From assembly GCA_963556495.2 (NCBI GenBank), contig OY747702.1:57657286-57721285 (forward strand): a stretch of 64,000 bases of DNA, read 5' to 3'. This stretch comes from Valencia hispanica. Taxonomy: Eukaryota; Chordata; Actinopteri; Cyprinodontiformes; Valenciidae. The translations under genes were made by a program, and so were the position numbers. Each line of letters begins with the position of its first letter. Positions within the stretch are counted from its first letter, which is position 1. This document shows, in pieces, positions 1 to 64,000 of the stretch. The notes under the pieces were generated by a model. That model was not told where the DNA came from. It did no database searches and saw nothing but the letters and a program-made list of their open reading frames with translations.

Positions 1-466
1 CTATACCCCTGAGATGCAGCTGTAACTGCAGTGATTTCACAGTGATGTGTTATTTTCTGTTGGAGATAAACTCCCAATAAAATACATTGAAATTTGTAGT
101 TGTAACATAAAAGAATATGGCAAACTTTTAAAGGTAAGAATACATTTGCAATCAGAATAACTCTTTATAAAAACATATTCACATAACATATCTGTAGTGA
201 ATCTCCTAATAAAGGGAAAACACTCACAATGAGGAAGACTAATTACAGCTCCTAAACATCATGGATAGATGAGGTCTTTTACTTCATTATTTTCTGATCA
301 ATTAATCCAGTAAGTAGTTTCTAATTGATTCCACGTGTAACACTGCAATTAGAAGTTGTTTCTTTCCAGGTCTACATCACACATACACAGAGCTTTCAGT
401 CCAACGGTGAATCAAAGGGCTACAAACCAAATTTATCACATCTTTACGTTAGAGATGAACTAACCG
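1..466. other. no recognisable feature
   Basis: AT-rich sequence. I see no coding potential, RNA gene or repeat family that I can name. The short reading frame starting near 325 runs into the repeat that begins at about 467 and has no recognisable domain. Confidence 0.5.
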
Positions 467-500
467 CACGCATCGAAGGCCTCCGTGCCTTCGATGCGTG
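467..500. repeat. perfect 14-bp hairpin at the left edge of a dispersed repeat
   Basis: Positions 467-480 (CACGCATCGAAGGC) are exactly complementary to 487-500, with a 6-nt loop (CTCCGT). It lies where AT-rich sequence changes to the GC-rich repeat that follows, so it may mark that repeat's 5' end. The sequence GCGTGGGTGGTGCTGTGGGCC just after it resembles the end of the 8777-9236 insertion (GCATGTGTGGTGCTGGGGGCC). Confidence 0.7.
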
Positions 501-2095
501 GGTGGTGCTGTGGGCCTTCTTTACTGTCAGGGAGGCTGTTACCATCTTGCTACAGGTGCTCTCCCCCTAGGGGTTGCACTTGGATGGGGGGCTTGTGTGG
601 GGGAAGGGGACCTGAACTCAACCTGGGTGTCTAATGTCTTTTGTGCTCTGATAATAGACCGAATACCCATCTCTGGACACCTCTGTCCGCCCGCTCCATC
701 ACTTGACCACTCATGTAGGGCCTTGGGGTGCAGGCACGTCACTGGGGTGCGGGAAGGGGTTTCCATCTCCCCTACCCCGTGGCAGCCGAGGTTCCAATTC
801 TACTGTACAACTTCGACACCCTCACTTACAACATTCTCATGAGACACAAATGTAGTGACTTTGGGGTGGTCTGTGGCTGCCTTCCCCACATCCCACCCCT
901 CTGTTTTAAATACACATTATAACAACATACATCAACACCATACACGAGGGGGAGGAGGGAGGCTAGGGGTCTTTCCACACCCCTGTTTGCTATTGCCCAT
1001 CAGGGGTTGGGGTTTGGGAGGAGGAACAGGCGGTCTGGTCGGGGCCTGGGAAGGTGGGCTGCTTTGCCACTGTGTGGGCTTTGGCGGGCTGCTTGTCTCC
1101 ATCCTAGAAGGTAGGGGGACCACCTCCTGGGTCTGGGGGCTGGTTGCACTGCTGGTGTATCGGTACCTGGACCTGGGAGTATAGAGTGTGTATGGGAAGT
1201 TTGAGTGAGTGTACAGCATCCTTTCTTGTGTGTCTTAGTGTGCAGATGAGAATATATGTGTGTAAGAGGGAGGGAAAGTATGACTGTCTGTTTGTTCCTG
1301 TGTATCTGTCAGGTTGGGTCTTTGACTGCCTTTTTACCTGCCGCATCTCAGGCCCCCCACTAAATGAGGTGCCAATTTCCTTTTTTTCACTCCCAACTGG
1401 TGACTGGTGGCTCTCGTTGTCCAGGGCTGGGTGCTAGGGGTTGTCTGTTAATCCGTGATGCCTGCCTGCCTGCCTGGGCCTGGGTGGACCAGGGTATCGG
1501 TCAGCTGGTGTTCTCCTTTCGGTCCCGTTGGCCGGACCGGCTCTTTGGGAGGGGCCTGTTTGGGCATTGTTTGGTGGTAGCTGTCAGGTGGCTCGGCGGG
1601 GGGTCAGTTCCGGCATCTCCACTTGATCTCCTCTTGTTTATGTTTCATTCGTGGTCGAAACCACTTCTAAATTTTACCATGAGTTTTTCAGTGACTCTGT
1701 TATTATATTTATATCTATTTGTGGGTTGTGGTTGTGTAGTTCTCGGTTTACATTGTTTAATTGGCCATCCTACAGGTGTGGAGGCAGAATAGAACATTTT
1801 CTTGTGTTTTCTAAGTTCCCTTTTCTCTCTTGTATCTTCAACTCACCCTAAACTTTTTTTACTACCTCTCTTCATCTTCTTTCTTTCTTCACTTTTATTT
1901 TCCGTCTTTGTGTCCATAATATCAGGAAAAAACCCACAGCAACTTTTACTAAAGATATCTTAAACATATATATCAAGCAGAGCACAATAGCAAAAGCCAT
2001 AATGCTCCACTTGTAAAAGTAAATCTGTAGGCATTCTACTTGGTACTCAGACACCAATTCAGAGCACCACACTGCCAGACAGGACATGTTAAAAA
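467..2095 (+). repeat. dispersed interspersed repeat, copy A (probable non-LTR retroelement piece)
   Basis: GC-rich 5' part followed by a T-rich part. The segment 1676-2088 aligns by eye with the reverse complement of 50533-50977: shared blocks include the 'accatgagtttttc' start, the pyrimidine run with cttcttt repeats, 'cgtgtccataa-atcagg', and the end 'gtactcagacaccaattc...cactgcca-acaggaca'. The two copies are therefore one family in opposite orientation. No complete ORF and no RT motif are visible. The GC-rich 5' part (about 470-1640) is less clearly alignable with copy B. Family name unknown to me; the left boundary is placed at the hairpin by inference. Confidence 0.55.
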
Positions 2096-3260
2096 ATAAA
2101 AAAAAATAAAAATGAACTAATTAACGGTTTGTTTCTCTCAGGGAAAATGATACTTTTGAGATTAATAATGTAAAAAGGATGATGGGGTGAATGACTAGAA
2201 TCTGCTTCATTGTAGTGAAAAAATTCTAACCTTTCTGCAAAATGAAGAATACTCTCCAGGAGTTTTGAATTTCAGTTTTCAGTTTAATAGTCTGGTTTTA
2301 ATGTGGAAAACAAATTAGTATAGAAAAAAAAAACTTAGATTTTGTTTTCCATTTTATTTTCTAGAGGGTAAAAATCTTAATATAAAAATACGTTGATTTC
2401 TATTTAAATGATATTGTTTTTCTTTTATTTGCCCCATCACACATTGTGAACTGGTGCTGATAATTGTTGTTTTTTTAACATACAGATAACAACAGCTGAC
2501 AAGGTAAATGTGCTGTACTCAAATGTTCAAAATGTTGTAAAAACTTATTTAAATCAAAAAGCTGTCAGGGAAGCATACAAGTTTTAAATAGAAATTGTGT
2601 AGGAACCCTTTGCTTAGGTTTGTTACCAAGGCTATTTAAAGTGCTATTAGGAGTTACTTGGACAAAGCAGCTGCTGCCCAAAACCATAACTTCATGAACA
2701 TTTGTTTTCTATTAAATTGTGTTATATTTAGTTGTGTAATAAAGAAATGTGTTTATGTATATTTTGCATGAAAATATCTGAATTTTTTCAATAAAAAAAA
2801 AAAAACATCTATATAAACTAGGTATCGGATACCCGATTAACTTAAAATCTTACACAAAGAAGAAGAAGCTCAGTGCAGTTTCATTGTCAGGTTCTTCCCG
2901 ACCGCTACTTCAACATGAAGAAGACAATGAGCAAAGTGAAGTAAAGTTTTCTTTGTTTATGAAATGTGCCATGACCTAACTGATTCCCAAACTTCACAGA
3001 CATTTAAATGAGGTCTTAGCCACAGCATTAAACTCTCATATAGAGATAATGATTTTAGTCATGGTACTAATGATGGCGATGCCATTCTATCGCTCCTATG
3101 TAGTGCTTTGAGCTAGACTCAAATATCTCCACAGACATTAGCTTGTAGTGGCATGAAATTATGTGTGGACATCTCTGCAACTGGAAGCTGAATCTTAATG
3201 ACTTCTGTGATTGCTTAAAGTATTCTACGGTGTCACTATGAGGCCAGAATACGTGTGGAG
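2096..3260. other. AT-rich stretch without recognised features
   Basis: No coding region or named repeat recognised. An A-run at about 2797-2809, shortly after AATAAA-like sequence, could be the tail of an old retroposed sequence, but nothing upstream identifies a source. Confidence 0.4.
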
Positions 3261-3261
3261 T

Positions 3262-3380
3262 TCAGTATTTCAAGCCTTTATATTTTGAAATTTTGATGAT
3301 TATGGCTTATAGAGAATGAAAACACAGGATATTAGAATATGTAAAAAAAGTTTCATATTTGAAACTCTAATCACATAATG
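3262..3380. mobile_element. Tc1/mariner-like element end, decayed
   Basis: Contains 'tatttcaagcctttat', a 'gattatggctta-agagaatgaaaac' block and 'tattagaatat'. The same blocks occur in 48893-49010 and, in part, at 53755-53795, where decayed transposase sequence follows. This is terminal sequence of that element family without an adjacent coding region. Confidence 0.5.
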
Positions 3381-3384
3381 AACT

Positions 3385-3790
3385 AAAACAAATGCAAGAA
3401 TCCAGCAGAGACTAGCAGAAAGCGAGGAGCTTAGAAATTGGGGGAACTTGATTAGGCTACTAGACAAGTAACAGCTGGTTGATTAAGAACAAGGTGCAGA
3501 TGTGAGAGACCAGCCAGGTAGGCTGAGGGAAAGGGACTAATAAACATAGGAGAAAAGTAAGGAGAATGTAAAAAATAACTAAAGTGAAACACTGAGCTAA
3601 GATGAAAGCAGGATTAGACTAAGATGAAAGCAACAGAATAAACAAGAAAAAGCTAAGTTCACGCTGAGTATAAATAAACAGAAATAATCAGAGAAATAAT
3701 CAAAAGCAAACACAGAAAAACACCCCAAGAGGAGTTTTAATGTTTGAAATGAGGGACATAAAATATTGAACTTTTTCACCTTGTTCAGTA
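3385..3790 (-). repeat. purine-rich dispersed repeat fragment (antisense)
   Basis: Rich in A/G with motifs such as 'gattaagaacaaggtgcag-tgtgagag' and 'aataaaca'. It resembles 18560-19250 and 39640-39920 in composition and in recurrent phrases (gctaattagg/ggtgagag/aggaaacaggac-like). Read on the minus strand it would be a C/T-rich segment like those in fish LTR-type repeats. Assignment to a family is inference. Confidence 0.3.
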
Positions 3791-3992
3791 TTTTTTAAAG
3801 ATGCACCTGTTGCCAACTGCTAACATTTTGCAAAATTCTGGAGCATCAACAAGGACCTGATATAATCATAGTTCACTTCATGTCTTCTTCAACCATTCTA
3901 AAGCCCGTTTTCTTGTGTTGGAATGACTAGTCGTGTCAAAATGTCAACAATGTAGCTGTTGATTTGAGGTAGAGTAGAAGAATTTGGATGTA

Positions 3993-4405
3993 CAGTGGAC
4001 CCCAGTATTTGTGAGGTTAGAGACGACAACCACCAGCAAATAGCTTACATCCACAAACCCTTTAAACCCACTTATAAAATCACATATGGCTGCCTATTTT
4101 AACAGTTCAAACGTCAAATATATATTAATATGTAATAACACAAACAGTGGCAAACATTTTAGCACTACCACAGAAGCCAATATCTACAGTCTTTCTTATC
4201 TCCAACCTTGGCGATACAATCAATCACAGAGGAATCGCAATAAAAAAAGGATGGTTCTCCAGGATTGGCTGCTTTGCAAACACCAGCCAATAGCGTGTCA
4301 AGTAGCATTCTGCATGGTTATTTTAACTTCCGAAGCTGCATTTTCTTTTAAATAATTTCGATATAATCTACAAAAAAATCAGCGAATAGAAAAGGGCTTG
4401 TGAAG
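3993..4405 (+). mobile_element. Tigger/pogo-like DNA transposon relic (non-autonomous)
   Basis: Starts TACAGTGGACCCCAGTATTTG followed by a 'gaggttagagacgacaacc' block, a typical left end of TcMar-Tigger-type elements with TA target sites. Near the right side, 'aaaatcagcgaatagaaaag' resembles the complementary 'gcgaata' motif of the other end. No transposase is present; the ORF at 4086-4355 has no recognisable domain. Confidence 0.45.
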
Positions 4406-4734
4406 TGCAACATTAATGCTGTATTCTTAGGTCTGTAAATCTTACCATGTTGAGTCTAAGATGCATTTGGGTGTTCAAAGACAAAAACAGACAGAAAAAA
4501 CGGTTTTTGAATGGAAAAGCAGGCTAAGATTAGGCTTGTGATATGTCCAGGACCTCAACTTTATTAAAAGTTAACAAAATTGCATTACAACCTGGGTCTG
4601 TAGCAGAATGCTGAACTAATTATTTCAATTATCCAGCCAGAATTGAATAGGATATTATTACATTTACATAATTTGACTACACACAGTCACATTGAAAGAA
4701 ATTAAAGAATATATTTGAAAATGCATTTATTTCA

Positions 4735-4855
4735 GTAACTTGGATCAATATGTGAAACACATTATATAGCTTAATTACACACTGACCAACATTTTCATGC
4801 CTTTATTTCTGTTAGTTATGATGATTTTCTGCTTATCTAAGATTATAATGTTACG
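4735..4855. mobile_element. Tc1/mariner-like terminal relic
   Basis: Contains 'gcttaattacacactga' and 'catgcctttatttctgttagttatgatgatt', related to the block at 53705-53790 ('acttaattacacactgag', '-taagattatggctta'). Short and decayed; no coding sequence. Confidence 0.35.
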
Positions 4856-4882
4856 TTACAGCCATATAAAAAATGCTTTAAC

Positions 4883-5175
4883 AGGCAAGGTGAGTTTATT
4901 TGTATAGCACAATTCATGTTACAGGACAATTCAAAGTGCTTTACATAAACCATCAAAAGCATTACAGCAGGGTGCAGAAAAAGCAAAAGTACAGGAATAA
5001 AAAGCATGATTTAAAATGAACCAAAATTAAAATAAAATAAAAATCGATCTATCTTAAAAGAAGCCGTACAGATTAAACTTAGAATAAAAACCTAATCAAA
5101 AGCATCTGAGAACAGGTGGGTCTTTAACCGGGATTTAAATAAACTGAGTGTTTACTGAGCTGATCTGAAAATGCT
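4883..5175 (-). mobile_element. LINE 3' end, truncated (antisense)
   Basis: Begins with an 'aggcaagg' tail, then 'tttatttgtatagcacaattc' and 'caaagtgctttacataaa', the antisense 3' end common to fish CR1/L2-type LINEs also seen at 9284, 59278 and, in sense orientation, at 23960 and 37090. The segment 'aacaggtgggtctttaaccgggatttaaa' is the antisense of the conserved C-terminal K-T-H-L-F region of such ORF2 proteins. Severely 5' truncated. Confidence 0.65.
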
Positions 5176-7590
5176 TTAATGCTTTAACACAGAGAAAATG
5201 CTTTTATACAGAAAATTATGTTTAATACCACTTTAAAGGTTTGTTTTTCTAAAAGGGGTTTTAATCTGACAAAAGAACATCTTAGGGACGGATGTATGGA
5301 AGGATATTTTAGGGAAAGTTCTGCGCTGGATATCATTTGTCCATAACAATAAAGCAGCCTTAGCTATATTTACTTAATCACTTAAAGCTGGTGTTCTACA
5401 AGCCAGGTTTTAGGTTTCGAGGGGCACTTGGAACTTCAAACATAAATGAGTTTGTGCATTTTTCTTTAGCACGATAACCAGTAACTGTGGGAAGACAGAG
5501 CTGAATGATAGCATAAGATCTGAGAGCGTTCAATTACTGCCACCACAGGTGTTCTCTGGGCTCAGGATGAGAGAAAATGGAGCAAACCACTGTCTGGACT
5601 TAGTGTTAGACGGCCCGTACAGCCTGCCAACCAAAGCAAAGGATGAGATAGTGAGCTGAATCCCAACACCTGGCTCTAAAGAGATTGGCATGCACACCCC
5701 GCAGACATTAGCTTCAACTCATCCGTGTGAAATGTAGATTCCTAGAGATGGCGAAACCAACAGGATTAGCTTCTCAGGTCTTTTGTCCACCTACTGTATT
5801 TTTCAGTGATGCAGTGTTCAGTCTACCCCACACAGTTATCAGAACCCTAGGCACAGAAAACCCCTTCACTGTCATTTTGTTAAGAAATCTGAGGGAGTTA
5901 ACTGTTTATATCCAATCGCACACAGGAAAGGCCATTTGTTGTTGTTGTTTGTCTTTTCAAAGCTCTTTCTGATTGGTGGTGTGCCTCATGGTGAATCTGT
6001 TTTTTTCACAAAATGCTATGCTCAACATCAAGCAATTAAAACTTTAATTACGATGAAATGAGAAACTGTCTCTGATGCTTAATTTCTCATTTACTCATGT
6101 AGGAGAGAGGCTATGAAGTTTCATTTAGCTTTGCCCACCAGGACACAATATAGATCTGCCACAAGAGCCAGACAAATATGCAGCATAACTTTCTTAAATC
6201 TCATTTGAGATTTAAGATTAAGAAAGCACACATAGCATACAGTAAGCATTGAGCCATTTAGGGGTATCGAGTTCAGACAGCATCAGAGATTTCATTGTTG
6301 AAAAATTCTTTCTTGCACTTAAAGCCTAAATTATTCTTATCAAAACCGTATACATAAAAGCAGATACCATCTACAAAATTGGTATGTTTAAATAAAAGTT
6401 TTTCTACACATTTGGGCTTTAAACAATTACAAGCTTCCTTTTTTCTATGTATCTTCTATGTTGGACCAGTTAGGAATAATTCCATACCTCTGCTTGAATT
6501 TCTAAAACCATTAGGGACTCTTGTGCAAATCAATCCTTTGATTTTAATCCATGATACATTTCAGGAAACCCTGAGCCTGCTTTGGTTTGTCTGGCCACCC
6601 TGAGATAAGAAAATTAAATATAAACTCAGCTCTATTACAAACTGAGCAATAGACTCCTTTTTAGCTCCTAGATACAGCAACTGTAATGGAGATCAATTAT
6701 CTACATGCATGTGCGCTCTTTTAACAATGCCCCAACCTGAATATTGATGCAGTCTGGTGCATCCAAATTTACATTTAACTGTGGGACACTGAATACAAAG
6801 TGGACTGGATTCTTTCGTTTTTAAGGCTGACTCATATTTTTCAGGTTCAAGGACTGTCCCTACTGTTGCATAGTTTCAAAAGATTTTGACGGTGATGAAA
6901 GTGATCATCTGTTTTCGAGTCCCTGCCAACTATGCTTGTTTTTTGGACCGTACAGGCTCCCCTTTGAATCAGAAATGAGGATTGCTTTTTTGTCACTGTC
7001 TGCCAGTCAACACGTTAAAGTGTTTGACTTATGATTGGACTCCCTCCCCTCTTAAGATTGAGCAACTCATAGGGCTATACAAACCACCAGCAGCCAGGGG
7101 AGTCCATCAGTATTCTGCACTCGTACTTGAACACAGCAACACGCCGGTCTGTTCGCTTTCTCACAATCCCACACTGCCTTGCAGATTGTTAGTATTCTTG
7201 TGTGCTGAAATCTGGTTTGCCCCGTATGTCACAGCTGGCATGTCTTCCTGTTATGTCTCTATGCTCCTGCTGCAGTTAAGGGGGTGTTCACGCTAAAGGA
7301 AGGAAATGCAGAATAAGTGAAGTAATTGAGTTAATTTGTCTGACTACACAGGTGTCACCGAGCCTGACTGTAAAAATATTGGCAAATCAAAACATGTGGG
7401 AGCTTGAATCCTTAGTAAACATGAACAGCTTATGAATTATTCTTCAGACATTTAGCTGACTTGAGGTGAATTTCCGAGCACACTCTCATTTAATATTCAC
7501 CACTCATATTTCTTATACTATCCTTTTATCTTATTTCTTTTAAAGTTCTCAGAGGGATTTTATAAGTTACTCAAAGACTCAAAAGTGACA
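5176..7590. other. long stretch without recognised genes or repeats
   Basis: Several short ORFs (for example 5727-5972, 6379-6603, 6982-7296) lack recognisable domains and look random. The one structural feature I see is the hairpin at 6193-6216. Part of this may be low-copy sequence; conservation cannot be judged without comparison. Confidence 0.4.
6193..6216. repeat. perfect 11-bp inverted repeat
   Basis: CTTAAATCTCA (6193-6203) and TGAGATTTAAG (6206-6216) are exact complements around a 2-nt centre. It may be the middle of an old foldback MITE; no wider inverted repeat is evident. Confidence 0.6.
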
Positions 7591-7596
7591 CTCAAA

Positions 7597-8045
7597 TACA
7601 CCCACTAGGCACTTTATTGGGTACACCTGTCGATTGCTAATCACAAATAGCGAATCAGTCAATCAAACTCAGTGCATTCAGGCATCTTGAAGAGGTGAGA
7701 ATGACTTGCTGTCAAGTTCAAAGTGAGCATCAGAATGGAGAAGAAAGAGATTTAGGTGACGTTAAATGTGGCTAAACTGTTTTGGGTGCTGGTTTGGGTA
7801 TTACCAAAACTGCTGATCTACTGGGATCTTCATGAACAACTATCTCTCAGGTTTGAAAATAACAATTCAAATTAGAGAAAATAACCAGTGAGCAGAAGCT
7901 GTGTGGATAAGGAATGCCTTGAGGTGAAAAGAGAATGGCCAGTATGGCTCCAGATGATAGAAAGCAACAGCAGAATGCCATCTCCCACGGCTGTCACACC
8001 CATGGGGAATGCGGTGTCACTTTTCCTAGTGAGATGGTTAAATTC
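7597..8045 (+). pseudogene. decayed Tc1/mariner-type transposon, 5' part
   Basis: Starts 'aggcactttattgggtacacctg', the characteristic terminus of a widespread fish Tc1-like family. It continues through a degraded N-terminal transposase region ('gcatcagaatggagaagaaagagatttaggtgac', 'actgctgatctactgggat', 'gagaatggccagtatggctc'). The family reading frame is interrupted throughout and the DDE half is missing. It ends about 80 bp before an unrelated Tc1 element. Confidence 0.6.
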
Positions 8046-8471
8046 TCTCTGACCAGTTTTGCTCAGCAACTTTGCATTATATTTGTTCCTCTAACCTGAG
8101 CACACAGTGAGACTAATATAAGAGCATAAAGTGGGGAAAAAAATTACATGGCAGTCACCGATTGTGCAAGTTGTCGTACTTCAAAAGATGAGAGAGGTCT
8201 GTGATTTTTTATCATAGGTGCACTTCAAAGGGACAGAAAATAAATTTTTTAAATGGATTTTAAAGAATTTATTTGTATAATGATGCAGAAAATAAATATT
8301 TATCACCATCAAACAAGCAAGAATTCTTGCCCACAGAGACCTATTACTGCTTCTTTAAGAAGCTCTTCTATCCTCCACTCGTAACCTGTATTAATGCTAC
8401 CTGTTTGAACTCGTTATCTGTATAAAAGTCACCTGTCCACAACTTCAAACAGTCAGACTCCAATCTCCGCC

Positions 8472-8768
8472 ATGGCCAAGACCAGAGAGCTGTCCAAGGA
8501 CACCAGGGACAAGATTGTACACCTTCACAAGACTGGGATGAGCCAGTCTACAATAGGCAAGCATCTTGGCGAGAAGAGATCAACTGTTGGAGCAATTATT
8601 AGAAAATTTAATAAATACAAGATAACTGACAATCTCCCTCGACTTGGGTCTCCATGCAAGATCTTACCTCATGGGGTACACATGATCTTGAGAAAGATTA
8701 GGAAATACCTCAGAACTGGTCAAGGACCTGTGGAGAGCTGGGACCACAGTAAAAAAGGTTACTATTAG
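8472..8768 (+). pseudogene. Tc1 transposase, N-terminal part
   Basis: The reading frame starts [16 protein letters not shown] and continues through a helix-turn-helix paired-like DNA-binding region (about residues 5-55). It ends in '...[14 protein letters not shown]', where the first insertion lies. A Tc1 transposase would bind the terminal repeats and cut and paste the element in the nucleus. Here only the DNA-binding half survives in frame; the catalytic part is split off downstream and full of stops. Non-functional. Confidence 0.85.
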
Positions 8769-8776
8769 TAACACAC

Positions 8777-9236
8777 CTTGTTTGTGTGTTGGGGTGTCGG
8801 GCTGGTGACTGGGTGGTATTTCTGGGCCCTATCAGTTTTTGGGCACTGGACTTGGCTCCTGGGTCGTGCTCTTTGCGCACTGCGGAGTATTTTTTGTCAG
8901 GTGTGTAACCGGGCTCGGTCGGGCTCGCCTGCGGACTGACTGGGTACTAGGGGTGAAGGACAGGTGGGTAAGGGGGCTGGGGTCGGTTGCTTGCTGGGCC
9001 ATCGGACAGCGGTTGCCGCTCTGCCATGGATAGGGGGTGGTGGATCTCTGTGTGTCGGCCGGCCGGGGCATCGGTCCGTTCCTGGTCTGAGTGGGCATAT
9101 CGCCGGGGTTTTTGGGCCGGTACGTACCCTGGGTTCCTGCCTGGGCACAGGGGCTTTTGATGCATGTGTGGTGCTGGGGGCCTCTTTTATTGGCGGGGAG
9201 AGAGATTAAAATTTAAAAAAAATTATATTTAAGAAA
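8777..9236 (+). mobile_element. short GC-rich retroposed insert inside the Tc1 element
   Basis: Flanked by the 11-bp direct repeat TAGTAACACAC (8766-8776 and 9237-9247). One copy belongs to the interrupted Tc1 sequence, so this is a target-site duplication. The insert is GC-rich and ends in an A/T-rich tail (attaaaatttaaaaaaaattat...), as expected for target-primed insertion in + orientation. Its end resembles the start of repeat copy A near 490-520, so it may be a short relative of that family. ORFs inside overlap on both strands and look spurious. Confidence 0.75.
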
Positions 9237-9277
9237 TAGTAACACACTATGTCGTCATGGATTAAAATCCTGCAGCC

Positions 9278-10058
9278 TTCGCAAGGCAAGGCAAGGCAAG
9301 GCAAGGCAAGGCAATTTTATTTGTATAGCACAACAGGGTAATTCAAGGTGCTTTACATGATTTGGTGATTAAAAACAAATCAAAACAAACAAACATGGAA
9401 TATAACATTGGAAATTAAAAGTAAAAGCAGCAAATTAGCATGAAACACACATTACACATGATGCACAATAAAGCAAGAGAAAGATCAATATGGCAAGAGA
9501 GCATGAACAAATTTCATACATATGACAGCAATCATTTACTCGAAGGCAATTCTAAACAGATGGGTTTTTAGTCTCGATTTAAAGCAGTTCAGAGTTTCAG
9601 CAGCTCTGCACTCATCAGGAAGTTTGTTCCAGATAAGGGGAGCATAGAAACTGAAAACTGCTTCTCCGTGTTTAGTTCTGAGTCTAGGGATGTTTAGTAG
9701 GCTAGAGTTGGAGGACCTTAGTGGTCTTGGTGGTTGGTAACGTGACAACAGGTCTTCAACATATTTTGGTGCGAAGCCATGTAATGATTTATAAACTAGT
9801 AGGAGTATTTTGAGTCTATTCTCTGAGCTACAGGGAGCCAGTGTAAGGACTTTAGAACTGGGGTGATGTGCTCTACTTTCCTGGTTCTAGTGAGGACACG
9901 AGCAGCAGCATTCTGGATCAGCTGCAACTGTCTGATTGACTTTTTACGCAGACCTGTGAAGACGCTGTTGCAGTAATCAATCCGACTAAAGATAAAGGCA
10001 TGGATGAGTTTTTTCAGGTCCTGTTGCAACATTAGTCCTTTAATCCTAGAAATGTTCC
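9278..10058 (-). mobile_element. 5'-truncated CR1/L2-type LINE in antisense, with ORF2 C-terminus
   Basis: The plus strand starts with an (AAGGC)n run (9284-9311) and 'aattttatttgtatagcac', the antisense LINE 3' tail. On the minus strand, 10158-9796 encodes '...LIQNAAARVLTRTRK...ITPVLKSLHWLPVAQRID' and 9748-9536 encodes '...LLNIPRLRTKHGEAVFSFYAPLIWNKLP...LKTHLFRIAFE', the conserved C-terminal region after the RT domain. The two blocks are in different frames. Tc1 sequence stops after 'cctgcag' (about 9277) and resumes at 'cactgcttaagccag' (about 10060). Confidence 0.8.
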
Positions 10059-10530
10059 CACTGCTTAAGCCAGCAAATCTGGATGATCCAGAGGAGGATT
10101 GGGAAAATGTAATGTGGTAAGATGAGGCCAAAATAGAGCTATTTGGTATAATCACCACTCACCCTGTTTGGAGGGGGAAGAATGCTGAGTTGCATCCCAA
10201 AAATACCCACTGTGAAGCATGGGGGTGGAAACATTATGCTTTGGGACTGCTCTGCTGCAAAGGGGACAGGACAACTGATCCGTATTTAGAAAAGGATGAA
10301 TGGGGTCATGTATAGTGGGATTTTGGGCTAAAGCGAGAGAATTGAAGATTAAATGTGGCTGGATTTTCCAGCATGACAATGATTCCATACACATCGCACA
10401 GGCAGCAAAGGAGGGGCTACATTAAAAGCATTTTAAGGTTCTAGAGTGGCCTAGCCAGTCTCCAGACCTCAATCCAATAGAGAATCTGTGGAGGGAGTTG
10501 AAAGTTCGTGTTGCCCAGGAATAGCTCCAA
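10059..10530 (+). pseudogene. Tc1 transposase, catalytic-region remnant
   Basis: Collinear with Tc1 DDE transposase: 'ctgcttaagccagca', 'gatgatccagaggaggattggga', 'aatgctgagttgcatcc', 'gtgaagcatgggggtggaaacat', 'cagcatgacaatgattcc' (region of the second Asp) and 'ctagccagtctccagacctcaatcc' followed by 'atagagaatctgtgg' (region of the Glu). Frameshifts and stop codons prevent translation. It lies between two later retroelement insertions. Confidence 0.8.
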
Positions 10531-10539
10531 AACATTCAA

Positions 10540-11196
10540 TTCAATTCAAATCCAAGTAACTTTATTAATCCCAAAGGGAGATTAAATGTTGTTGTAACTC
10601 ATTATCCAAGTTTCTTTAAAGATTTGTTGTAGATGCTGATGGCCGTGGGGAGGGATGATCTCCTGTAGCACTCTACAGATCTGAAGAAGCCTCTCATTAA
10701 AGACGCTCTGTACAGAACGAGGTAGAGGATGCTCAGGGTTTCCCGTAATGTTAATTCTATCAAGAATCCTGTTTTTGCACACTAATCTCCAGAGGGTCCT
10801 CAGCATCCAACCTGTTTGGCGACGATCTCACATTGCCCAATATTATTGATGGAGATGGTTTGAACTTCCTCCTTTTCTCTCTCCTCTTTGCTCCTTTTCA
10901 ACTCATCAGGGTTTTGTAGCGGCAGTTGAGGTATTATTTGAGCTTTTGTGATGTTTATCAGCTGCTCCCAGTTGCAAACCACCTTGTTGCCATGGTAATG
11001 CATCATAACAAATGTCCAAAAGTAAAAAAAAGTATCAGCAAAAATCCTTCCAACTGCATTGCATTCAAAACAGAGAGAACAGCAGTAAAAAAAAAATCCT
11101 GCCAGAAATGGAGGAATAAAAGTTAAAAACAAACAAACAGAATGAAAGCAACAGAGCTACTCCAACATGATGCCACCCTGAGCGGCACAATTTTGG
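10540..11196 (-). mobile_element. retroelement insert with AACATTCAA target duplication
   Basis: Flanked by the 9-bp direct repeat AACATTCAA (10531-10539 and 11197-11205), which splits the Tc1 C-terminal region. On the minus strand the insert ends with 'cccaaagggagatt' antisense sequence and a short (GAATT)n tail next to the left duplication, consistent with a non-LTR element in antisense. Minus-strand frames (10806-10582 with 'NPEHPLPRSVQSVFNERLLQI', and 11132-10800) show no domain I can name. Confidence 0.75.
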
Positions 11197-11205
11197 AACA
11201 TTCAA

Positions 11206-11348
11206 GCTCTAGAGAAGATCTAGAGGAGGATTGGACCAAAATACCAGCTACGGTGTGTGCAAACCTGGTGAAGACCTACAGACAAACTTTGACCTTTGTC
11301 ATTGTCAACCAAGGTTCCATCACAAATTATTCTTCACCATTATACTAA
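11206..11348 (+). pseudogene. Tc1 transposase C-terminal remnant
   Basis: Encodes '...[32 protein letters not shown]', matching the usual Tc1 transposase C-terminus. It resumes immediately after the 10540-11196 insert. The Tc1 right terminal repeat follows, up to 11486. Confidence 0.75.
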
Positions 11349-11494
11349 ATTATTTAAGAATGTGATTTTCTGGAATTTTTTTTCACATTCTGTCTCTCAC
11401 AGTTGAAGTGTACCTATGATGAAAATTACAGACCACTCTCATCTTTTCAGGTGGGACAAGTTGGATGATTGGTGGCTGCCCCACTGTATATAGT

Positions 11495-11765
11495 GCTTTA
11501 TGTAGTCCAGAGGACTCCAAAGAACTGTACACTACAATCAGTCCTTACCTATTCAGACACACATTCACACACTGTTGGTGGTAAGCTGTCATGGCGCACA
11601 CTAACAGAGGCGAAGTTGCCATTCAATCGTCATCACCAGGCTGATTGAATGGCCAGTAACAGGTAAGGCAGGTGAAATGTAATCTACTGACCAAGGACAC
11701 AACAAAGAAAGAGGTTAACTAGCACCCAGCAATTACAAAACTAGCATCCCCCACCCACCCACCTT
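11495..11765 (-). repeat. SINE/LINE-tail-like relic (antisense)
   Basis: The segment 'agtgctttatg...ccaaagaactgtacactacaatcagtcc' followed by 'attcagacacacattcacacactgttggtggtaagctgtcatg' resembles the antisense tail region of fish retroposons ('...aaagcgctttacactaca... cattcacacactg-tgg'). Decayed; no promoter boxes seen. Confidence 0.35.
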
Positions 11766-12660
11766 AATTCCTGAGCTACTGTTGCCTCTGAATGTAGGAT
11801 TGTTATCTGTGGATATCTGTGGATTCTACTTCACAATTCTGGACTAATTTGTGTTCAACGTGTATTATGTCTGTCTGTCAAAGGGATGGGATGTTGTTCC
11901 TTCACATGAAGCCTGTATTGCTCTGTCTTATCTGATCTCGGTGCTCTATTTTCACTCATTAAACATTCCTCAGACACCTCGTTTCACCTCCTTCAACCTG
12001 CTGATGAGGTACAAACCAATCAAAGCAAAAGAGCCTTCTGTAGTTTCTTTGAATTTTTCTTCAACACAAGATGAAAACTATCCATCGGCATCCTTAGTTT
12101 GAGTGAAGCCATCCTTGATCCCACATGGTTGCTGCAGACTCAAAACCAAAACAGACTATGTGAGCCATTAAGGCACCATGATATTAAGCACCAAGCATAC
12201 AATACAATAGTGACTGGACAATGATTGTTTACAGCCATTACTGTTTCTGCCCTGCTGTTAGCTCATGTGGTCCATATAAAGCAATTAAAGTCCAAGGATG
12301 GATATCTTTTTATAATTTTTTTTATCCAGAAACAAAAGTGTTTGGAAGTTGTTTTCCTTCCTCTGGTCTTTCAGTGGCATAACAGATCAAGTAGTCGCAC
12401 GTCCAACTTTCCTGCCAGTCTCCTAATCCGTTTTCACACAAGAACGACACCGGAAAATCTGTAGACAATTTGGTCAAGACTTTTTCCACACTTGGTGTTC
12501 ACACATCCATTTCACAGTGGGAGATTCTGTGCTGGAGGAGAAATCTTACAGCGAGAGAGTGGCACCCAGGAGAACAAACACAGAGGACCCAGAACATGAT
12601 GCAAAGAGTGTGGCTGTGTGCCTTTAGGTTGGTGCATATGTGCTGATGTCATTAATAAAT
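11766..12660. other. no recognised feature
   Basis: Short ORFs at 11851-12102 and 12225-12464 have no recognisable domains. Nothing else identified. Confidence 0.4.
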
Positions 12661-12664
12661 TCAT

Positions 12665-12760
12665 TAGGCTGTATCCAGGCCCCATGATGGACTGTTGAAC
12701 TGTCCAGCGCGTCACCAGTCTCTCATCCAGTGCAAGCTGGGATTGTTTCCAGCATTATAT
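12665..12760 (+). repeat. 3' fragment of a V-SINE-like repeat
   Basis: 'gatggactgttgaactgtccagcgcgtcaccagtctctcatccagtgcaagctgggattgtttccagc' matches the typical 'gatggactggcgacctgtccagg... gctgggataggctccagc' end of a common fish SINE-type repeat. A short TA run follows (12759-12781). Confidence 0.45.
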
Positions 12761-12942
12761 ATATATATATAAATATAATATTTCTTTACATAAACCACAG
12801 ATATATGCATTTTTAATTTAAACTCTTCTCTGTGAACGATTTACCCGCTACACAGACATCAACAAGCTGATGCAGCATCCTGACAGAGCCAGTGGACCTT
12901 TGTGTCTTCTTTTCTGCTTTCTGACTCCCCACAGTACTTTTT

Positions 12943-12980
12943 GTGTGTGTGTGTGTGTGTGTGCATGTGTGTGTGTGTTG
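12943..12980. repeat. (TG)n microsatellite
   Basis: Imperfect GT/TG dinucleotide run with one 'gcatg' interruption. The opposed ORFs across it (12813-13010 and 12870-13115) are by-products of low complexity. Confidence 0.9.
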
Positions 12981-14865
12981 AAGAACTCCAGCTTGCAGAA
13001 AATGGGACAAAAGGCTACTTCATGGCTGATCAGTGCAATTAAAAGTCAAAATAAGCACACGGATGGATCCTGCAGCTTTCAGGCACCAGAAAAGGCAAAT
13101 CATATTACTACATAGTCGCTTATTCAACGTTGGCAAAGTTATGTCAAAAAGACTTTGAAATTAAGCCACAAAATGATGTCTCTTCAGCCCAGCTGGACTG
13201 AAGTGGACAGAAAAACCCAGCGAGTCAACAGAAGTTTTATATCTGGACCTGTGTAACAACTTCATTAATCTTAGGTATATAAATAGACATTAGTAAACTG
13301 ATACTTAGAAGAAACAACAGAAAGCTTTCATAAATCTTCTGATAGTGTGGCCCTCTTGTTGGAGTTTTAGATCTACATTAATGAAGGAAGGAAGTAGCAG
13401 ATGTTAACTGTTATTTCAGATTAAAATATTGAAAATCAATCATCAGAATTAACATTGGGCCTGTCAACCATGATTTCCAAGCCCTTAAAACTCACATTGC
13501 TATCTTATTTTAAGCGTTTATTGTGCCAAGATGGACTCACAAACAAACTGTCGCATCTACTTTCCCCTAAAGGAGGGTGAGAGCAATGCTGAAGGGCAAA
13601 GTATCCAGATGTGCTGTATCCCATCCATTCTCACACTTACTACATGCATCTTCATGTACTTCATAGAAAAACAATATCTGTAACCAGCTGTTAAAAACAC
13701 ATGACATCCAATCCTAAAGACATTAAAAATTTTGGTTAGATAGAGTTTGCATAAATGTGTCGGAGTAATGGTGGGTCAAGGTCAAAGAGCTCGGCTCTAA
13801 AGCATTAACTGGAACACACCTACAGTGTCACGCTTGATTGTTCTTATATATGATAGTGAAGCTGATTGTAAAATATGAGTTGAGTACAACATTTTCCTTC
13901 TAACATAAAACCCTTCCAAATCATATCTGTAATATAACATAAGAAAAGGAAGCCTGTCTTCCCTGCATTGTTATGATGACAGTCTGTGTCTGTTTCTGGC
14001 TACCAATGTTCATGTTATGCTTTATGTGTTCCTATAAGTATTTTTCTCTGTTTTTCGCCTTTTTATACTCTTTTTGCTTTGTCTTATCCTCTGACGACCT
14101 ACTACTGTCTCCAGCTTGTTCTTATTACCATGGAGCATAAAGCTGCTGTTTTGCGTACAGTATCTTTGAGATGCACATATTTATTAGTGAACCTCTGTTC
14201 CACGTTTCAGTGTTGTGTCTTTAGTCTTCCACAGAAATCAGTCAAACTTTTCACATTTCAGAAAATAACATGTCTCTGTGTCATCACTAAAACAATCTTT
14301 CAGGCACATTCTCCATACATTTACCTTGCAAGGATACCTACACTCCTTTAACTTGTTTCCATTTTGTGACATTGCCACTTTAATGTATTTCATTGGGATT
14401 TAATATTGTCTGTAATGGTCTGGGAGACACTAAGGAGGAAGAAAACCAGAAAGCTATGGGATATTAAGAATGAGGAAAATTTCTATGTTTGAGTAAACTG
14501 AAACAATACAAAGTCAAACATAATTTTTCAAACTTTTTTGCAAATAAAAATTGTACATGTCCGTTGTGCATGATGTATTTAGTCGCTCTGAGTCAATGCT
14601 TTGAAGAACCCCCTTTTGCTCTAATTGAAGTGGCAAGTCGTTTGCATCTTTCTCTTCTGAGGTTTAAGACATAATCATCAGAATTAGGTCTAATAAGAGA
14701 GGTTCTAACCGTAGAACCTGATCTGTTTTGATTCCGTTGAGCTCTCTGAGTTTTTAAAAGTATTAGCTTTATCTAAACTTCTTACTTGAATGTAAGACCT
14801 AATCCCAAACAAATTTTTTTACGAACTCGATTTTTAATATGATTAATATGTCCTTGGCCAATGAA
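12981..14865. other. no recognised feature
   Basis: Short ORFs such as 13986-14351 and 14489-14674 carry no recognisable domains. I see no RNA gene or named repeat. Confidence 0.4.
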
Positions 14866-14867
14866 TA

Positions 14868-15215
14868 TGTATCACAGGCTTTTAAGGTAGCCGTAATTAA
14901 ACTTTCACTGAAGCAACCTTCTCTTGATCAGGATGACTTTATAAATTACAGATTAATATCTTGTCTTCCTTTTTAATCTAAAATCCTTGAAAGAATAGTT
15001 GCTGACCAGGTGTGCGAGCATCTCAACAGGGCCTATTTGAAGAATTTCAGTCAGGTTTAAGAGCTTATCATAGCACTGAAACAGCACTGATGAAAATTAC
15101 GAATGACATTCTCATGGCCTCAGATAATGGACTGTGTCTGTTCTCTGTCTGTTAGATCTCAGTGCTGGTTCTGACACAGTCGGCCACAATATTTTGGAGC
15201 TCTGTTAAATGATCT
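14868..15215 (+). pseudogene. LINE reverse-transcriptase relic (CR1/L2-type)
   Basis: Conceptual translation in shifting frames gives 'FKVAVIKLSLKQPSLDQDDFINYRLIS', 'SKILERIVADQVCEHLN', 'FQSGLRAYHSTETALMKITNDI' and 'LDLSAGSDTVGHNIL'. These correspond to RT palm/fingers motifs (K-L-D--NYRPIS--P, FQSGFR--HSTETAL, LDLSAAFDTVDH). The catalytic Asp region has become SAGSDT, and stops and frameshifts are present. Both ends are truncated. Confidence 0.75.
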
Positions 15216-15905
15216 TTCCCTTAAATGTCAATAAAATACACATAATTCAGTAGTTTGGATGAGAAAATGTAAAAGTTTTTAAGGGATATTGATATATTTG
15301 CATGGGGTTCACACACCGGGTGTGTTGGAGATGTCTGCAGAGACTAAAACTGAAATTTTGAGAGAGTAAGCAATAAGAAAGAGCTTAAAGCTTAAAATCC
15401 TTTAAATAACATTTTATACAAAGTTTACTTTTTTTCCCCTAAAAGTGGTAGTTTTTCCATATATTTAGCCAGTGAAGCTGCCTGTGAACATTTAGTTATT
15501 TTCAGCACTGGCCTAAGGCAAGACGCACTAACGTGAATGGGAGCTGCCCAGTAAAGTTACTATGGAACAGGTGGAGGTTAATTATCCCGCACTGGGGAAG
15601 CAGTGTAGAAGCAGCTTTAAGTGGATTGTGGTCAGTCTGCTCTCTTTAACTTATTTAATGCTAACTAAATCTACTCTTCCTCTATAACGAGAAGGGACAG
15701 ATTTGGAGTGGTACATCTTTATGGGACAATATAAAACCGTGTATGCTGCGGTTGCATTTGGATTTTTGTTCAGCTGAACAAAATGCTATGTGGTGCTTAA
15801 AGTATTTATTCAAAGATAATCTTGTGTAAAACATGTTTATTTTTAAATATGTGTGGATTAATTTGACAAATTTAGGAATATACAATGAATATGCAAATCA
15901 TACCC
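15216..15905. other. no recognised feature
   Basis: AT-rich. Nothing assigned. Confidence 0.4.
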
Positions 15906-15907
15906 AA

Positions 15908-16026
15908 TGATTTCCTGGATTTTCTTCAAGTTTTACATTCTGTCTCACAGTTAAAGTGTACCTGTGATAAAAATTACAGATGTCTCAGACAATTTGCACA
16001 ATTGGTGGCTGCCAAATGCCCCACTA
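15908..16026. mobile_element. solitary Tc1 right terminal repeat
   Basis: 'gatttcctggattttcttcaagttttacattctgtctcacagttaaagtgtacctgtgataaaaattacagatgtctcagacaatttgcacaattggtggctgccaaatgccccacta' corresponds closely to the right end of the Tc1 element at 11357-11486. No transposase or left end is found nearby, so it is a fragment or deletion product. Confidence 0.75.
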
Positions 16027-16775
16027 TATGTATATGTATATATGTTAAAACAGTTTAAAACAGGATACCAAACTGGTTCACATGAGTAAAATGTGTGAAA
16101 GAACATGTCTATGCAATTTTTTATTTTGTTTATTTTGCTCAACCTTTGCTGTAAATATAATAAGTTGATGTTTGTTGTTAAAAAAGTTGTAGTTTTTTCC
16201 CTGCATGCATCCAGTGAATGTTGGAATGAGAGCTGGTACAAAATAAGCAAAGTTTTACCATAAGTTCAAATAACATATGTCAAGGTGATTGTGAAATAAA
16301 AAAGTTTCAAAGCCTTTGGAGTTTCCATTAGAAGTTTCATTTTGTAAAGCCTTGAATGTCGATGTCTTCTGTTTCCGTGCATAGGAGAATGATGCCAACT
16401 ATAACTTTTTTATTGCTCGTACAAGGTTGTTGTGACAACAATATGTCTGTGCTTATTGTGAGGAAAATATATGAAATTGGCCTGTCAAAAGCAGCGAGGC
16501 AGAATGAAGGCTGTTTGTTTCAAAGAGGAGGCTGTCTTACAACCAATTTGTAGCTCTGACTATTGGAACATGGCCAGGGTTGGTTTTGCAAAAATATTTT
16601 TTACCGCATTCCTCTTTTAAAAGATCATTATGTGCTGGAGTGAATGTTACAATTAAATTAATAACTGAGTTGGGGTGGTGGGTTGTGGCTGGTGCCAATC
16701 TCTGGTCGATCACATGGCAACACAGAGGCGTACAGAGCAAACAACTTACGCAGTTACCCATGGTTACCCACCATG
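16027..16775. other. no recognised feature
   Basis: A short TATATGTA run around 16025-16045. ORFs at 16356-16553, 16537-16836 and 16580-16780 overlap and show no domain. Confidence 0.35.
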
Positions 16776-16779
16776 CATA

Positions 16780-16920
16780 GTTTTTGGACTGTGGAAGAAG
16801 GTTGGAGTACCAAGTGAGAACCCCCCACACCCTCACAGAGAGAACATAGAAACTCCATTTAGACCGCAGGAGATTTCAACCTGGGACCTTTTTTGCTGTG
16901 AGGCAACAGTGAGTTGTAAA
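16780..16920 (-). repeat. V-SINE-like fragment (antisense)
   Basis: 'ggactgtggaagaaggttggagtacc', 'agagagaacatagaaactcca' and 'gcaggagatttcaacctgggacctttttgctgtgaggcaacagtg' are the antisense of a tRNA-derived SINE: the last block is the antisense of the box B region and tRNA-like head. Sense relatives are at 27060-27345 and 59190-59278. Confidence 0.7.
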
Positions 16921-17221
16921 TAAAAACTCAAAACTGTGATGTCTATATGGCTTATTTTGTTGATAAATCTGCCAGGCAAATTGCATATTTCACCTTTAGC
17001 CTGATGGATTCAGTGGCTGGGAGCTGGGTGCATGGGTGTGTTTGTGTCTCCTTACCTCTTCGCAGGGTGTGAATGGCAGGAGCTGCACCAGGTGTTTCTA
17101 ATCAGCTTCATCAGCACTGCTGCTTAAAAGAGGAACGGCTCCCTGAGGCTGATGCCAGATGGCTCTCGCTCCTAGCGTGGTAACAAGGCTGAACTTTTGT
17201 GATCTGTTTCCAAGTCTAACT

Positions 17222-18075
17222 GTGCGTTTACACCGAATGCATTTGAAGGGTCAAGGGCATCAGGTTTACATGTAAAGTCAATGCAGAAGCGCCCTAATGC
17301 GCGTCAGTTTCTGCGTTGCGTCACGCGCATATTTGCATGGCGAAAACGCATTTCTGCTTCATTCACGCATCAAATCCATGCAAATGAAGCGTTTGACGTA
17401 CATCAGAAAATACGTGCTTTATTTTACGTGGTGCATTTTGTGCATTCGTGCATCTCGTGCGATTTTGCGTCTGCCGCTGAAGTTGAAGATCTGAACTTCG
17501 GAGTCAATTTGCGCCGCGTCAACAAATCAGGAGCCTGGTGACGTGGAGTCACTTGATGCTGTGACCCAGTTCACGGGGTCAGGTCCGGCAAAATACATTC
17601 ATAAAATACTGATAACAGCCATGGCTAATCACCCCGAGCTATACGACACCAGCTGCTTTCTCTACAGAGGCAGGAATAAAAAGGACCTCGCTTGGAGGAA
17701 TATAAGTGAGGAGATAGGGAAACCTGGTAAGTTCATTTCACTTTCACTCTTCTGAAAGTGAAACTTACCTTCCTTCTCCTCAATGTAGGTTCAGTTGCTG
17801 GATTATTTCATCCACGTACTCAATGGGGGCGTTACTTGAGCTTCATCACAAGTCTCCAGTGCCCCAGTAAAATTATAGCGCTGCTCTCACTGGAAACGGC
17901 ATTCATGAGCGCATCTCCGTGTCTGCTTTTAGTCATCATTCAAGCCTGTCACTTACCAGCCAATAAAAAACAAAAACAAAGAAACGGGCCACAATAGCCA
18001 ATCAGGAAATAGCGCCTCTGTTGCTGGGTAAGATTGAACGCAACAACCAATGAAAATCGTTCACATGATTGTTCC
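17222..18075 (+). mobile_element. PIF/Harbinger-like element relic
   Basis: Begins 'tgtgcgtttacaccgaatgcatttgaagg' and continues with CG-rich 'gcgcgtcagtttctgcgttgcgtcacgcgcat' sequence typical of fish Harbinger-family ends, followed by a MADF-type exon (17621-17726). No DDE transposase exon is recognised. The right boundary is uncertain. Confidence 0.5.
17621..17726 (+). pseudogene. MADF/Myb-like exon of a Harbinger second protein
   Basis: Translates as MANHPELYDTSCFLYRGRNK and on to '...KDLAWRNISEEIGKPG', matching the first helix and core of MADF DNA-binding domains (HPELYD, N-K--AW--I). The reading frame meets CCTG|GTAAGTT, a good 5' splice donor, at 17726/17727. In PIF/Harbinger elements the accessory Myb/MADF protein brings the transposase to the nucleus and to the ends. 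No second exon is identified, and whether this is transcribed is unknown. An alternative is a host MADF gene exon; the transposon-like flanks make that less likely. Confidence 0.5.
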
Positions 18076-18555
18076 GAGCGTTTTGGTACACACAGACACA
18101 GTGGAAACCACTGAAGCTCGTCACATCACTTTGAGCACAGAGTCAGTCGTCCCCTGTTTTAATGTTACAACAAATTCACAACTTGTTTGACAGAAAAAAT
18201 GACAAGTTGATTGCTGTTAGAGAATGTTGCCCACATAATCAGCATCTGTTGTTCAATGCTTAGCATCACTGTGGCATAAATTTAGCAACAGTTTACCAGC
18301 TTGTGCTCTCTCCCTCACACACACAGATTCACACTATGCGTAGGCTGCATGCACACATGCGGACGATTAATAATGATTTATACGTTTACTGCGAGAGAGA
18401 GCTCTGTAAAAGTAGCTTATACTGTTTGTGAAGCTGTCCTACTGTAAAACTAAACATAACCTTCTGATAAACTATTCAGAGATGGACGTCAGAAAATTCT
18501 TCCTGAACAGAAGCAGAGGGAGAGGAACAGTGAGGAGAGATGAGGTGTCATGTTA
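18076..18555. other. no recognised feature
   Basis: Nothing assigned. It may include the right end of the Harbinger-like element. Confidence 0.35.
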
Positions 18556-18559
18556 AGTG

Positions 18560-19250
18560 TTTGAAAAGACCCAAATGCAGCGAATAATGAAATTAAAATT
18601 TATTAAACAACAGAACAACAAACTTACACAAACTCAGGAGGATGAGGAAAAATGCAGCGACGGGTTAACAGGAACAGGACAGGGATGTTTGACAACGAAC
18701 CAGTGAGTAGTGACTGTCAGAGGAAGGCTTCAGTATACTGAGGAGGTGTGTAAGTGGCAGGGAGAAGGCTAAAGGCTAATTAGGAGAAGCAGTTGCAGGT
18801 GAGAGGGAGAGAGCAGGTGGAAACATCAGTAGCTGGGAGGGAAGGCAGAATGGCTAGAGAAGCAAAGGAAGGCCAAGAGCAAAACATAAGGATTAGACAG
18901 AGGAATATACTAAAGAGGAATAAGGACCAACTAGGAACCTAAGAGAAACTGGAGAGCATTAGAGCGAAGAAAACAGAACTAAGGAAATAAACCTACAAGG
19001 AAGGATTCTTTAAAGAGGGACTAGAAAAAGGAGTTAAATATTAAACAGAACTAACTGGGACTAAGTATCAATAGGAACCTAAGAAAATAAATAAGGGATG
19101 AACACAGACATGAAAAAACCAAACATAAGAGCACCTGAGGGCGCAAAAACATAGTGGAAGGAAAAAACACAAGTGACAACAAAAACACCAAGTAGTAACT
19201 AAAGGAATAAGGTGAACTGAATAAGGAAATGAAATAACTAAAACCTCACA
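18560..19250 (-). repeat. purine-rich dispersed repeat (antisense)
   Basis: Long A/G-rich stretch with 'gcagttgcaggtgagaggga', 'gctaattaggagaagc' and repeated 'aggaa'/'ggaacc' motifs. It resembles 39640-39920 and, more weakly, 3385-3790. No RT or gag motif is visible. The minus-strand ORF 19292-19068 shows no domain. Confidence 0.35.
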
Positions 19251-19381
19251 TGATAACATGAGGAGGATGAGGGAGGTATGATAATTGTCCACATTAACGG
19301 TAACATTAACATTTATCCTGGTAACAGCCAGTGCTGTGATTTGATCAATGGATTAATGGCCAATTTAAATAAGTTTGCTGC

Positions 19382-19462
19382 ATTTGCAAATGTAGCCTAT
19401 AATAATCTACACAGAGTCAGAGTAGGCTACTCTGTAGATTATTACAGGCTACATTTGCAAAT
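19382..19462. repeat. 30-bp near-perfect hairpin
   Basis: 19382-19411 (starting ATTTGCAAATGTAGCC) is complementary to 19433-19462 with one mismatch, around a 21-nt spacer. The strand would fold into a long stem. It may be the core of a small foldback MITE. No miRNA-like identity is recognised. Confidence 0.75.
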
Positions 19463-20230
19463 TATCACCAAAAGTCAGTATGAATGCTTTAGTAGGCTAT
19501 TTACGCTACAAAGAACTGCAGTATTGCCAGGGTGACTAGGACCCTGGCCTGGGAGGTAAATATATCAATTTTGGAATCAGTTTCTTACAGAATGCTTTTT
19601 GGTCAGGTGACTTTTTTGTTACAAGGAAGGGTGGAATAACTCTGTAAACAGAGCAGCTGTCGTTCTTATAATCACATGTGAAAACAATAAAAAATGCAGA
19701 TAGGAGACTCTGAGCTATGTACATATTTGTACAGCAATAAACAGTAATATTTTCATGTTGCTTCAGACGAAGTGCAGTCAAGTGATTGACCACTTGGCAA
19801 AAATGAAAACAAGACGTTACAGTTTACTTCCCAAAAAATGATTCACTGAAGAGACACACAACAGTTGTTCATTTATTCTTCTACTATGGAAATAAAAGAA
19901 GCCAGAGATGTAGGGGGGCTTTGTTTTATTTAAGTTTTTTACTTTTGTGATTGTTTAATTTGCAGATATTTACTTAAATAGATATTTCAAAAAGATTAAT
20001 TGCTCTTTGTTTTTGCTTTTATCAGTAATGGTTTAGAAGTCTAGAGTAAAGTGCACAAGTAGGCCAAATGCATTATTGTAGTACATTTCAGGTGGTTAAT
20101 CAAAGATCTAGACAACAACATAGTGTGATATGACTGAATAGTTTAAAGATGTTTTTGAAGATGAAAGATTTTGAAGATTAAAGATAGTTTTTTATGATAA
20201 GTGCTGAATGTTTTTTTTTTCTCTCATCAA
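19463..20230. other. no recognised feature
   Basis: Nothing assigned; the ORF at 19793-19536 on the minus strand has no recognisable domain. Confidence 0.4.
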
Positions 20231-20234
20231 TTCT

Positions 20235-20535
20235 TTGTGTGTGTACAGTATTAGTTCTAGTGATGCCCCTGGTACTCAAACCCTCGTTGCAGTCCTCCGT
20301 ACTCATGCCTCTTCTTGGTTACTCTGGTCAGCCACTCAGGAATCACCAAACATACTCACCTTTGAAACCGCTCTCGCTGATCTCCTGCCTGTCCACCCTC
20401 CAACATCATACCATCTGTGCAGAAAGGAGACATCGGCTCATTCACCACGCCAACCAATCTGCCACATCCCCCAGATTCCTCCATTGTCGCTATTTCACCT
20501 GATAATTTCCTTTTCAATAAACATTTTAAAAACTG
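20235..20535 (+). other. unrecognised C-rich, possibly retroelement-derived segment
   Basis: Base composition differs from its AT-rich surroundings, and two frames stay open over about 300 bp (20194-20502 and 20208-20555). It ends near 'aataaacattttaaaaactga', which looks like a polyadenylation region. I do not recognise a domain. It could be a retroelement gag/UTR fragment or a processed sequence. Confidence 0.3.
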
Positions 20536-21810
20536 ATCAGTTGGCCGTTGTGTAGCGCAGTGGTTAGGGGAATATAGTATATAGAATATAGTGTTTTAGC
20601 CATGCAGAGCGAAATTCACAAAATACAGAAAATATTTAGCACTTTAGTTGTGAAAGAAGCGTCTTTCTTGTTGTGTATCATAGCAGCAACATCTTCTTTT
20701 TCCAGGACATGTCCACTTTTTCGGTGGTGTCCGGGGCGTCCTCCCCAAGTGCTGCTCATTTCATCCCGGTTAAAAAAGGGAGCTATTATGGTTACAGGTT
20801 TGTTTTCTAAAACAGAATAATAATTATTTATATTTAAATTTCTGTAATGGTTGACTTGTAAAAGCTGATCTGAATTTTATTTATTTTTTCTTTTTAACCA
20901 CATAGAGCAGGAACACTTTAATTATGTTAAAATCAAAAGTATTCTTTAAGTAAACCAAATATGATTGATGTGTTTAAGGATTGGACCAAGTTTCCACTTA
21001 CATCAGGGCATATACATCATTACAAGTCAAACCCAGATGAAGCACATTTCTAATTTACATATTGCATGACAGGTTGCGGTGTTTCATCTTCATCAGGTTT
21101 CCCTTTACACAATGTCACATTTTGCTGACAAATTTTACGTAAAGCTTATGATTTACCAGAACAGTTTGTTAAACAAAAGCTTATCTTTTAAAGGCCGTAT
21201 CTAACCACTATGCTCCTGTTTCAGATTTCTATGCATTTTTGACTAAATAATAAGGTTTTGTTACAAGGTAAACAGAGCACGAATTTTGAAAAGCATAAAT
21301 ATGAAAGCCGAACACCCACCTAAGGTTCCCAAAACAAGATAGGAGTGAGGAGACTAACTAGAGGGAATTAAGAGGATGTTAATGCTATGTACTGGGGACA
21401 TTAAGTTATATGAACCACAAAACCAGGAAGATTGAGCTGACTGAGCAGCCCAATGCACAGCTGACTCCTGGTGAGGCAGATTGGTACAGTATGGGGTGTC
21501 ATTTGAGATGAGCATTTTGCAGGTGCTTAGCAGCTAAATTACGTTTCTGTAGTGTCTCTGTGCTCATTTATAAAAACCCCACTAAAACTATACTTAGGCT
21601 CACCAAAACAATTGCTTATGCAAAGAAATATCTATAAAATGCACGCAATTTTCACTTTGTGAATCACACTCTCAATAAAAATGTGCTCAAGTTATTTTGG
21701 ATCATTTACCGCCTCCTACACACCCACTTTCTGCCATAAATGGTCGATGAAAAGTGCTTAGTGAATATGCTGCATAGACTTAAGCCTGCTGATATGGTGC
21801 GTTTCACAGG
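20536..21810. other. no recognised feature
   Basis: Nothing assigned. 'ttgtgtagcgcagtggttagggg' near 20546 resembles a tRNA/SINE box A but lacks a following box B. Confidence 0.35.
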
Positions 21811-21815
21811 TAACC

Positions 21816-21923
21816 ATGGCAACTGAGAGGTGGAGAAAGCACAATTCCACTGAGACTGAAATCAAGGTGTTTATGGGTGATGTGGAGGCACAGAAAAACA
21901 CTTTATTTCAATCAATCATTTAA
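21816..21923 (+). pseudogene. truncated Myb/SANT-like (Harbinger accessory-type) ORF
   Basis: ATG at 21816 opens MATERWRKHNSTETEIKVFM followed by GDVEAQKNTLF, then a stop at 21923. The pattern (R-K-N-T--E---L---V---K--LF) resembles the first helix of Myb/SANT-like proteins of Harbinger elements and related host genes. Homology stops at about residue 30, where another repeat's AT-rich tail (from about 21905) cuts in. Short and speculative. Confidence 0.4.
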
Positions 21924-22084
21924 TGTTTATCTATATAGAGCTGTACAGCCAAAAGGCGACCAAAGTGTGCCACAATAAAAGACAAAAAATTTGTTAGCAA
22001 TAAGAACATGTGTAACAAGGCAACAAGAGTAAAGAGGTTAAAATGAAAAATATAAGCAGCAGCACAAGCCATAAAACAAATGAG

Positions 22085-22140
22085 AACAACAAAGGTCTTG
22101 TTGTTGAAAGTGTGCTATAAAAATAAAGTTGCCTTGCCTT
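22085..22140 (+). mobile_element. isolated LINE 3' tail
   Basis: 'ggtcttgttgttgaaagtgtgctataaaaataaagttgccttgcctt' matches the LINE 3' ends at 23935-23985 and 37075-37121. Only the tail remains. Confidence 0.65.
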
Positions 22141-22419
22141 TCTGTTCATTCTGAAACAGCATAAGTCCTAAACTGTAAAATTGTCATCTACATCCCCCTA
22201 ATCTAAAAAAACATGACTTTACAAAGCAAACATGAAGAGAGCTACTGGATAATGTCTTGCTACAGTTTCTAGTGGATCACCTTTGGCCCTAATACTGCCG
22301 TCCCAACATAACTGTAACTTGAGAAACATAAATATTTATTAATGTTGATTACAGAGAAAGTAAGCCATAGTAACAAAAAATGTACTTTAAAGTTCTATGA
22401 CAAAAACAACAACTCTAGG

Positions 22420-22630
22420 AGAGAAACTGAAGGGCAGGTACTTCAAGCATGTGCAGATCAATTGGCAGCTGTTTTCACACACCTCTTCAGTCTGTCACTC
22501 CACTAGGCATTTCCCCATGTGTCGCAAAACAACAACAACCATAGTGCCTATTTCTAAGCAGAGCAGCACAAATTGCCCAAATGACAGCTGCCCAATTGTA
22601 CTCACTCCACCATTAGCAAGACAATTTAAG
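22420..22630 (+). pseudogene. LINE reverse-transcriptase fragment
   Basis: Translates as 'HVQINWQLFSHTSSVCHSTRHFPMC-KTTTTIVPISKQSSTNCPNDSCPIVLTPPLARQF'. This fits the RT N-terminal block (VF-D-FN-SL----VP-C-K--TIVPVPK------NDYRPVALTP---K-FE) of fish CR1/Rex1-type LINEs. YRP has changed to SCP and the flanking RT motifs are missing. It sits 10-20 bp upstream of a LINE 3' fragment and may belong to the same insertion after internal deletion. Confidence 0.55.
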
Positions 22631-22639
22631 ACTGGTCCA

Positions 22640-23985
22640 GGCTCAAATTAAACAACGCATCCCTGCAATACCAGGCTGTTGTTAATGTGCACACAGAGGA
22701 ACTGGATTGACAGCAGAAACAATCTGTACTCTTAGAGCAGTCTGAATAGGCATATTGGTCTCTACTTTTATTTGGCAAAACTGAAGTAATTACTTTTGGC
22801 CCTAAAGAGGAACGATCAACAGTCAGCACACAGCTTCAGTTAATACAGCTAGAAACTACTGATCAGGCCTGAAATCTAGGTGTAGTAATGGACTCAGACC
22901 TGAACCTCCAGGGTCACATAAAGGCAATAACAAGGTCAGCCTTCTATCACCTGAAGAACATTTCTAGGATTAAAGGACTGATGTCGCAACAGGACCTAGA
23001 AAGACTCCTCCATGCGTTTATCTTAATCGGATTGATTACTGCAACAGCATCTTCACAGGTCTGCCTAAAAAGTCAATCAGACAGATGAAGCTGATCCAGA
23101 ATGCTGCTGCTCGTGTTCCTCATTAGAACCAGGAAAGTAGAGCACATCACCCCAGTTCTAAAGTCCTTACACTGGCTCCCTGTAGCTCAGAGAATAGACT
23201 TCTAAACACTTTTACTAGTTTATAAATCATTGAATGGCTTAGCACCAAAGTATTGTGGCGTAGCAGTACAGGCTGCTCGGGGGATGGTTGTACTCCACAA
23301 AGACTTATGGGTAATGTTTTTGTGTTAATTGTAGATGTTCTCCATTTTACATTATAGTTTGTGTTCCAAATGTAGTCATGTTCTTTAGTTATCCTTTGAG
23401 TTATGTTATTGCCAGTGTTTGGTGGTGTTCGTGCGTGCACCGTCATAGAGACGGCGGTGCACAGGAGTGATGTTCTGCCCTGACTGATAGATTCTGCGCT
23501 TGTTCTATGTGTTCATGCAAGAGGTGCAAATAAAACTGTTTCCTCTCCATTGATTCATTACCTGGTGATGTCACAGTATGTTGAAGTTCTACTTTTACTA
23601 CACTGACCCCCCAGACCACTCAGATCCTCCAAACCCAGTCTATTCAACATCCCTAGAATTAGAACTAAACATGGAGAAGCAGCTCTCAGTTTCTATGCTC
23701 TTCTAATGTGGAACAAACTTCTAAACAACTGCAAAGCTGCTGAAACATTGAGTTATTTTAAATTACAACTAAAAACTCATCTGTTTAGAGCTGCCTTTGA
23801 GTAATGTTTTCATGTATCATAAGTTTTGTGTATTATTCTTGTTTTACTGCTGTTTTTTACTTTATATGCTTTGTCTTTGTTTTACTACTATTTTTATTTT
23901 AACCCTTAATCATGTGAAGCAACTTGAATCACCTTGTTGTTGAAAGTTTGCTATACAAATAAAATTGCCTTGTCTTGCCGTTTTA
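22640..23985 (+). mobile_element. CR1/L2-type LINE 3' half, split by a solo LTR
   Basis: Sense-strand copy of the family also seen at 9278-10058 and 36730-37121. It carries the RT C-terminal region ('AITRSAFYHLKNISRIKGLMSQQDLERLLHAFI', then 'IQNAAARV'-like and 'ITPVLKSLHWLPVAQRID' regions), then 'NIPRIRTKHGEAALSFYALL-WNKL', and the 3' tail 'gctatacaaataaaattgccttgtcttgcc'. Frameshifts and stops are present. The LTR at 23254-23575 interrupts it exactly between 'caccaaagtat' and 'gttgaag'. Confidence 0.8.
23254..23575 (+). mobile_element. solo LTR with GTAT target duplication
   Basis: 322 bp, beginning TGTGGCGTAGC and ending GATGTCACA (TG...CA). It is flanked by GTAT (23250-23253 and 23576-23579); the uninterrupted LINE has only one GTAT-type block here. 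Contains AATAAA (23529-23534) in a 'gtgcaaataaaactg' context and a GTGCACCG/CGGTGCAC inverted repeat (about 23434-23462). This is consistent with a solo LTR left by recombination; a Gypsy, BEL or ERV origin cannot be decided without internal sequence. The minus-strand ORF 23446-23147 is spurious. Confidence 0.8.
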
Positions 23986-24830
23986 CACAGTTATCCACAA
24001 CCAATCAGTGCACGAACTTCTTGGACTGTTCCTCAAGATGAACAACTTCAAATGTGCTTTGAACCTTCTTACTAACCATCTTTAAAATATCACAATGGGA
24101 GAGCACACATTCTCTCCTATCATGTTAAATACTGGTATTCCTTCATGTATGCTCCCTTCACACAGTCAGTTAGCCTTTTCATATAGCAAACATCATTTGG
24201 ACACATGGACACAAGTGAGTGTGTATGTAGAGATTTAGAAAGCCCTAGATGATGCCGATATTCTTAATTGTTGACCTTTCTGCAAAGGATACAAAAAGAG
24301 CATTATGCAATTTTGAAAGTGATGAAAACAGAAACCAACAATACGGTCAGTGCCTCCATAAAATCTATGTGGACAGAATTGCTGAAAGATCATCCTGCAT
24401 GCACAGAATGATCCATGCAGGTATGAGAATAAACTTCTCACTCTTACTGACATGTGCGATAGATAAGATTGAAATCCAGTTCTCTGTTTTCTGAGTCCGA
24501 ACTTACTTTGTGAAAGTGAGTCGAGATGCATTTGAGATGCTGAATTCTCTTGGCTCAAAACAACAAAGCTTAAAGTTCACTTCACTGTAGCAAACTTCCA
24601 TCCTTCATTGAACCACCCCAATAATCTTGCACGTTTTTACTTTTGTGCAGTAAAAGCATTTTAAATGAGAAAACCTTCTCTCTATTAATGTAAGATTTTA
24701 AAGAACTGTAAATAAACAGGCTCAAAAATAATCCAAAGCCTGCTGCTTGCCATAGTCTTTTATAATTTGGGTCCATGAATAATATATGGTGTTCATCACC
24801 CTCAGCTATACTGCCTATATTTCCTTTTCC
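23986..24830. other. no recognised feature
   Basis: Overlapping ORFs on both strands around 24235-24558 with no recognised domain. Confidence 0.4.
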
Positions 24831-24832
24831 TT

Positions 24833-24962
24833 TACAGTGGGGGGCGCTTCCGCTAGAGCGACTCCTGACACGGCTCTGTGTGGCTGTGTATTCTTTCATG
24901 TAACTTCAAGACTAATTTCTGTTACCTCCGGGTGGCAGACAAATAAAGTTTTCTATTCTATT
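24833..24962 (+). repeat. retroelement 3' tail fragment
   Basis: A GC-rich block ('ggggggcgcttccgctagagcgactcctgacacggc') is followed by 'ttacctccgggtggcagacaaataaagttttctattctattt', a non-LTR-like 3' end with a short TTCTA-type tail. Family not named. Confidence 0.4.
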
Positions 24963-27050
24963 TTTACCAGAAGTGGGCCCAGCAGTTGGGAACACCAAGA
25001 GAATATTGATAAATTAAGAGCTTCATATTGTTTTTCAAGTGAGGTCAGAGGTGTGTATTTTGACTATTTTTTTATGCATGTCAGCCAGATATCTGTGTAG
25101 GTGCTTATCAGTACTTTATCAAAGTGAAGAAGTTTTACATCTACAGCGCTTTCCAAATTCATCATAGTCTTGGGTATTTTAGCAGCCGGGGCCCTGATGG
25201 AAATGCAGTGCCCTCCAATATTTCTGAAAAGGGTATAAATCTTGATGTTCTGAAATTGGACACTGCTGAGACTTCTCCTGTCCATAATTGGAGAAAGGAT
25301 CACAGCAACAGAAGATACAGCAACAGCAACTTACCGCCCTGCTGAAAGAGGTAGTGGAATTGATTTGTGCCCACACAATATCAGTTCCTCAAGTTGCCTC
25401 ACTCAATGTTCCAATCCATGATTACCCCGAGGGAAGAAAAGGAGTGTACCCCTCACACAAACTGAAACCAAAGCATCATTATCTCACCCACTAACCCACA
25501 CTGATACTCAAACCTTGTATACAGAAGTGACGATAAACACTAAAATTGAATAGAAAACATTCTTGCTTTAAAAATGCACATGGGGGACACACGGTTTTGA
25601 AAATGCATAGGTCAAAGGTTTTCCAGAAACCACCAGCTTGAACAATCATCTTTACCATTCAGGCTCCTTTTAGGCACCTTATGTTAGTGGTGAAAAACTC
25701 AAATCCTTTCACCTGTACAGCACGGCATATTTTAACATGATGATGTCATGTTAAAAGTAAAAGAAGTATCGTGAAAATGCACAAAGATAGTTTGATGCTT
25801 CGCTGCCAAGTCAAATAAATCACTGAAATTGAGCATGTACCTAGTTAGGGAAGATAACATTTTGTACTTTAGTGTTATTGCGCATGACTAAATATATTTG
25901 ACAGAGTTTGGACAGAAAGTATTTCATAGTGAAGGAGCCAAGGTAAAGGATGAAGAGCAGAACAGCAGTGTATTACTCTCTGTTGCCTGCACACAATGTT
26001 TTTTGGATGAAGACCTATTTCTCATGAAACATTGCATTGTCAACACAGTGTGAACATAATAGGGGAATAAAATGAAAGATTAATCTGGACAAAAAGGAGT
26101 TCTGTGAGAAAACTAGTGATGCTTTTTATACTGCCCTAAACAAGAGAATGTAGTTGTTGTTTGGATCTGTATTACATTTATCAGCTGGAGCATAAAAAAA
26201 TATGAATTACATAAAGTATTAATGACGTTTATTTTAGTTAAGTTCATTTTAAATTATATTTGCACAATTTTATTAAACATGCCTGTTTTCAGAACATAAT
26301 TATAATTCGTGATGAAAAGGAGATAAACAAATATTATGATTGGTGTTTATAAGTTTTAATAAAACACAAATGAGAAATGCTGTTATTTCATGCTGTTACT
26401 ACTGTGCTGATGTGGGACCAAGTAATTGTTTTGCAAGTCCCCAGTCAAGTCCCAAGACTGAAACTTTGAATTTCAAGTCATTTCGAGTCATTCTTTTAAA
26501 ACAATGTTACAATTATATGTTCCATGTTAATCATAAACCATGTGTTCTTTTTTTAAATATGTATTTATTTTAACACCTGATGAAAATAGTGCAGCTGAAC
26601 TTAGAAAATTTACAAAAAGTAGTTCTGAACTCACACTTATATGTTGTACAGTTTTAATCAAACTTAGCTAGAAAGAATCATCTTCCTTTGAAGCATAATT
26701 TCACAGATTCGCAGTTATGGATTATAGAGATTTTACAAAACTTTTACTTAACTGTGTCTAAAGTTATGATTGTATTGTATGGTTGTATCCTTCTTAAGAG
26801 GCAAAGTAACAAACTCACAAACACTCAAGCCCTAAAACAAATAAAAGCCAAAGAGAAGCACAAAAACACCCAGGTTTGTGGTTTGCTTTTACAATATGCA
26901 ATTTTCGTTCAAGAACATATGGTTGGACATTTCAAATCAACTAAGGCTTTCTTTATGAGCATTATTTGTGCATGCAGTCTGTTTGTCTCTGCATGTTCTG
27001 CAGTGAGTAAATAGTCTTGTACTTTTTGCTATACACTTAAAAACCCAAAG
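24963..27050. other. no recognised feature
   Basis: AT-rich. Short ORFs (25124-25345, 25288-25494, 26340-26573, 26688-27014) lack recognisable domains. Confidence 0.4.
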
Positions 27051-27054
27051 ACAT

Positions 27055-27345
27055 ACAGCTTCACAGTGAGAAGGTCCTGGGTTTGAGTCCCAGCTGGTTT
27101 CTTTCTGTGTGTCAGTTGCATGTTATAATTTTGCATGCATGGTGTTTTTTGCTTTAACTTCCTCCTACAAGTCATAAAATTGCATGTAAGCTTAGTTCAC
27201 TGGTCTAGACTGTCCCTAGGTGTGTGTGTGTGTGTGTGTGTGTGGGTGTGTGCGCGAGTGCGTGTGTGTGATTGGTTGTGTGTTCCGTGTGACCCCAGTG
27301 TTGGACTGGTATCATGTCCTGTGTGTATCCCACCTCCTGCTTGTA
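27055..27345 (+). mobile_element. V-SINE-like SINE (sense), decayed
   Basis: The head 'cagcttcacagtgagaaggtcctgggtttgagtcccagctgg' carries a box B-like GGTTTGAGTCCC. It is followed by 'tttctgtgtgtcagttgcatgtt', 'cttcctcctacaagtcataaaattgcatgt', 'ttcactggtctagactgtccctaggtgtg' and 'ttggactggtatcatgtcctgtgtgtatcccacctcctgcttg', in the order typical of fish V-SINE-type repeats. Interrupted internally by a GT microsatellite. Pol III competence is unlikely given the decay. Confidence 0.65.
27221..27270. repeat. (GT)n microsatellite within the SINE
   Basis: Dinucleotide GT run with GG and GCGC interruptions, located where SINEs of this type carry a GT-rich segment and so likely expanded from it. 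Confidence 0.9.
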
Positions 27346-28360
27346 AACTGATGTTATGTAAAGATACAGCTTCTCCATTGTTCAATCAAGGAAAGTGACT
27401 CTTTTAATTGTCAGTTATTATCCATTATTTTGTTTTTTATGCAATTTTACTTTATCTCTTCATATACAATTCATGCGCAAAAAACTAATAGTTTAATATC
27501 AGTATTAGATGATATTCTGCTAAAACCTCTTCTCACTTATTTAACACCCCATCAAATCCAGCTGGCTCTCTTGCAGCTGTCAGGACCTGCTGAGGTTTCC
27601 ACTTTGACTCTTTCTGATCATACTGGTTGCCTTTTGGGTTATTTGAGTAAGTTTGTGGGCTGCATTTCAAGGAGGCATTCAGATTTAGAGTTGAAAAATT
27701 CGAAGCATTGGTTAAGGCTTCAGGCTTTGAATTGTTCCTTAGAGTTTTCCCAAAGCACTTTTAGTTGTGTATATTTATGTGTATGCATTGGTTTTCAATC
27801 AGTTTTCAGTGATTGAAAACTCCACATCACTGTCACAATGCTCTGATTTGATGAGAGCAGACATGTCTGCTTACAGTTGCGTTTTACAACATCCTGATGG
27901 TGATCAGAAGTTTTCAACCTTGGATTCAGCAAAACATTTATCCATCTACAAAGCATGCCATCTTATTTTAAAAAAAATTCCCACAGACTGTGGGTTCAAA
28001 TATAAGGCAAGTCATTCAAAAGAAATATTATTCTCTTTCAAATATCGTTGCACATTTCTCCCAAAATCTACAACTATGTGATCGTGCAAACCTAATTAAC
28101 TACAGAGAAAGCAGGTATTACAATTACGTGTAAAATACTTTGGGAAAACTATTGGTAGGTATTTCTTAAAAAGACAAGTCAACCACCTTTGTAAAGACCT
28201 ATACCTCTTAATTGTAAGTCTCTTTGAGCTGGCCAGCTGTGTGCTATGACTTAGCTAAAGGTGAGCCCTTAGTGAAGCCGACAATGTTTTTTTTTTTACC
28301 TTCTAAACTGCTACTGTACTTTTTAATGAAAACCATAATTATTGTGACTAAGACCATGTA
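27346..28360. other. no recognised feature
   Basis: ORFs 27430-27816 and 27767-28081 overlap in different frames and carry no recognised domain. Nothing else assigned. Confidence 0.4.
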
Positions 28361-28363
28361 CAT

Positions 28364-28842
28364 ACTTAGCCGGGTTTAAAAAAAAAACCCGAATATCTTC
28401 ACCACCTCGTTAAAAAAAAGAGACAAACATCCACATCTAACCACAGAAGTGCATTGTTAAGCACATCCATGCCAAACCTGTAGGGGGCAGAAGTTCCCTA
28501 AGTAATTGAGCTTGTAAGACCAAGTAAGCCAAAAGCGCTTGGACAACCGATAATGCCAAAACAGCTCTGAGGCCATCCATGCTGTTTCTGAGTGGAAACA
28601 CAGGTCACACATGTGATGTCGGAGCGTTTTTTTCTCGGACTGTGACGTTGGCCAACCTAAAACCCAGTTATTTCTGTCCACAAGCAAACACTTAAAACAG
28701 AGAATTCGCAAATCTTCAAGTTGGTCTGAGATTTTAGAAATAATCATTTTTGATGCTGTAAATCTGCGTTTCTGTGTGGATGACAGGCCAAATTGTAGAA
28801 AAATCTCTTCGTTTTGTTAGATACCCGGCTACTTGTAAGCAA
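28364..28842. mobile_element. probable hAT-like MITE
   Basis: Ends carry inverted sequence: 'cttagccgggttta' near 28366 and 'tacccggctacttg' near 28824-28837 (complement CAAGTAGCCGGGTA). The interior 'ggcagaagttccct', 'gtgatgtcggagcg', 'actgtgacgttggccaac' and 'ctgcgtttctgtgtggatga' resembles internal sequence of fish 'vehicle' MITEs. No TSD established. Minus-strand ORF 28747-28457 is not recognised. Confidence 0.4.
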
Positions 28843-30340
28843 GGTATAAGGTCATGAGCTAGATTTTATTTTTGTAGTGAGACAAAATTTGTGAAGCAAC
28901 TGCTAAAAAAACAGTGACTAATCTGCCCAAAGGTCTGCTGGTTTCTGACATTTAGGGTATTATCAAAAGCTAAAATCTTCTGAAATAAGTGCAACTACCC
29001 ATTTTAATGCAAATCATGTGATTTTCTTTTTGAAATTGGGTCAACGGTCGTGCAGCATGTATTGGGCTCTAAAATTACAGTGAGTGTACATAATCATCAA
29101 TATTATTACATTTTCACTGCTCCCCTTTGAAATCAGCTCATTATGTAGTCTCAGGGTACCCTGAGGTATGACTCTAATCAGCCCTAATTACTGATGTGTA
29201 ATTGCCTTCAGCTTCACTCAAAACTGTAAAGGGAATCATTCCTCACATCCTTGCATTTACAATGTGACCAGAATCCTCTGGTACAACAATGAGAATGAAA
29301 GCAGGAACAGGAAGTGTAGAGACAGCTCCAGCACTCTGCATGGGTTGTATTTTCCCCTCAATTAACTGCCCAAGGTTGAAGATGTAGAAATTCCCATGGC
29401 GATGCACCTCTCTCCTAGCTTGCATTTTCTCCCTACATTCCTCAGGCAGGCAGAGCACATCTTTCACAGCCTCTTCCAAAATACTGTCTGGATGCAGCAC
29501 TAATAGTGAAGAATATTAATGCCTGGAGATGCCCTTTGGCTGCCTATTAATTAACCCAGCTTATTCATAGATGATTGATAAACTGTTCTGAGCTGCTACA
29601 GCTAGGGTGCAGTTATGACTAACAACTTGAATTTTGGCTGATTTGTTGTTAAATTTAAATTAACAAAAGAGTTAATTAGAGAGTCCACTTCACACATCAG
29701 TAGTCATTTCAGAATCAAAAAATGTCTAATATGAATTTCCTTTAGTTTAAAGTGTCTCAAAGCAATTAAATGTGGAATAAAGGCAAGGATGATCCGTGCA
29801 TGTGTGGGTTTTCTGTGGGAATTCCTCCCAATCAACTAAAACAAGCATTGTGGGTAACTGATCATTCAAAACTGACTTTAGTTGTAATTGCATCTGTTCA
29901 ACCGTATGACTCACGTGATCGTCCTGTGATGACTTGCTGATGGAACAACAATGACTGAAAGATTGAGGCTTTTAAACTTACAGGATTAATTCAAGATCCA
30001 TTACTAAATAAATGTAAACATGTATAAAGCATGCTTATATTTTCCTTGTGAAACACCCAGAGAAACTATCTTGATCATTTACATTTATCCACAGTGCTGG
30101 ATTTGCACCTTTGCTCTGTTTGGGTTTTTTCTTCAACGTTAATCTTTCAGACGATTGAATAAACCTTAATATGATTCAAAGATAATCTGAGTAAACACAA
30201 AATGTAAAAACTACCCGAATCAATCTGTCTCCGTGAAAAAAGTAAGTGATCCCCTTGTTAAATAATGCGTTCAGTTTCAGTAACCCCATCCAGCTTCACT
30301 TACTGTTTGACTCCATAGAATTGAGATATTTATTAAATAC
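28843..30340. other. no recognised gene or repeat; one unexplained ORF
   Basis: The minus-strand ORF 29500-29243 (85 aa, starting MLHPDSILEEAVKDVLCLPE) has a plausible globular composition but no domain I recognise. Its surroundings (about 29100-29600, with blocks such as 'ctattaattaacccagcttattcatag') look less repeat-like than the rest and could be low-copy or conserved non-coding sequence. This cannot be decided from one genome. Confidence 0.3.
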
Positions 30341-33300
30341 AACTGGGCTGCCACCTTATCGTGGTGGAGGGGTTTGAGTGTCCCAATGATCCTAGGAGCT
30401 ATGTTGTCGGGGGCTTTTGCTCCTGGTAGGGTCACCCATGGCAATTTGGTTCTAGGTGAGGGATCAGACAAAGTGCAGCCCAAAGACCCCTATGAAGAAA
30501 ACGACAGATGGACTCAGTGTTCCCTCGCCCGGACGCGGGTCACCGGGGCCCCCCTCTGGAGCCAGGCCTGGAGGTGGGGCACGTTGGCGAGCGCCAATTA
30601 CCCATGGGGCCCGGTCGGGCTTAGCCCGAAGAGGTAACATGGGCCCCCCTTCCCATGAGCTCACCACCTGTGGGAGGGGCCATAGGGGTCAGGTGCTGTG
30701 CAGGATGGGCGGCGGCCAAAGGCGGGGACCTTGGCGGTCCGATCCTCGGCTGCAGAAGCTGGCTCTCGGGACGTGGAACGTCACCTCTCTGGCGGGGAAG
30801 GAGCCGGAGCTGGTGTGCGAGGTTGAGAGGTTCCGACTGGACATCGTCGGACTCACCTCGGCGCACGGCTCTGGCTCTGGAACCCGTCTCCTCGAGAGAG
30901 GTTGGACTCTCTTCCACTCTGGGGTTGCCCCCGCTGAGAGGTGCCGAGCTGGGGTGGGCATACTTGTTGCCCCCCATCTCGGCGCCTGTATGTTGGGGTT
31001 TACCCCGGTGAACGAGAGGGTAGCCTCCCTCCGCCTTCGGGTGGGGGGACGGGTCCTGACTGTTGTTTGTGCTTACGCGCCAAACAGCAGATTAGATTAC
31101 CCACCCTTCTTGGAGTCTTTGGAAGGGGTGCTGGAGAGTGCTCCTCCTGGGGACTCCCTTGTTCTGCTGGGGGACTTCAACGCTCACGTGGGCAATGACA
31201 GTGAGACCTGGAGGGGTGTGGTTGGGCGGAATGGCCCCCCCGATCTAAACCCGAGTGGTGTCTTGTTATTGGACTTCTGTGCTCGTCATGGATTGTCCAT
31301 AACAAACACCATGTTCAAGCATAAAGGTGTCCATATGTGCACTTGGCACCAGGACACCTTAGGCCGCAACTCAATGATCGACTTGGTTGTCGTCTCATCT
31401 GATCTGCGGCCGCATGTTTTGGACACTCGGGTGAAGAGAGGGGCAGAGCTGTCCACTGACCACTACCTGGTGGTGAGTCGGCTCCGATGGTGGGGGAGGA
31501 CGCCGGACAGACCTGGAACGCCTAAACGTGTTGTGAGGGTCTGCTGGGAACGTCTGGCAGAGTCTCCTGTCAGAAGGAGCTTTAACTCACACCTCCGGCA
31601 GAACTTTGAACACGTCCCGGGGGAGGCGGGGGACATCGAGTCCGAGTGGATCATGTTCCGCGCCTCCATTGCCGAGGCGGCTGACCGAAGCTGTGGCCGC
31701 AAGGTGGTCGGTGCCTGTCGTGGCGGCAGCCCCCGAAACCGGTGGTGGACACCGGCGGTAAGGGATGCTGTCAGGCTGAAGAAGGAGTCCTACCGGGTCT
31801 TTTTGGCTTGTAGGACCCCTGAAGCAGCTGATAGGTACCGACAGGCCAAGCGGGATGCGGCTCGGATGGTTGCTGAGGCAAAAACTCGGGCGTGGGAGGA
31901 GTTTGGAGAGACCATGGAAAACGACTTCCGTACGGCTTCGAAGCAATTCTGGTCCACCATCCGGCGTCTCAGGGGGGGAAAGCGGTCTGCCACCAACACT
32001 GTTTACAGTGGGGATGGTGTGCTGCTGACCTCGACGCGGGACGTTTTGGGTCGGTGGATGGAATACTTCGAAGACCTCCTCAATCCCACCGGCACGCCTT
32101 CCAATCTGGAAGCAGGGTTTGGGGACTTGGGGTCGGGCTCTCCAATCTCTGGTGCCGAGGTCACCGATGTCGTTAAAAAGCTCCTCGGTGGCAAGGCTCC
32201 GGGGATGGATGAGATTCGACCGGAGTTCCTCAAGGCTCTGGATGTTGTGGGGCTGTGTTGGTTAACGCGGCTCTGCAATATTGCGTGGACATCGGGGGCA
32301 GTTCCCTTGGATTGGCAGACCGGGGTGGTGGTCCACCTGTTTAAAAAGGGGGACCACAGGGTGTGTTCCAACTACAGGGGGATCACACTTCTGAGCCTCC
32401 CTGGTAAGGTCTATTCAGGGGTTCTGGAGAGGAGGGTCCGACGGATAGTCGAACCTCGGATCCAGGAGGAACAATGCGGTTTTCGTCCTGGCCGTGGAAC
32501 ACTGGACCAGCTCTACACCCTCAGCAGGGTCCTGGAGGGTGCGTGGGAGTTCGCCCAACCGGTCTACATGTGTTTTGTGGACTTGGAGAAGGCGTTCGAC
32601 CGTGTCCCTCGGGGGGCCCTGTGGGGGGTGCTCCGGGAGTATGGGGTACCGGGCCCCTTGATACGGGCTGTTAGGTCCCTGTACGACCGGTGCCAGAGTT
32701 TGGTTCGCATTGCCGGCAGTAAGTCGGGCTTGTTTCCGGTGAGAGTTGGACTCCGCCAAGGTTGCCCTTTGTCACCGATCCTGTTCCTAACTTTTATGGA
32801 CAGGATTTCTAGGCGCAGCCAAGGCGTTGCGGGGATCCGTTTTGGTGGCCTCAGGATCGGGTCTCTGCTTTTTGCAGATGATGAGGTCCTGTTGGCTTCA
32901 TCGGAGCGTGATCTACAGCTTTCGCTGGAGCTGTTCGCAGCCGAGTGTGAAGCGGCTGGGATGAGAATCAGCACCTCCAAATCCGAGGCCATGGTCTTGA
33001 GCCGGAAAAGGGTGGGGTGCCTCCTCCGGGTCAGGGATGGGGTCCTTCCCCAAGTGGAGGAGTTTAAGTATCTGGGGGTCTTGTTCACGAATGAGGGAAA
33101 AATGGAGCGGGAGATCGATAGACGGATTGGTGGGGCATCTGCAGTTATGCGGGCGCTCTACCGGTCTGTCTTGGTGAAGAGAGAGCTGAGCCAAAAGGCG
33201 AAGCTCTCGATTTACCGGTCGATCTACGTTCCTACCCTCATCTATGGTCACAAACTCTGGGTGGTGACCGAAAGAACGAGATCACGGATACAAGCGGCTG

Positions 33301-33690
33301 AAATGAGTTTCCTCCGCAGAGTGTCTGGGCTCTCCCTTAGAGATAGGGTGAGAAGCTCAGTCATCCGGAGGGGGCTCAGAGTAGAGCCGCTGCTTCTCCA
33401 CATCGAGAGGAGTCAGTTGATGTGGCTCGGGCATCTGGTCAGGATGCCTCCTGGACGCCTCCCTGGTGAGGTGTTTCAGGCACGTCCCACCGGGAGGAGG
33501 CCCAGGGGAAGGCCCAGGACACGCTGGAGGGACTATGTTTCTCGGCTGGCCTGGGAGCGCCTTGGGGTTCCTCCCGAGGAGCTGGAACAAGTGGCTGGGG
33601 AGAGTGAAGTCTGGGTCTCTTTGCTTAGGCTGCTGCCCCCGCGACCCGACCCCGGATAAGCGGAAGAAAATGGATGGATGGATGGAACTT
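30341..33690 (+). mobile_element. full-length RTE-type LINE
   Basis: A 5' segment 'ctgggctgccaccttatcgtggtggaggggtttg' is followed by a single long ORF, a very short 3' UTR ('ataagcggaagaaaatggatggatggatgg') and a (GGAT)n tail ending at about 33686. Short 3' UTR, simple tail and one endonuclease-RT ORF are typical of RTE-clade LINEs, abundant in fish (Rex3/Expander-like). GC content is far higher than the flanks. No clear target duplication was found, so exact ends are approximate. Compared with all other elements here it is strikingly undamaged. Confidence 0.88.
30456..33659 (+). CDS. RTE-type LINE endonuclease-reverse transcriptase, intact 1067-codon ORF
   Basis: Encodes the protein that would nick target DNA and reverse-transcribe the element's RNA at the nick. 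Domain order: a basic N-terminal stretch (1-100); an APE-like endonuclease at about 102-345, with TWNVTS (Asn108), [10 protein letters not shown] (Asp240) and STDHYLV (Asp335/His336); a linker; reverse transcriptase at about 570-870, with [36 protein letters not shown] (Asp709), [10 protein letters not shown] and LLFADDE (FADD at 806-809); then a C-terminal region with a W-L-GHL-RM block and a basic [12 protein letters not shown] segment. The acidic residue usually found in the L-x-E motif of APE enzymes is not evident where LTSAH occurs (133-137). Length fits RTE ORFs. The start at 30456 is the first in-frame Met and lies in 5' sequence of uncertain coding status. No stop or frameshift over 3.2 kb argues for a recent insertion. 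Other-strand and other-frame ORFs across it are shadows. Confidence 0.92.
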
Positions 33691-33860
33691 GACAATACCG
33701 AGCAGTCTAAAAGGTCTAAAGGTTTTCAAGACCACATTGATGAATCACCCAGGAGGGCACAGAGAAACCAAGAATAATATGTAAAACGCAGCAAACCCCA
33801 CATGCCTCAGTTAAGGTCAGAATTCTCATTAAAATGTTAAAGGTATAAATAAATTGAATT
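33691..33860. other. short AT-rich gap
   Basis: Flank between the RTE tail and the following SINE. Nothing recognised. Confidence 0.4.
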
Positions 33861-33861
33861 A

Positions 33862-34110
33862 AATGGGGGGGACTGTGGCTCACGAGGTAGTAGTTTGTCA
33901 CTGGTGGGTTGCCAGTTCGAACCCCCATCTCCATCCGTCTTGGTCGTTGTGTCCTTGGCCAGTGTGCCACAGGGCAGCTGGGGCTACAATGTACAATGTA
34001 GCTCACCACCACATGTGTGAATGGGTGAATGACTAAATGTAGTGAACACCGCTTTGTGGTCCTCGGACTGAAAAAGCGCTATACAAATACAGGCCATTTA
34101 CCATTTAAAA
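33862..34110 (+). mobile_element. tRNA-derived SINE
   Basis: The head 'ggactgtggctcacgaggtagtagtttgtcactggtgggttgccagttcgaaccc' has a box A-like TGGCTCACGAGGTAG and a box B-like GGTTGCCAGTTCGAACCC with normal spacing, so Pol III transcription is plausible. The body runs through 'gtccttggccagtgtgcc' and 'tgtgtgaatgggtgaatgac', and the tail is 'aaagcgctatacaaatacaggccatttacc', shared with LINE 3' ends. That fits mobilisation by a partner LINE. A second SINE of similar build lies at 63564-63780. Confidence 0.8.
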
Positions 34111-34114
34111 CAGG

Positions 34115-34265
34115 ATTTCACAAAACATCATACTGACAGTTCAACATGGAGATGGTAGTGTGATGGTCTGGGGCATTATTTGCAGCTTCTAGACCTGAAC
34201 AACTTACTGCATTGATGGAACCACAATTTGTTTTCATCAGAATATCCTGAAAAAGCCAGTGTATA
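34115..34265 (+). pseudogene. Tc1 transposase fragment
   Basis: 'acagttcaacatggagatggtagtgtgatggtctggggcattatttgcagcttctag' followed by 'gatggaaccacaatttg...atcctgaaaaagccagtgt' matches the central Tc1 block (V-HG-GSVM-WG---AS) between the first and second catalytic Asp. The rest is absent. Confidence 0.65.
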
Positions 34266-34267
34266 AC

Positions 34268-34662
34268 CTCAAATGAGACATATTATGCAAGTTTCACCTT
34301 TTTCATCCTTTTGTGCTGCTATTTGGGTATCTGCTGCCCCTTTAAACGCTCAAAGCAATAAAAACCATCCATCTATTTTTTTTCCACATTTTTGCTGTCA
34401 GAAATCCTGTGCTTCTACAAGCCATTTGAAAAACTGCCTTATTGTGAAGTCACAGTAAGCGTAGTTTGCATATAACCACCCCTCACCTATCAAACTCCGC
34501 CCATAATATTTCCACCCCCACCCCTCAGATATTAAACTCCGCCCACAATTTCCAATTCTATGCCATTGTCATGACTTTGTGCAAAGAACTTCATTAACAT
34601 GTTTTGTACAGACCATAGACCTATTATAACTTGTTTAACAGGCACCGTATGTCCCCTTTAAG
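34268..34662. mobile_element. foldback MITE (probable hAT-like)
   Basis: The left end 'tcaaatgagacatattatgcaag' is an inverted match to the right end 'ggcaccgtatgtccccttta' (complement TAAAGGGGACATACGGTGCC). The interior has 'aaaccatccatct', 'cagaaatcctgtgcttctacaa' and two 'aaactccgcccataat'-type blocks. About 395 bp, no coding capacity. A clear TSD was not found. Confidence 0.6.
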
Positions 34663-36160
34663 GTCAAGCACAATTTGGTTATGCAGCGAGGTCGATGTTT
34701 AAAGCACAGCAGCAAGTCCACCTTTGAATGACTATAAGGAATATGCATATGTAGTGGCCTAGTCAAAGCCTGGTTTTAAATTTAAATGACATACTGTGTC
34801 GTTACCCTTAACAGGCCAGTACGCTGGAAAACCCTCCATTATGGCTGAATTAAAATGATCCTTCTGAGTAGAAAGGGTCCCAATTTCCAGTGTTTAACCT
34901 TATGAAGCATTTTTGGTTACTTTAATGTATAAAAAGGAATCTAAATAAAACTGAGCTCGAATTAAAGCCCTATCTGACTCCACCAATAAAGCCACAGCAA
35001 ATATTCAGTAAACATACATATTGCTCTACTGAGGATCTTAGCTGAGGGAGAAATTTGAATAAAAGGCACGATAATGGTAGCTCCTGTTCTTTCCATTTTG
35101 ATATACCTCGCTGATAGCTCAGCTCATAAACTGTTTTATTTATGTTTTCAAATAACCATATGCTTATAGAATATACATAAGGAGTTGTTGTCTTGCTTCA
35201 TAACCTGAGCACTTTGGTCTGAGTGAACTCATAGTAAATGACTGTTATTATTATAGCAGTCATATATTATTGTGTTCAAGTCTCTCCTACCTCAACTGAC
35301 CATGACTGACCCAAAGGTGTGGACAGGGTTTGGATTGACCTGCCATTGGGTCACAACCAGGATCTCTAGTTTCAGATTTTATGGCTCTGGGGAGTGAATG
35401 TATTATCTCCTCATCAATATGAGTAAAATAAGTTTGCAAAAACAATGAAAGACAGGAAATAATTGCTTATTTTGGTAAATCTTTTGATGCTGGCAAAAAT
35501 AGTCCGAAATAACAAGCGGGCATCACATTGGCTCAACCAATCCAGTGCCACTTAGAAGCTTTGTTGTGCTGGACCCTCAGATTCTGTAAGTTTGGTGTCT
35601 TAAAAGGTTGATGAACAAAAACATTAAAATGCTCATTGTAGTAAGAGTAAATAAGAGTCTTCAAGCCAAGATTGTTTATTTGTATTTTTTGCTAATTCCT
35701 ATGGTAAAGAATATTATTCTGCAAGATTTGCCACGATTGTTTGATGGACATCCCAGGTTACCTATTATCCTGTTCTGATAAAAAAAGTCAAATTATCTTA
35801 AACAAAAGACAGCTTCATCACATTTTAGTCTTCATAGAGTATCATTTTAACACATTAAGAGTCATCAACATGCACCTCGCTTTTAACACGTTTTGCAGCT
35901 TTTAGTCAGCTTTTCAGTTTTTTCAGACCAACCTGCTAATCATGACTAGATTCACTTACTCTCAAGTGTATGTTTCATTGGTATGCATTAACTGTAAGTC
36001 AAGACACAATGATGAAAAATGTGGCAGAGCACATTACTTATCATTATTTGGACTAGATAGATATTGTATAATATCCAGAGGCTTGACTTTATGGCTGACA
36101 TTAGCTTCCACTAGGCGAGTTTTGGGACATTTTTGAGAGGGAAAATCTGAGGGGGTAAAT
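34663..36160. other. no recognised feature
   Basis: AT-rich. The ORF 35942-36136 has no recognised domain. Confidence 0.4.
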
Positions 36161-36164
36161 AAAG

Positions 36165-36600
36165 TTGTCACAGCTGCCGTGTCTCCATACAAAATTGCCC
36201 TTTTAAAGAATTTGCTAAGATGTCTCCATATCGCAACCGTTACTGCAGTGAGTGCCATCACTGATCAGGACCAAAAAGGCCCCAACAGCAGCAGGGAAAA
36301 ACAAGAGATCAACAAAAAAAAAAGAGACTCTAAAATAGAAGAAAGAGGTATTGTTGCTGCTTTTCTGTTTTCCATGTTGTTATACACTGCTCGCCCCCCC
36401 CCCCATCTGCCAACAATCAGCGTGAGTTAACCCTAGGCTCCCACCCAGCCTTCCCTCCGGGCCATTTCTGAGTACATACCCCAAGACTGGTACTCATTTC
36501 GCTCCTGAAATGGCCCCGAAAATGGCCATGTTGGGCTGGTCCATTGTAGTGGAGACACAAATTGCCCTGAAGTTCCAACAGTGGAAACACGCTTTTAGTC
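36165..36600. mobile_element. possible MITE
   Basis: 'gctgccgtgtctccatacaaaattgccc' near the left is roughly complementary to 'gtagtggagacacaaattgccc...gtggaaacacgc' near the right (shared GTGTCTCCA). The interior is C-rich with a run of Cs at 36394-36405. Boundaries and family uncertain. Confidence 0.3.
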
Positions 36601-36729
36601 ACAGCCACAAACTCTCTAAAATGCATTTTAAACCAAAGTAGCTTTCTAATTTTGTGCAGGACGTTCCTGCATACCTTGCAACAGTAGTCGTAGTAGTAGT
36701 TATCTTTTACCCTTTTCCATATTTTCATC

Positions 36730-37121
36730 GTATGTTGCTACTCAACATCCCTGGCATTAGAACCAAACACGGAGAAGCAGCTTTCAGTTTCTATGCTCCT
36801 CTAATCTGGAACAAACTTCCAGAAAACTGCAAAGCTGCCAAAAAACTGACTTCTTTTAAATTACAGCTAAAACGTATCTGTTTAGAGCTGCCTTTGAGTA
36901 ATGCTTTGATATATCATGTTTTGTTTGTGCTTCTTGGTATGTGTTCTAATGCCTTGATGTATCTGTGTATGCTTCTTGTTTTATTGCTGTTTTTACTTTA
37001 CATGCTTTGTCTGTGTTTTACTGCTATTTATTTTTTATTTTACCCCTAAATCATGTAAAGTGCCTTGAATCACCTTGTTATTGAAAGTGTGCTATACAAA
37101 TAAAATTGCCTTGCCTTGCCT
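36730..37121 (+). mobile_element. CR1/L2-type LINE 3' end, truncated
   Basis: The + frame 36654-37049 encodes 'LLNIPGIRTKHGEAAFSFYAPLIWNKLPENCKAAKKLTSFKLQLKRICLELP', the ORF2 C-terminus. It is followed by the 3' UTR and 'gtgctatacaaataaaattgccttgccttgcc' at about 37090-37121. Same family as 9278-10058 (antisense) and 22640-23985, but with fewer disruptions in this piece. The upstream part of the ORF before about 36730 is flanking sequence read in frame. Confidence 0.8.
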
Positions 37122-37706
37122 AACCAGTTATCCATGTCTGGAGACATACATTTTTGCCCTTTTTTTGCAGAATACTTTTAGCTCAATCAGACTGAACACA
37201 GAGCATATGCTGCAATGTTAGTTTCTATGTCTCAACACTGATTCTCTGTTGAATTTAGGCCTGGGCTTTGGACCATTCTAACACGTGAATATACATTGAT
37301 CTAAACCATGCCATTGTCAGCTCTCAACCTTTTCCTGGATAGGCTCTCTTCTTAGATCCATACAACACTCATGAACAAGGTTGCACCAAGACAACAATAT
37401 ACATTTTGAAGGAACTTAGAAAAAACATTATGTACACACCCTCTCTTAAGGAGAGACATAAAACAATTTACTAATAATGGAACACTTACATGATAAATTT
37501 ATATGGTTTGTTTAAAATGCTGCACCTACCAGATATGTGTTTTTGTCTCAGTTGTACTATCGCTCACCACAGAAATATGATAAAGAGAACAGATACTCTG
37601 AGCATGACTATCAACAATGAAGAATCTCCAGAAGCAGTCAGTCTTACAACAAACCTGAAGTAGCCTCTGACTGAAGACTGCTGCAATATAACAGTCTCAT
37701 GAGTGT
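37122..37706. other. no recognised feature
   Basis: Nothing assigned. Confidence 0.4.
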
Positions 37707-39161
37707 CAGAGGTGAAAAGAGTACTAAAATATTCTACTCAAGTAAAAGGACTACTGCTGTGATGAAGTTTTACTCAAGTACAAGTAAAATTACCAATCTG
37801 AAAATTTACTTAAGTAAAAGTAAAAAGCAACTTTGATAAAATGTACTCAGAGTAAAAGTTACTTAGTTACTTTTTTTGACAGCAGTAAGACAGTCTCTCC
37901 TGTGTAGAGCAAAAAAGACAATGGGACATAATTCGCAACGTATTTGCTTTTTCATAAAATAACTATTGAAAAACTTTCAAAAGGTGCAGTTGCAGATTAA
38001 CTACAAATGTATAAATGGGTAACAATAAGTCAAAAGTGCTGTGACTTTCCCCAAATGACCCAAAGAAAACCAAACTGACAGGTACCGTCACAATGTTTTT
38101 AAGACAAAACTGTGCCATTTTTGATGAGACTGTGGTATACCTGTCAGATATTAGAACATGTAAAATAAACTTAAAACTTGTCCCAAAAAAACATTGCAGC
38201 TGCTAAAAAATATAATTTTCATTTATTCAAAATTGTCCTGCCCTAATGTACTTCTAGATTACAGTTCCTTTATTTGTGTCCATACTTAGAGTGTTACTCT
38301 CTGAAGCTCCTGTTAATTTTGCTGCAGTTGATTATTAAAGTCAGTAGAGTTCATCCTTTTGGAAAATGAACTTCTAACATCTGAATAGGTCTATATGGTG
38401 ATTTTTTTTTATTTTAGATATTCTAAATCACGCTGAATTAGTACACAGATGCTTGTTGAAAAACAATAAATCCAGACAATGTAATTTATTTGCAACCCCC
38501 CACCCCCAAACACACACACACACACATACACACTCCAGACGCACCTCACACCTGGAATGAACGTGACAAGTGAACAGGTCCATGAAAAAGAAGACAGTTT
38601 CTCGAGTCATTCACTGATGTCTTTGGTTAACTTGAGCATTGCGTTTAATTAAACTATGACTTGGCCAAGACTGTAGTTTAGTTTAGCTTACCTCTACATG
38701 CTTGCGCAGTGTTGATGTGGAGTTTTTAAAAGCTGCTACCTCGGGCCTCTCTGGGCAAACACACAATAATGCTGTTGCCTTTCTTAAACTGAAGCTGAAG
38801 TGGTCACTTAAATATGGCCAGGGTTTAACGTCAATTTCTTTGCGTTTATCTTTATTTGAAGGGGTCTCTTTAATCGCACTCATCCATACTGATCTCAGGT
38901 GGTTCCATCTTTATCCTTCTTTGCGCCAGTTCTCCTATCCATCATGCATTGCAGCTTTTCCGGGGCACAACAATTTTAATCATGTTAATTAGATTTTTTT
39001 TTTTTTACTCATTAACAGATATTATTGAAAATGTAGCAAAGTACAATACTTTTGAAAAAAAACATACTTTAGCAAAAGTAAAATTATAGACTTTAAATAC
39101 ACAAAAAACGTACTCAATTACAGTAACGCAAGTAAATGTAATGTGTTACTTTCCACCTCTG
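37707..39161. mobile_element. non-autonomous hAT-like transposon (about 1.45 kb)
   Basis: The left end is CAGAGGTGAAAAGAGTAC and the right end ...TACTTTCCACCTCTG (complement CAGAGGTGGAAAGTA), so the terminal inverted repeats begin CAGAGGTG as in many hAT elements. Subterminal sequence on both sides is rich in 'aagtaaaa' and 'tactcaa' motifs in opposite orientation. No transposase is recognised; ORFs 38610-38428 (minus) and 38702-38992 (plus) show no domain. The 8-bp flanks (ATGAGTGT / CTAAGAGG) do not match well, so the TSD is lost or the end mis-set. Confidence 0.7.
38508..38537. repeat. (CA)n microsatellite
   Basis: Short ACACAC run inside the hAT-like element. Confidence 0.85.
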
Positions 39162-39204
39162 CTAAGAGGTCAATATCTGGGCAGCCTAGAGGACATTTTA
39201 AATA

Positions 39205-39545
39205 GGTGTGTCAAATTATCGCGTTAATTGCGATCAATAATTACAGCCACATTTAGCGCCATGTTTTTTAATCGTGTTAATCAAATTTTTTATCTTTAAT
39301 TTTACAGTTTCTCCATGCGAGTTCCCTTTAAATAAAACCTGTTTTATGCACCGGCCCTCTTGAGCTTGAGTTGTTCGCGGTTAACCACACCCTAAAGTGG
39401 ACATTGGTTGGCTGCAAACTCATGAATTTAAAAGAAAATACCTCAAAATGAGGGCTTTTCTCAGCAATTATTAGATGAGATTGAAAAAGAGATTAATTAG
39501 ATCAATTAATTACAGATCATAATTCATTAATCTCAACGTTTTTTA
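39205..39545. repeat. dispersed repeat with GCGTTAATTGCGAT motif (hAT-like?)
   Basis: Opens 'aggtgtgtcaaattatcgcgttaattgcgatcaataattacag' and ends with repeated 'attaattagatcaattaattacagatca' and 'taatctcaacg' sequence, a pattern I associate with fish hAT-family repeats. Inverted ends are not clean. Confidence 0.35.
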
Positions 39546-39569
39546 ATCTCATGACAGCACAAATTTTAA

Positions 39570-39930
39570 AGTAGTACATTCTGGATGCAGGGATGCAGGC
39601 TGAGGCACAGGAAGATGCTGGGGTGCTGGCTGAGGGACTGGGAGACAGCGTGAATAAGGCTGAGGAGCTGAGTTGTATGAGAACCCAGACACAGGCGGTT
39701 TTATTAAGTCTTAAAGTATCCCAACAGGGGAAAAACAGAGTTGGAGAGATCATACGAGAAAGGAGCAAAGAACAACACGGGGGATTAAATACACAAGAGG
39801 TAAATAGGGAAACACGGGACAGCTGGGGAGATGAGGATAACGCCAAAGGGGAAATGCAGGACCAGGAAACGGGCAGGTAAGGGCAAAAACACACTAAAAC
39901 AAGAAGCAGGAGACACAGAGAACATGTGAA
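39570..39930 (-). repeat. purine-rich dispersed repeat (antisense)
   Basis: Contains 'gggggattaaatacacaagaggtaaatagggaaacacgggacagctgggga' and 'ggaccaggaaacgggcaggt', resembling 18560-19250. ORFs on both strands (39593-39880 plus, 39894-39517 minus) have no recognised domain. Confidence 0.4.
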
Positions 39931-40204
39931 TCATGGCACTTATGAGGGAATGATTTGACGCCGTGGGATGGCACAATTTCATGCACACACTAGAATAAGG
40001 ACAAACAACTTCTCTCCAAAGTATGATAATTTTTATAATAAAATAGATCAACCTCAAAGTCAAAATATTTAGTCATTAAATTCTAAAGTTACACTACCCA
40101 ACATGCAAACTAAACTACAAAGATGATCAAAGAAAATGTATAATATGCAAACTAGTCAAATCAACTAACAAATGAGTAACACTAATGAAACGAGAATGTA
40201 AGGT

Positions 40205-40645
40205 GGACAAAAGGAGCATGTGGTCCTAAAGGTTTTTAAGAGGAGGGTCAAGACTCATTTTTTTAACATAGCATTGAACTGATTGTTGCTTATATTTTCA
40301 GTGTTTTACTGCTTAGTCTTATCACATATATTATATTTACGTTATATTTTTATACTTTAATCTGTTATTTTAACCTTCCTGTCAGTGTTTCCTCTGTTGG
40401 AGCCCTCTACCTTGGGGGGCGGTGGTCGGCTGTGGCTGCCTGGGTGCCTCGGCTGCTGAGGTTGATCTGCTGTGTTCTTAAGTGTTTGTGTGCATGGAAG
40501 CTGGATTGTGGGATGGGGGTATAACTGTGATCATGCTTTTAAATCTGTGGGTGAGGGATGGTAATATGGTTTATGTGGGATCATTTTAATCTGTAAAGGA
40601 CTTTGAGTTGCAACTCCTGCATTAAAAGTGCTTTATAAAAAAAAG

Positions 40646-40647
<2 letters not shown>
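40205..40647 (+). mobile_element. LINE 3' UTR (TTGA-tailed family)
   Basis: Starts with 'aggtttttaagaggagggtcaagactcatttttttaacatagc', a remnant of the C-terminal 'FK-RLKTHFF' codons. It continues through GC-rich 3' UTR ('cttggggggcggtggtcggctgtggctgcc', 'gttcttaagtgtttgtgtgcatgga', 'ggtataactgtgatcatgc') and ends 'aaaagtgctttataaaaaaaagtt'. The antisense of the same UTR is at 59380-59690 and 61510-61800. Confidence 0.65.

Positions 40648-40735
<88 letters not shown>
40648..40735. repeat. (GATT)n microsatellite, LINE tail
   Basis: About 22 uninterrupted TTGA units immediately after the LINE 3' UTR, so it is an expanded retrotransposon tail. The minus-strand 'INQSINQS' ORF (40802-40581) is its translation product. 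Confidence 0.95.
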
Positions 40736-40970
40736 GTTTAGCAGTGTACATTGAGTCCAAACATTGAGTGTCCAATAAGTAGATGGAACGGGAAGGAAAC
40801 ACAGAATGTAGGAGAGAAAGAGTGTCCCAGCATGACTATTAATTTATTTAGCTGTACAAATTAATAGTCAAAGCTAGTCAAACTACTTAAAACACATAGC
40901 AAAATCTTCACAGCATGTGATCAGAAGCTTCAGTAAAAACAGCTGGTTCAGTGTTTGACAAACATCAAGC
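40736..40970. other. flank of the ACTAGT element
   Basis: Nothing recognised. No ACTAGT palindromes occur here, so the array has a sharp left boundary. Confidence 0.5.
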
Positions 40971-40978
40971 CAACTCTA
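40971..40978. repeat. left copy of candidate target-site duplication
   Basis: CAACTCTA. The same 8 bp occur at 47632-47639, directly after the right end of the inverted element. Because the terminal inverted repeat itself seems to start TATGG, the true duplication is either CAACTC (6 bp) or CAACTCTA (8 bp). Confidence 0.65.
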
Positions 40979-41460
40979 TGGAAAGCCTTTTGAGCATTTA
41001 TTAGATATCTTTGATATCCAACTTTAAATCCATGTACTAGTACACACTTCATCCTCACTAGTAAGACAATTTGGCACACTAGTATAACGATTAGGGTGCA
41101 CTAGTATAACGACTGTGTCTTACTTGTCACGTTTTTTCCACTACTAGTGTCACTTTTGGACTACTAGTATGCAATCAAACCTTACTAGTAAACTACTATG
41201 CAGCACTAGTGACACTACTAGACCCAACTAGTAGGCATGTGTCACGCACTAGTAGCCTCCTGGACCCTACTAGTAGCGCAAAAATGCCCACAAGTAGCAC
41301 TAGTAAGGCATTTTTGACCTCACTAGTGCTACTAGTAAGACACAAAATGCACACTAGTAGTACTAGTGGGGTGTGTTTTCCCTTACTAGTACTACTAGTA
41401 ACAGCAAGGATGCACACTAGTAGTACTAGTGAAAGCCAAAATCTCCACTAGTAGTTCTAG
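40977..41460 (+). repeat. left terminal inverted repeat
   Basis: Matches the reverse complement of 47180-47631 in order, block by block: 'gcatttattagatatctttgatatccaac', 'tttaaatccatgtactagtacac', 'caatttggcacactagtataacgac-ta', 'gacacagtcgttat' complement, 'cacgttttttccactactagtg', 'ggcatgtgtcacgcactagtagcctcctg-accctactagtagcgcaaaaat' and beyond. Differences are point changes and short indels. Confidence 0.85.
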
Positions 41461-41690
41461 TGGACATTTTGGGTGATACTAGTAGTACTAGTAAGCTTAA
41501 ACGAATCCCGCTAGTACTACAAGTGGACATTTTTGATATCACTAGTACTACTTGTAAGGGCCAGAGCAACCACTAGAAGCACTAGTTGGGGTATTTAGGA
41601 TCTTACGAGTGCTACTAGTGAAGGCAAAAACGTCCACTAGTAGTACAAGTACGGGTCCAACTGTCCACTAGTAGCACTACTCAAATTAAT
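41040..41690. repeat. outer left ACTAGT array
   Basis: Pairs of ACTAGT separated by 3 nt (for example CACTAGTAGTACTAGTG), with spacers of about 14-16 nt. Unlike the central array, nearly every spacer here has its own sequence. This leads to a period near 30 bp without simple tandem identity. Beyond about 41460 the match to the right arm becomes only periodic. Confidence 0.85.
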
Positions 41691-42190
41691 TCAATAAAAG
41701 TGCTAATTAGGAGGTGTGGACAGCATGCACTGAAACTTCTTGCTATTGGCTCTTCAGAAAGAATTGCACTCAGCCAAAATTTAACCCTATAAAGCCTGAT
41801 GAACTTTCACTGTTTTTGGCAATAACAATAATGAAAATTAATAATATAATTAAAAATAACTATTATATATGTACTATATACATAATGAATTAAGTCATAC
41901 TAATATATGTCTGAGAGGAAAATGATTAATGATTATGTTATAGGCCTCTCTTTCTTATCATGAGGAAGTTTAAGCTGCGACAGTAAATAACAGCTAGTGC
42001 TGATTGGGAAAGAGAAAATTTTAATTGTAACTGGTAGTCTTACCTTTTTACATAACCTATAATGGTTGTTTGTTGATTATATAATGAATTTGACATTCAG
42101 ATTCAAGTGTATGCCTATGCTTCATAATTATTCACTGTCCTTAACACTTAAAATACTCTTTTGGAAACATGATGTCATTTGATTTTGGTG
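41691..42190. other. left AT-rich unique spacer of the element
   Basis: About 500 bp with no ACTAGT, no ORF of note, and no inverted match by eye to the right spacer (45366-45835). It includes an AT-rich 'aataatataattaaaaataactattatatatgtactatatac' stretch that could melt easily. Confidence 0.6.
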
Positions 42191-42739
42191 CCCACTAGTG
42201 GCCTGTTAATGCCCACTAGTAGCACTTAATGGCCACTAGTGCTACAAGTGGGCATTTTGAGGCCACTAGTAGAACTAGTGGGCACTTAACGGCCACTAGT
42301 ATCACTAGTAGCCACATAGTGCCCACAAGTAGCACTAGTGGGCATTTTGAGGCCACTAGTAGGACTAGTGGGCACATAGCGGCCACAAGTAGCACTAGTA
42401 GCACTAAGCTTAGAAGCCACTAGTAGCACTAGTGGGAATTTAACGGCCACTAGTACCACTAGTGGCCATTTTGAGGCCACCAGTAGAACTAGTGGGCACT
42501 TAACTACCACTAGTAGGCACATAGCGGCCACTAGTACCACTAGTGGGCATTTTGAGGCCACTAGTAGAACTAGTAGGCACATAGCGGCCACTAGTAGCAC
42601 TAGTAGCACTAAGCTTAGAAACCACTAGTAGCACTAGTGGGCACTTAACGGCCACTAGTACCACTAGTGGGCATTTTGAGGCCACTAGTAGAACTAGTGG
42701 GAACTGAACGGCCACTAGTACCACTAGTAGGCACATTGC

Positions 42740-43690
42740 GGCCACTAGTAGTACTAGTAGCACTAAGCTTAGAAGCCACTAGTAGGCACATAGCGGCCAC
42801 TAGTAGAACTAGTAGCACTAAGCTTAGAAGCCACTAGTAGCACTAGAGGGCACTTAACGGCCACTAGTAGTACTAGTAGCACTAAGCTTAGAAGCCACTA
42901 GTAGCACTAGTGGGTACTTAACGGCCAGTAGTAGGCACACAGCGGCCACTAGTAGCACTAAGCTTAGAAGCCACTAGTAGCACTAGTGGGCACTTAACGG
43001 CCACTAGTACCACTAGTGGGCATTTTGAGGCCACTAGTAGCACTAGTGGGCACTTAACGGCCACTAGTACCACTAGTGGGCATTTTAAGGCCACTAGTAC
43101 CACTAGTAGGCACATAGCGGCCACTAGTAGTACTAGTAGCACTAAGCTTAGAAGCCACTAGTAGCACTAGTGGGCACTTAACGGCCACTAGTACCACTAG
43201 TAGGCACATAGCGGCCACTAGTAGAACTAGTAGGCACATAGTGGCCACTAGTAGCACTAGTAGGCACATAGTGGCCACTAGTAGCACTAGTAGGCACATA
43301 GCGGTCACTAGTAGCACTAGTAGGCTTTTCAAGGCCACTAGTAGCACTAGTGGGCACTTAGCGGCCACTAGTAGCACTAGTGGGCACTTAGAGGCCACTA
43401 GTGCTACTAGTGGCTTCTAAGCTTAGTGCTACTAGTGGCCGCTGTGTGCCTACTAGTGGCCGTTAAGTACCCACTAGTGCTACTAGTGGCTTCTAAGCTT
43501 AGTGCTACTAGTACTCCTAGTGGCCGTTAAGTGCCCACTAGTGCTACTAGTGGCTTCTAAGCTTAGTGCTACTAGTTCTACTAGTGGCCGCTATGTGCCT
43601 ACTAGTGGCTTCTAAGCTTAGTGCTTCTAGTACTACTAGTGGCCGTTAAGTGCCCACTAGTGCTACTAGGGGCTTCTAAGCTTAGTGCTA
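42740..43690. repeat. ordered inverted duplication inside the central array
   Basis: The rare variants GGGTACTTAACGGCC and AGGCACACAGCGGCC occur adjacent at about 42908-42950. They recur in reverse-complement order at about 43436-43475, with matching neighbours on both sides (the CTAAGCTTAG units and the AGAAC-type pair). The right side (about 43410-43690) is therefore an inverted copy of a specific left block (about 42740-42978), not independent expansion; about 430 bp lie between the two arms. Confidence 0.8.
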
Positions 43691-44881
43691 CTAGTGCTAC
43701 TAGTGGCCGCTAAGTGCCTACTAGTGCTACTAGTGGCCTCTAAATGTCCACTAGGGCTACTAGTGGCCTCTATGTGCCCACTAGTGCTACTAGTGGCCTC
43801 TAAATGTCCACTAGTGCTACTAGTGGCCGTTAAGTGCCTACTAGTGCTACTAGTGGCCGCTAAGTGGCTACTAGTGCTACTAGTGGCCTCTTAATGTCCA
43901 CTAGTGCTACTAGTGGCCGTTAAGTGCCTACTAGTGGCCGCTAAGTGGCTACTAGTGCTACTAGTGGCCTCTAAATGTCCACAGGTGCTACTAGTGGCCA
44001 TTAAGTGCCCACTAGTGCTACTAGTGGCCTCTAAGTGGCTACTAGTGCTACTAGTGGCCTCTAAATGTCCACTAGTGCTACTAGTGGCCTCTAGGTGCCC
44101 ACTAGTGCTACTAGTGGCCGCTAAGTGGCTACTAGTGCTACTAGTGGCCTCTAAATGTCCAGTAGTGCTATTAGTGGCTTCTAAGCTTAGTACTACTAGT
44201 GCTACTAGTGGCCACTAAGTGCCTACTAGTGCTACTAGTGGCCACTATGTGCCTACTAGTTCTACTAGTGGCCGCTATGTGCCTACTAGTGGTACTAGTG
44301 GCCGTTAAGTGCCCACTAGTGCTACTAGGGGCTTCTAAGCTTAGTGCTACTAGTGCTACTAGTGGCCGCTAAGTGCCTACTAGTGCTACTAGTGGCCTCT
44401 AAATGTCCACTAGGGCTACTAGTGGCCTCTATGTGCCCACTAGTGCTACTAGTGGCCTCTAAATGTCCACTAGTGCTACTAGTGGCCGTTAAGTGCCTAC
44501 TAGTGCTACTAGTGGCCGCTAAGTGGCTACTAGTGCTACTAGTGGCCTCTTAATGTCCACTAGTGCTACTAGTGGCCGTTAAGTGCCTACTAGTGGCCGC
44601 TAAGTGGCTACTAGTGCTACTAGTGGCCTCTAAATGTCCACAGGTGCTACTAGTGGCCATTAAGTGCCCACTAGTGCTACTAGTGGCCTCTAAGTGGCTA
44701 CTAGTGCTACTAGTGGCCTCTAAATGTCCACTAGTGCTACTAGTGGCCTCTAGGTGCCCACTAGTGCTACTAGTGGCCGCTAAGTGGCTACTAGTGCTAC
44801 TAGTGGCCTCTAAATGTCCAGTAGTGCTATTAGTGGCTTCTAAGCTTAGTACTACTAGTGCTACTAGTGGCCACTAAGTGC
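43632..44881. repeat. recent tandem duplication, 659-bp period
   Basis: About 590 bp from 43632 recurs from 44291 with no difference that I can see, including the atypical units CTAGGGGCTTC, CCACTAGGGCTACTAG, CCACAGGTGCTAC and AGTAGTGCTATTAG. The ORFs at 43685-43894/44344-44553 and 43904-44218/44563-44877 are identical pairs with this offset. Identity this high inside a diverged array implies very recent duplication or an assembly repeat. Confidence 0.9.
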
Positions 44882-45365
44882 CTTCTAGTGCTACTAGTGG
44901 CCTCTAAATGTCCACTAGGGCTACTAGTGGCCTCTATGTGCCCACTAGTGCTACTAGTGGCCTCTAAATGCCCACTAGTGCTACTAGTGGCCTCTAAATG
45001 CCCACTAGTGCTACTAGTGGCCTCTAAATGCCCACTAGTGCTACTAGTTGCTTCTAAGCTTAGTGCTACTAGTGCCCGCTAAGTGCTTACTAGTGCTACT
45101 AGTGGCCTCTAAGTGGCTTCTAATGCTACTAGTGGCTTCTAAGCTTATTCTTACTAGTGCTAATAGTGGCCGCTAAGTGGCTTCTAATGCTACTAGTGGC
45201 TTCTAAGCTTAGTGCTACTAGTGGCCGCTAAGTGGCTACTAGTGGCCTCTACATGCCCACTAGTGCTACTAGTAGCTTCTAAGCTTAGTGCCACTAGTGT
45301 TACTAGTGGCCTCGAAATTCCCACTAGTGGCAACTAAGTGTCCACCAGTGCCAATAGTGGCTGCT

Positions 45366-45835
45366 AAGCTAACATTAGCAGGTACTGTATACAGTCAGGC
45401 CATGTTGCCATAACAGTACATGCTGTCTTAATTCAAAAAATGACTAATAACGCTGGCAACAATTAGCTGTCTTATTTTCTCACATTGACAGCTTTAGAAA
45501 ACTTGAAAACATAGCACTACAAATGACAATAATATACTGTTATGAACCAGAAAATAAGAAATAAGGGACTATGGAGGAAATGAAACAAACTATTACATTA
45601 GTAATTCTGTGCATATCTTAGCCACTAAAATGTCAAGGGTGCCACATGGGCTATTTTATGGGTCTATCTGAATAAAATAGTTCTGATTAAGTTAACAAAA
45701 AAATTGGCACATCTTTTAGAATGACTGCTGTTAAACACTTTAGTATCCAGCGTGGCCACTTTAAGGCTTTAAGCACACAGTTTGAACATCCACCAATCAA
45801 AATCCATGTCCCACCTTCCTCATTTGCATGCAGTC
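45366..45835. other. right AT-rich unique spacer of the element
   Basis: About 470 bp lacking ACTAGT. It contains 'gtactgtatacagtcaggcc' at the array edge. The minus-strand ORF 45878-45687 has no recognised domain. Not an inverted copy of the left spacer by eye. Confidence 0.6.
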
Positions 45836-47190
45836 CACTAGTCCTACTAGTGACACTAGTGGCTGCATGTTGCAACATACATGTTAACTAGTAAAGGCTA
45901 GAATGTCCACTAGCAACACTAGTGGACAGTAACACACAATATTATGATTTTACTAGTACCACTAGTAAAAGCCAAAAAGTGTGCTAGTAGCACTAGTGAG
46001 ACTTTTTTGATTTCACTAGTACCACTAGAAGAGGGCAACATGTCTACTAGTACTACTAGTAAGGGCCAAAATGTGTACTAGTAGCACTAGTAAGTGGCAA
46101 AATATCCACTAGTAGCACAAGTAGGGGACTTTTACACCTTACTAGTAGTACTAGTGAGATCAAAAATGCTCACTAGTGTTACTAGTGGCAAGGTTTTGCT
46201 TTTTACTAGTGTGACTGGTAGAAGAAAGTTTGTCTCACTCGTGAGCTTCTGAACGTCACATGTAAAGGCTTTGGCTGTACTAGTGCTCATCTGCGCATCA
46301 CTAGTTCGCAACTAGTATACCACTAGTATGCAATTACACACTACTAGTGCGTGACTACACACTACTAGTGCAACATTCCTTTAACATGTGAGACATTTCT
46401 GCACACTGGTAGGACAACTTTGGCATACTAGTAGGACAGCTACATCTTACTAGTGAGGGAAAACTGTGCACTAGTTGACAATTCTGTACCGCTAGTGCTA
46501 CTAGTGACATCATAAATTTCTACCAGTTAACATCTAGTGCTGCATTAGTAGTACTAGTAGCATACAGATGTCAACTAGTGCAAAGTTTTGCCTCACTAGT
46601 AGGACGTAGCTGTCCTACTAGTATGTCAAATTTGTCCTACTAGTGTGCAGAAATGTCTCACATGTTACAGAAACGTTGCACTAGTAGTGTGTAGTCACGC
46701 ACTAGTAGTGTGCAATTGCATACTAGGGGTAAGCTAGTTGAGAACTAGTGATGGGCAGATGCGCACTAGTACAGCCAAAGCCTTTTCATGTGACTTTTAG
46801 AAGCTCACTAGTGAGACAAACTTTCTTCTACTAGTTACCCTAGTAAATAACAAAACCTTGCCACTAGTAACACTAGTGAGCATTTTTGATCTCACTAGTA
46901 CTACTAGTAAGGTGTAAAAGTCCCCTACTTGTGCTACTAGTGGATATTTTGCCACTTACTAGTGCTACTAGTACACATTTTGGCCCTTACTAATAGTACT
47001 AGTAGAGTAAAACATGCCTCACTAGTAGCACTAGTAGACATGTTGGCCTTTTCTTGTAGTACTATTAATATGATAAAAGTCTCACTAGTGCTACTAGTAG
47101 ACTGTCTGGCTTTTACTAGTTTTACTAGTAAGGTAAAACACATCCTCACTAGTACCACTAGTGGATATTTTAGCTTTCTCTAGTACTACT
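45836..47190. repeat. nested palindrome of ACTAGT units, centre near 46520
   Basis: Sequences left of centre ('aagggccaaaatgtgtactag', 'gtggcaaaatatccactag', 'caagtaggggacttttacacc', 'gcgtgactacacactactag', 'tgtgagacatttctgcacac', 'gtgcactagttgaca') recur right of centre as reverse complements in mirror order, out to 'ggcccttact' and 'gacatgttgg' near 46990-47050. A non-palindromic core of about 85 bp lies at roughly 46480-46565. Arms differ by indels. Confidence 0.8.
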
Positions 47191-47631
47191 AGTGAGCATC
47201 TTCGTTGTTACTAGTAGTACTAGTAAGAAAAAAACCACCCCACTAGTTCTACTAGTGGACATTCTGTCTCTTACCAGTAGATTTAGTGAGGTCAAAATGC
47301 CTTACCAGTGCTACTAGTCGGTATTTTTGCGCTACTAGTAGGGTTCAGGAGGCTACTAGTGCGTGACACATGCCTACTAGTTGGGTCTAGTAGTGTCACT
47401 AGTGCTGCACAGTAGTTTACTAGTAAGGTTTGATTCCATACTAGTAGTCCAAAAGTGGCACTAGTAGTGGAAAAAACGTGACAAGTAAGACACAGTCGTT
47501 ATACTAGTGCACCCTAGTCGTTATACTAGTCTGCCAAATTGTCTTACTAGTGAGGATGAAGTGTGTACTAGTACATGGATTTAAAGTTGGATATCAAAGA
47601 TATCTAATAAATGCTCAATCGGCTTTCCATA
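47180..47631 (-). repeat. right terminal inverted repeat
   Basis: Inverted counterpart of 40977-41460, ending GGCTTTCCATA at 47631. Beyond it the sequence becomes ordinary and ACTAGT disappears, giving a sharp right boundary. Confidence 0.85.
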
Positions 47632-47639
47632 CAACTCTA
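47632..47639. repeat. right copy of candidate target-site duplication
   Basis: CAACTCTA, same orientation and sequence as 40971-40978. Confidence 0.65.
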
Positions 47640-47676
47640 CTAAACGATATCTAAATCTGTGCACTTCTGGTTCTGG

Positions 47677-47934
47677 TCAGAACCTCACAGTTCTCTTTGC
47701 TGCATCGTAAAACAGGGCAAAACCGCGAGTCAACTTCTGTGAATGGCCTCTGAATTGGTTGCAGTTTTGCCCGTTAATAGAACACTCAGGCAGGAGCGTT
47801 TCAAGCTCTTCCACTTCAAAGGTTTTAAAAGCCTTTTTTCCTGCCCTGAGAAGGGAAAGCATAAGTCCACGGGTAGATGTTCCTCCTAAGAGTGAAGCTC
47901 GTATAGAAGACAAAAAGTGTTGAGCGTCACTCAT
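47677..47934 (-). CDS. unrecognised 85-codon ORF next to the ACTAGT element
   Basis: Minus strand, starting MSDAQHFLSSIRASLLGGTS and ending near FALFYDAAKRTVRF. Composition is protein-like, but I recognise no family. Immediately upstream on the minus strand lie TGACGTCA (a CRE-like palindrome, 47949-47956) and TATAAATGA, whose ATG is this ORF's start. If the TATA were used, transcription would begin downstream of this ATG, so either the ORF or the promoter reading is accidental. It could be a host exon or chance. Confidence 0.2.
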   Translation of the reverse strand: MSDAQHFLSSIRASLLGGTSTRGLMLSLLRAGKKAFKTFEVEELETLLPECSINGQNCNQFRGHSQKLTRGFALFYDAAKRTVRF

Positions 47935-47939
47935 TTATA

Positions 47940-48703
47940 ACCTTTGTGACGTCAGCATCTGTGGACCCAAATAGTATGAATGCTGGGAAATGCCGTCTGT
48001 TCAATCCGTTTGAGGGAAAAAGGGTTCCCAGCAATCATAATGACATGTCAAGTTTTTTTTAAATATAATACATAAAATAATCTACTATATTTTCTGCCAC
48101 TATCATTAGAACACAAGGGGGGGGGGACTTTAGTCTTTGCAATTTCCAGTGCATGGTGTTTCCTCAAGCCTACATTATGAATCAAATTACATAAAGAGTG
48201 GTGCATGTTCCTTAAGTTTTGCTTGCAGACCCAGTTTCATCAGGAGCAATTCACCGTCTCTAAAGGTTATTTCTCGGCTGCCTTCATCAGAAAATGTTCA
48301 GTCTATTAGTTGGCTGTGGGAGTAAAGTTGCCCTTTAAGCACGTGCTTTCAATAGCATCTGATTTTGCTGTGTTTATTATTTACAGAGCAGCATTGACTT
48401 TTTATCCGTGGTATTACTTCGAAAGAGGAAACTATCAGAAGACAGCCTTGGGATAGAATTAGTGCTGGAGTATGTCGTGGCAAAGCATTTAGAGAAATGT
48501 TCATCTCCCCTGCCAGCTGGATAAAATTCCTCTTTTGTCTCACTGGGTTTCTCTAGGGCACTATTGATAAAGTAACATCAGTGGCTTATTGTTTCCAGTA
48601 ATTTACTTCTGCAGATGTTGTGAATATGATTAGAGAGCAAGTTAAAATAAATCAAGAACGAATGTTGGAAAAAAATTCCAGTGGGGTGTTATATCATGTT
48701 TTT

Positions 48704-48705
<2 letters not shown>
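47940..48705. other. no recognised feature
   Basis: Short ORFs only. A G-run lies at about 48118-48127. Parts (48140-48560) do not look like repeats and might be low-copy sequence. Confidence 0.35.

Positions 48706-48769
<64 letters not shown>
48706..48769. repeat. (TA)n microsatellite
   Basis: About 30 TA units. It generates the minus-strand 'IYIYIY' ORF (48958-48689), which is not a gene. Confidence 0.95.
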
Positions 48770-48772
<3 letters not shown>

Positions 48773-49086
48773 ATATTTAATGATTATTAAATAATTGAAA
48801 TACACAAGCATATCTAAAAGAAAGTCGAGAGAACAGTATGAAAAAGTTATGGATTTTTTTAAAGTGAAACATTTAAATAGATTAATTGCACATACAGTGA
48901 AATATTTCAAGCCTTTACTAATGTTAAACATTATGGCTTGCAGAGAATGAAATCCCAAACATTTGTATATCTGGAAAAAAATCTGAAAAAAAGTAAATAT
49001 TGGAAACTCATGGTGTCACACACTAATCAGCTAATTAACTCCAAACACCTGCAAAGGGTTCCTGAACCTTTAAATGGTCTCTTAGG

Positions 49087-49440
49087 CCTGGTCTACACAG
49101 AGACAAAACTGGTATAGTTTCAAAAACAGTCTGTAAAAACGACACCACAATAATTAAAACCTTTGTCCACATTAATTCACACAAGCCGGCTTAAAATGTT
49201 GCGGTAGATATGACGGGCCCACTGGTGGCACTGTGACACTGCCAGGGAAATACAGAAAAGAACACTGAGCATGCACAGTCAACCCTGTGGCAAACACGAC
49301 AAATCTAGCTTCAAATGAGAGCTTTATTCTAAAGCATATGGTGTCTGTGGTTCTCTGGATCCCTTTTTTGCTGCTGTTGATGGAGGAGGGACAGTAAATC
49401 GTATTCTAGAATCCATAATAAGGTTAGTATTTGCTTTATT
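49087..49440. mobile_element. MITE-like insertion in the Tc1/mariner relic
   Basis: Begins 'taggcctggtctacacagagacaaaactggta' and continues 'aacagtctgtaaaaacgacaccacaataattaaaac' and 'gcatgcacagtcaaccctgtggcaa', a pattern of fish hAT-like MITEs (compare 28364-28842). It replaces the N-terminal transposase region. TSD not resolved. Confidence 0.4.
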
Positions 49441-49456
49441 CGGACCGCAACACAGT

Positions 49457-49900
49457 ATGGGGCCATGTTTGTTTACTTCATCACAGAGTTACGCATTGCA
49501 TATGGAAATGGCGCTGCGACATCATCCACCCAGAATTAATGCCGGAGAGCCAAACGGTGGATTCTTGTGGATGAGAGACCAATTGGATGAAATATCTTTG
49601 CTGCTACAACTGGTTTCATCTCTGTTCAGACAGGGCCTTAGTCCCTCAGTAATGATACAGGGTGCCAAGTCATCTGCTGCTTCTGGCCCACTGGGTTTTA
49701 CTATCTACCAGGACATTGTAGAGCACTGCATGCTTCCTTCTGCTGAAAAGCTTGATGGAAATGCTCATTTAATTTTCCCGCAGGACTCAGGAAGGCTCAA
49801 ACTGCTGAAGGTACCAAAAGCTGGTCCAGTGACCAAGGTGGTACTGTGCTTGATTGGCCAACAAATGGGGCTGACCAGAATCCCATAGAGAATCTTTGTA
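49457..49900 (+). pseudogene. Tc1/mariner transposase catalytic-half remnant
   Basis: The frame 49457-49888 stays open by chance but matches the family only in patches: 'PSVMIQGAKSSAASGPLGF', 'IYQDIVEHCMLPSAEKLDGNAHLIFPQDSGRL'. The latter aligns with the block holding the second catalytic Asp (FQQD). After a frameshift, 'gtactgtgcttgattggccaacaaatggggctgaccagaatcccatagagaatcttt' corresponds to the W-P---DLNPIE-L Glu region. The first Asp motif is missing. Confidence 0.65.
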
Positions 49901-50225
49901 GTATGGACTGTGTGTGAGCAAGGTGAAAGCTGCTATCCATCCATCCTGGACTTCCTGAACACTTCAGCAGAACCACAAGCTGATTAGCTTTGTGACGCGC
50001 CGCATTAATGAAGTAACTCATGTAAAAGCAGAGTGTACCAAGTACTGAGTGCATAGAAAAGAACATACGTTTCGGAAGCCTGACACTTCTGTATAAAATA
50101 TCATTTTTTATTGATCTGATGTAATATTCAAATTTTCTGAGCAACTGAACTTTGGGTTTTAATAATCTGTGAGCCATTATTGTCAAAATGACAAAAAATA
50201 ACGGGTTGAAACATTTCACTTTATG

Positions 50226-50530
50226 TGTAATAAGTCTTTATAATAAATTAGCTTTACCTTCTAAAATGAGGGAGAAAAAAGACAGAACTTATTCATGATA
50301 TTCTTCTTTTTTTCTTAGATGTACCTGTATGCATTAGAGGTAGATGACTTTGGCCACCAGATATTAAAATGATGTGTACTGTAAAGTATTACATGTCCTT
50401 GTTGCTTATTTAAATCAGTTAAATGGAAGCATCTTGACATTTTCACCACTTTGTTTAACAAACAGAGCTGATAGCTGTTTGAATTATGTGTTCAATTAGG
50501 AGAATAGCTGGGGGTTTTTTGGGTTTTTTT
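50226..50530. other. no recognised feature
   Basis: AT-rich, nothing assigned. Confidence 0.4.
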
Positions 50531-50532
50531 TA

Positions 50533-51690
50533 CGTGTCCTGTTTGGCAGTGTGGAGCTCAGAATTGGTGTCTGAGTACCAAGTAGAAGCCCAACAGATTT
50601 ACTTTCACAAGCGGAGCAGTGCAGCTTTTGCTATTGTACTCCACTTGATATATGTGTGAAAAATCTTTATTATGAATTGCTGGGGGTTTTATTTCCTGAT
50701 GTTATGGACACGGAGACGGAAAATTAAGGCGAAGAAAGAAAGAAGATGAAGAAGAGAGGTAGGAAACAAAATGTCATGAGAGAGGGTGAGTTGAAAATCC
50801 AAGAGAGGAAAGGGAACAAAGAAAACACAGGAAAACATTGAAGTCTGCCTCCATACCCACAGGACGGCAGAGAGAGGGGAAAAACAAACCTAACATCGTG
50901 AACTAAGAACAACACAACCACATCATACAAGAATGGATATAAAAATACAACAACAATGTCACAGAAAAACTCATGGTACCGATTAATCAAGCTCTAGTAA
51001 TGATAACCTCAGCCCAAGGATATATCTGTAAACACCAGAGACCCCACATCTATGTGTGTGTGTTAGCATGCTGGTGCATATAAGGTTTCTCCATAAGAGT
51101 GTTCGATAGCTGGTGTGAGCAGACATCAATCCGTCTCCCAGGAATCGATGCAGACATGAAGGAGATCGGAGCCAAGACGTCCAAAGGACCCCCAGAGCCC
51201 CAGGCGGACCTGGGCGGGGCCTACCGGATCCCCCAAGAGAGGAGCAAAGGAGAACCCCAGGGGAACGTCCAACGGCTACTATGCAGGGGCCCGGGGGCAG
51301 CAGTGACGAGCCCACGGGCCCCGCCGGCAACCAGCCGCGCCAGGGCGGGCCAGTCCATGGACCAGGAGAGCTGGGGCCCAGGGGCGCCCCACCCCCCAGC
51401 AGGGACCCGACAAGGGACCGCCTGACGAGGGGCCACCGGCACCACAGGGGCCGCGGCCGGCCGCCACGCACCACCACCACCCTGGGCCAATCCCCACCGC
51501 CAACATCCCAGCGCCCCACGTCGGGGTGCCCCACCGGTAGCCGCAGCGTATGGATAGCATCCCCAGGCCAAGCTCAGCCAGCACCTGGACACCAAGTTGT
51601 ACCAGCTCCCGAGTCCTGATCCTACACAATGCAGAGCGCCGAGACCAGGCATTCAACAAAGGCCAGGGCCGGTCCAACCCGCCAATAGTG
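50533..51690 (-). repeat. dispersed interspersed repeat, copy B (antisense)
   Basis: Inverted relative of copy A: the reverse complement of 50533-50977 aligns with 1676-2088. The remainder (about 51000-51690) is very GC-rich and has overlapping ORFs on both strands (minus 51534-50983, 51652-51221; plus 51099-51425, 51281-51619). None carries RT or other domain motifs, so I treat them as compositional artefacts. Better preserved than copy A. Confidence 0.6.
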
Positions 51691-52055
51691 TAGAATAGCT
51701 GTTTTTTTCAAACCCCAACAAGAAAAAAAAACACTCTGGATTTTTGCAGTTTGTCAGAAAATCTATTGAACTTATTATTTATTGTCTTAATAAATCAAAA
51801 TATGACAGCGACTTCTCTCTCGTCATTGCTCTGCAGGTTACGGTGATCCATGTCATGTCCGTTGGGTTAGTCAGGAACAAAAGTGCCAAATTCAATGAAA
51901 TCCCCCTGATATAGTTAGGGAATTTAGACAGGGGAAATATAGTATCTTAGAGGGTCAACCAATAAATGACTGTATGACAGCTGTAGTTTTCTTTGACTTA
52001 AAAACGATGGGAATCTAATTTGTCACAAAGTAAAGGTAGAACAAAATAATATATA
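51691..52055. other. no recognised feature
   Basis: Nothing assigned. A short (TA)n run ends at the Tc1 insertion (52050-52059). Confidence 0.4.
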
Positions 52056-52059
52056 TATA

Positions 52060-53585
52060 CAGTGGCTTGCAAAAGTATTCGGCCCCCTTGAACTTTTCCA
52101 CATTTTGTCACATTACAGCCACAAACATGAATCAATTTTATCGGAATTCCACGTGAAAGACCAATACAAAGTGGTGTACACGTGAGAAGTGGAACAAAAA
52201 TCATATATGATTCCAAACATTTTTTACAAATAAATAACTGAAAAGTGAAAAGACATTGCCTGATGACTAAATAGAGTGCACCTGTGTGTAATCTAATGTC
52301 AGTACAAATACAGCTGCCCTGTAACGGCCTCAGAGGTTGTCTAAGAGAATGTTGGGAGCAACAACACCATGAAGTCCAAAGAACACACCAGACAGGTCAG
52401 GGATAAAGTTATTGAGAAATTTAAAGCAGGCTTAGGCTACAAAAAGATTTCCCAAGCCTTGAACATCCCACGGAGCGCTGTTCAAGCGATCATTCAGAAA
52501 TGGAAGGAGTATGGCACAACTGTAAACCTACCAAGACAAGGTCGTCCACCTAAACTCACAGGCCGAACAAGGAGAGCGCTGATCAGAAATGCAGCCAAGA
52601 GGCCCATGGTGACTCTGGATGAGCTGCAAAGATCTACAGCTCAGGTGGGGGAATCTGTCCATAGGACAACTATTAGTGGTGCACTGCACAAAGTTGGCCT
52701 TTATGGAAGAGTGGCAAGAAGAAAGCCATTGTTAAAAGAAAACCATAAGAAGTCCCGTTTGCAGTTTGCCACAAGCCATGTGGGGGACACAGCAAACATG
52801 TGGAAGAAGGTGCTCTGGTCAGATGAGACCAAAATGGAAAACACTATGTGTGGCGGAAAACTAACACTGCACATCACTCTGAACACACCATCCCCACTGT
52901 CAAATATGGTGGTGGCAGCATCATGCTCTGGGGGTGCTTCTCTTCAGCAGGGACAGGGAAGCTGGTCAGAGTTGATGGGAAGATGGATGGAGCCAAATAC
53001 AGGGCAATCTTGGAAGAAAACCTCTTGGAGCCTGGAAAAGACTTGAGACTGGGGCGGAGGTTAACCTTCCAGCAGGACAACGACCCTAAACATAAAGCCA
53101 GGGCAACAATGGAATGGTTTAAAACAAAACATATCCATGTGTTAGAATGGCCCAGTCAAAGTCTAGATCTAAATCCAATCGAGAATATGTGGCAAGATCT
53201 GAAAGCTGATGTTCACAAACGCTGTCCATCTAATCTGACTGAGCTGGAGCTGTTTTGCAAAGAAGAATGGGCAAGAATTTCAGTCTCTAGATGTGCAAAG
53301 CTGGTAGAGACGTACCCTAAAAGACTGGCAGCTGGAATTGCAGCAAAAGGTGGTTCTACAAAGTATTGACTCAGGGGGCTGAATAATTACGCACACCCCA
53401 CTTTCAGTTATTTATTTGTAAAAAATGTTTGGAATCATGTATGATTTTCGTTCCACTTCTCACGTGTACACCACTTTGTATTGGTCTTTCACGTGGAATT
53501 CCAATAATATTGATTTATGTTTGTGGCTGTAATGTGACAAAATGTGGAAAAGTTCAAGGGGGCCGAATACTTTTCCAAGCCACTG
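52060..53585 (+). mobile_element. Tc1-like transposon, nearly complete (1526 bp)
   Basis: Flanked by TA (52058-52059 and 53586-53587). The terminal inverted repeats start CAGTGGCTTGCAAAAGTATT on the left, and CAGTGGCTTGGAAAAGTATT is the complement on the right. They extend about 180 bp (52060-52243 and about 53403-53585) with few mismatches. Between them lies a single transposase gene with one frameshift. Structure and length are normal for Tc1 elements. Confidence 0.95.
52369..53369 (+). pseudogene. Tc1 DD34E transposase with a single frameshift
   Basis: The first frame (52369-about 52836) opens MKSKEHTRQVRDKVIEKFKA and holds two helix-turn-helix regions separated by a GRPPK AT-hook-like motif (residues 58-62), then the first catalytic Asp in WSDETK (Asp152). 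Around 52836-52848 the frame is lost; compared with other Tc1 copies about 20 bp coding the segment after DETK appears deleted. The second frame runs to 53369 with GGGSIMLWGC, FQQDNDPKH (second Asp) and LNPIENMW (Glu); exactly 34 residues separate the last two. The protein would cut the element out at its terminal repeats. As written it is inactive, although the terminal repeats could still serve a transposase supplied in trans. Confidence 0.93.
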
Positions 53586-53689
53586 TAATTGAAGTGTAAA
53601 TGTATTTCTATAATTCAGTTCATGAATAGGTCAAACTAAAAAAAGAAGAATATTGTGGAAAAGTTGAATAAGTTTTGTTGCTCATTTCA

Positions 53690-53960
53690 GAACGAGAAGC
53701 TGTTTAATTATATACTTAATTACACACTGAGTGAAATAAGCAATTATTTCTCGTAATTTTTAAGATTATGGCTTATAAATAATGAAAACCCAAATTTAGT
53801 CTCTGCCCACAATGCCGAAGGTACCATTACTTGCTTTAATCACCATGGTATCACCAGCAAACTGGCTTGATCCAAACCTCACATAGAATCCATGGGCTGT
53901 TGTGATGATGAAGATGAAAGATGACCAAATCAAAAATTTCAAATGTGGTTTTCAGAAGAT
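53690..53960 (+). pseudogene. decayed Tc1/mariner relic
   Basis: 'cttaattacacactgagtgaaataagc', 'taagattatggcttataaataatgaaaaccc' (terminal-repeat blocks) are followed by 'gccgaaggtaccattacttgctttaatcaccatggtatcaccagcaaactggcttgatcc', a fragment from near the catalytic Glu. Same family as 48880-50225, with large deletions. Confidence 0.5.
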
Positions 53961-54740
53961 ACAATGCAAACGTTATCATTTTCTTTTAGTAATATTAATT
54001 TGACTTGATAGTATTTGGGTTCCAGCTTTAAAAATGTCATTATAGAGGCACGCACTGGCCTGTTTGTAGTAAAAACCAAAGTGAAATTTGGATTCATATC
54101 TTCACATGATATTTCAATGTATTCTGGCTGTAATTAACATCAGTGTAGAATTGGCTGCACAGAAACAATGTTGGTATTTCCAACAGACAGCCTCTGTTTT
54201 CTAACCCACCAACAGCTTTGCCTAAATGTTGACATGAAAAGGTTGAGATAAAAGTCTCAGCTGAAGAGAAAGCAGGAATTCAACGCTGAACAACTCTTAA
54301 ATGTCACACCATAATTGCTACAGCGGCTGACGAATGCCAACAACTATTTAATAGAATCAGAGAAAAGCTGAGTGGTAGGTGCTACAAAATGACAGGCTGC
54401 TCTTCAGCATGAATTCAACACACAGGGCTGACATCAGGGTATATAACAATAATACTACAGCTCCACCTACATATAAACTCTACTAATATCACATACTTCA
54501 ATATTTTATTGGAATGTATAAACACAAAGTAGCACACAAGTCTAAAGTGAAAGTGAAAAAAGACATGGTTTGCATCTTTTTTTAAAGAACAAGTGTGATG
54601 TGTATTTGTATCCAGCCCCCTGTAATTTGATGCTTCCAAATAAAATCCAGTTTAACCAACAGTCTTCAGACATTGCCTAATTGCTAAACAGAATGCTCTC
54701 CTGTGTAACTGAATCTCAGTCTGCAACTGCATTCGCTCTA
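53961..54740. other. no recognised feature
   Basis: Nothing assigned. Minus-strand ORF 54639-54415 has no recognised domain. Confidence 0.4.
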
Positions 54741-54744
54741 TTCT

Positions 54745-55145
54745 AGCCTTAGATGTTCTTTAGAAAACATTAGAGAACAAGCTGCCTCATGACGACCAAA
54801 GAACATAGCAGAAAAGTCCAGTAGAAATAGTAGTGGAGAGAGTTTAAAGCAGGTTCTACAACAATATCCATTCTCAGAGAAAAAGGATGGCCCAAAAGCA
54901 AACCTACCAAGATTTAAGGTACTACCTAAAGTGAGAGGGCAGCCGAAGTCTCAGTAATGCCAGAAGCACTCAACGGGCCCATGATAATGCAGGAGGAGCA
55001 GCAGAGAGCCCCCGCTCATTCCTCAAATCTGGTCTTTATGGAAGTGTGGCAAAACTGTTTAAACTGTTGAAAGAGACCAATAAGTAGCCCCTCTGCAGTT
55101 TGTCTCATGTAAAATCAGAGACACATCAAACAGAATATAATAGCA
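54745..55145 (+). pseudogene. highly decayed Tc1 transposase relic
   Basis: Collinear with the 52.3-kb Tc1 gene: 'gacgaccaaagaacatagcagaaaagtcc', 'agagtttaaagcaggttctacaacaatatcc', 'ggatggcccaaaagcaaacctaccaagatttaagg', 'gcagagagc...tctggtctttatggaagtgtggcaa' and 'ttgaaagagaccaataagtagcccctctgcagtttg'. Numerous indels and stops. The C-terminal half is gone. Confidence 0.55.
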
Positions 55146-55202
55146 TAGAACAGAAATATCCCTTATTATCCTACAGTGGGGAAATTCAGGTGTAAAAGCA
55201 GC

Positions 55203-55325
55203 ATGGATGGATGGATGGATGGATGGATGGATGGATGGATGGATGGATGGATGGATGGATGGATGGATGGATGGATGGATGGATGGATGGATGGCTGGAT
55301 GGATGGATGGATGGATGGATGGATG
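55203..55325. repeat. (GGAT)n microsatellite
   Basis: About 30 GGAT units with a single GGCT variant near 55292. RTE-type LINEs here end in the same motif (33670-33686), but no LINE 3' end precedes it, so its origin is open. Confidence 0.95.
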
Positions 55326-56735
55326 AGACTGTAGACTAAGGGCAAACTTACACTATAAGAGAAACAATACTGCAGTTATTTTTAAAAAAGCATACTCAGA
55401 CTGAAAGAGATGTGAAGCGGATTTAAAGAAAGGAAAATGCACCAGATGTGATTGTATATAAAGATGGGCATAACAAACAACAAGCTATTTACAATAAGGG
55501 AAAAAACTGTGATCCACTTGATTAGAGGGTGAAGTGGGAAACCAGATGGCCATTCTAACATGTAGCCTCAATTTCTGACAAAAGGTTTAACCATTAAATG
55601 GCTTAAAGCCATTGGTGTATCTTTTAATTAAAAATTCATTTCCTGACTATAACCAAGAGTTTTAGGAGTTCCAGCGCAACTCTGAAAATTCAAGACATGT
55701 ATCCCTCGGTGGAGCAAAAGAAAAATGAGAGCAAACATTTCTTCTATATATAAATATATGTGAGTTGAGCATTTTCAAATTTTGTTATTGTCCTTAAAAA
55801 TAAAGTAAAATGGCTAAACTGCCTCTGGTCACATTCTTTAAAACAAACGATAACCGGGGCCAAATGGCCTGAAATGGCCCCTGGGGTTTACACTTGAAAA
55901 AGCTGGAAAAAGCCAGAGGGAAGATTTGTTATTAAAGAAAGTGAATAGTTCCCCAGCTAGAATTATTTAAAGGAGTCCAAGTAAGGTCAGAGTGAGTACG
56001 TCAGATCAAAGTTAAAATAACCAGAGTTCCCCTGCAAATATACTTCTCTGATATTTGTTTTATTTATGTCCTGTTCTGTCACAATTTGATTTTTTTTTTT
56101 TTTTGTGGACACCTTTAAAGTAGTAAAGTAACAAACATTTCTGACAATAACAGACTAATAGATTCAGTGCTGCTTAAGATAACCCAAAAAGGACTTCAGA
56201 CAAAAACCTCCAAGTTTGTTATTATTAAGAAACTGGTTGTTGCTAACCTTTAGAAGATAAGCTCCACAGATCTTCCACAAGATCTACAGAGGGCATGAGG
56301 TGCTTTTTTACATATTCATCTTTTTCTTTTTTGTTAACTATGCAGCTACAGTGGAGCTATACAGCACATTTCTGGTAAAAGAAAAAAAACATTTTCATAC
56401 ATGATTATGCTTACAAACAACCCCAGCAGCCTGAAGCTGGCCTGTTTGCTGCTTGTTTGAGCTATCTATCCTAGCCATGGCCTCATCTCTCAGTTTTGGA
56501 TTGTTTCTTCTCTTATCCAACTGTTTAATAAAACTATTTTTTCCATTGACGACTGTTTTTAGTCGGAGAGTCAAATCTGTCCTTCCTACCTGGGTGTACA
56601 TACTTACCCAGGTTTCCTGAACAGTTGACACTGAAGAATAAGAAAGAAAAAGGTTCTTTTCGTTTTCTGTGTTGTCAGTAAGCAGCCATTCAAAATGGCA
56701 TTTGTTTTTGACCAGAAAATAATCCATTAGTGTTT
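55326..56735. other. no recognised feature
   Basis: Includes a small imperfect palindrome around 55856-55882 (GGGGCCA ... TGGCCCC). The minus-strand ORF 56727-56395 (110 aa) has no recognised domain. Confidence 0.4.
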
Positions 56736-56740
56736 AACAC

Positions 56741-58280
56741 ACTGTGTTTACATGGACACAAATAATCGGATTAAAAGCCTGATTGGAATAAAAATGCTTC
56801 ATGAAACATGCCATTCGGTATACTCTGATCCGATCACACTCATTCGGATCAAGATTTCATTCCGATTGAGACGGCTGGGTTATGCCGATTGTTAATCCGT
56901 TAGCTGTTCATGTAAACACTTCATGCGTAGACGTACATTACCTTGGCGTAAAAACAATAAAGAGATTCAGATTAGAGTTTGACTGTGTACACAATAAAAA
57001 AGGCTTGTAGATGTAAAACCTTGACCAGAAAAAAATAAAAGCACGCGCTTATAGAGTAACTAAACCCCAAAACAACTTTTTTTTGCCTATAAACTGTATA
57101 AATGGGTCTTTGCCAATGCAATCTTTCAGTTTCTGGGAATTTTTTTACATTTTGGTGTAAACTTGTTTAATTCTACACTTTTTGGTCAAAAAACGTCTTA
57201 GTGCTGCCCTCTTAGGGTTGAACTGTGGCTACTGCATTTGAATTTTGTGATTGGTGGAGAGCGGTACATCTTTACGTCACAGGCATTGACTGTGTCACAG
57301 CCATGGTCTCATAGACACGCCCCCTGGGTTTGGGCCCGATGCAAGTTTGGAGTTGGATTGCATTTTTCAGGTTACCATTATTATCACATTAGCACTTAGT
57401 TAGCATAGCTAACATACTGTTTTGAACATTAGCCTATGTTAGCATCACCACTTAGGGACCGGACCCATCCTATCTCTCTCTCCCTCAGCAGCAGCGCCGG
57501 CTCGGGTGGCTCTTACTCAGCGCCCTGAGCCAGCGGCTCGAATTGATACGGCTCGCGGCCGCTGGGCTCCATAAAGCCTCCCTCTACTCGTAGCATAGAC
57601 TGTTGTTATACAGTCTATGCTCTACTCCTCTACCTCCAGTGACGACGGAGGAGATCCGCTGGCTCAGGGCTCTGAGTCAGCGCTGCCCAAGGCCGGCGCC
57701 GCCGAGGCAGAAGGAGACAGGATGGGTCCAGTCTATGAGTAATGAGTGGTAGGCTAACGTTCAAAACAGATGTATGTTGATCAGATCAATCAGTCGCAAA
57801 ACTGCCAACGTCGCTTTGGTCACTTTCCATGTTTCAGTGTCAGATTAAGCGAGCTGTCACTGTCCTCCTGAACACACCCCCACGTTCCCCCCTCCAATCA
57901 TCCTCCACACTTGGCCATACCCCTCCGTTCTTCCTGGCACCGCCCACTTTATAGAATTTTTCAAATGTTGTCTGGGGGCGGGGTTATGATTTTTCATGTG
58001 GTTCAGTTACACCTTAAAAACATTGTACCGTTCTATTTTGAACACTTTCAGCTATGTTTGTTTACAGGGGAAGTCTGCTACTTCTTACTCTATGACCGTT
58101 TCCGGTATTTTAGGTAGTTCTGCGCATGTCAAAATGATTTATTTCAATCGAACGTTTGGCAGATGTAAACAATAATTGTAATAGGATTCATTTTTCCAGG
58201 GCCCATGTACACAGTCAAATTCTAATCCAAACTATGATCCGATTAAAGACATTTTGCGCATGTAAACGCAGCCACTGTGT
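56741..58280. mobile_element. foldback non-autonomous DNA transposon (about 1.5 kb), probably composite
   Basis: The left end 'gtgtttacatggacacaaataatcggatta' is an inverted match to the right end '...gatccgattaaagacattttgcgcatgtaaacgcagcc'. Subterminal 'tcggatca'/'tgatccga' motifs recur on both sides. The interior 57055-58015 has its own, weaker inverted ends ('agtaactaaaccccaaaac' and 'gtggttcagttacacctt') and GC-rich sequence, so a second MITE may sit inside. No transposase domain. Confidence 0.6.
57592..57621. repeat. perfect 12-bp hairpin
   Basis: AGCATAGACTGT (57592-57603) and ACAGTCTATGCT (57610-57621) with loop TGTTAT. It sits in the centre of the inner MITE-like block. Confidence 0.8.
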
Positions 58281-59185
58281 CCTTAAAGATGGTATGCCAT
58301 CATCCATATATGGTTTGCCTTCTTATTTTAGTGATGTGATCTAAAACAGGCTCTTTTTAAAAAGTTTTAAAATTAGCATCACCTTTGTGAGCAAGTAGAA
58401 ATTCTAATTTATTTGTGTTTAATACTTTAAATAAATGTTATTAAACAAAAAAGAAATACAGGTATGCCACTTCAAATGTAGAAAACCTGACAGCATATTG
58501 TCAGGAAATGCAATATTAAAAAGTTATTCCCCCACAATATCCAAGTGCTTCTCTATATCCAAAGTTATTTTTTTTTGTTAACACAGTGTTGGTAAATTCT
58601 GTTCTTCGGGCCATGGACAAAAGAGCTCTTGTCCGCATCTGTGAGGAGACCTTATTGACATTCTGACAATATAACTCATGCTGTTATTTGCAGGAGAGGA
58701 TTTGTTGTTCTGTCGTCCTCTAGAAATCACTCCACAGGATGCACTGTTGGATTTAAATGTACTGTTCATGTGTTTTTCCACATCAGCAGCATTTTTGTGA
58801 ATGTTTTAGAGGGGTTTTCATTTCTACCATGTTTGAGAAGTCCCTCCCCTGCCAAGAACCAGAGACTGGGGTTCATCTTTTTATTCACAATCACTCAGCA
58901 TAGTCCTGCAGCTAGACTTCATAGTCAGCACAATGAATTCAGAGCAGCAGCCCTGGCCTTGAACACACCAAGCATGCATCCTGTAAGCTATTTTCTGCTT
59001 TCCTCTGATTTGTTGTTTAATGCTTAATATTAATTACCTTTATTCTTGAGCTGTTTGGAAAATTTTAATTATGCAGCTTAGTACTATTTTAAAGTCATAG
59101 TTTATAATATTTAGGTAAAATAATTTCATGTGGTGCCCTTCAGAATGTTATGTGAAGTTAAAATCCATGTGGGAAGTCCAAGGAA
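58281..59185. other. no recognised feature
   Basis: Short ORFs without recognised domains (58781-58578 minus; 58770-59027 plus). Confidence 0.4.
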
Positions 59186-59277
59186 GTCATCTGGTGGGGG
59201 ATACATTCTGCATGGAGTTCACATGTTCTCCCAGTACACGCTTGGGTTCTCTCTGGTTACTCTTCCTTCCTCCCAAA

Positions 59278-60020
59278 AGGTAAGGCAAGGTAATTTTATT
59301 TGTATAGCACACTTTAAACAAAAATCTAGTTTGAGGCGCTTTGGGTGATTATTAATTAATCAATCAAACTTTATTTATAAAGCGCTTTTCAGACAACAAT
59401 TGCCCCTCAAAGTGCTTTACAGAATTCAAATGACCCCACAAAGACTGCATTCCCATCCCTCCCCCACATAATTAAAAGCATGATCACAGTTATACCCCCT
59501 CCCCCAGACCCAACCTTCATGCACACACACACTTAAGAGCAGCAATAAAAAGGATATTGGGCCGAGTACAGATGAGCCAGGTTAGGAAACGCCATCAAAG
59601 AAGCCATCTGCACCAGCAGCAGCAGATAAACTGCAGCAGCCAAGGCACCAACACAGGGCGCCCAGAGGAGGCAAGGCAGAGACCCCCACCTTCTTTTCTA
59701 ATTCTAGGGATATTAAATAGAACCTGTGAACCTGAGTTGTGTGGGGGGCTGGTATAATAACAACAAATCTTCAATATATATCATTGCTAAGCCATTCAAT
59801 GATTTATAAACCAACAAAACTATTTTGAAGTCTATTCTCTGAGCTACAGGGAGCCAGTATAAGGACTTTAGAACTGGGGTGATGTGCTTTACTTTTCTGA
59901 TTGTAGTGAAGACGTGAGCAGCAGCGTTCTGGATCAGCTGCAGCTGTCTTACTTTTTATGCAGACCTGTGAGGACACTGTTGCATTAAATATGTTTTTCA
60001 TGTAATAGAAGGGCAACTTT
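59278..60020 (-). mobile_element. antisense CR1/L2-type LINE inside the SINE
   Basis: Starts 'ggtaaggcaaggtaattttatttgtatagcaca' (antisense tail). From about 59690 it resumes with 'tctaattctagggatattaaatag' and continues through 'gagctacagggagccagtataaggactttagaactggggtgatgtgc' and 'gcagcagcgttctggatcagctgcagctgtc', the same antisense ORF2 C-terminal segment as 9660-9960. It is itself interrupted at 59357-59690. Confidence 0.75.
59357..59690 (-). mobile_element. TTGA-tailed LINE 3' UTR nested in the LINE (antisense)
   Basis: 'attaattaatcaatcaaactttatttataaagcgctttt' (antisense TTGA tail) is followed by 'agcatgatcacagttatacccc', 'cttcatgcacacacac' and 'ttgggccgagtacagatgagccaggtta', matching the antisense of 40360-40660 and 61510-61700. 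This makes three layers: TTGA LINE in CR1/L2 LINE in SINE. Confidence 0.7.
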
Positions 60021-60105
60021 GTAATTGTTTGAGATTGTCACAGTCCAACAACATGGGCGTTGGATTCACTGGTTACTCTAAAATTGTCCATAGGAATGAG
60101 TGAGT

Positions 60106-60500
60106 GAGGAATTCATGGTTATTTACATTTATTGCTAAAAGTCATAATAATGTGAAAGAGATATATTTTCAGAGAATTTTCTGTTTATGTTGGTAGTGTA
60201 CATTCATTCAAAATATATACATACATTTCCTTAGTATATGATAGTACTGAGTGTTAAACTGTATGACTTGGATTAAATGTGTGGGGTATCCTTTCAAAGC
60301 AACAGAGCATGATAAAACAAAACAGTTGAATAGTCCTTTACTTTAGCTCTGATGGACAGCCTTGACTCCAATTAACTTTATCTTTGTTAACCAGCTCTAG
60401 TCTCATCTTGCGGTGTTTATAAATAGTTTGTATCTGATCTGTCACTATTTCTGAAACTCTTCAGTGCATTTATAGCCGATAAATATCCTATGTGCATGGT
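60106..60500. other. no recognised feature
   Basis: AT-rich, nothing assigned. Confidence 0.4.
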
Positions 60501-60509
60501 ATGAGAAAT

Positions 60510-61520
60510 GGCGTTTGGCCATAAATAAAGATAAAACACAGATCATGCACTGTAGAAAAAGCAATGTATGGAGAAGTAATTATAGTTTTATGTATGGTCC
60601 GTCTCGTTTAGATTACACACGTTCATATAAATACCTAGTTTTGATCTTTTATGAGACCTTGAGTTTTGCTGAGGGAATCAAGTCCCTCTCTAAGTCTGCA
60701 GGGAGAGCTCTAGGCTCTATAGTGAGTAAGATGAAAATTGTACCTAACCTAACTTTTTTGGTATTTAGAAAATCATTTAATTCTATGGTTGGTTCAGTTC
60801 TGTTTTATGTGGCGGGTGTGTGGGGCTTTAAGGAAAGTGTATATATTAATGCTCTTCAGAATAGGGCAATTCGAATTTTTCTTGGTTTGCATAAGTGTAC
60901 CACTAAACTAGCTCTTCAGGGGGATATGGCATGGGATCCGTGTATTATAAAGCAGAGTAGAAATTATGTGTCTGTGGAACCGCCTCACTCAGCTGCCAGA
61001 GCACAGATTGATCAAAAAGGTCTTTATGTGGGACTTTTCAAATCAATATCCTTGGGCCAAAGAAATGGCAACAATATTTTCAAACTGTGATCTAAATTAT
61101 ATTTATAGAAATAAATTGCTTTGTAATTTAAAATCATGAAATGAAAAGCTGTTGACTGATTTTAAAATGCAATGGAAATATGATATATGTAGAAAAACAA
61201 AATTAAGACATTATATTCAGTTTAAGGACAAATATGAAACTGAATCATACATTCTCTTAAATCTAAGTAGAAAACAAAGGTCCCTCTGTGCCCAACTGAG
61301 AACTGGCACTTTGCCTCTGGCAGTGGAGGTGGGCAGGTTTAAAGGTCTTTCTGAGGAGGAGAGGTTGTGTACTTTGTGTGATTTAAAAGTGGTGGAAGAT
61401 GGGTTTCATTTTGTCTGTGTTGTCCACTTTACTCTGATTTGCGTGAAATTTTGTTCTGACAGGTGCGACATGAGAACTCAGATGTGTTCAGGTTTCCGGA
61501 CACACACACAAATCTAGGCA
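60510..61520 (+). pseudogene. non-LTR retrotransposon ORF2 3' part
   Basis: 60515-61090 encodes 'AINKDKTQIMHCRKSN', 'YSFMYGPSRLDYTRSYKYL', 'SLSKSAGRALGSIVSKMK', 'FNSMVGSVLFYVAGVWGFKE' and 'LQNRAIRIFLGLHKCTTKLALQGDMAW'. This is the region just downstream of the RT catalytic core in non-LTR elements (thumb/C-terminal: K-----FRK, Y-YLG, A-R--G, Y--GVWG, -Q-RA-R--LG). After a frame break, 61152-61517 gives 'RKQRSLCAQLRTGTLPLAVEVGRF' and 'EERLCTLCDLKVVEDGFHFVCV', the Cys/His-bearing C-terminal motif (C-LC----E---HF). The RT core upstream is missing. Clade uncertain. Confidence 0.7.
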
Positions 61521-61800
61521 TGAACACAATTATACTACCCTCCCCCCAATCCTATCCCCATGTGCGGACACATTAAAAGGCAACATTAAAAGGACATTTA
61601 AATAGAAAATAAGATGGACACTGGGCCGAGTATAGATAAGCCAGGTTAGGTAAGGAAATGCCATCCAGGGAGCCATCTGCCAGCTGCTCCGGGGCCCCCC
61701 ACCGCGGCCGGGCCCGACCATGGACCAGGCACCCTGAAGCACCGGTGTTGAGCTTATGGGGGCTTTTGGCTTAGCCCCCAGATGGAACCAGCGGTCCTTT
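61515..61800 (-). mobile_element. TTGA-family LINE 3' UTR fragment (antisense)
   Basis: 'aggcatgaacacaattatac' , 'ggacactgggccgagtatagataagccaggtta' and 'aatgccatccagggagccatctgccagctgctccgg' parallel 59480-59640. The GC-rich continuation belongs to the same UTR. Minus-strand ORF 61949-61530 across it is not a supported gene. Confidence 0.5.
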
Positions 61801-62260
61801 TCTGCATTTGTTGTTGCTCCTCCGGCGTTCGGCAGTCCGAGTCCAGCGATGGATTCCCCCTCCACAGCTTCACCGGGCTGGCAAGGAATTGTGTCCGCCA
61901 GCTGAGCGCTGTTGGCGGCGGCGAAAGTCCGGCCGAAGATGATGTCCACGTCACGCTCGTGGTCCTGGATTTGATGGAGCGTGGAGATCCTCTGCTCCCC
62001 AGAACTTTTTGTGTTAATTTAAAACAGCCATCACATCTGAGGGTACAGGTGAGTGAACGCATGACGAAATAAAAAGTAGTCCGTGCTCGGATTAAAAACG
62101 CCCCCGATAAAAACAAGTTGCTAAAAGTCAGTGGTGTCAAAATCGGTTGAAACTAGTAATAAAAAACGATTTAAAACCAGTTAAAACCATGTTAATTAGG
62201 GAGACAAAGTTTGCATGTCTCTCTGTAGAAAAGACACCGACGCATGCGCAGTACTTCCAA
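61801..62260. other. GC-rich unrecognised segment
   Basis: CpG-containing stretch to about 62000 ('gccagctgagcgctgttggcggcggcgaaagtccggccgaag'). It may be further LINE sequence (antisense) or a small CpG-rich unique region. ORFs on both strands (61782-62072; 62140-61754) have no domain I recognise. Confidence 0.3.
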
Positions 62261-62481
62261 ACTGCTGACATTTTCCAAAGGTGAACAAATTGAAAATAGC
62301 TATTCAGTTGTACTCCTTTCTTTGAGATGAGACAACACATGTTAAGTTGAAAGTACCCAGCGAGAACAGGTTGGGAACCTGTGTAAAAGTTTTGACTTAA
62401 CTCTCTGGTATGACTAAATGCAACCTAAAGTCTTAAGTTTGTCCAGCTGGTTTGCCAACTGGTCAGTTGGACAAACTTAAA

Positions 62482-63480
62482 TTCAATTCAATTCAATTCA
62501 ATTCAATTCAATTTATTTATATAGCGCCAATTCACAACAGATGTCATCTCAAGGCACTTAACAAGAAGTCATTTCAATACATTTAAACAAACATTCCAAT
62601 CAGTTAAAAAGTTTGCTATTTAAGGAATCCCAGCAGATTGCATCAGTCATTGGAGTGAGGTTGGGCAGACTTTCCAACCACAGCAATCCTTCAGCAATCC
62701 CTCATACTGAGCAATCATGTAGCGACGGTGGAGAGGAAAAACTCCCCTTTAACAGGAAGAAACCTCCAACAGAACCAGGCTCAGTAGGAGCGGCCATCTG
62801 CCACGACCGTCTGGTGGTTTGAGAAGACAGAGCAGAGACACAGAAGGAACAGAAGATCTGATATAAGAGAACTTTCTATGTTACAGAAAGTAAAAAGTTG
62901 ATAACATGACACGGAGGATATTCAGTTACTGGGAGGATCATCCCAGTCGATGTCCCCCGTCTAACAGGGCATTGCAGCCAAGCAGGATACCAGACCAGGT
63001 ATATCTTCTATGGAGAGAAAAACATTGAGAGAAAACAAAGTTAACAGTCGAAATAACAGAATGTACTGTAATACAACTGGAGAGTCGTAGGAGAAAAGGA
63101 AGTAGCAGAGTGAAGAAAATTGGTAAGTCTGTCCTCCAGCAGTCTAAGCCTATAGCAGCATAACTACAGAGATAGCTCAGGATGACCTAAGCCACTCTAA
63201 CTATAAGCTTTATCAAAAAGGAAAGTTTTAAGCCTGGCCTTAAAAGTAAACAGAGTGTCTGCCTCACGGACTAAAGCTGGGAGCTGGTTCCACAGGAGAG
63301 GAGCCTGATAACTAAAAGATCTGCCTCCCATTCTACTTTTAGAGATCCTAGGAACTACAAGTAAACCTGCAGTCTGAGAGCGAAGTGCTCTGTTAGGAAC
63401 CTATGGAACAATTAGATCTCTGATGTATGACGGAGCTTGATTATTAAGGGCTTTGTATGTAAGAAGAAGGATCTTATATT
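62482..63480 (-). mobile_element. antisense LINE 3' part inside the MITE
   Basis: Opens with (AATTC)n (62482-62512) and 'aatttatttatatagcgccaattcacaacagatgtcatctcaaggcac', an antisense LINE tail and 3' UTR. From about 63180 to 63480 the minus strand encodes the C-terminal ORF2 pattern (K-LLLTYKAL/I---APSY, 'RALRSQTAGLLVVPRISKSRMG', 'LLWNQLPAL-READT', 'FKARLKTFLF'), read from 'ccttaaaagtaaacagagtgtctgcctcacgg', 'tggttccacaggagaggag' and neighbouring blocks. A different family from the (GCCTT)-tailed LINEs. Confidence 0.75.
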
Positions 63481-63563
63481 CTTTGGTAAATGGTAGTAAA
63501 AAGAAACAAAATGCTAAGTTCTCCATTTGTGCGACCTAAAGTCTTTTATTTCTCCTTCCTTTG

Positions 63564-63780
63564 TGCAATTGTGGCTCGGTGGGTAGAAGAGTTGGCTTGT
63601 AGTCTGAGGGTTGTAGGTTTGATTCCAGCTTCTGCCTGTCACATGTTAATATGCCCCTTACACTCTACAACAGAGTATAAATGTGTTTGTGGGTGTGAAT
63701 GGGTGAATGTGGCTCCAGTGTAATGCGCTTTGAGTGTCATTATGACTAGGAAAGTGCTATACAAGTTCAATCCATTTAAA
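63564..63780 (+). mobile_element. tRNA-derived SINE inside the MITE
   Basis: 'attgtggctcggtgggtagaagagttggcttgtagtctgagggttgtaggtttgattcc' has box A-like TGGCTCGGTGGGTAGAAG and box B-like GGTTGTAGGTTTGATTCC. The body 'tgtttgtgggtgtgaatgggtgaatgtggc' and the tail 'aaagtgctatacaagttcaatccattta' resemble the SINE at 33862-34110. Confidence 0.75.
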
Positions 63781-64000
63781 TTTGTCTAACTGACCAGTTG
63801 ACAAACCAGCTGGACAAACTTAAGACTTTAGGTCGCATTTACTCCTACCAGTGAGTTAAGACTAAATATGTACGTAGGTTGTGTCAACATCTCCTCAGAT
63901 ATTTTCAACTTAATGTATTGCTTCAACTCAAAGAAAGGAATAGCTATTTTAAATTTGTTCAGCTTTGTTTCCAGCCGGTAGCCTTACTTTTTAAACTTAG

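Follow-up and report, generated by a model that had tools for sequence, protein, structure and literature searches.

The DNA analysed here, a stretch of 64,000 nucleotides from contig OY747702.1 of the Valencia hispanica assembly GCA_963556495.2 (hereafter the window), contains between positions 40977 and 47631 an element composed of long inverted ends, dense arrays of the palindrome ACTAGT and array-free segments. Its parts and the target-site duplications at its borders are as follows.

40971..40976, + strand: left target-site duplication CAACTC
40977..41677, + strand: left terminal inverted repeat, beginning with TATGGAAAGCC, with ACTAGT sites from 41036
41684..42190, + strand: segment U1, array-free, present in 18 of the 18 complete copies examined
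42193..45370, no strand assigned: inner foldback, an ACTAGT doublet array with an exact 591-bp direct duplication inside
45371..45820, + strand: segment U2, array-free, present in 16 of the 18 complete copies examined
45950..47131, no strand assigned: further palindrome containing ACTAGT sites, with 85% identity between its arms
46931..47631, − strand: right terminal inverted repeat, ending with GGCTTTCCATA
47632..47637, + strand: right target-site duplication CAACTC

The terminal sequence TATGGAAAGCC, searched with up to one mismatch allowed, is found only twice in the whole window, at 40977-40987 on the forward strand and at 47621-47631 on the reverse strand, and both occurrences are exact. 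This is in agreement with an earlier note on this DNA, which had placed inverted ends at these two borders; the inverted homology of about 480 bp given there was too short, since the outer inverted ends of the window copy extend over 701 bp at 85% identity. The same note had read a direct repeat CAACTC(TA) at both edges, of which the duplication CAACTC is retained but the length of 8 bp is not, since 6 bp were found. Besides the outer ends, the window copy contains two more foldbacks (one within 42193-45370 and one at 45950-47131, which overlaps the right inverted repeat on its inner side) and the two array-free segments. The exact duplication of 591 bp lies at 43634-44224, with its second copy 659 bp further on.

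ACTAGT was counted 277 times within 40977-47631, compared to six times in the remaining 57 kb of the window, which corresponds to the sharp loss of the motif outside the element described before; first-order Markov simulations (n = 200) gave a mean of 15.9 and a maximum of 25 occurrences inside the element. The view that the element is made almost entirely of ACTAGT palindromes holds for the arrays, which cover 83% of its length, but not for the motif itself, whose letters make up 25% of the copy. The commonest distances between site starts are 9 bp (93 of 276 intervals) and 21 bp (89 of 276), and the main rhythm of the array is one of doublets, with starts 9 bp and then 21 bp apart, giving 30 bp per doublet; the earlier note had estimated hundreds of 6-bp palindromes from a 30-bp period. 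In 18 complete copies of the element (see below), pooled, 3849 of the 4291 sites have the form YACTAGTR.

As also noted earlier, no protein domain was recognised in the element: none of 10 frames scanned, out of 31 frames of at least 60 aa, gave a Pfam match over the cut-off. A match to DUF2807 (E 2e-4, 21.6 bits compared to a cut-off of 24.2) was rejected as a repeat artefact, and a coding remnant in U1 or U2 was rejected because the 10 scanned frames gave no Pfam match over the cut-off. No Rfam family matches the element, and comparison of U1 and U2 with 17 of the fetched integrase-related loci gave no match better than E 0.3. U2 was also searched for in the same assembly, where a first look gave 109 candidates and 40 of these were then scored.

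Genome searches were run on the assembly from which the window was taken (29 contigs, 1.29 Gb in total). A query with the first 484 bp at the left end gave 507 first-look candidates, and all of the 40 that were scored, the window copy included, aligned along the entire 484 bp with a rounded identity of 100%. A pattern search with the terminal sequence TATGGAAAGCCNNTTGAGCATTTA gave 218 hits in the assembly and none for its reversed control; judging from these terminal matches, the family probably comprises about a hundred copies. A chance origin of the ACTAGT array and the ends was rejected on the basis of the simulations and of the 218 terminal matches against none for the control. Twenty of the 39 other scored copies were retrieved for comparison with the window copy. 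Both ends lie within a 9-kb stretch in 17 of the 20 fetched copies, and in L013, L015 and L027 no right end was seen within their 9-kb stretches. The 17 copies and the window copy form the set of 18 complete copies, which are 2801-8019 bp long and contain 99-374 ACTAGT each.

All 18 complete copies have TATGG..CCATA termini, and exact 6-bp duplications abut these termini in 12 of them, the window copy counted. The remaining six have flanks that match at five of six letters in two copies, four in two, three in one and none in one, leaving four of the 18 (two with 4/6, one with 3/6 and one with 0/6) without a convincing duplication. In a control with flanks swapped between copies, 0 of 306 combinations gave an exact 6-bp match. 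One copy, L019, is inserted in an interspersed repeat, and its flanks, rejoined after removal of one duplication, match uninterrupted copies of this repeat at 62905-63298 of the window (94.7%), in L016 (95.7%), in L021 (88.8%) and in L032 (95.5% over 89 bases); the matches extend 13-15 bases beyond the junction, where the repeat match stops. The rejoined flanks of L012 and L025 gave weaker similar matches (68% and 67%) to a Tc1-like remnant in the window. An empty site for the insertion of the window copy itself was looked for and not found. Second copies, duplicated flanks in other copies and empty sites had been proposed in the earlier note as checks on its reading of a large non-autonomous foldback-type DNA transposon; each of these was found, the last as the uninterrupted target of L019, and the reading is upheld by inverted ends, target duplication and other copies. 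A satellite without mobility was rejected in view of the identical ends, the duplications and the uninterrupted target repeat. The element is a member of a mobile DNA transposon family, without genes of its own in the copies read.

Foldback-type elements include FB and Tetris, and the ACTAGT family, with its foldback shape and its long, repetitive inverted ends, would fit among FB/Mutator-type foldback elements. According to the accessible part of its description, Tetris is placed in Mutator, has inverted ends composed of tandem units of about 220 bp and of variable length, is apparently non-autonomous, and is flanked by 8-10 bp duplications (PMC4079207). Its likeness to the ACTAGT family, in long inverted ends that contain tandem repeats, is therefore only architectural, because the latter has 6-bp duplications and doublet units of about 30 bp. 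FB/Mutator membership was rejected on duplication length and, given in addition the TATGG..CCATA ends as in IS3EU, is very improbable. IS3EU elements end in TA..TA and are usually flanked by 6-bp duplications (PMC10045372), and fungal IS3EU families have TAYGG..CCRTA ends and inverted ends longer than 30 bp (PMC12730594), as far as the accessible parts of these two papers describe them. The ACTAGT family can be placed in IS3EU (IS3EU/GingerRoot) because its TATGG..CCATA ends and 6-bp duplications match these published hallmarks, as do its inverted ends of 701 bp; contrary to the earlier suggestion that the element stands outside known groups, it would not represent a new superfamily. It differs from IS3EU in that it carries kilobase palindrome arrays, which are absent from the IS3EU descriptions found, in the parts accessible, and in that the copies read showed no transposase. 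No description of such a palindrome-array design was found in the open-access literature, in the parts accessible, on IS3EU, foldback transposons and ACTAGT in fish transposons. The new part seems to be the array design, not the superfamily.

A second IS3EU-like family in the same assembly (L040, L043 and L048-L050) has ends of the form TATGG...GCCGTTTG and arrays of another palindrome, CTAAATATTTAG. Its left end, TATGGGGTGCCGTTTG, is common to two copies whose flanks diverge directly before it, and at 13 of its first 16 letters it is identical to TATGGAAAGCCGTTTG, which is a frequent form among the 100 of 218 ACTAGT-family ends listed; at this place the right end of the window copy reads GATTG. 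The array sits between the left end and a gene, and consists of TAAATATTTA, mostly RCTAAATATTTAGY, at distances of 19-20 bp. Two gene-bearing copies contain 29 and 83 TAAATATTTA sites, compared to 0.12 expected by simulation for the 83-site copy, and the pattern TATGGGGTGCCGTTTGTAAAG, with up to two mismatches, occurs 1806 times in the assembly and its control once. Three short paired copies were read, with lengths of 303 bp (one central CTAAATATTTAG), 640 bp (16 sites) and 1218 bp (45 sites), the sites being counted with up to two mismatches against simulated means of 0, 0.34 and 0.72. The 1218-bp copy, L050, has the exact 6-bp duplication GTTACC, and duplication letters agree at 5/6 in the 640-bp copy and 3/6 in the 303-bp copy. 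The second family thus resembles the ACTAGT family in its related ends, its palindrome arrays of variable length and the 6-bp duplication of L050, and differs from it in the palindrome and its spacing and in the integrase gene and HECT exon near the left end of L040.

The integrase core PF24764 was found in at least 159 places in the assembly, with 150 of 477 candidates scored, and in none of 14 control genomes. One class of these places contains a 393-397 aa open frame that matches PF24764 and rve over the cut-off and, weakly and under it, a helix-turn-helix, and an exon-like frame on the strand opposite to the integrase frame matches the HECT domain. The integrase gene and the CTAAATATTTAG array would belong to one element, judging from the left end and the interior shared by two places (L040 was compared with L043, L038 and L046); a right end was searched for in the gene-bearing copies and not found. 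With regard to an IS3-like DDE transposase, an integrase gene with PF24764 lies close to the left end in the family with related ends. No autonomous partner with TATGGAAAGCC ends was found among the 10 PF24764 loci listed (L029-L038), the stretches L039-L042 and the copies L044 and L045; with 100 of the 218 ends listed and 150 of 477 PF24764 candidates scored, this search is far from complete.

In their left 1214 bp, the 18 complete copies each show 1-10 base differences to the consensus, gaps excluded, and the spread of the ACTAGT family is therefore recent. L044 and L045 have the same TATGGAAAGCC ends, with 155 and 198 ACTAGT, and look older than the other copies: their longest alignments to the window copy are at 65-81%, and neither carries an exact duplication. 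Their longest frame, among frames of at least 90 aa, is 189 aa. As a separate observation, extra sequence in L016 and L025 resembles an inserted repeat, and part of the L016 piece is uninterrupted at other loci.

Array length (99-374 sites) is the main difference among copies with near-identical ends, and the exact 591-bp duplication in the inner array of the window copy indicates that arrays change by duplication. Both observations also fit the same IS3EU-type transposon with its arrays as passengers, in which the palindromes would promote slippage or template switching and expand without a binding function. A test of motif constraint conditioned on intact motifs is biased towards constraint and was replaced by a union test, which is weaker, with comparison windows set by ACTAGT in either of two sequences that were originally copies of one another. 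Eight comparisons, which share sequences and one of which is part of another, gave rates of change for motif letters that are 0.31-0.86 of those for other letters, with p < 0.05 in five and p of 0.22, 0.32 and 0.86 in the other three; the rate of change of ACTAGT is roughly half that of the spacers. This slower change in the older comparisons argues against passenger arrays, as does the presence of a different palindrome with similar spacing in the related family. Constraint among young copies is not significant, which would fit passengers: variable sites in the young left ends are 6 of 174 in the motif and 60 of 1040 elsewhere (p = 0.28). The right ends of 15 copies, in an uncorrected alignment, point against constraint (changes of 0.0277 for the motif and 0.0224 for other letters), with a fixed 2250-bp cut that may mix array positions. 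Passenger arrays are on the whole rather unlikely. The palindromes could alternatively be occupied not by the transposase but by a host chromatin, insulator or replication factor that aids the persistence or expression of the element; even spacing and a slowly changing motif are compatible with the binding of any protein. We regard such a host protein as distinctly improbable, since a single host factor accounts less readily than element-specific proteins for the different palindromes in two related families. Recognition sites for an element protein are thus favoured over passive repeats and over one host factor because of the slower motif change and because the two families, related in their ends, have different palindromes at similar distances.

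Small-scale evidence for such sites comes from Galileo, an element of the P superfamily in Drosophila, in which, according to the accessible part of the report, purified THAP domains bind several sites in the long repetitive ends, three transposase-binding sites being mapped by footprint and EMSA; its authors proposed that many sites give specificity or offset length (PMC3688188). Galileo is like the ACTAGT family in its long, internally repetitive inverted ends, but it belongs to another superfamily and, as far as its accessible description goes, has three mapped sites compared to hundreds of palindromes. By analogy, the arrays would be family-specific binding sites for an element-encoded protein.

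We consider it somewhat probable that the ACTAGT family is a recently active, non-autonomous IS3EU foldback family, moved in trans by an integrase-type transposase, with arrays that are putative protein recognition sites. The identity of the transposase, its binding and the effect of site number are what we infer. An integrase-type transposase, supplied in trans, would move the gene-less ACTAGT copies, and YACTAGTR, mostly in doublets every 30 bp, would most likely be the putative site for this transposase or for an accessory DNA-binding protein of the partner. Many sites could raise the odds of both ends being captured and paired, and the arrays would lengthen and shorten through duplication. 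Each of the two families thus seems to have a key of its own, ACTAGT or CTAAATATTTAG. More tentatively, and at clearly less than an even chance, a lock-and-key plan may be proposed for the IS3EU-type transposons of this genome, in which the ends of each family are filled with its own palindrome, in tens to hundreds of copies about two helical turns apart, and a DNA-binding domain encoded by the element co-evolves with this palindrome and reads it; the length of the array would tune mobility, and gene-less copies would outcompete coding ones through more sites.

It has long been asked why some transposons carry repetitive inverted ends of kilobase length, a question for which Galileo, with three mapped sites, is the one biochemical case found in the literature accessible. 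Here, a single genome contains two families that are related in their ends and have the same design but a different palindrome, and these offer a specificity-swap test between two keys. Their copies also provide a natural dose series, of 99-374 sites in the ACTAGT family and 1-83 in the second family, for the relation between site number and transposition. Moreover, the ACTAGT family is young, and its working partner may still exist.

The second IS3EU-like family, which has the palindrome CTAAATATTTAG, includes gene-bearing loci on two contigs of the assembly (G000):

L040, G000:C17:5103500-5111500: integrase-type open frame, HECT-domain exon, TATGGGGTGCC left end and CTAAATATTTAG array
L043/L038/L046, contig C15, grouped with L040: integrase-type frame, HECT exon, TATGGGGTGCC end and CTAAATATTTAG array

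At these loci, the integrase-type frame is open over 393-397 aa and lies next to the TATGGGGTGCC left end and the array of 29 or 83 CTAAATATTTAG sites, with the HECT-domain exon on the opposite strand. Across the whole assembly, TATGGGGTGCCGTTTGTAAAG has 1806 matches at two or fewer mismatches, and by this assembly-wide count the family carrying it is far larger than the ACTAGT family; it includes copies down to 303 bp in length, with one palindrome at the centre.

The search of the assembly for PF24764, an integrase core domain, combined with frame reading, also gave the following:

L039:3257-4216 (-), open frame of 320 aa, of a different PF24764 class
L042, about 3192-7501, stretch reading N that adjoins a PF24764 match

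Several PF24764 matches among the 150 of 477 candidates scored in the assembly are comparable to the L039 frame in score and length, which suggests that its class forms a multi-copy family; the sequence surrounding L039 showed no palindrome array. The very long frames reported at L042 are a product of the N run.

Three further features were placed in the window:

30456-33659 (+), LINE with a 1067-aa open frame, free of stops, carrying endonuclease and reverse transcriptase domains
40647-40735, tetranucleotide run with 22 perfect TTGA units, lying 240 bp to the left of the ACTAGT element
52345-53369 (+), Tc1/Sleeping Beauty-like transposase remnant

The ACTAGT elements at L012 and L025 seem to be inserted in relatives of this Tc1/Sleeping Beauty-like remnant.
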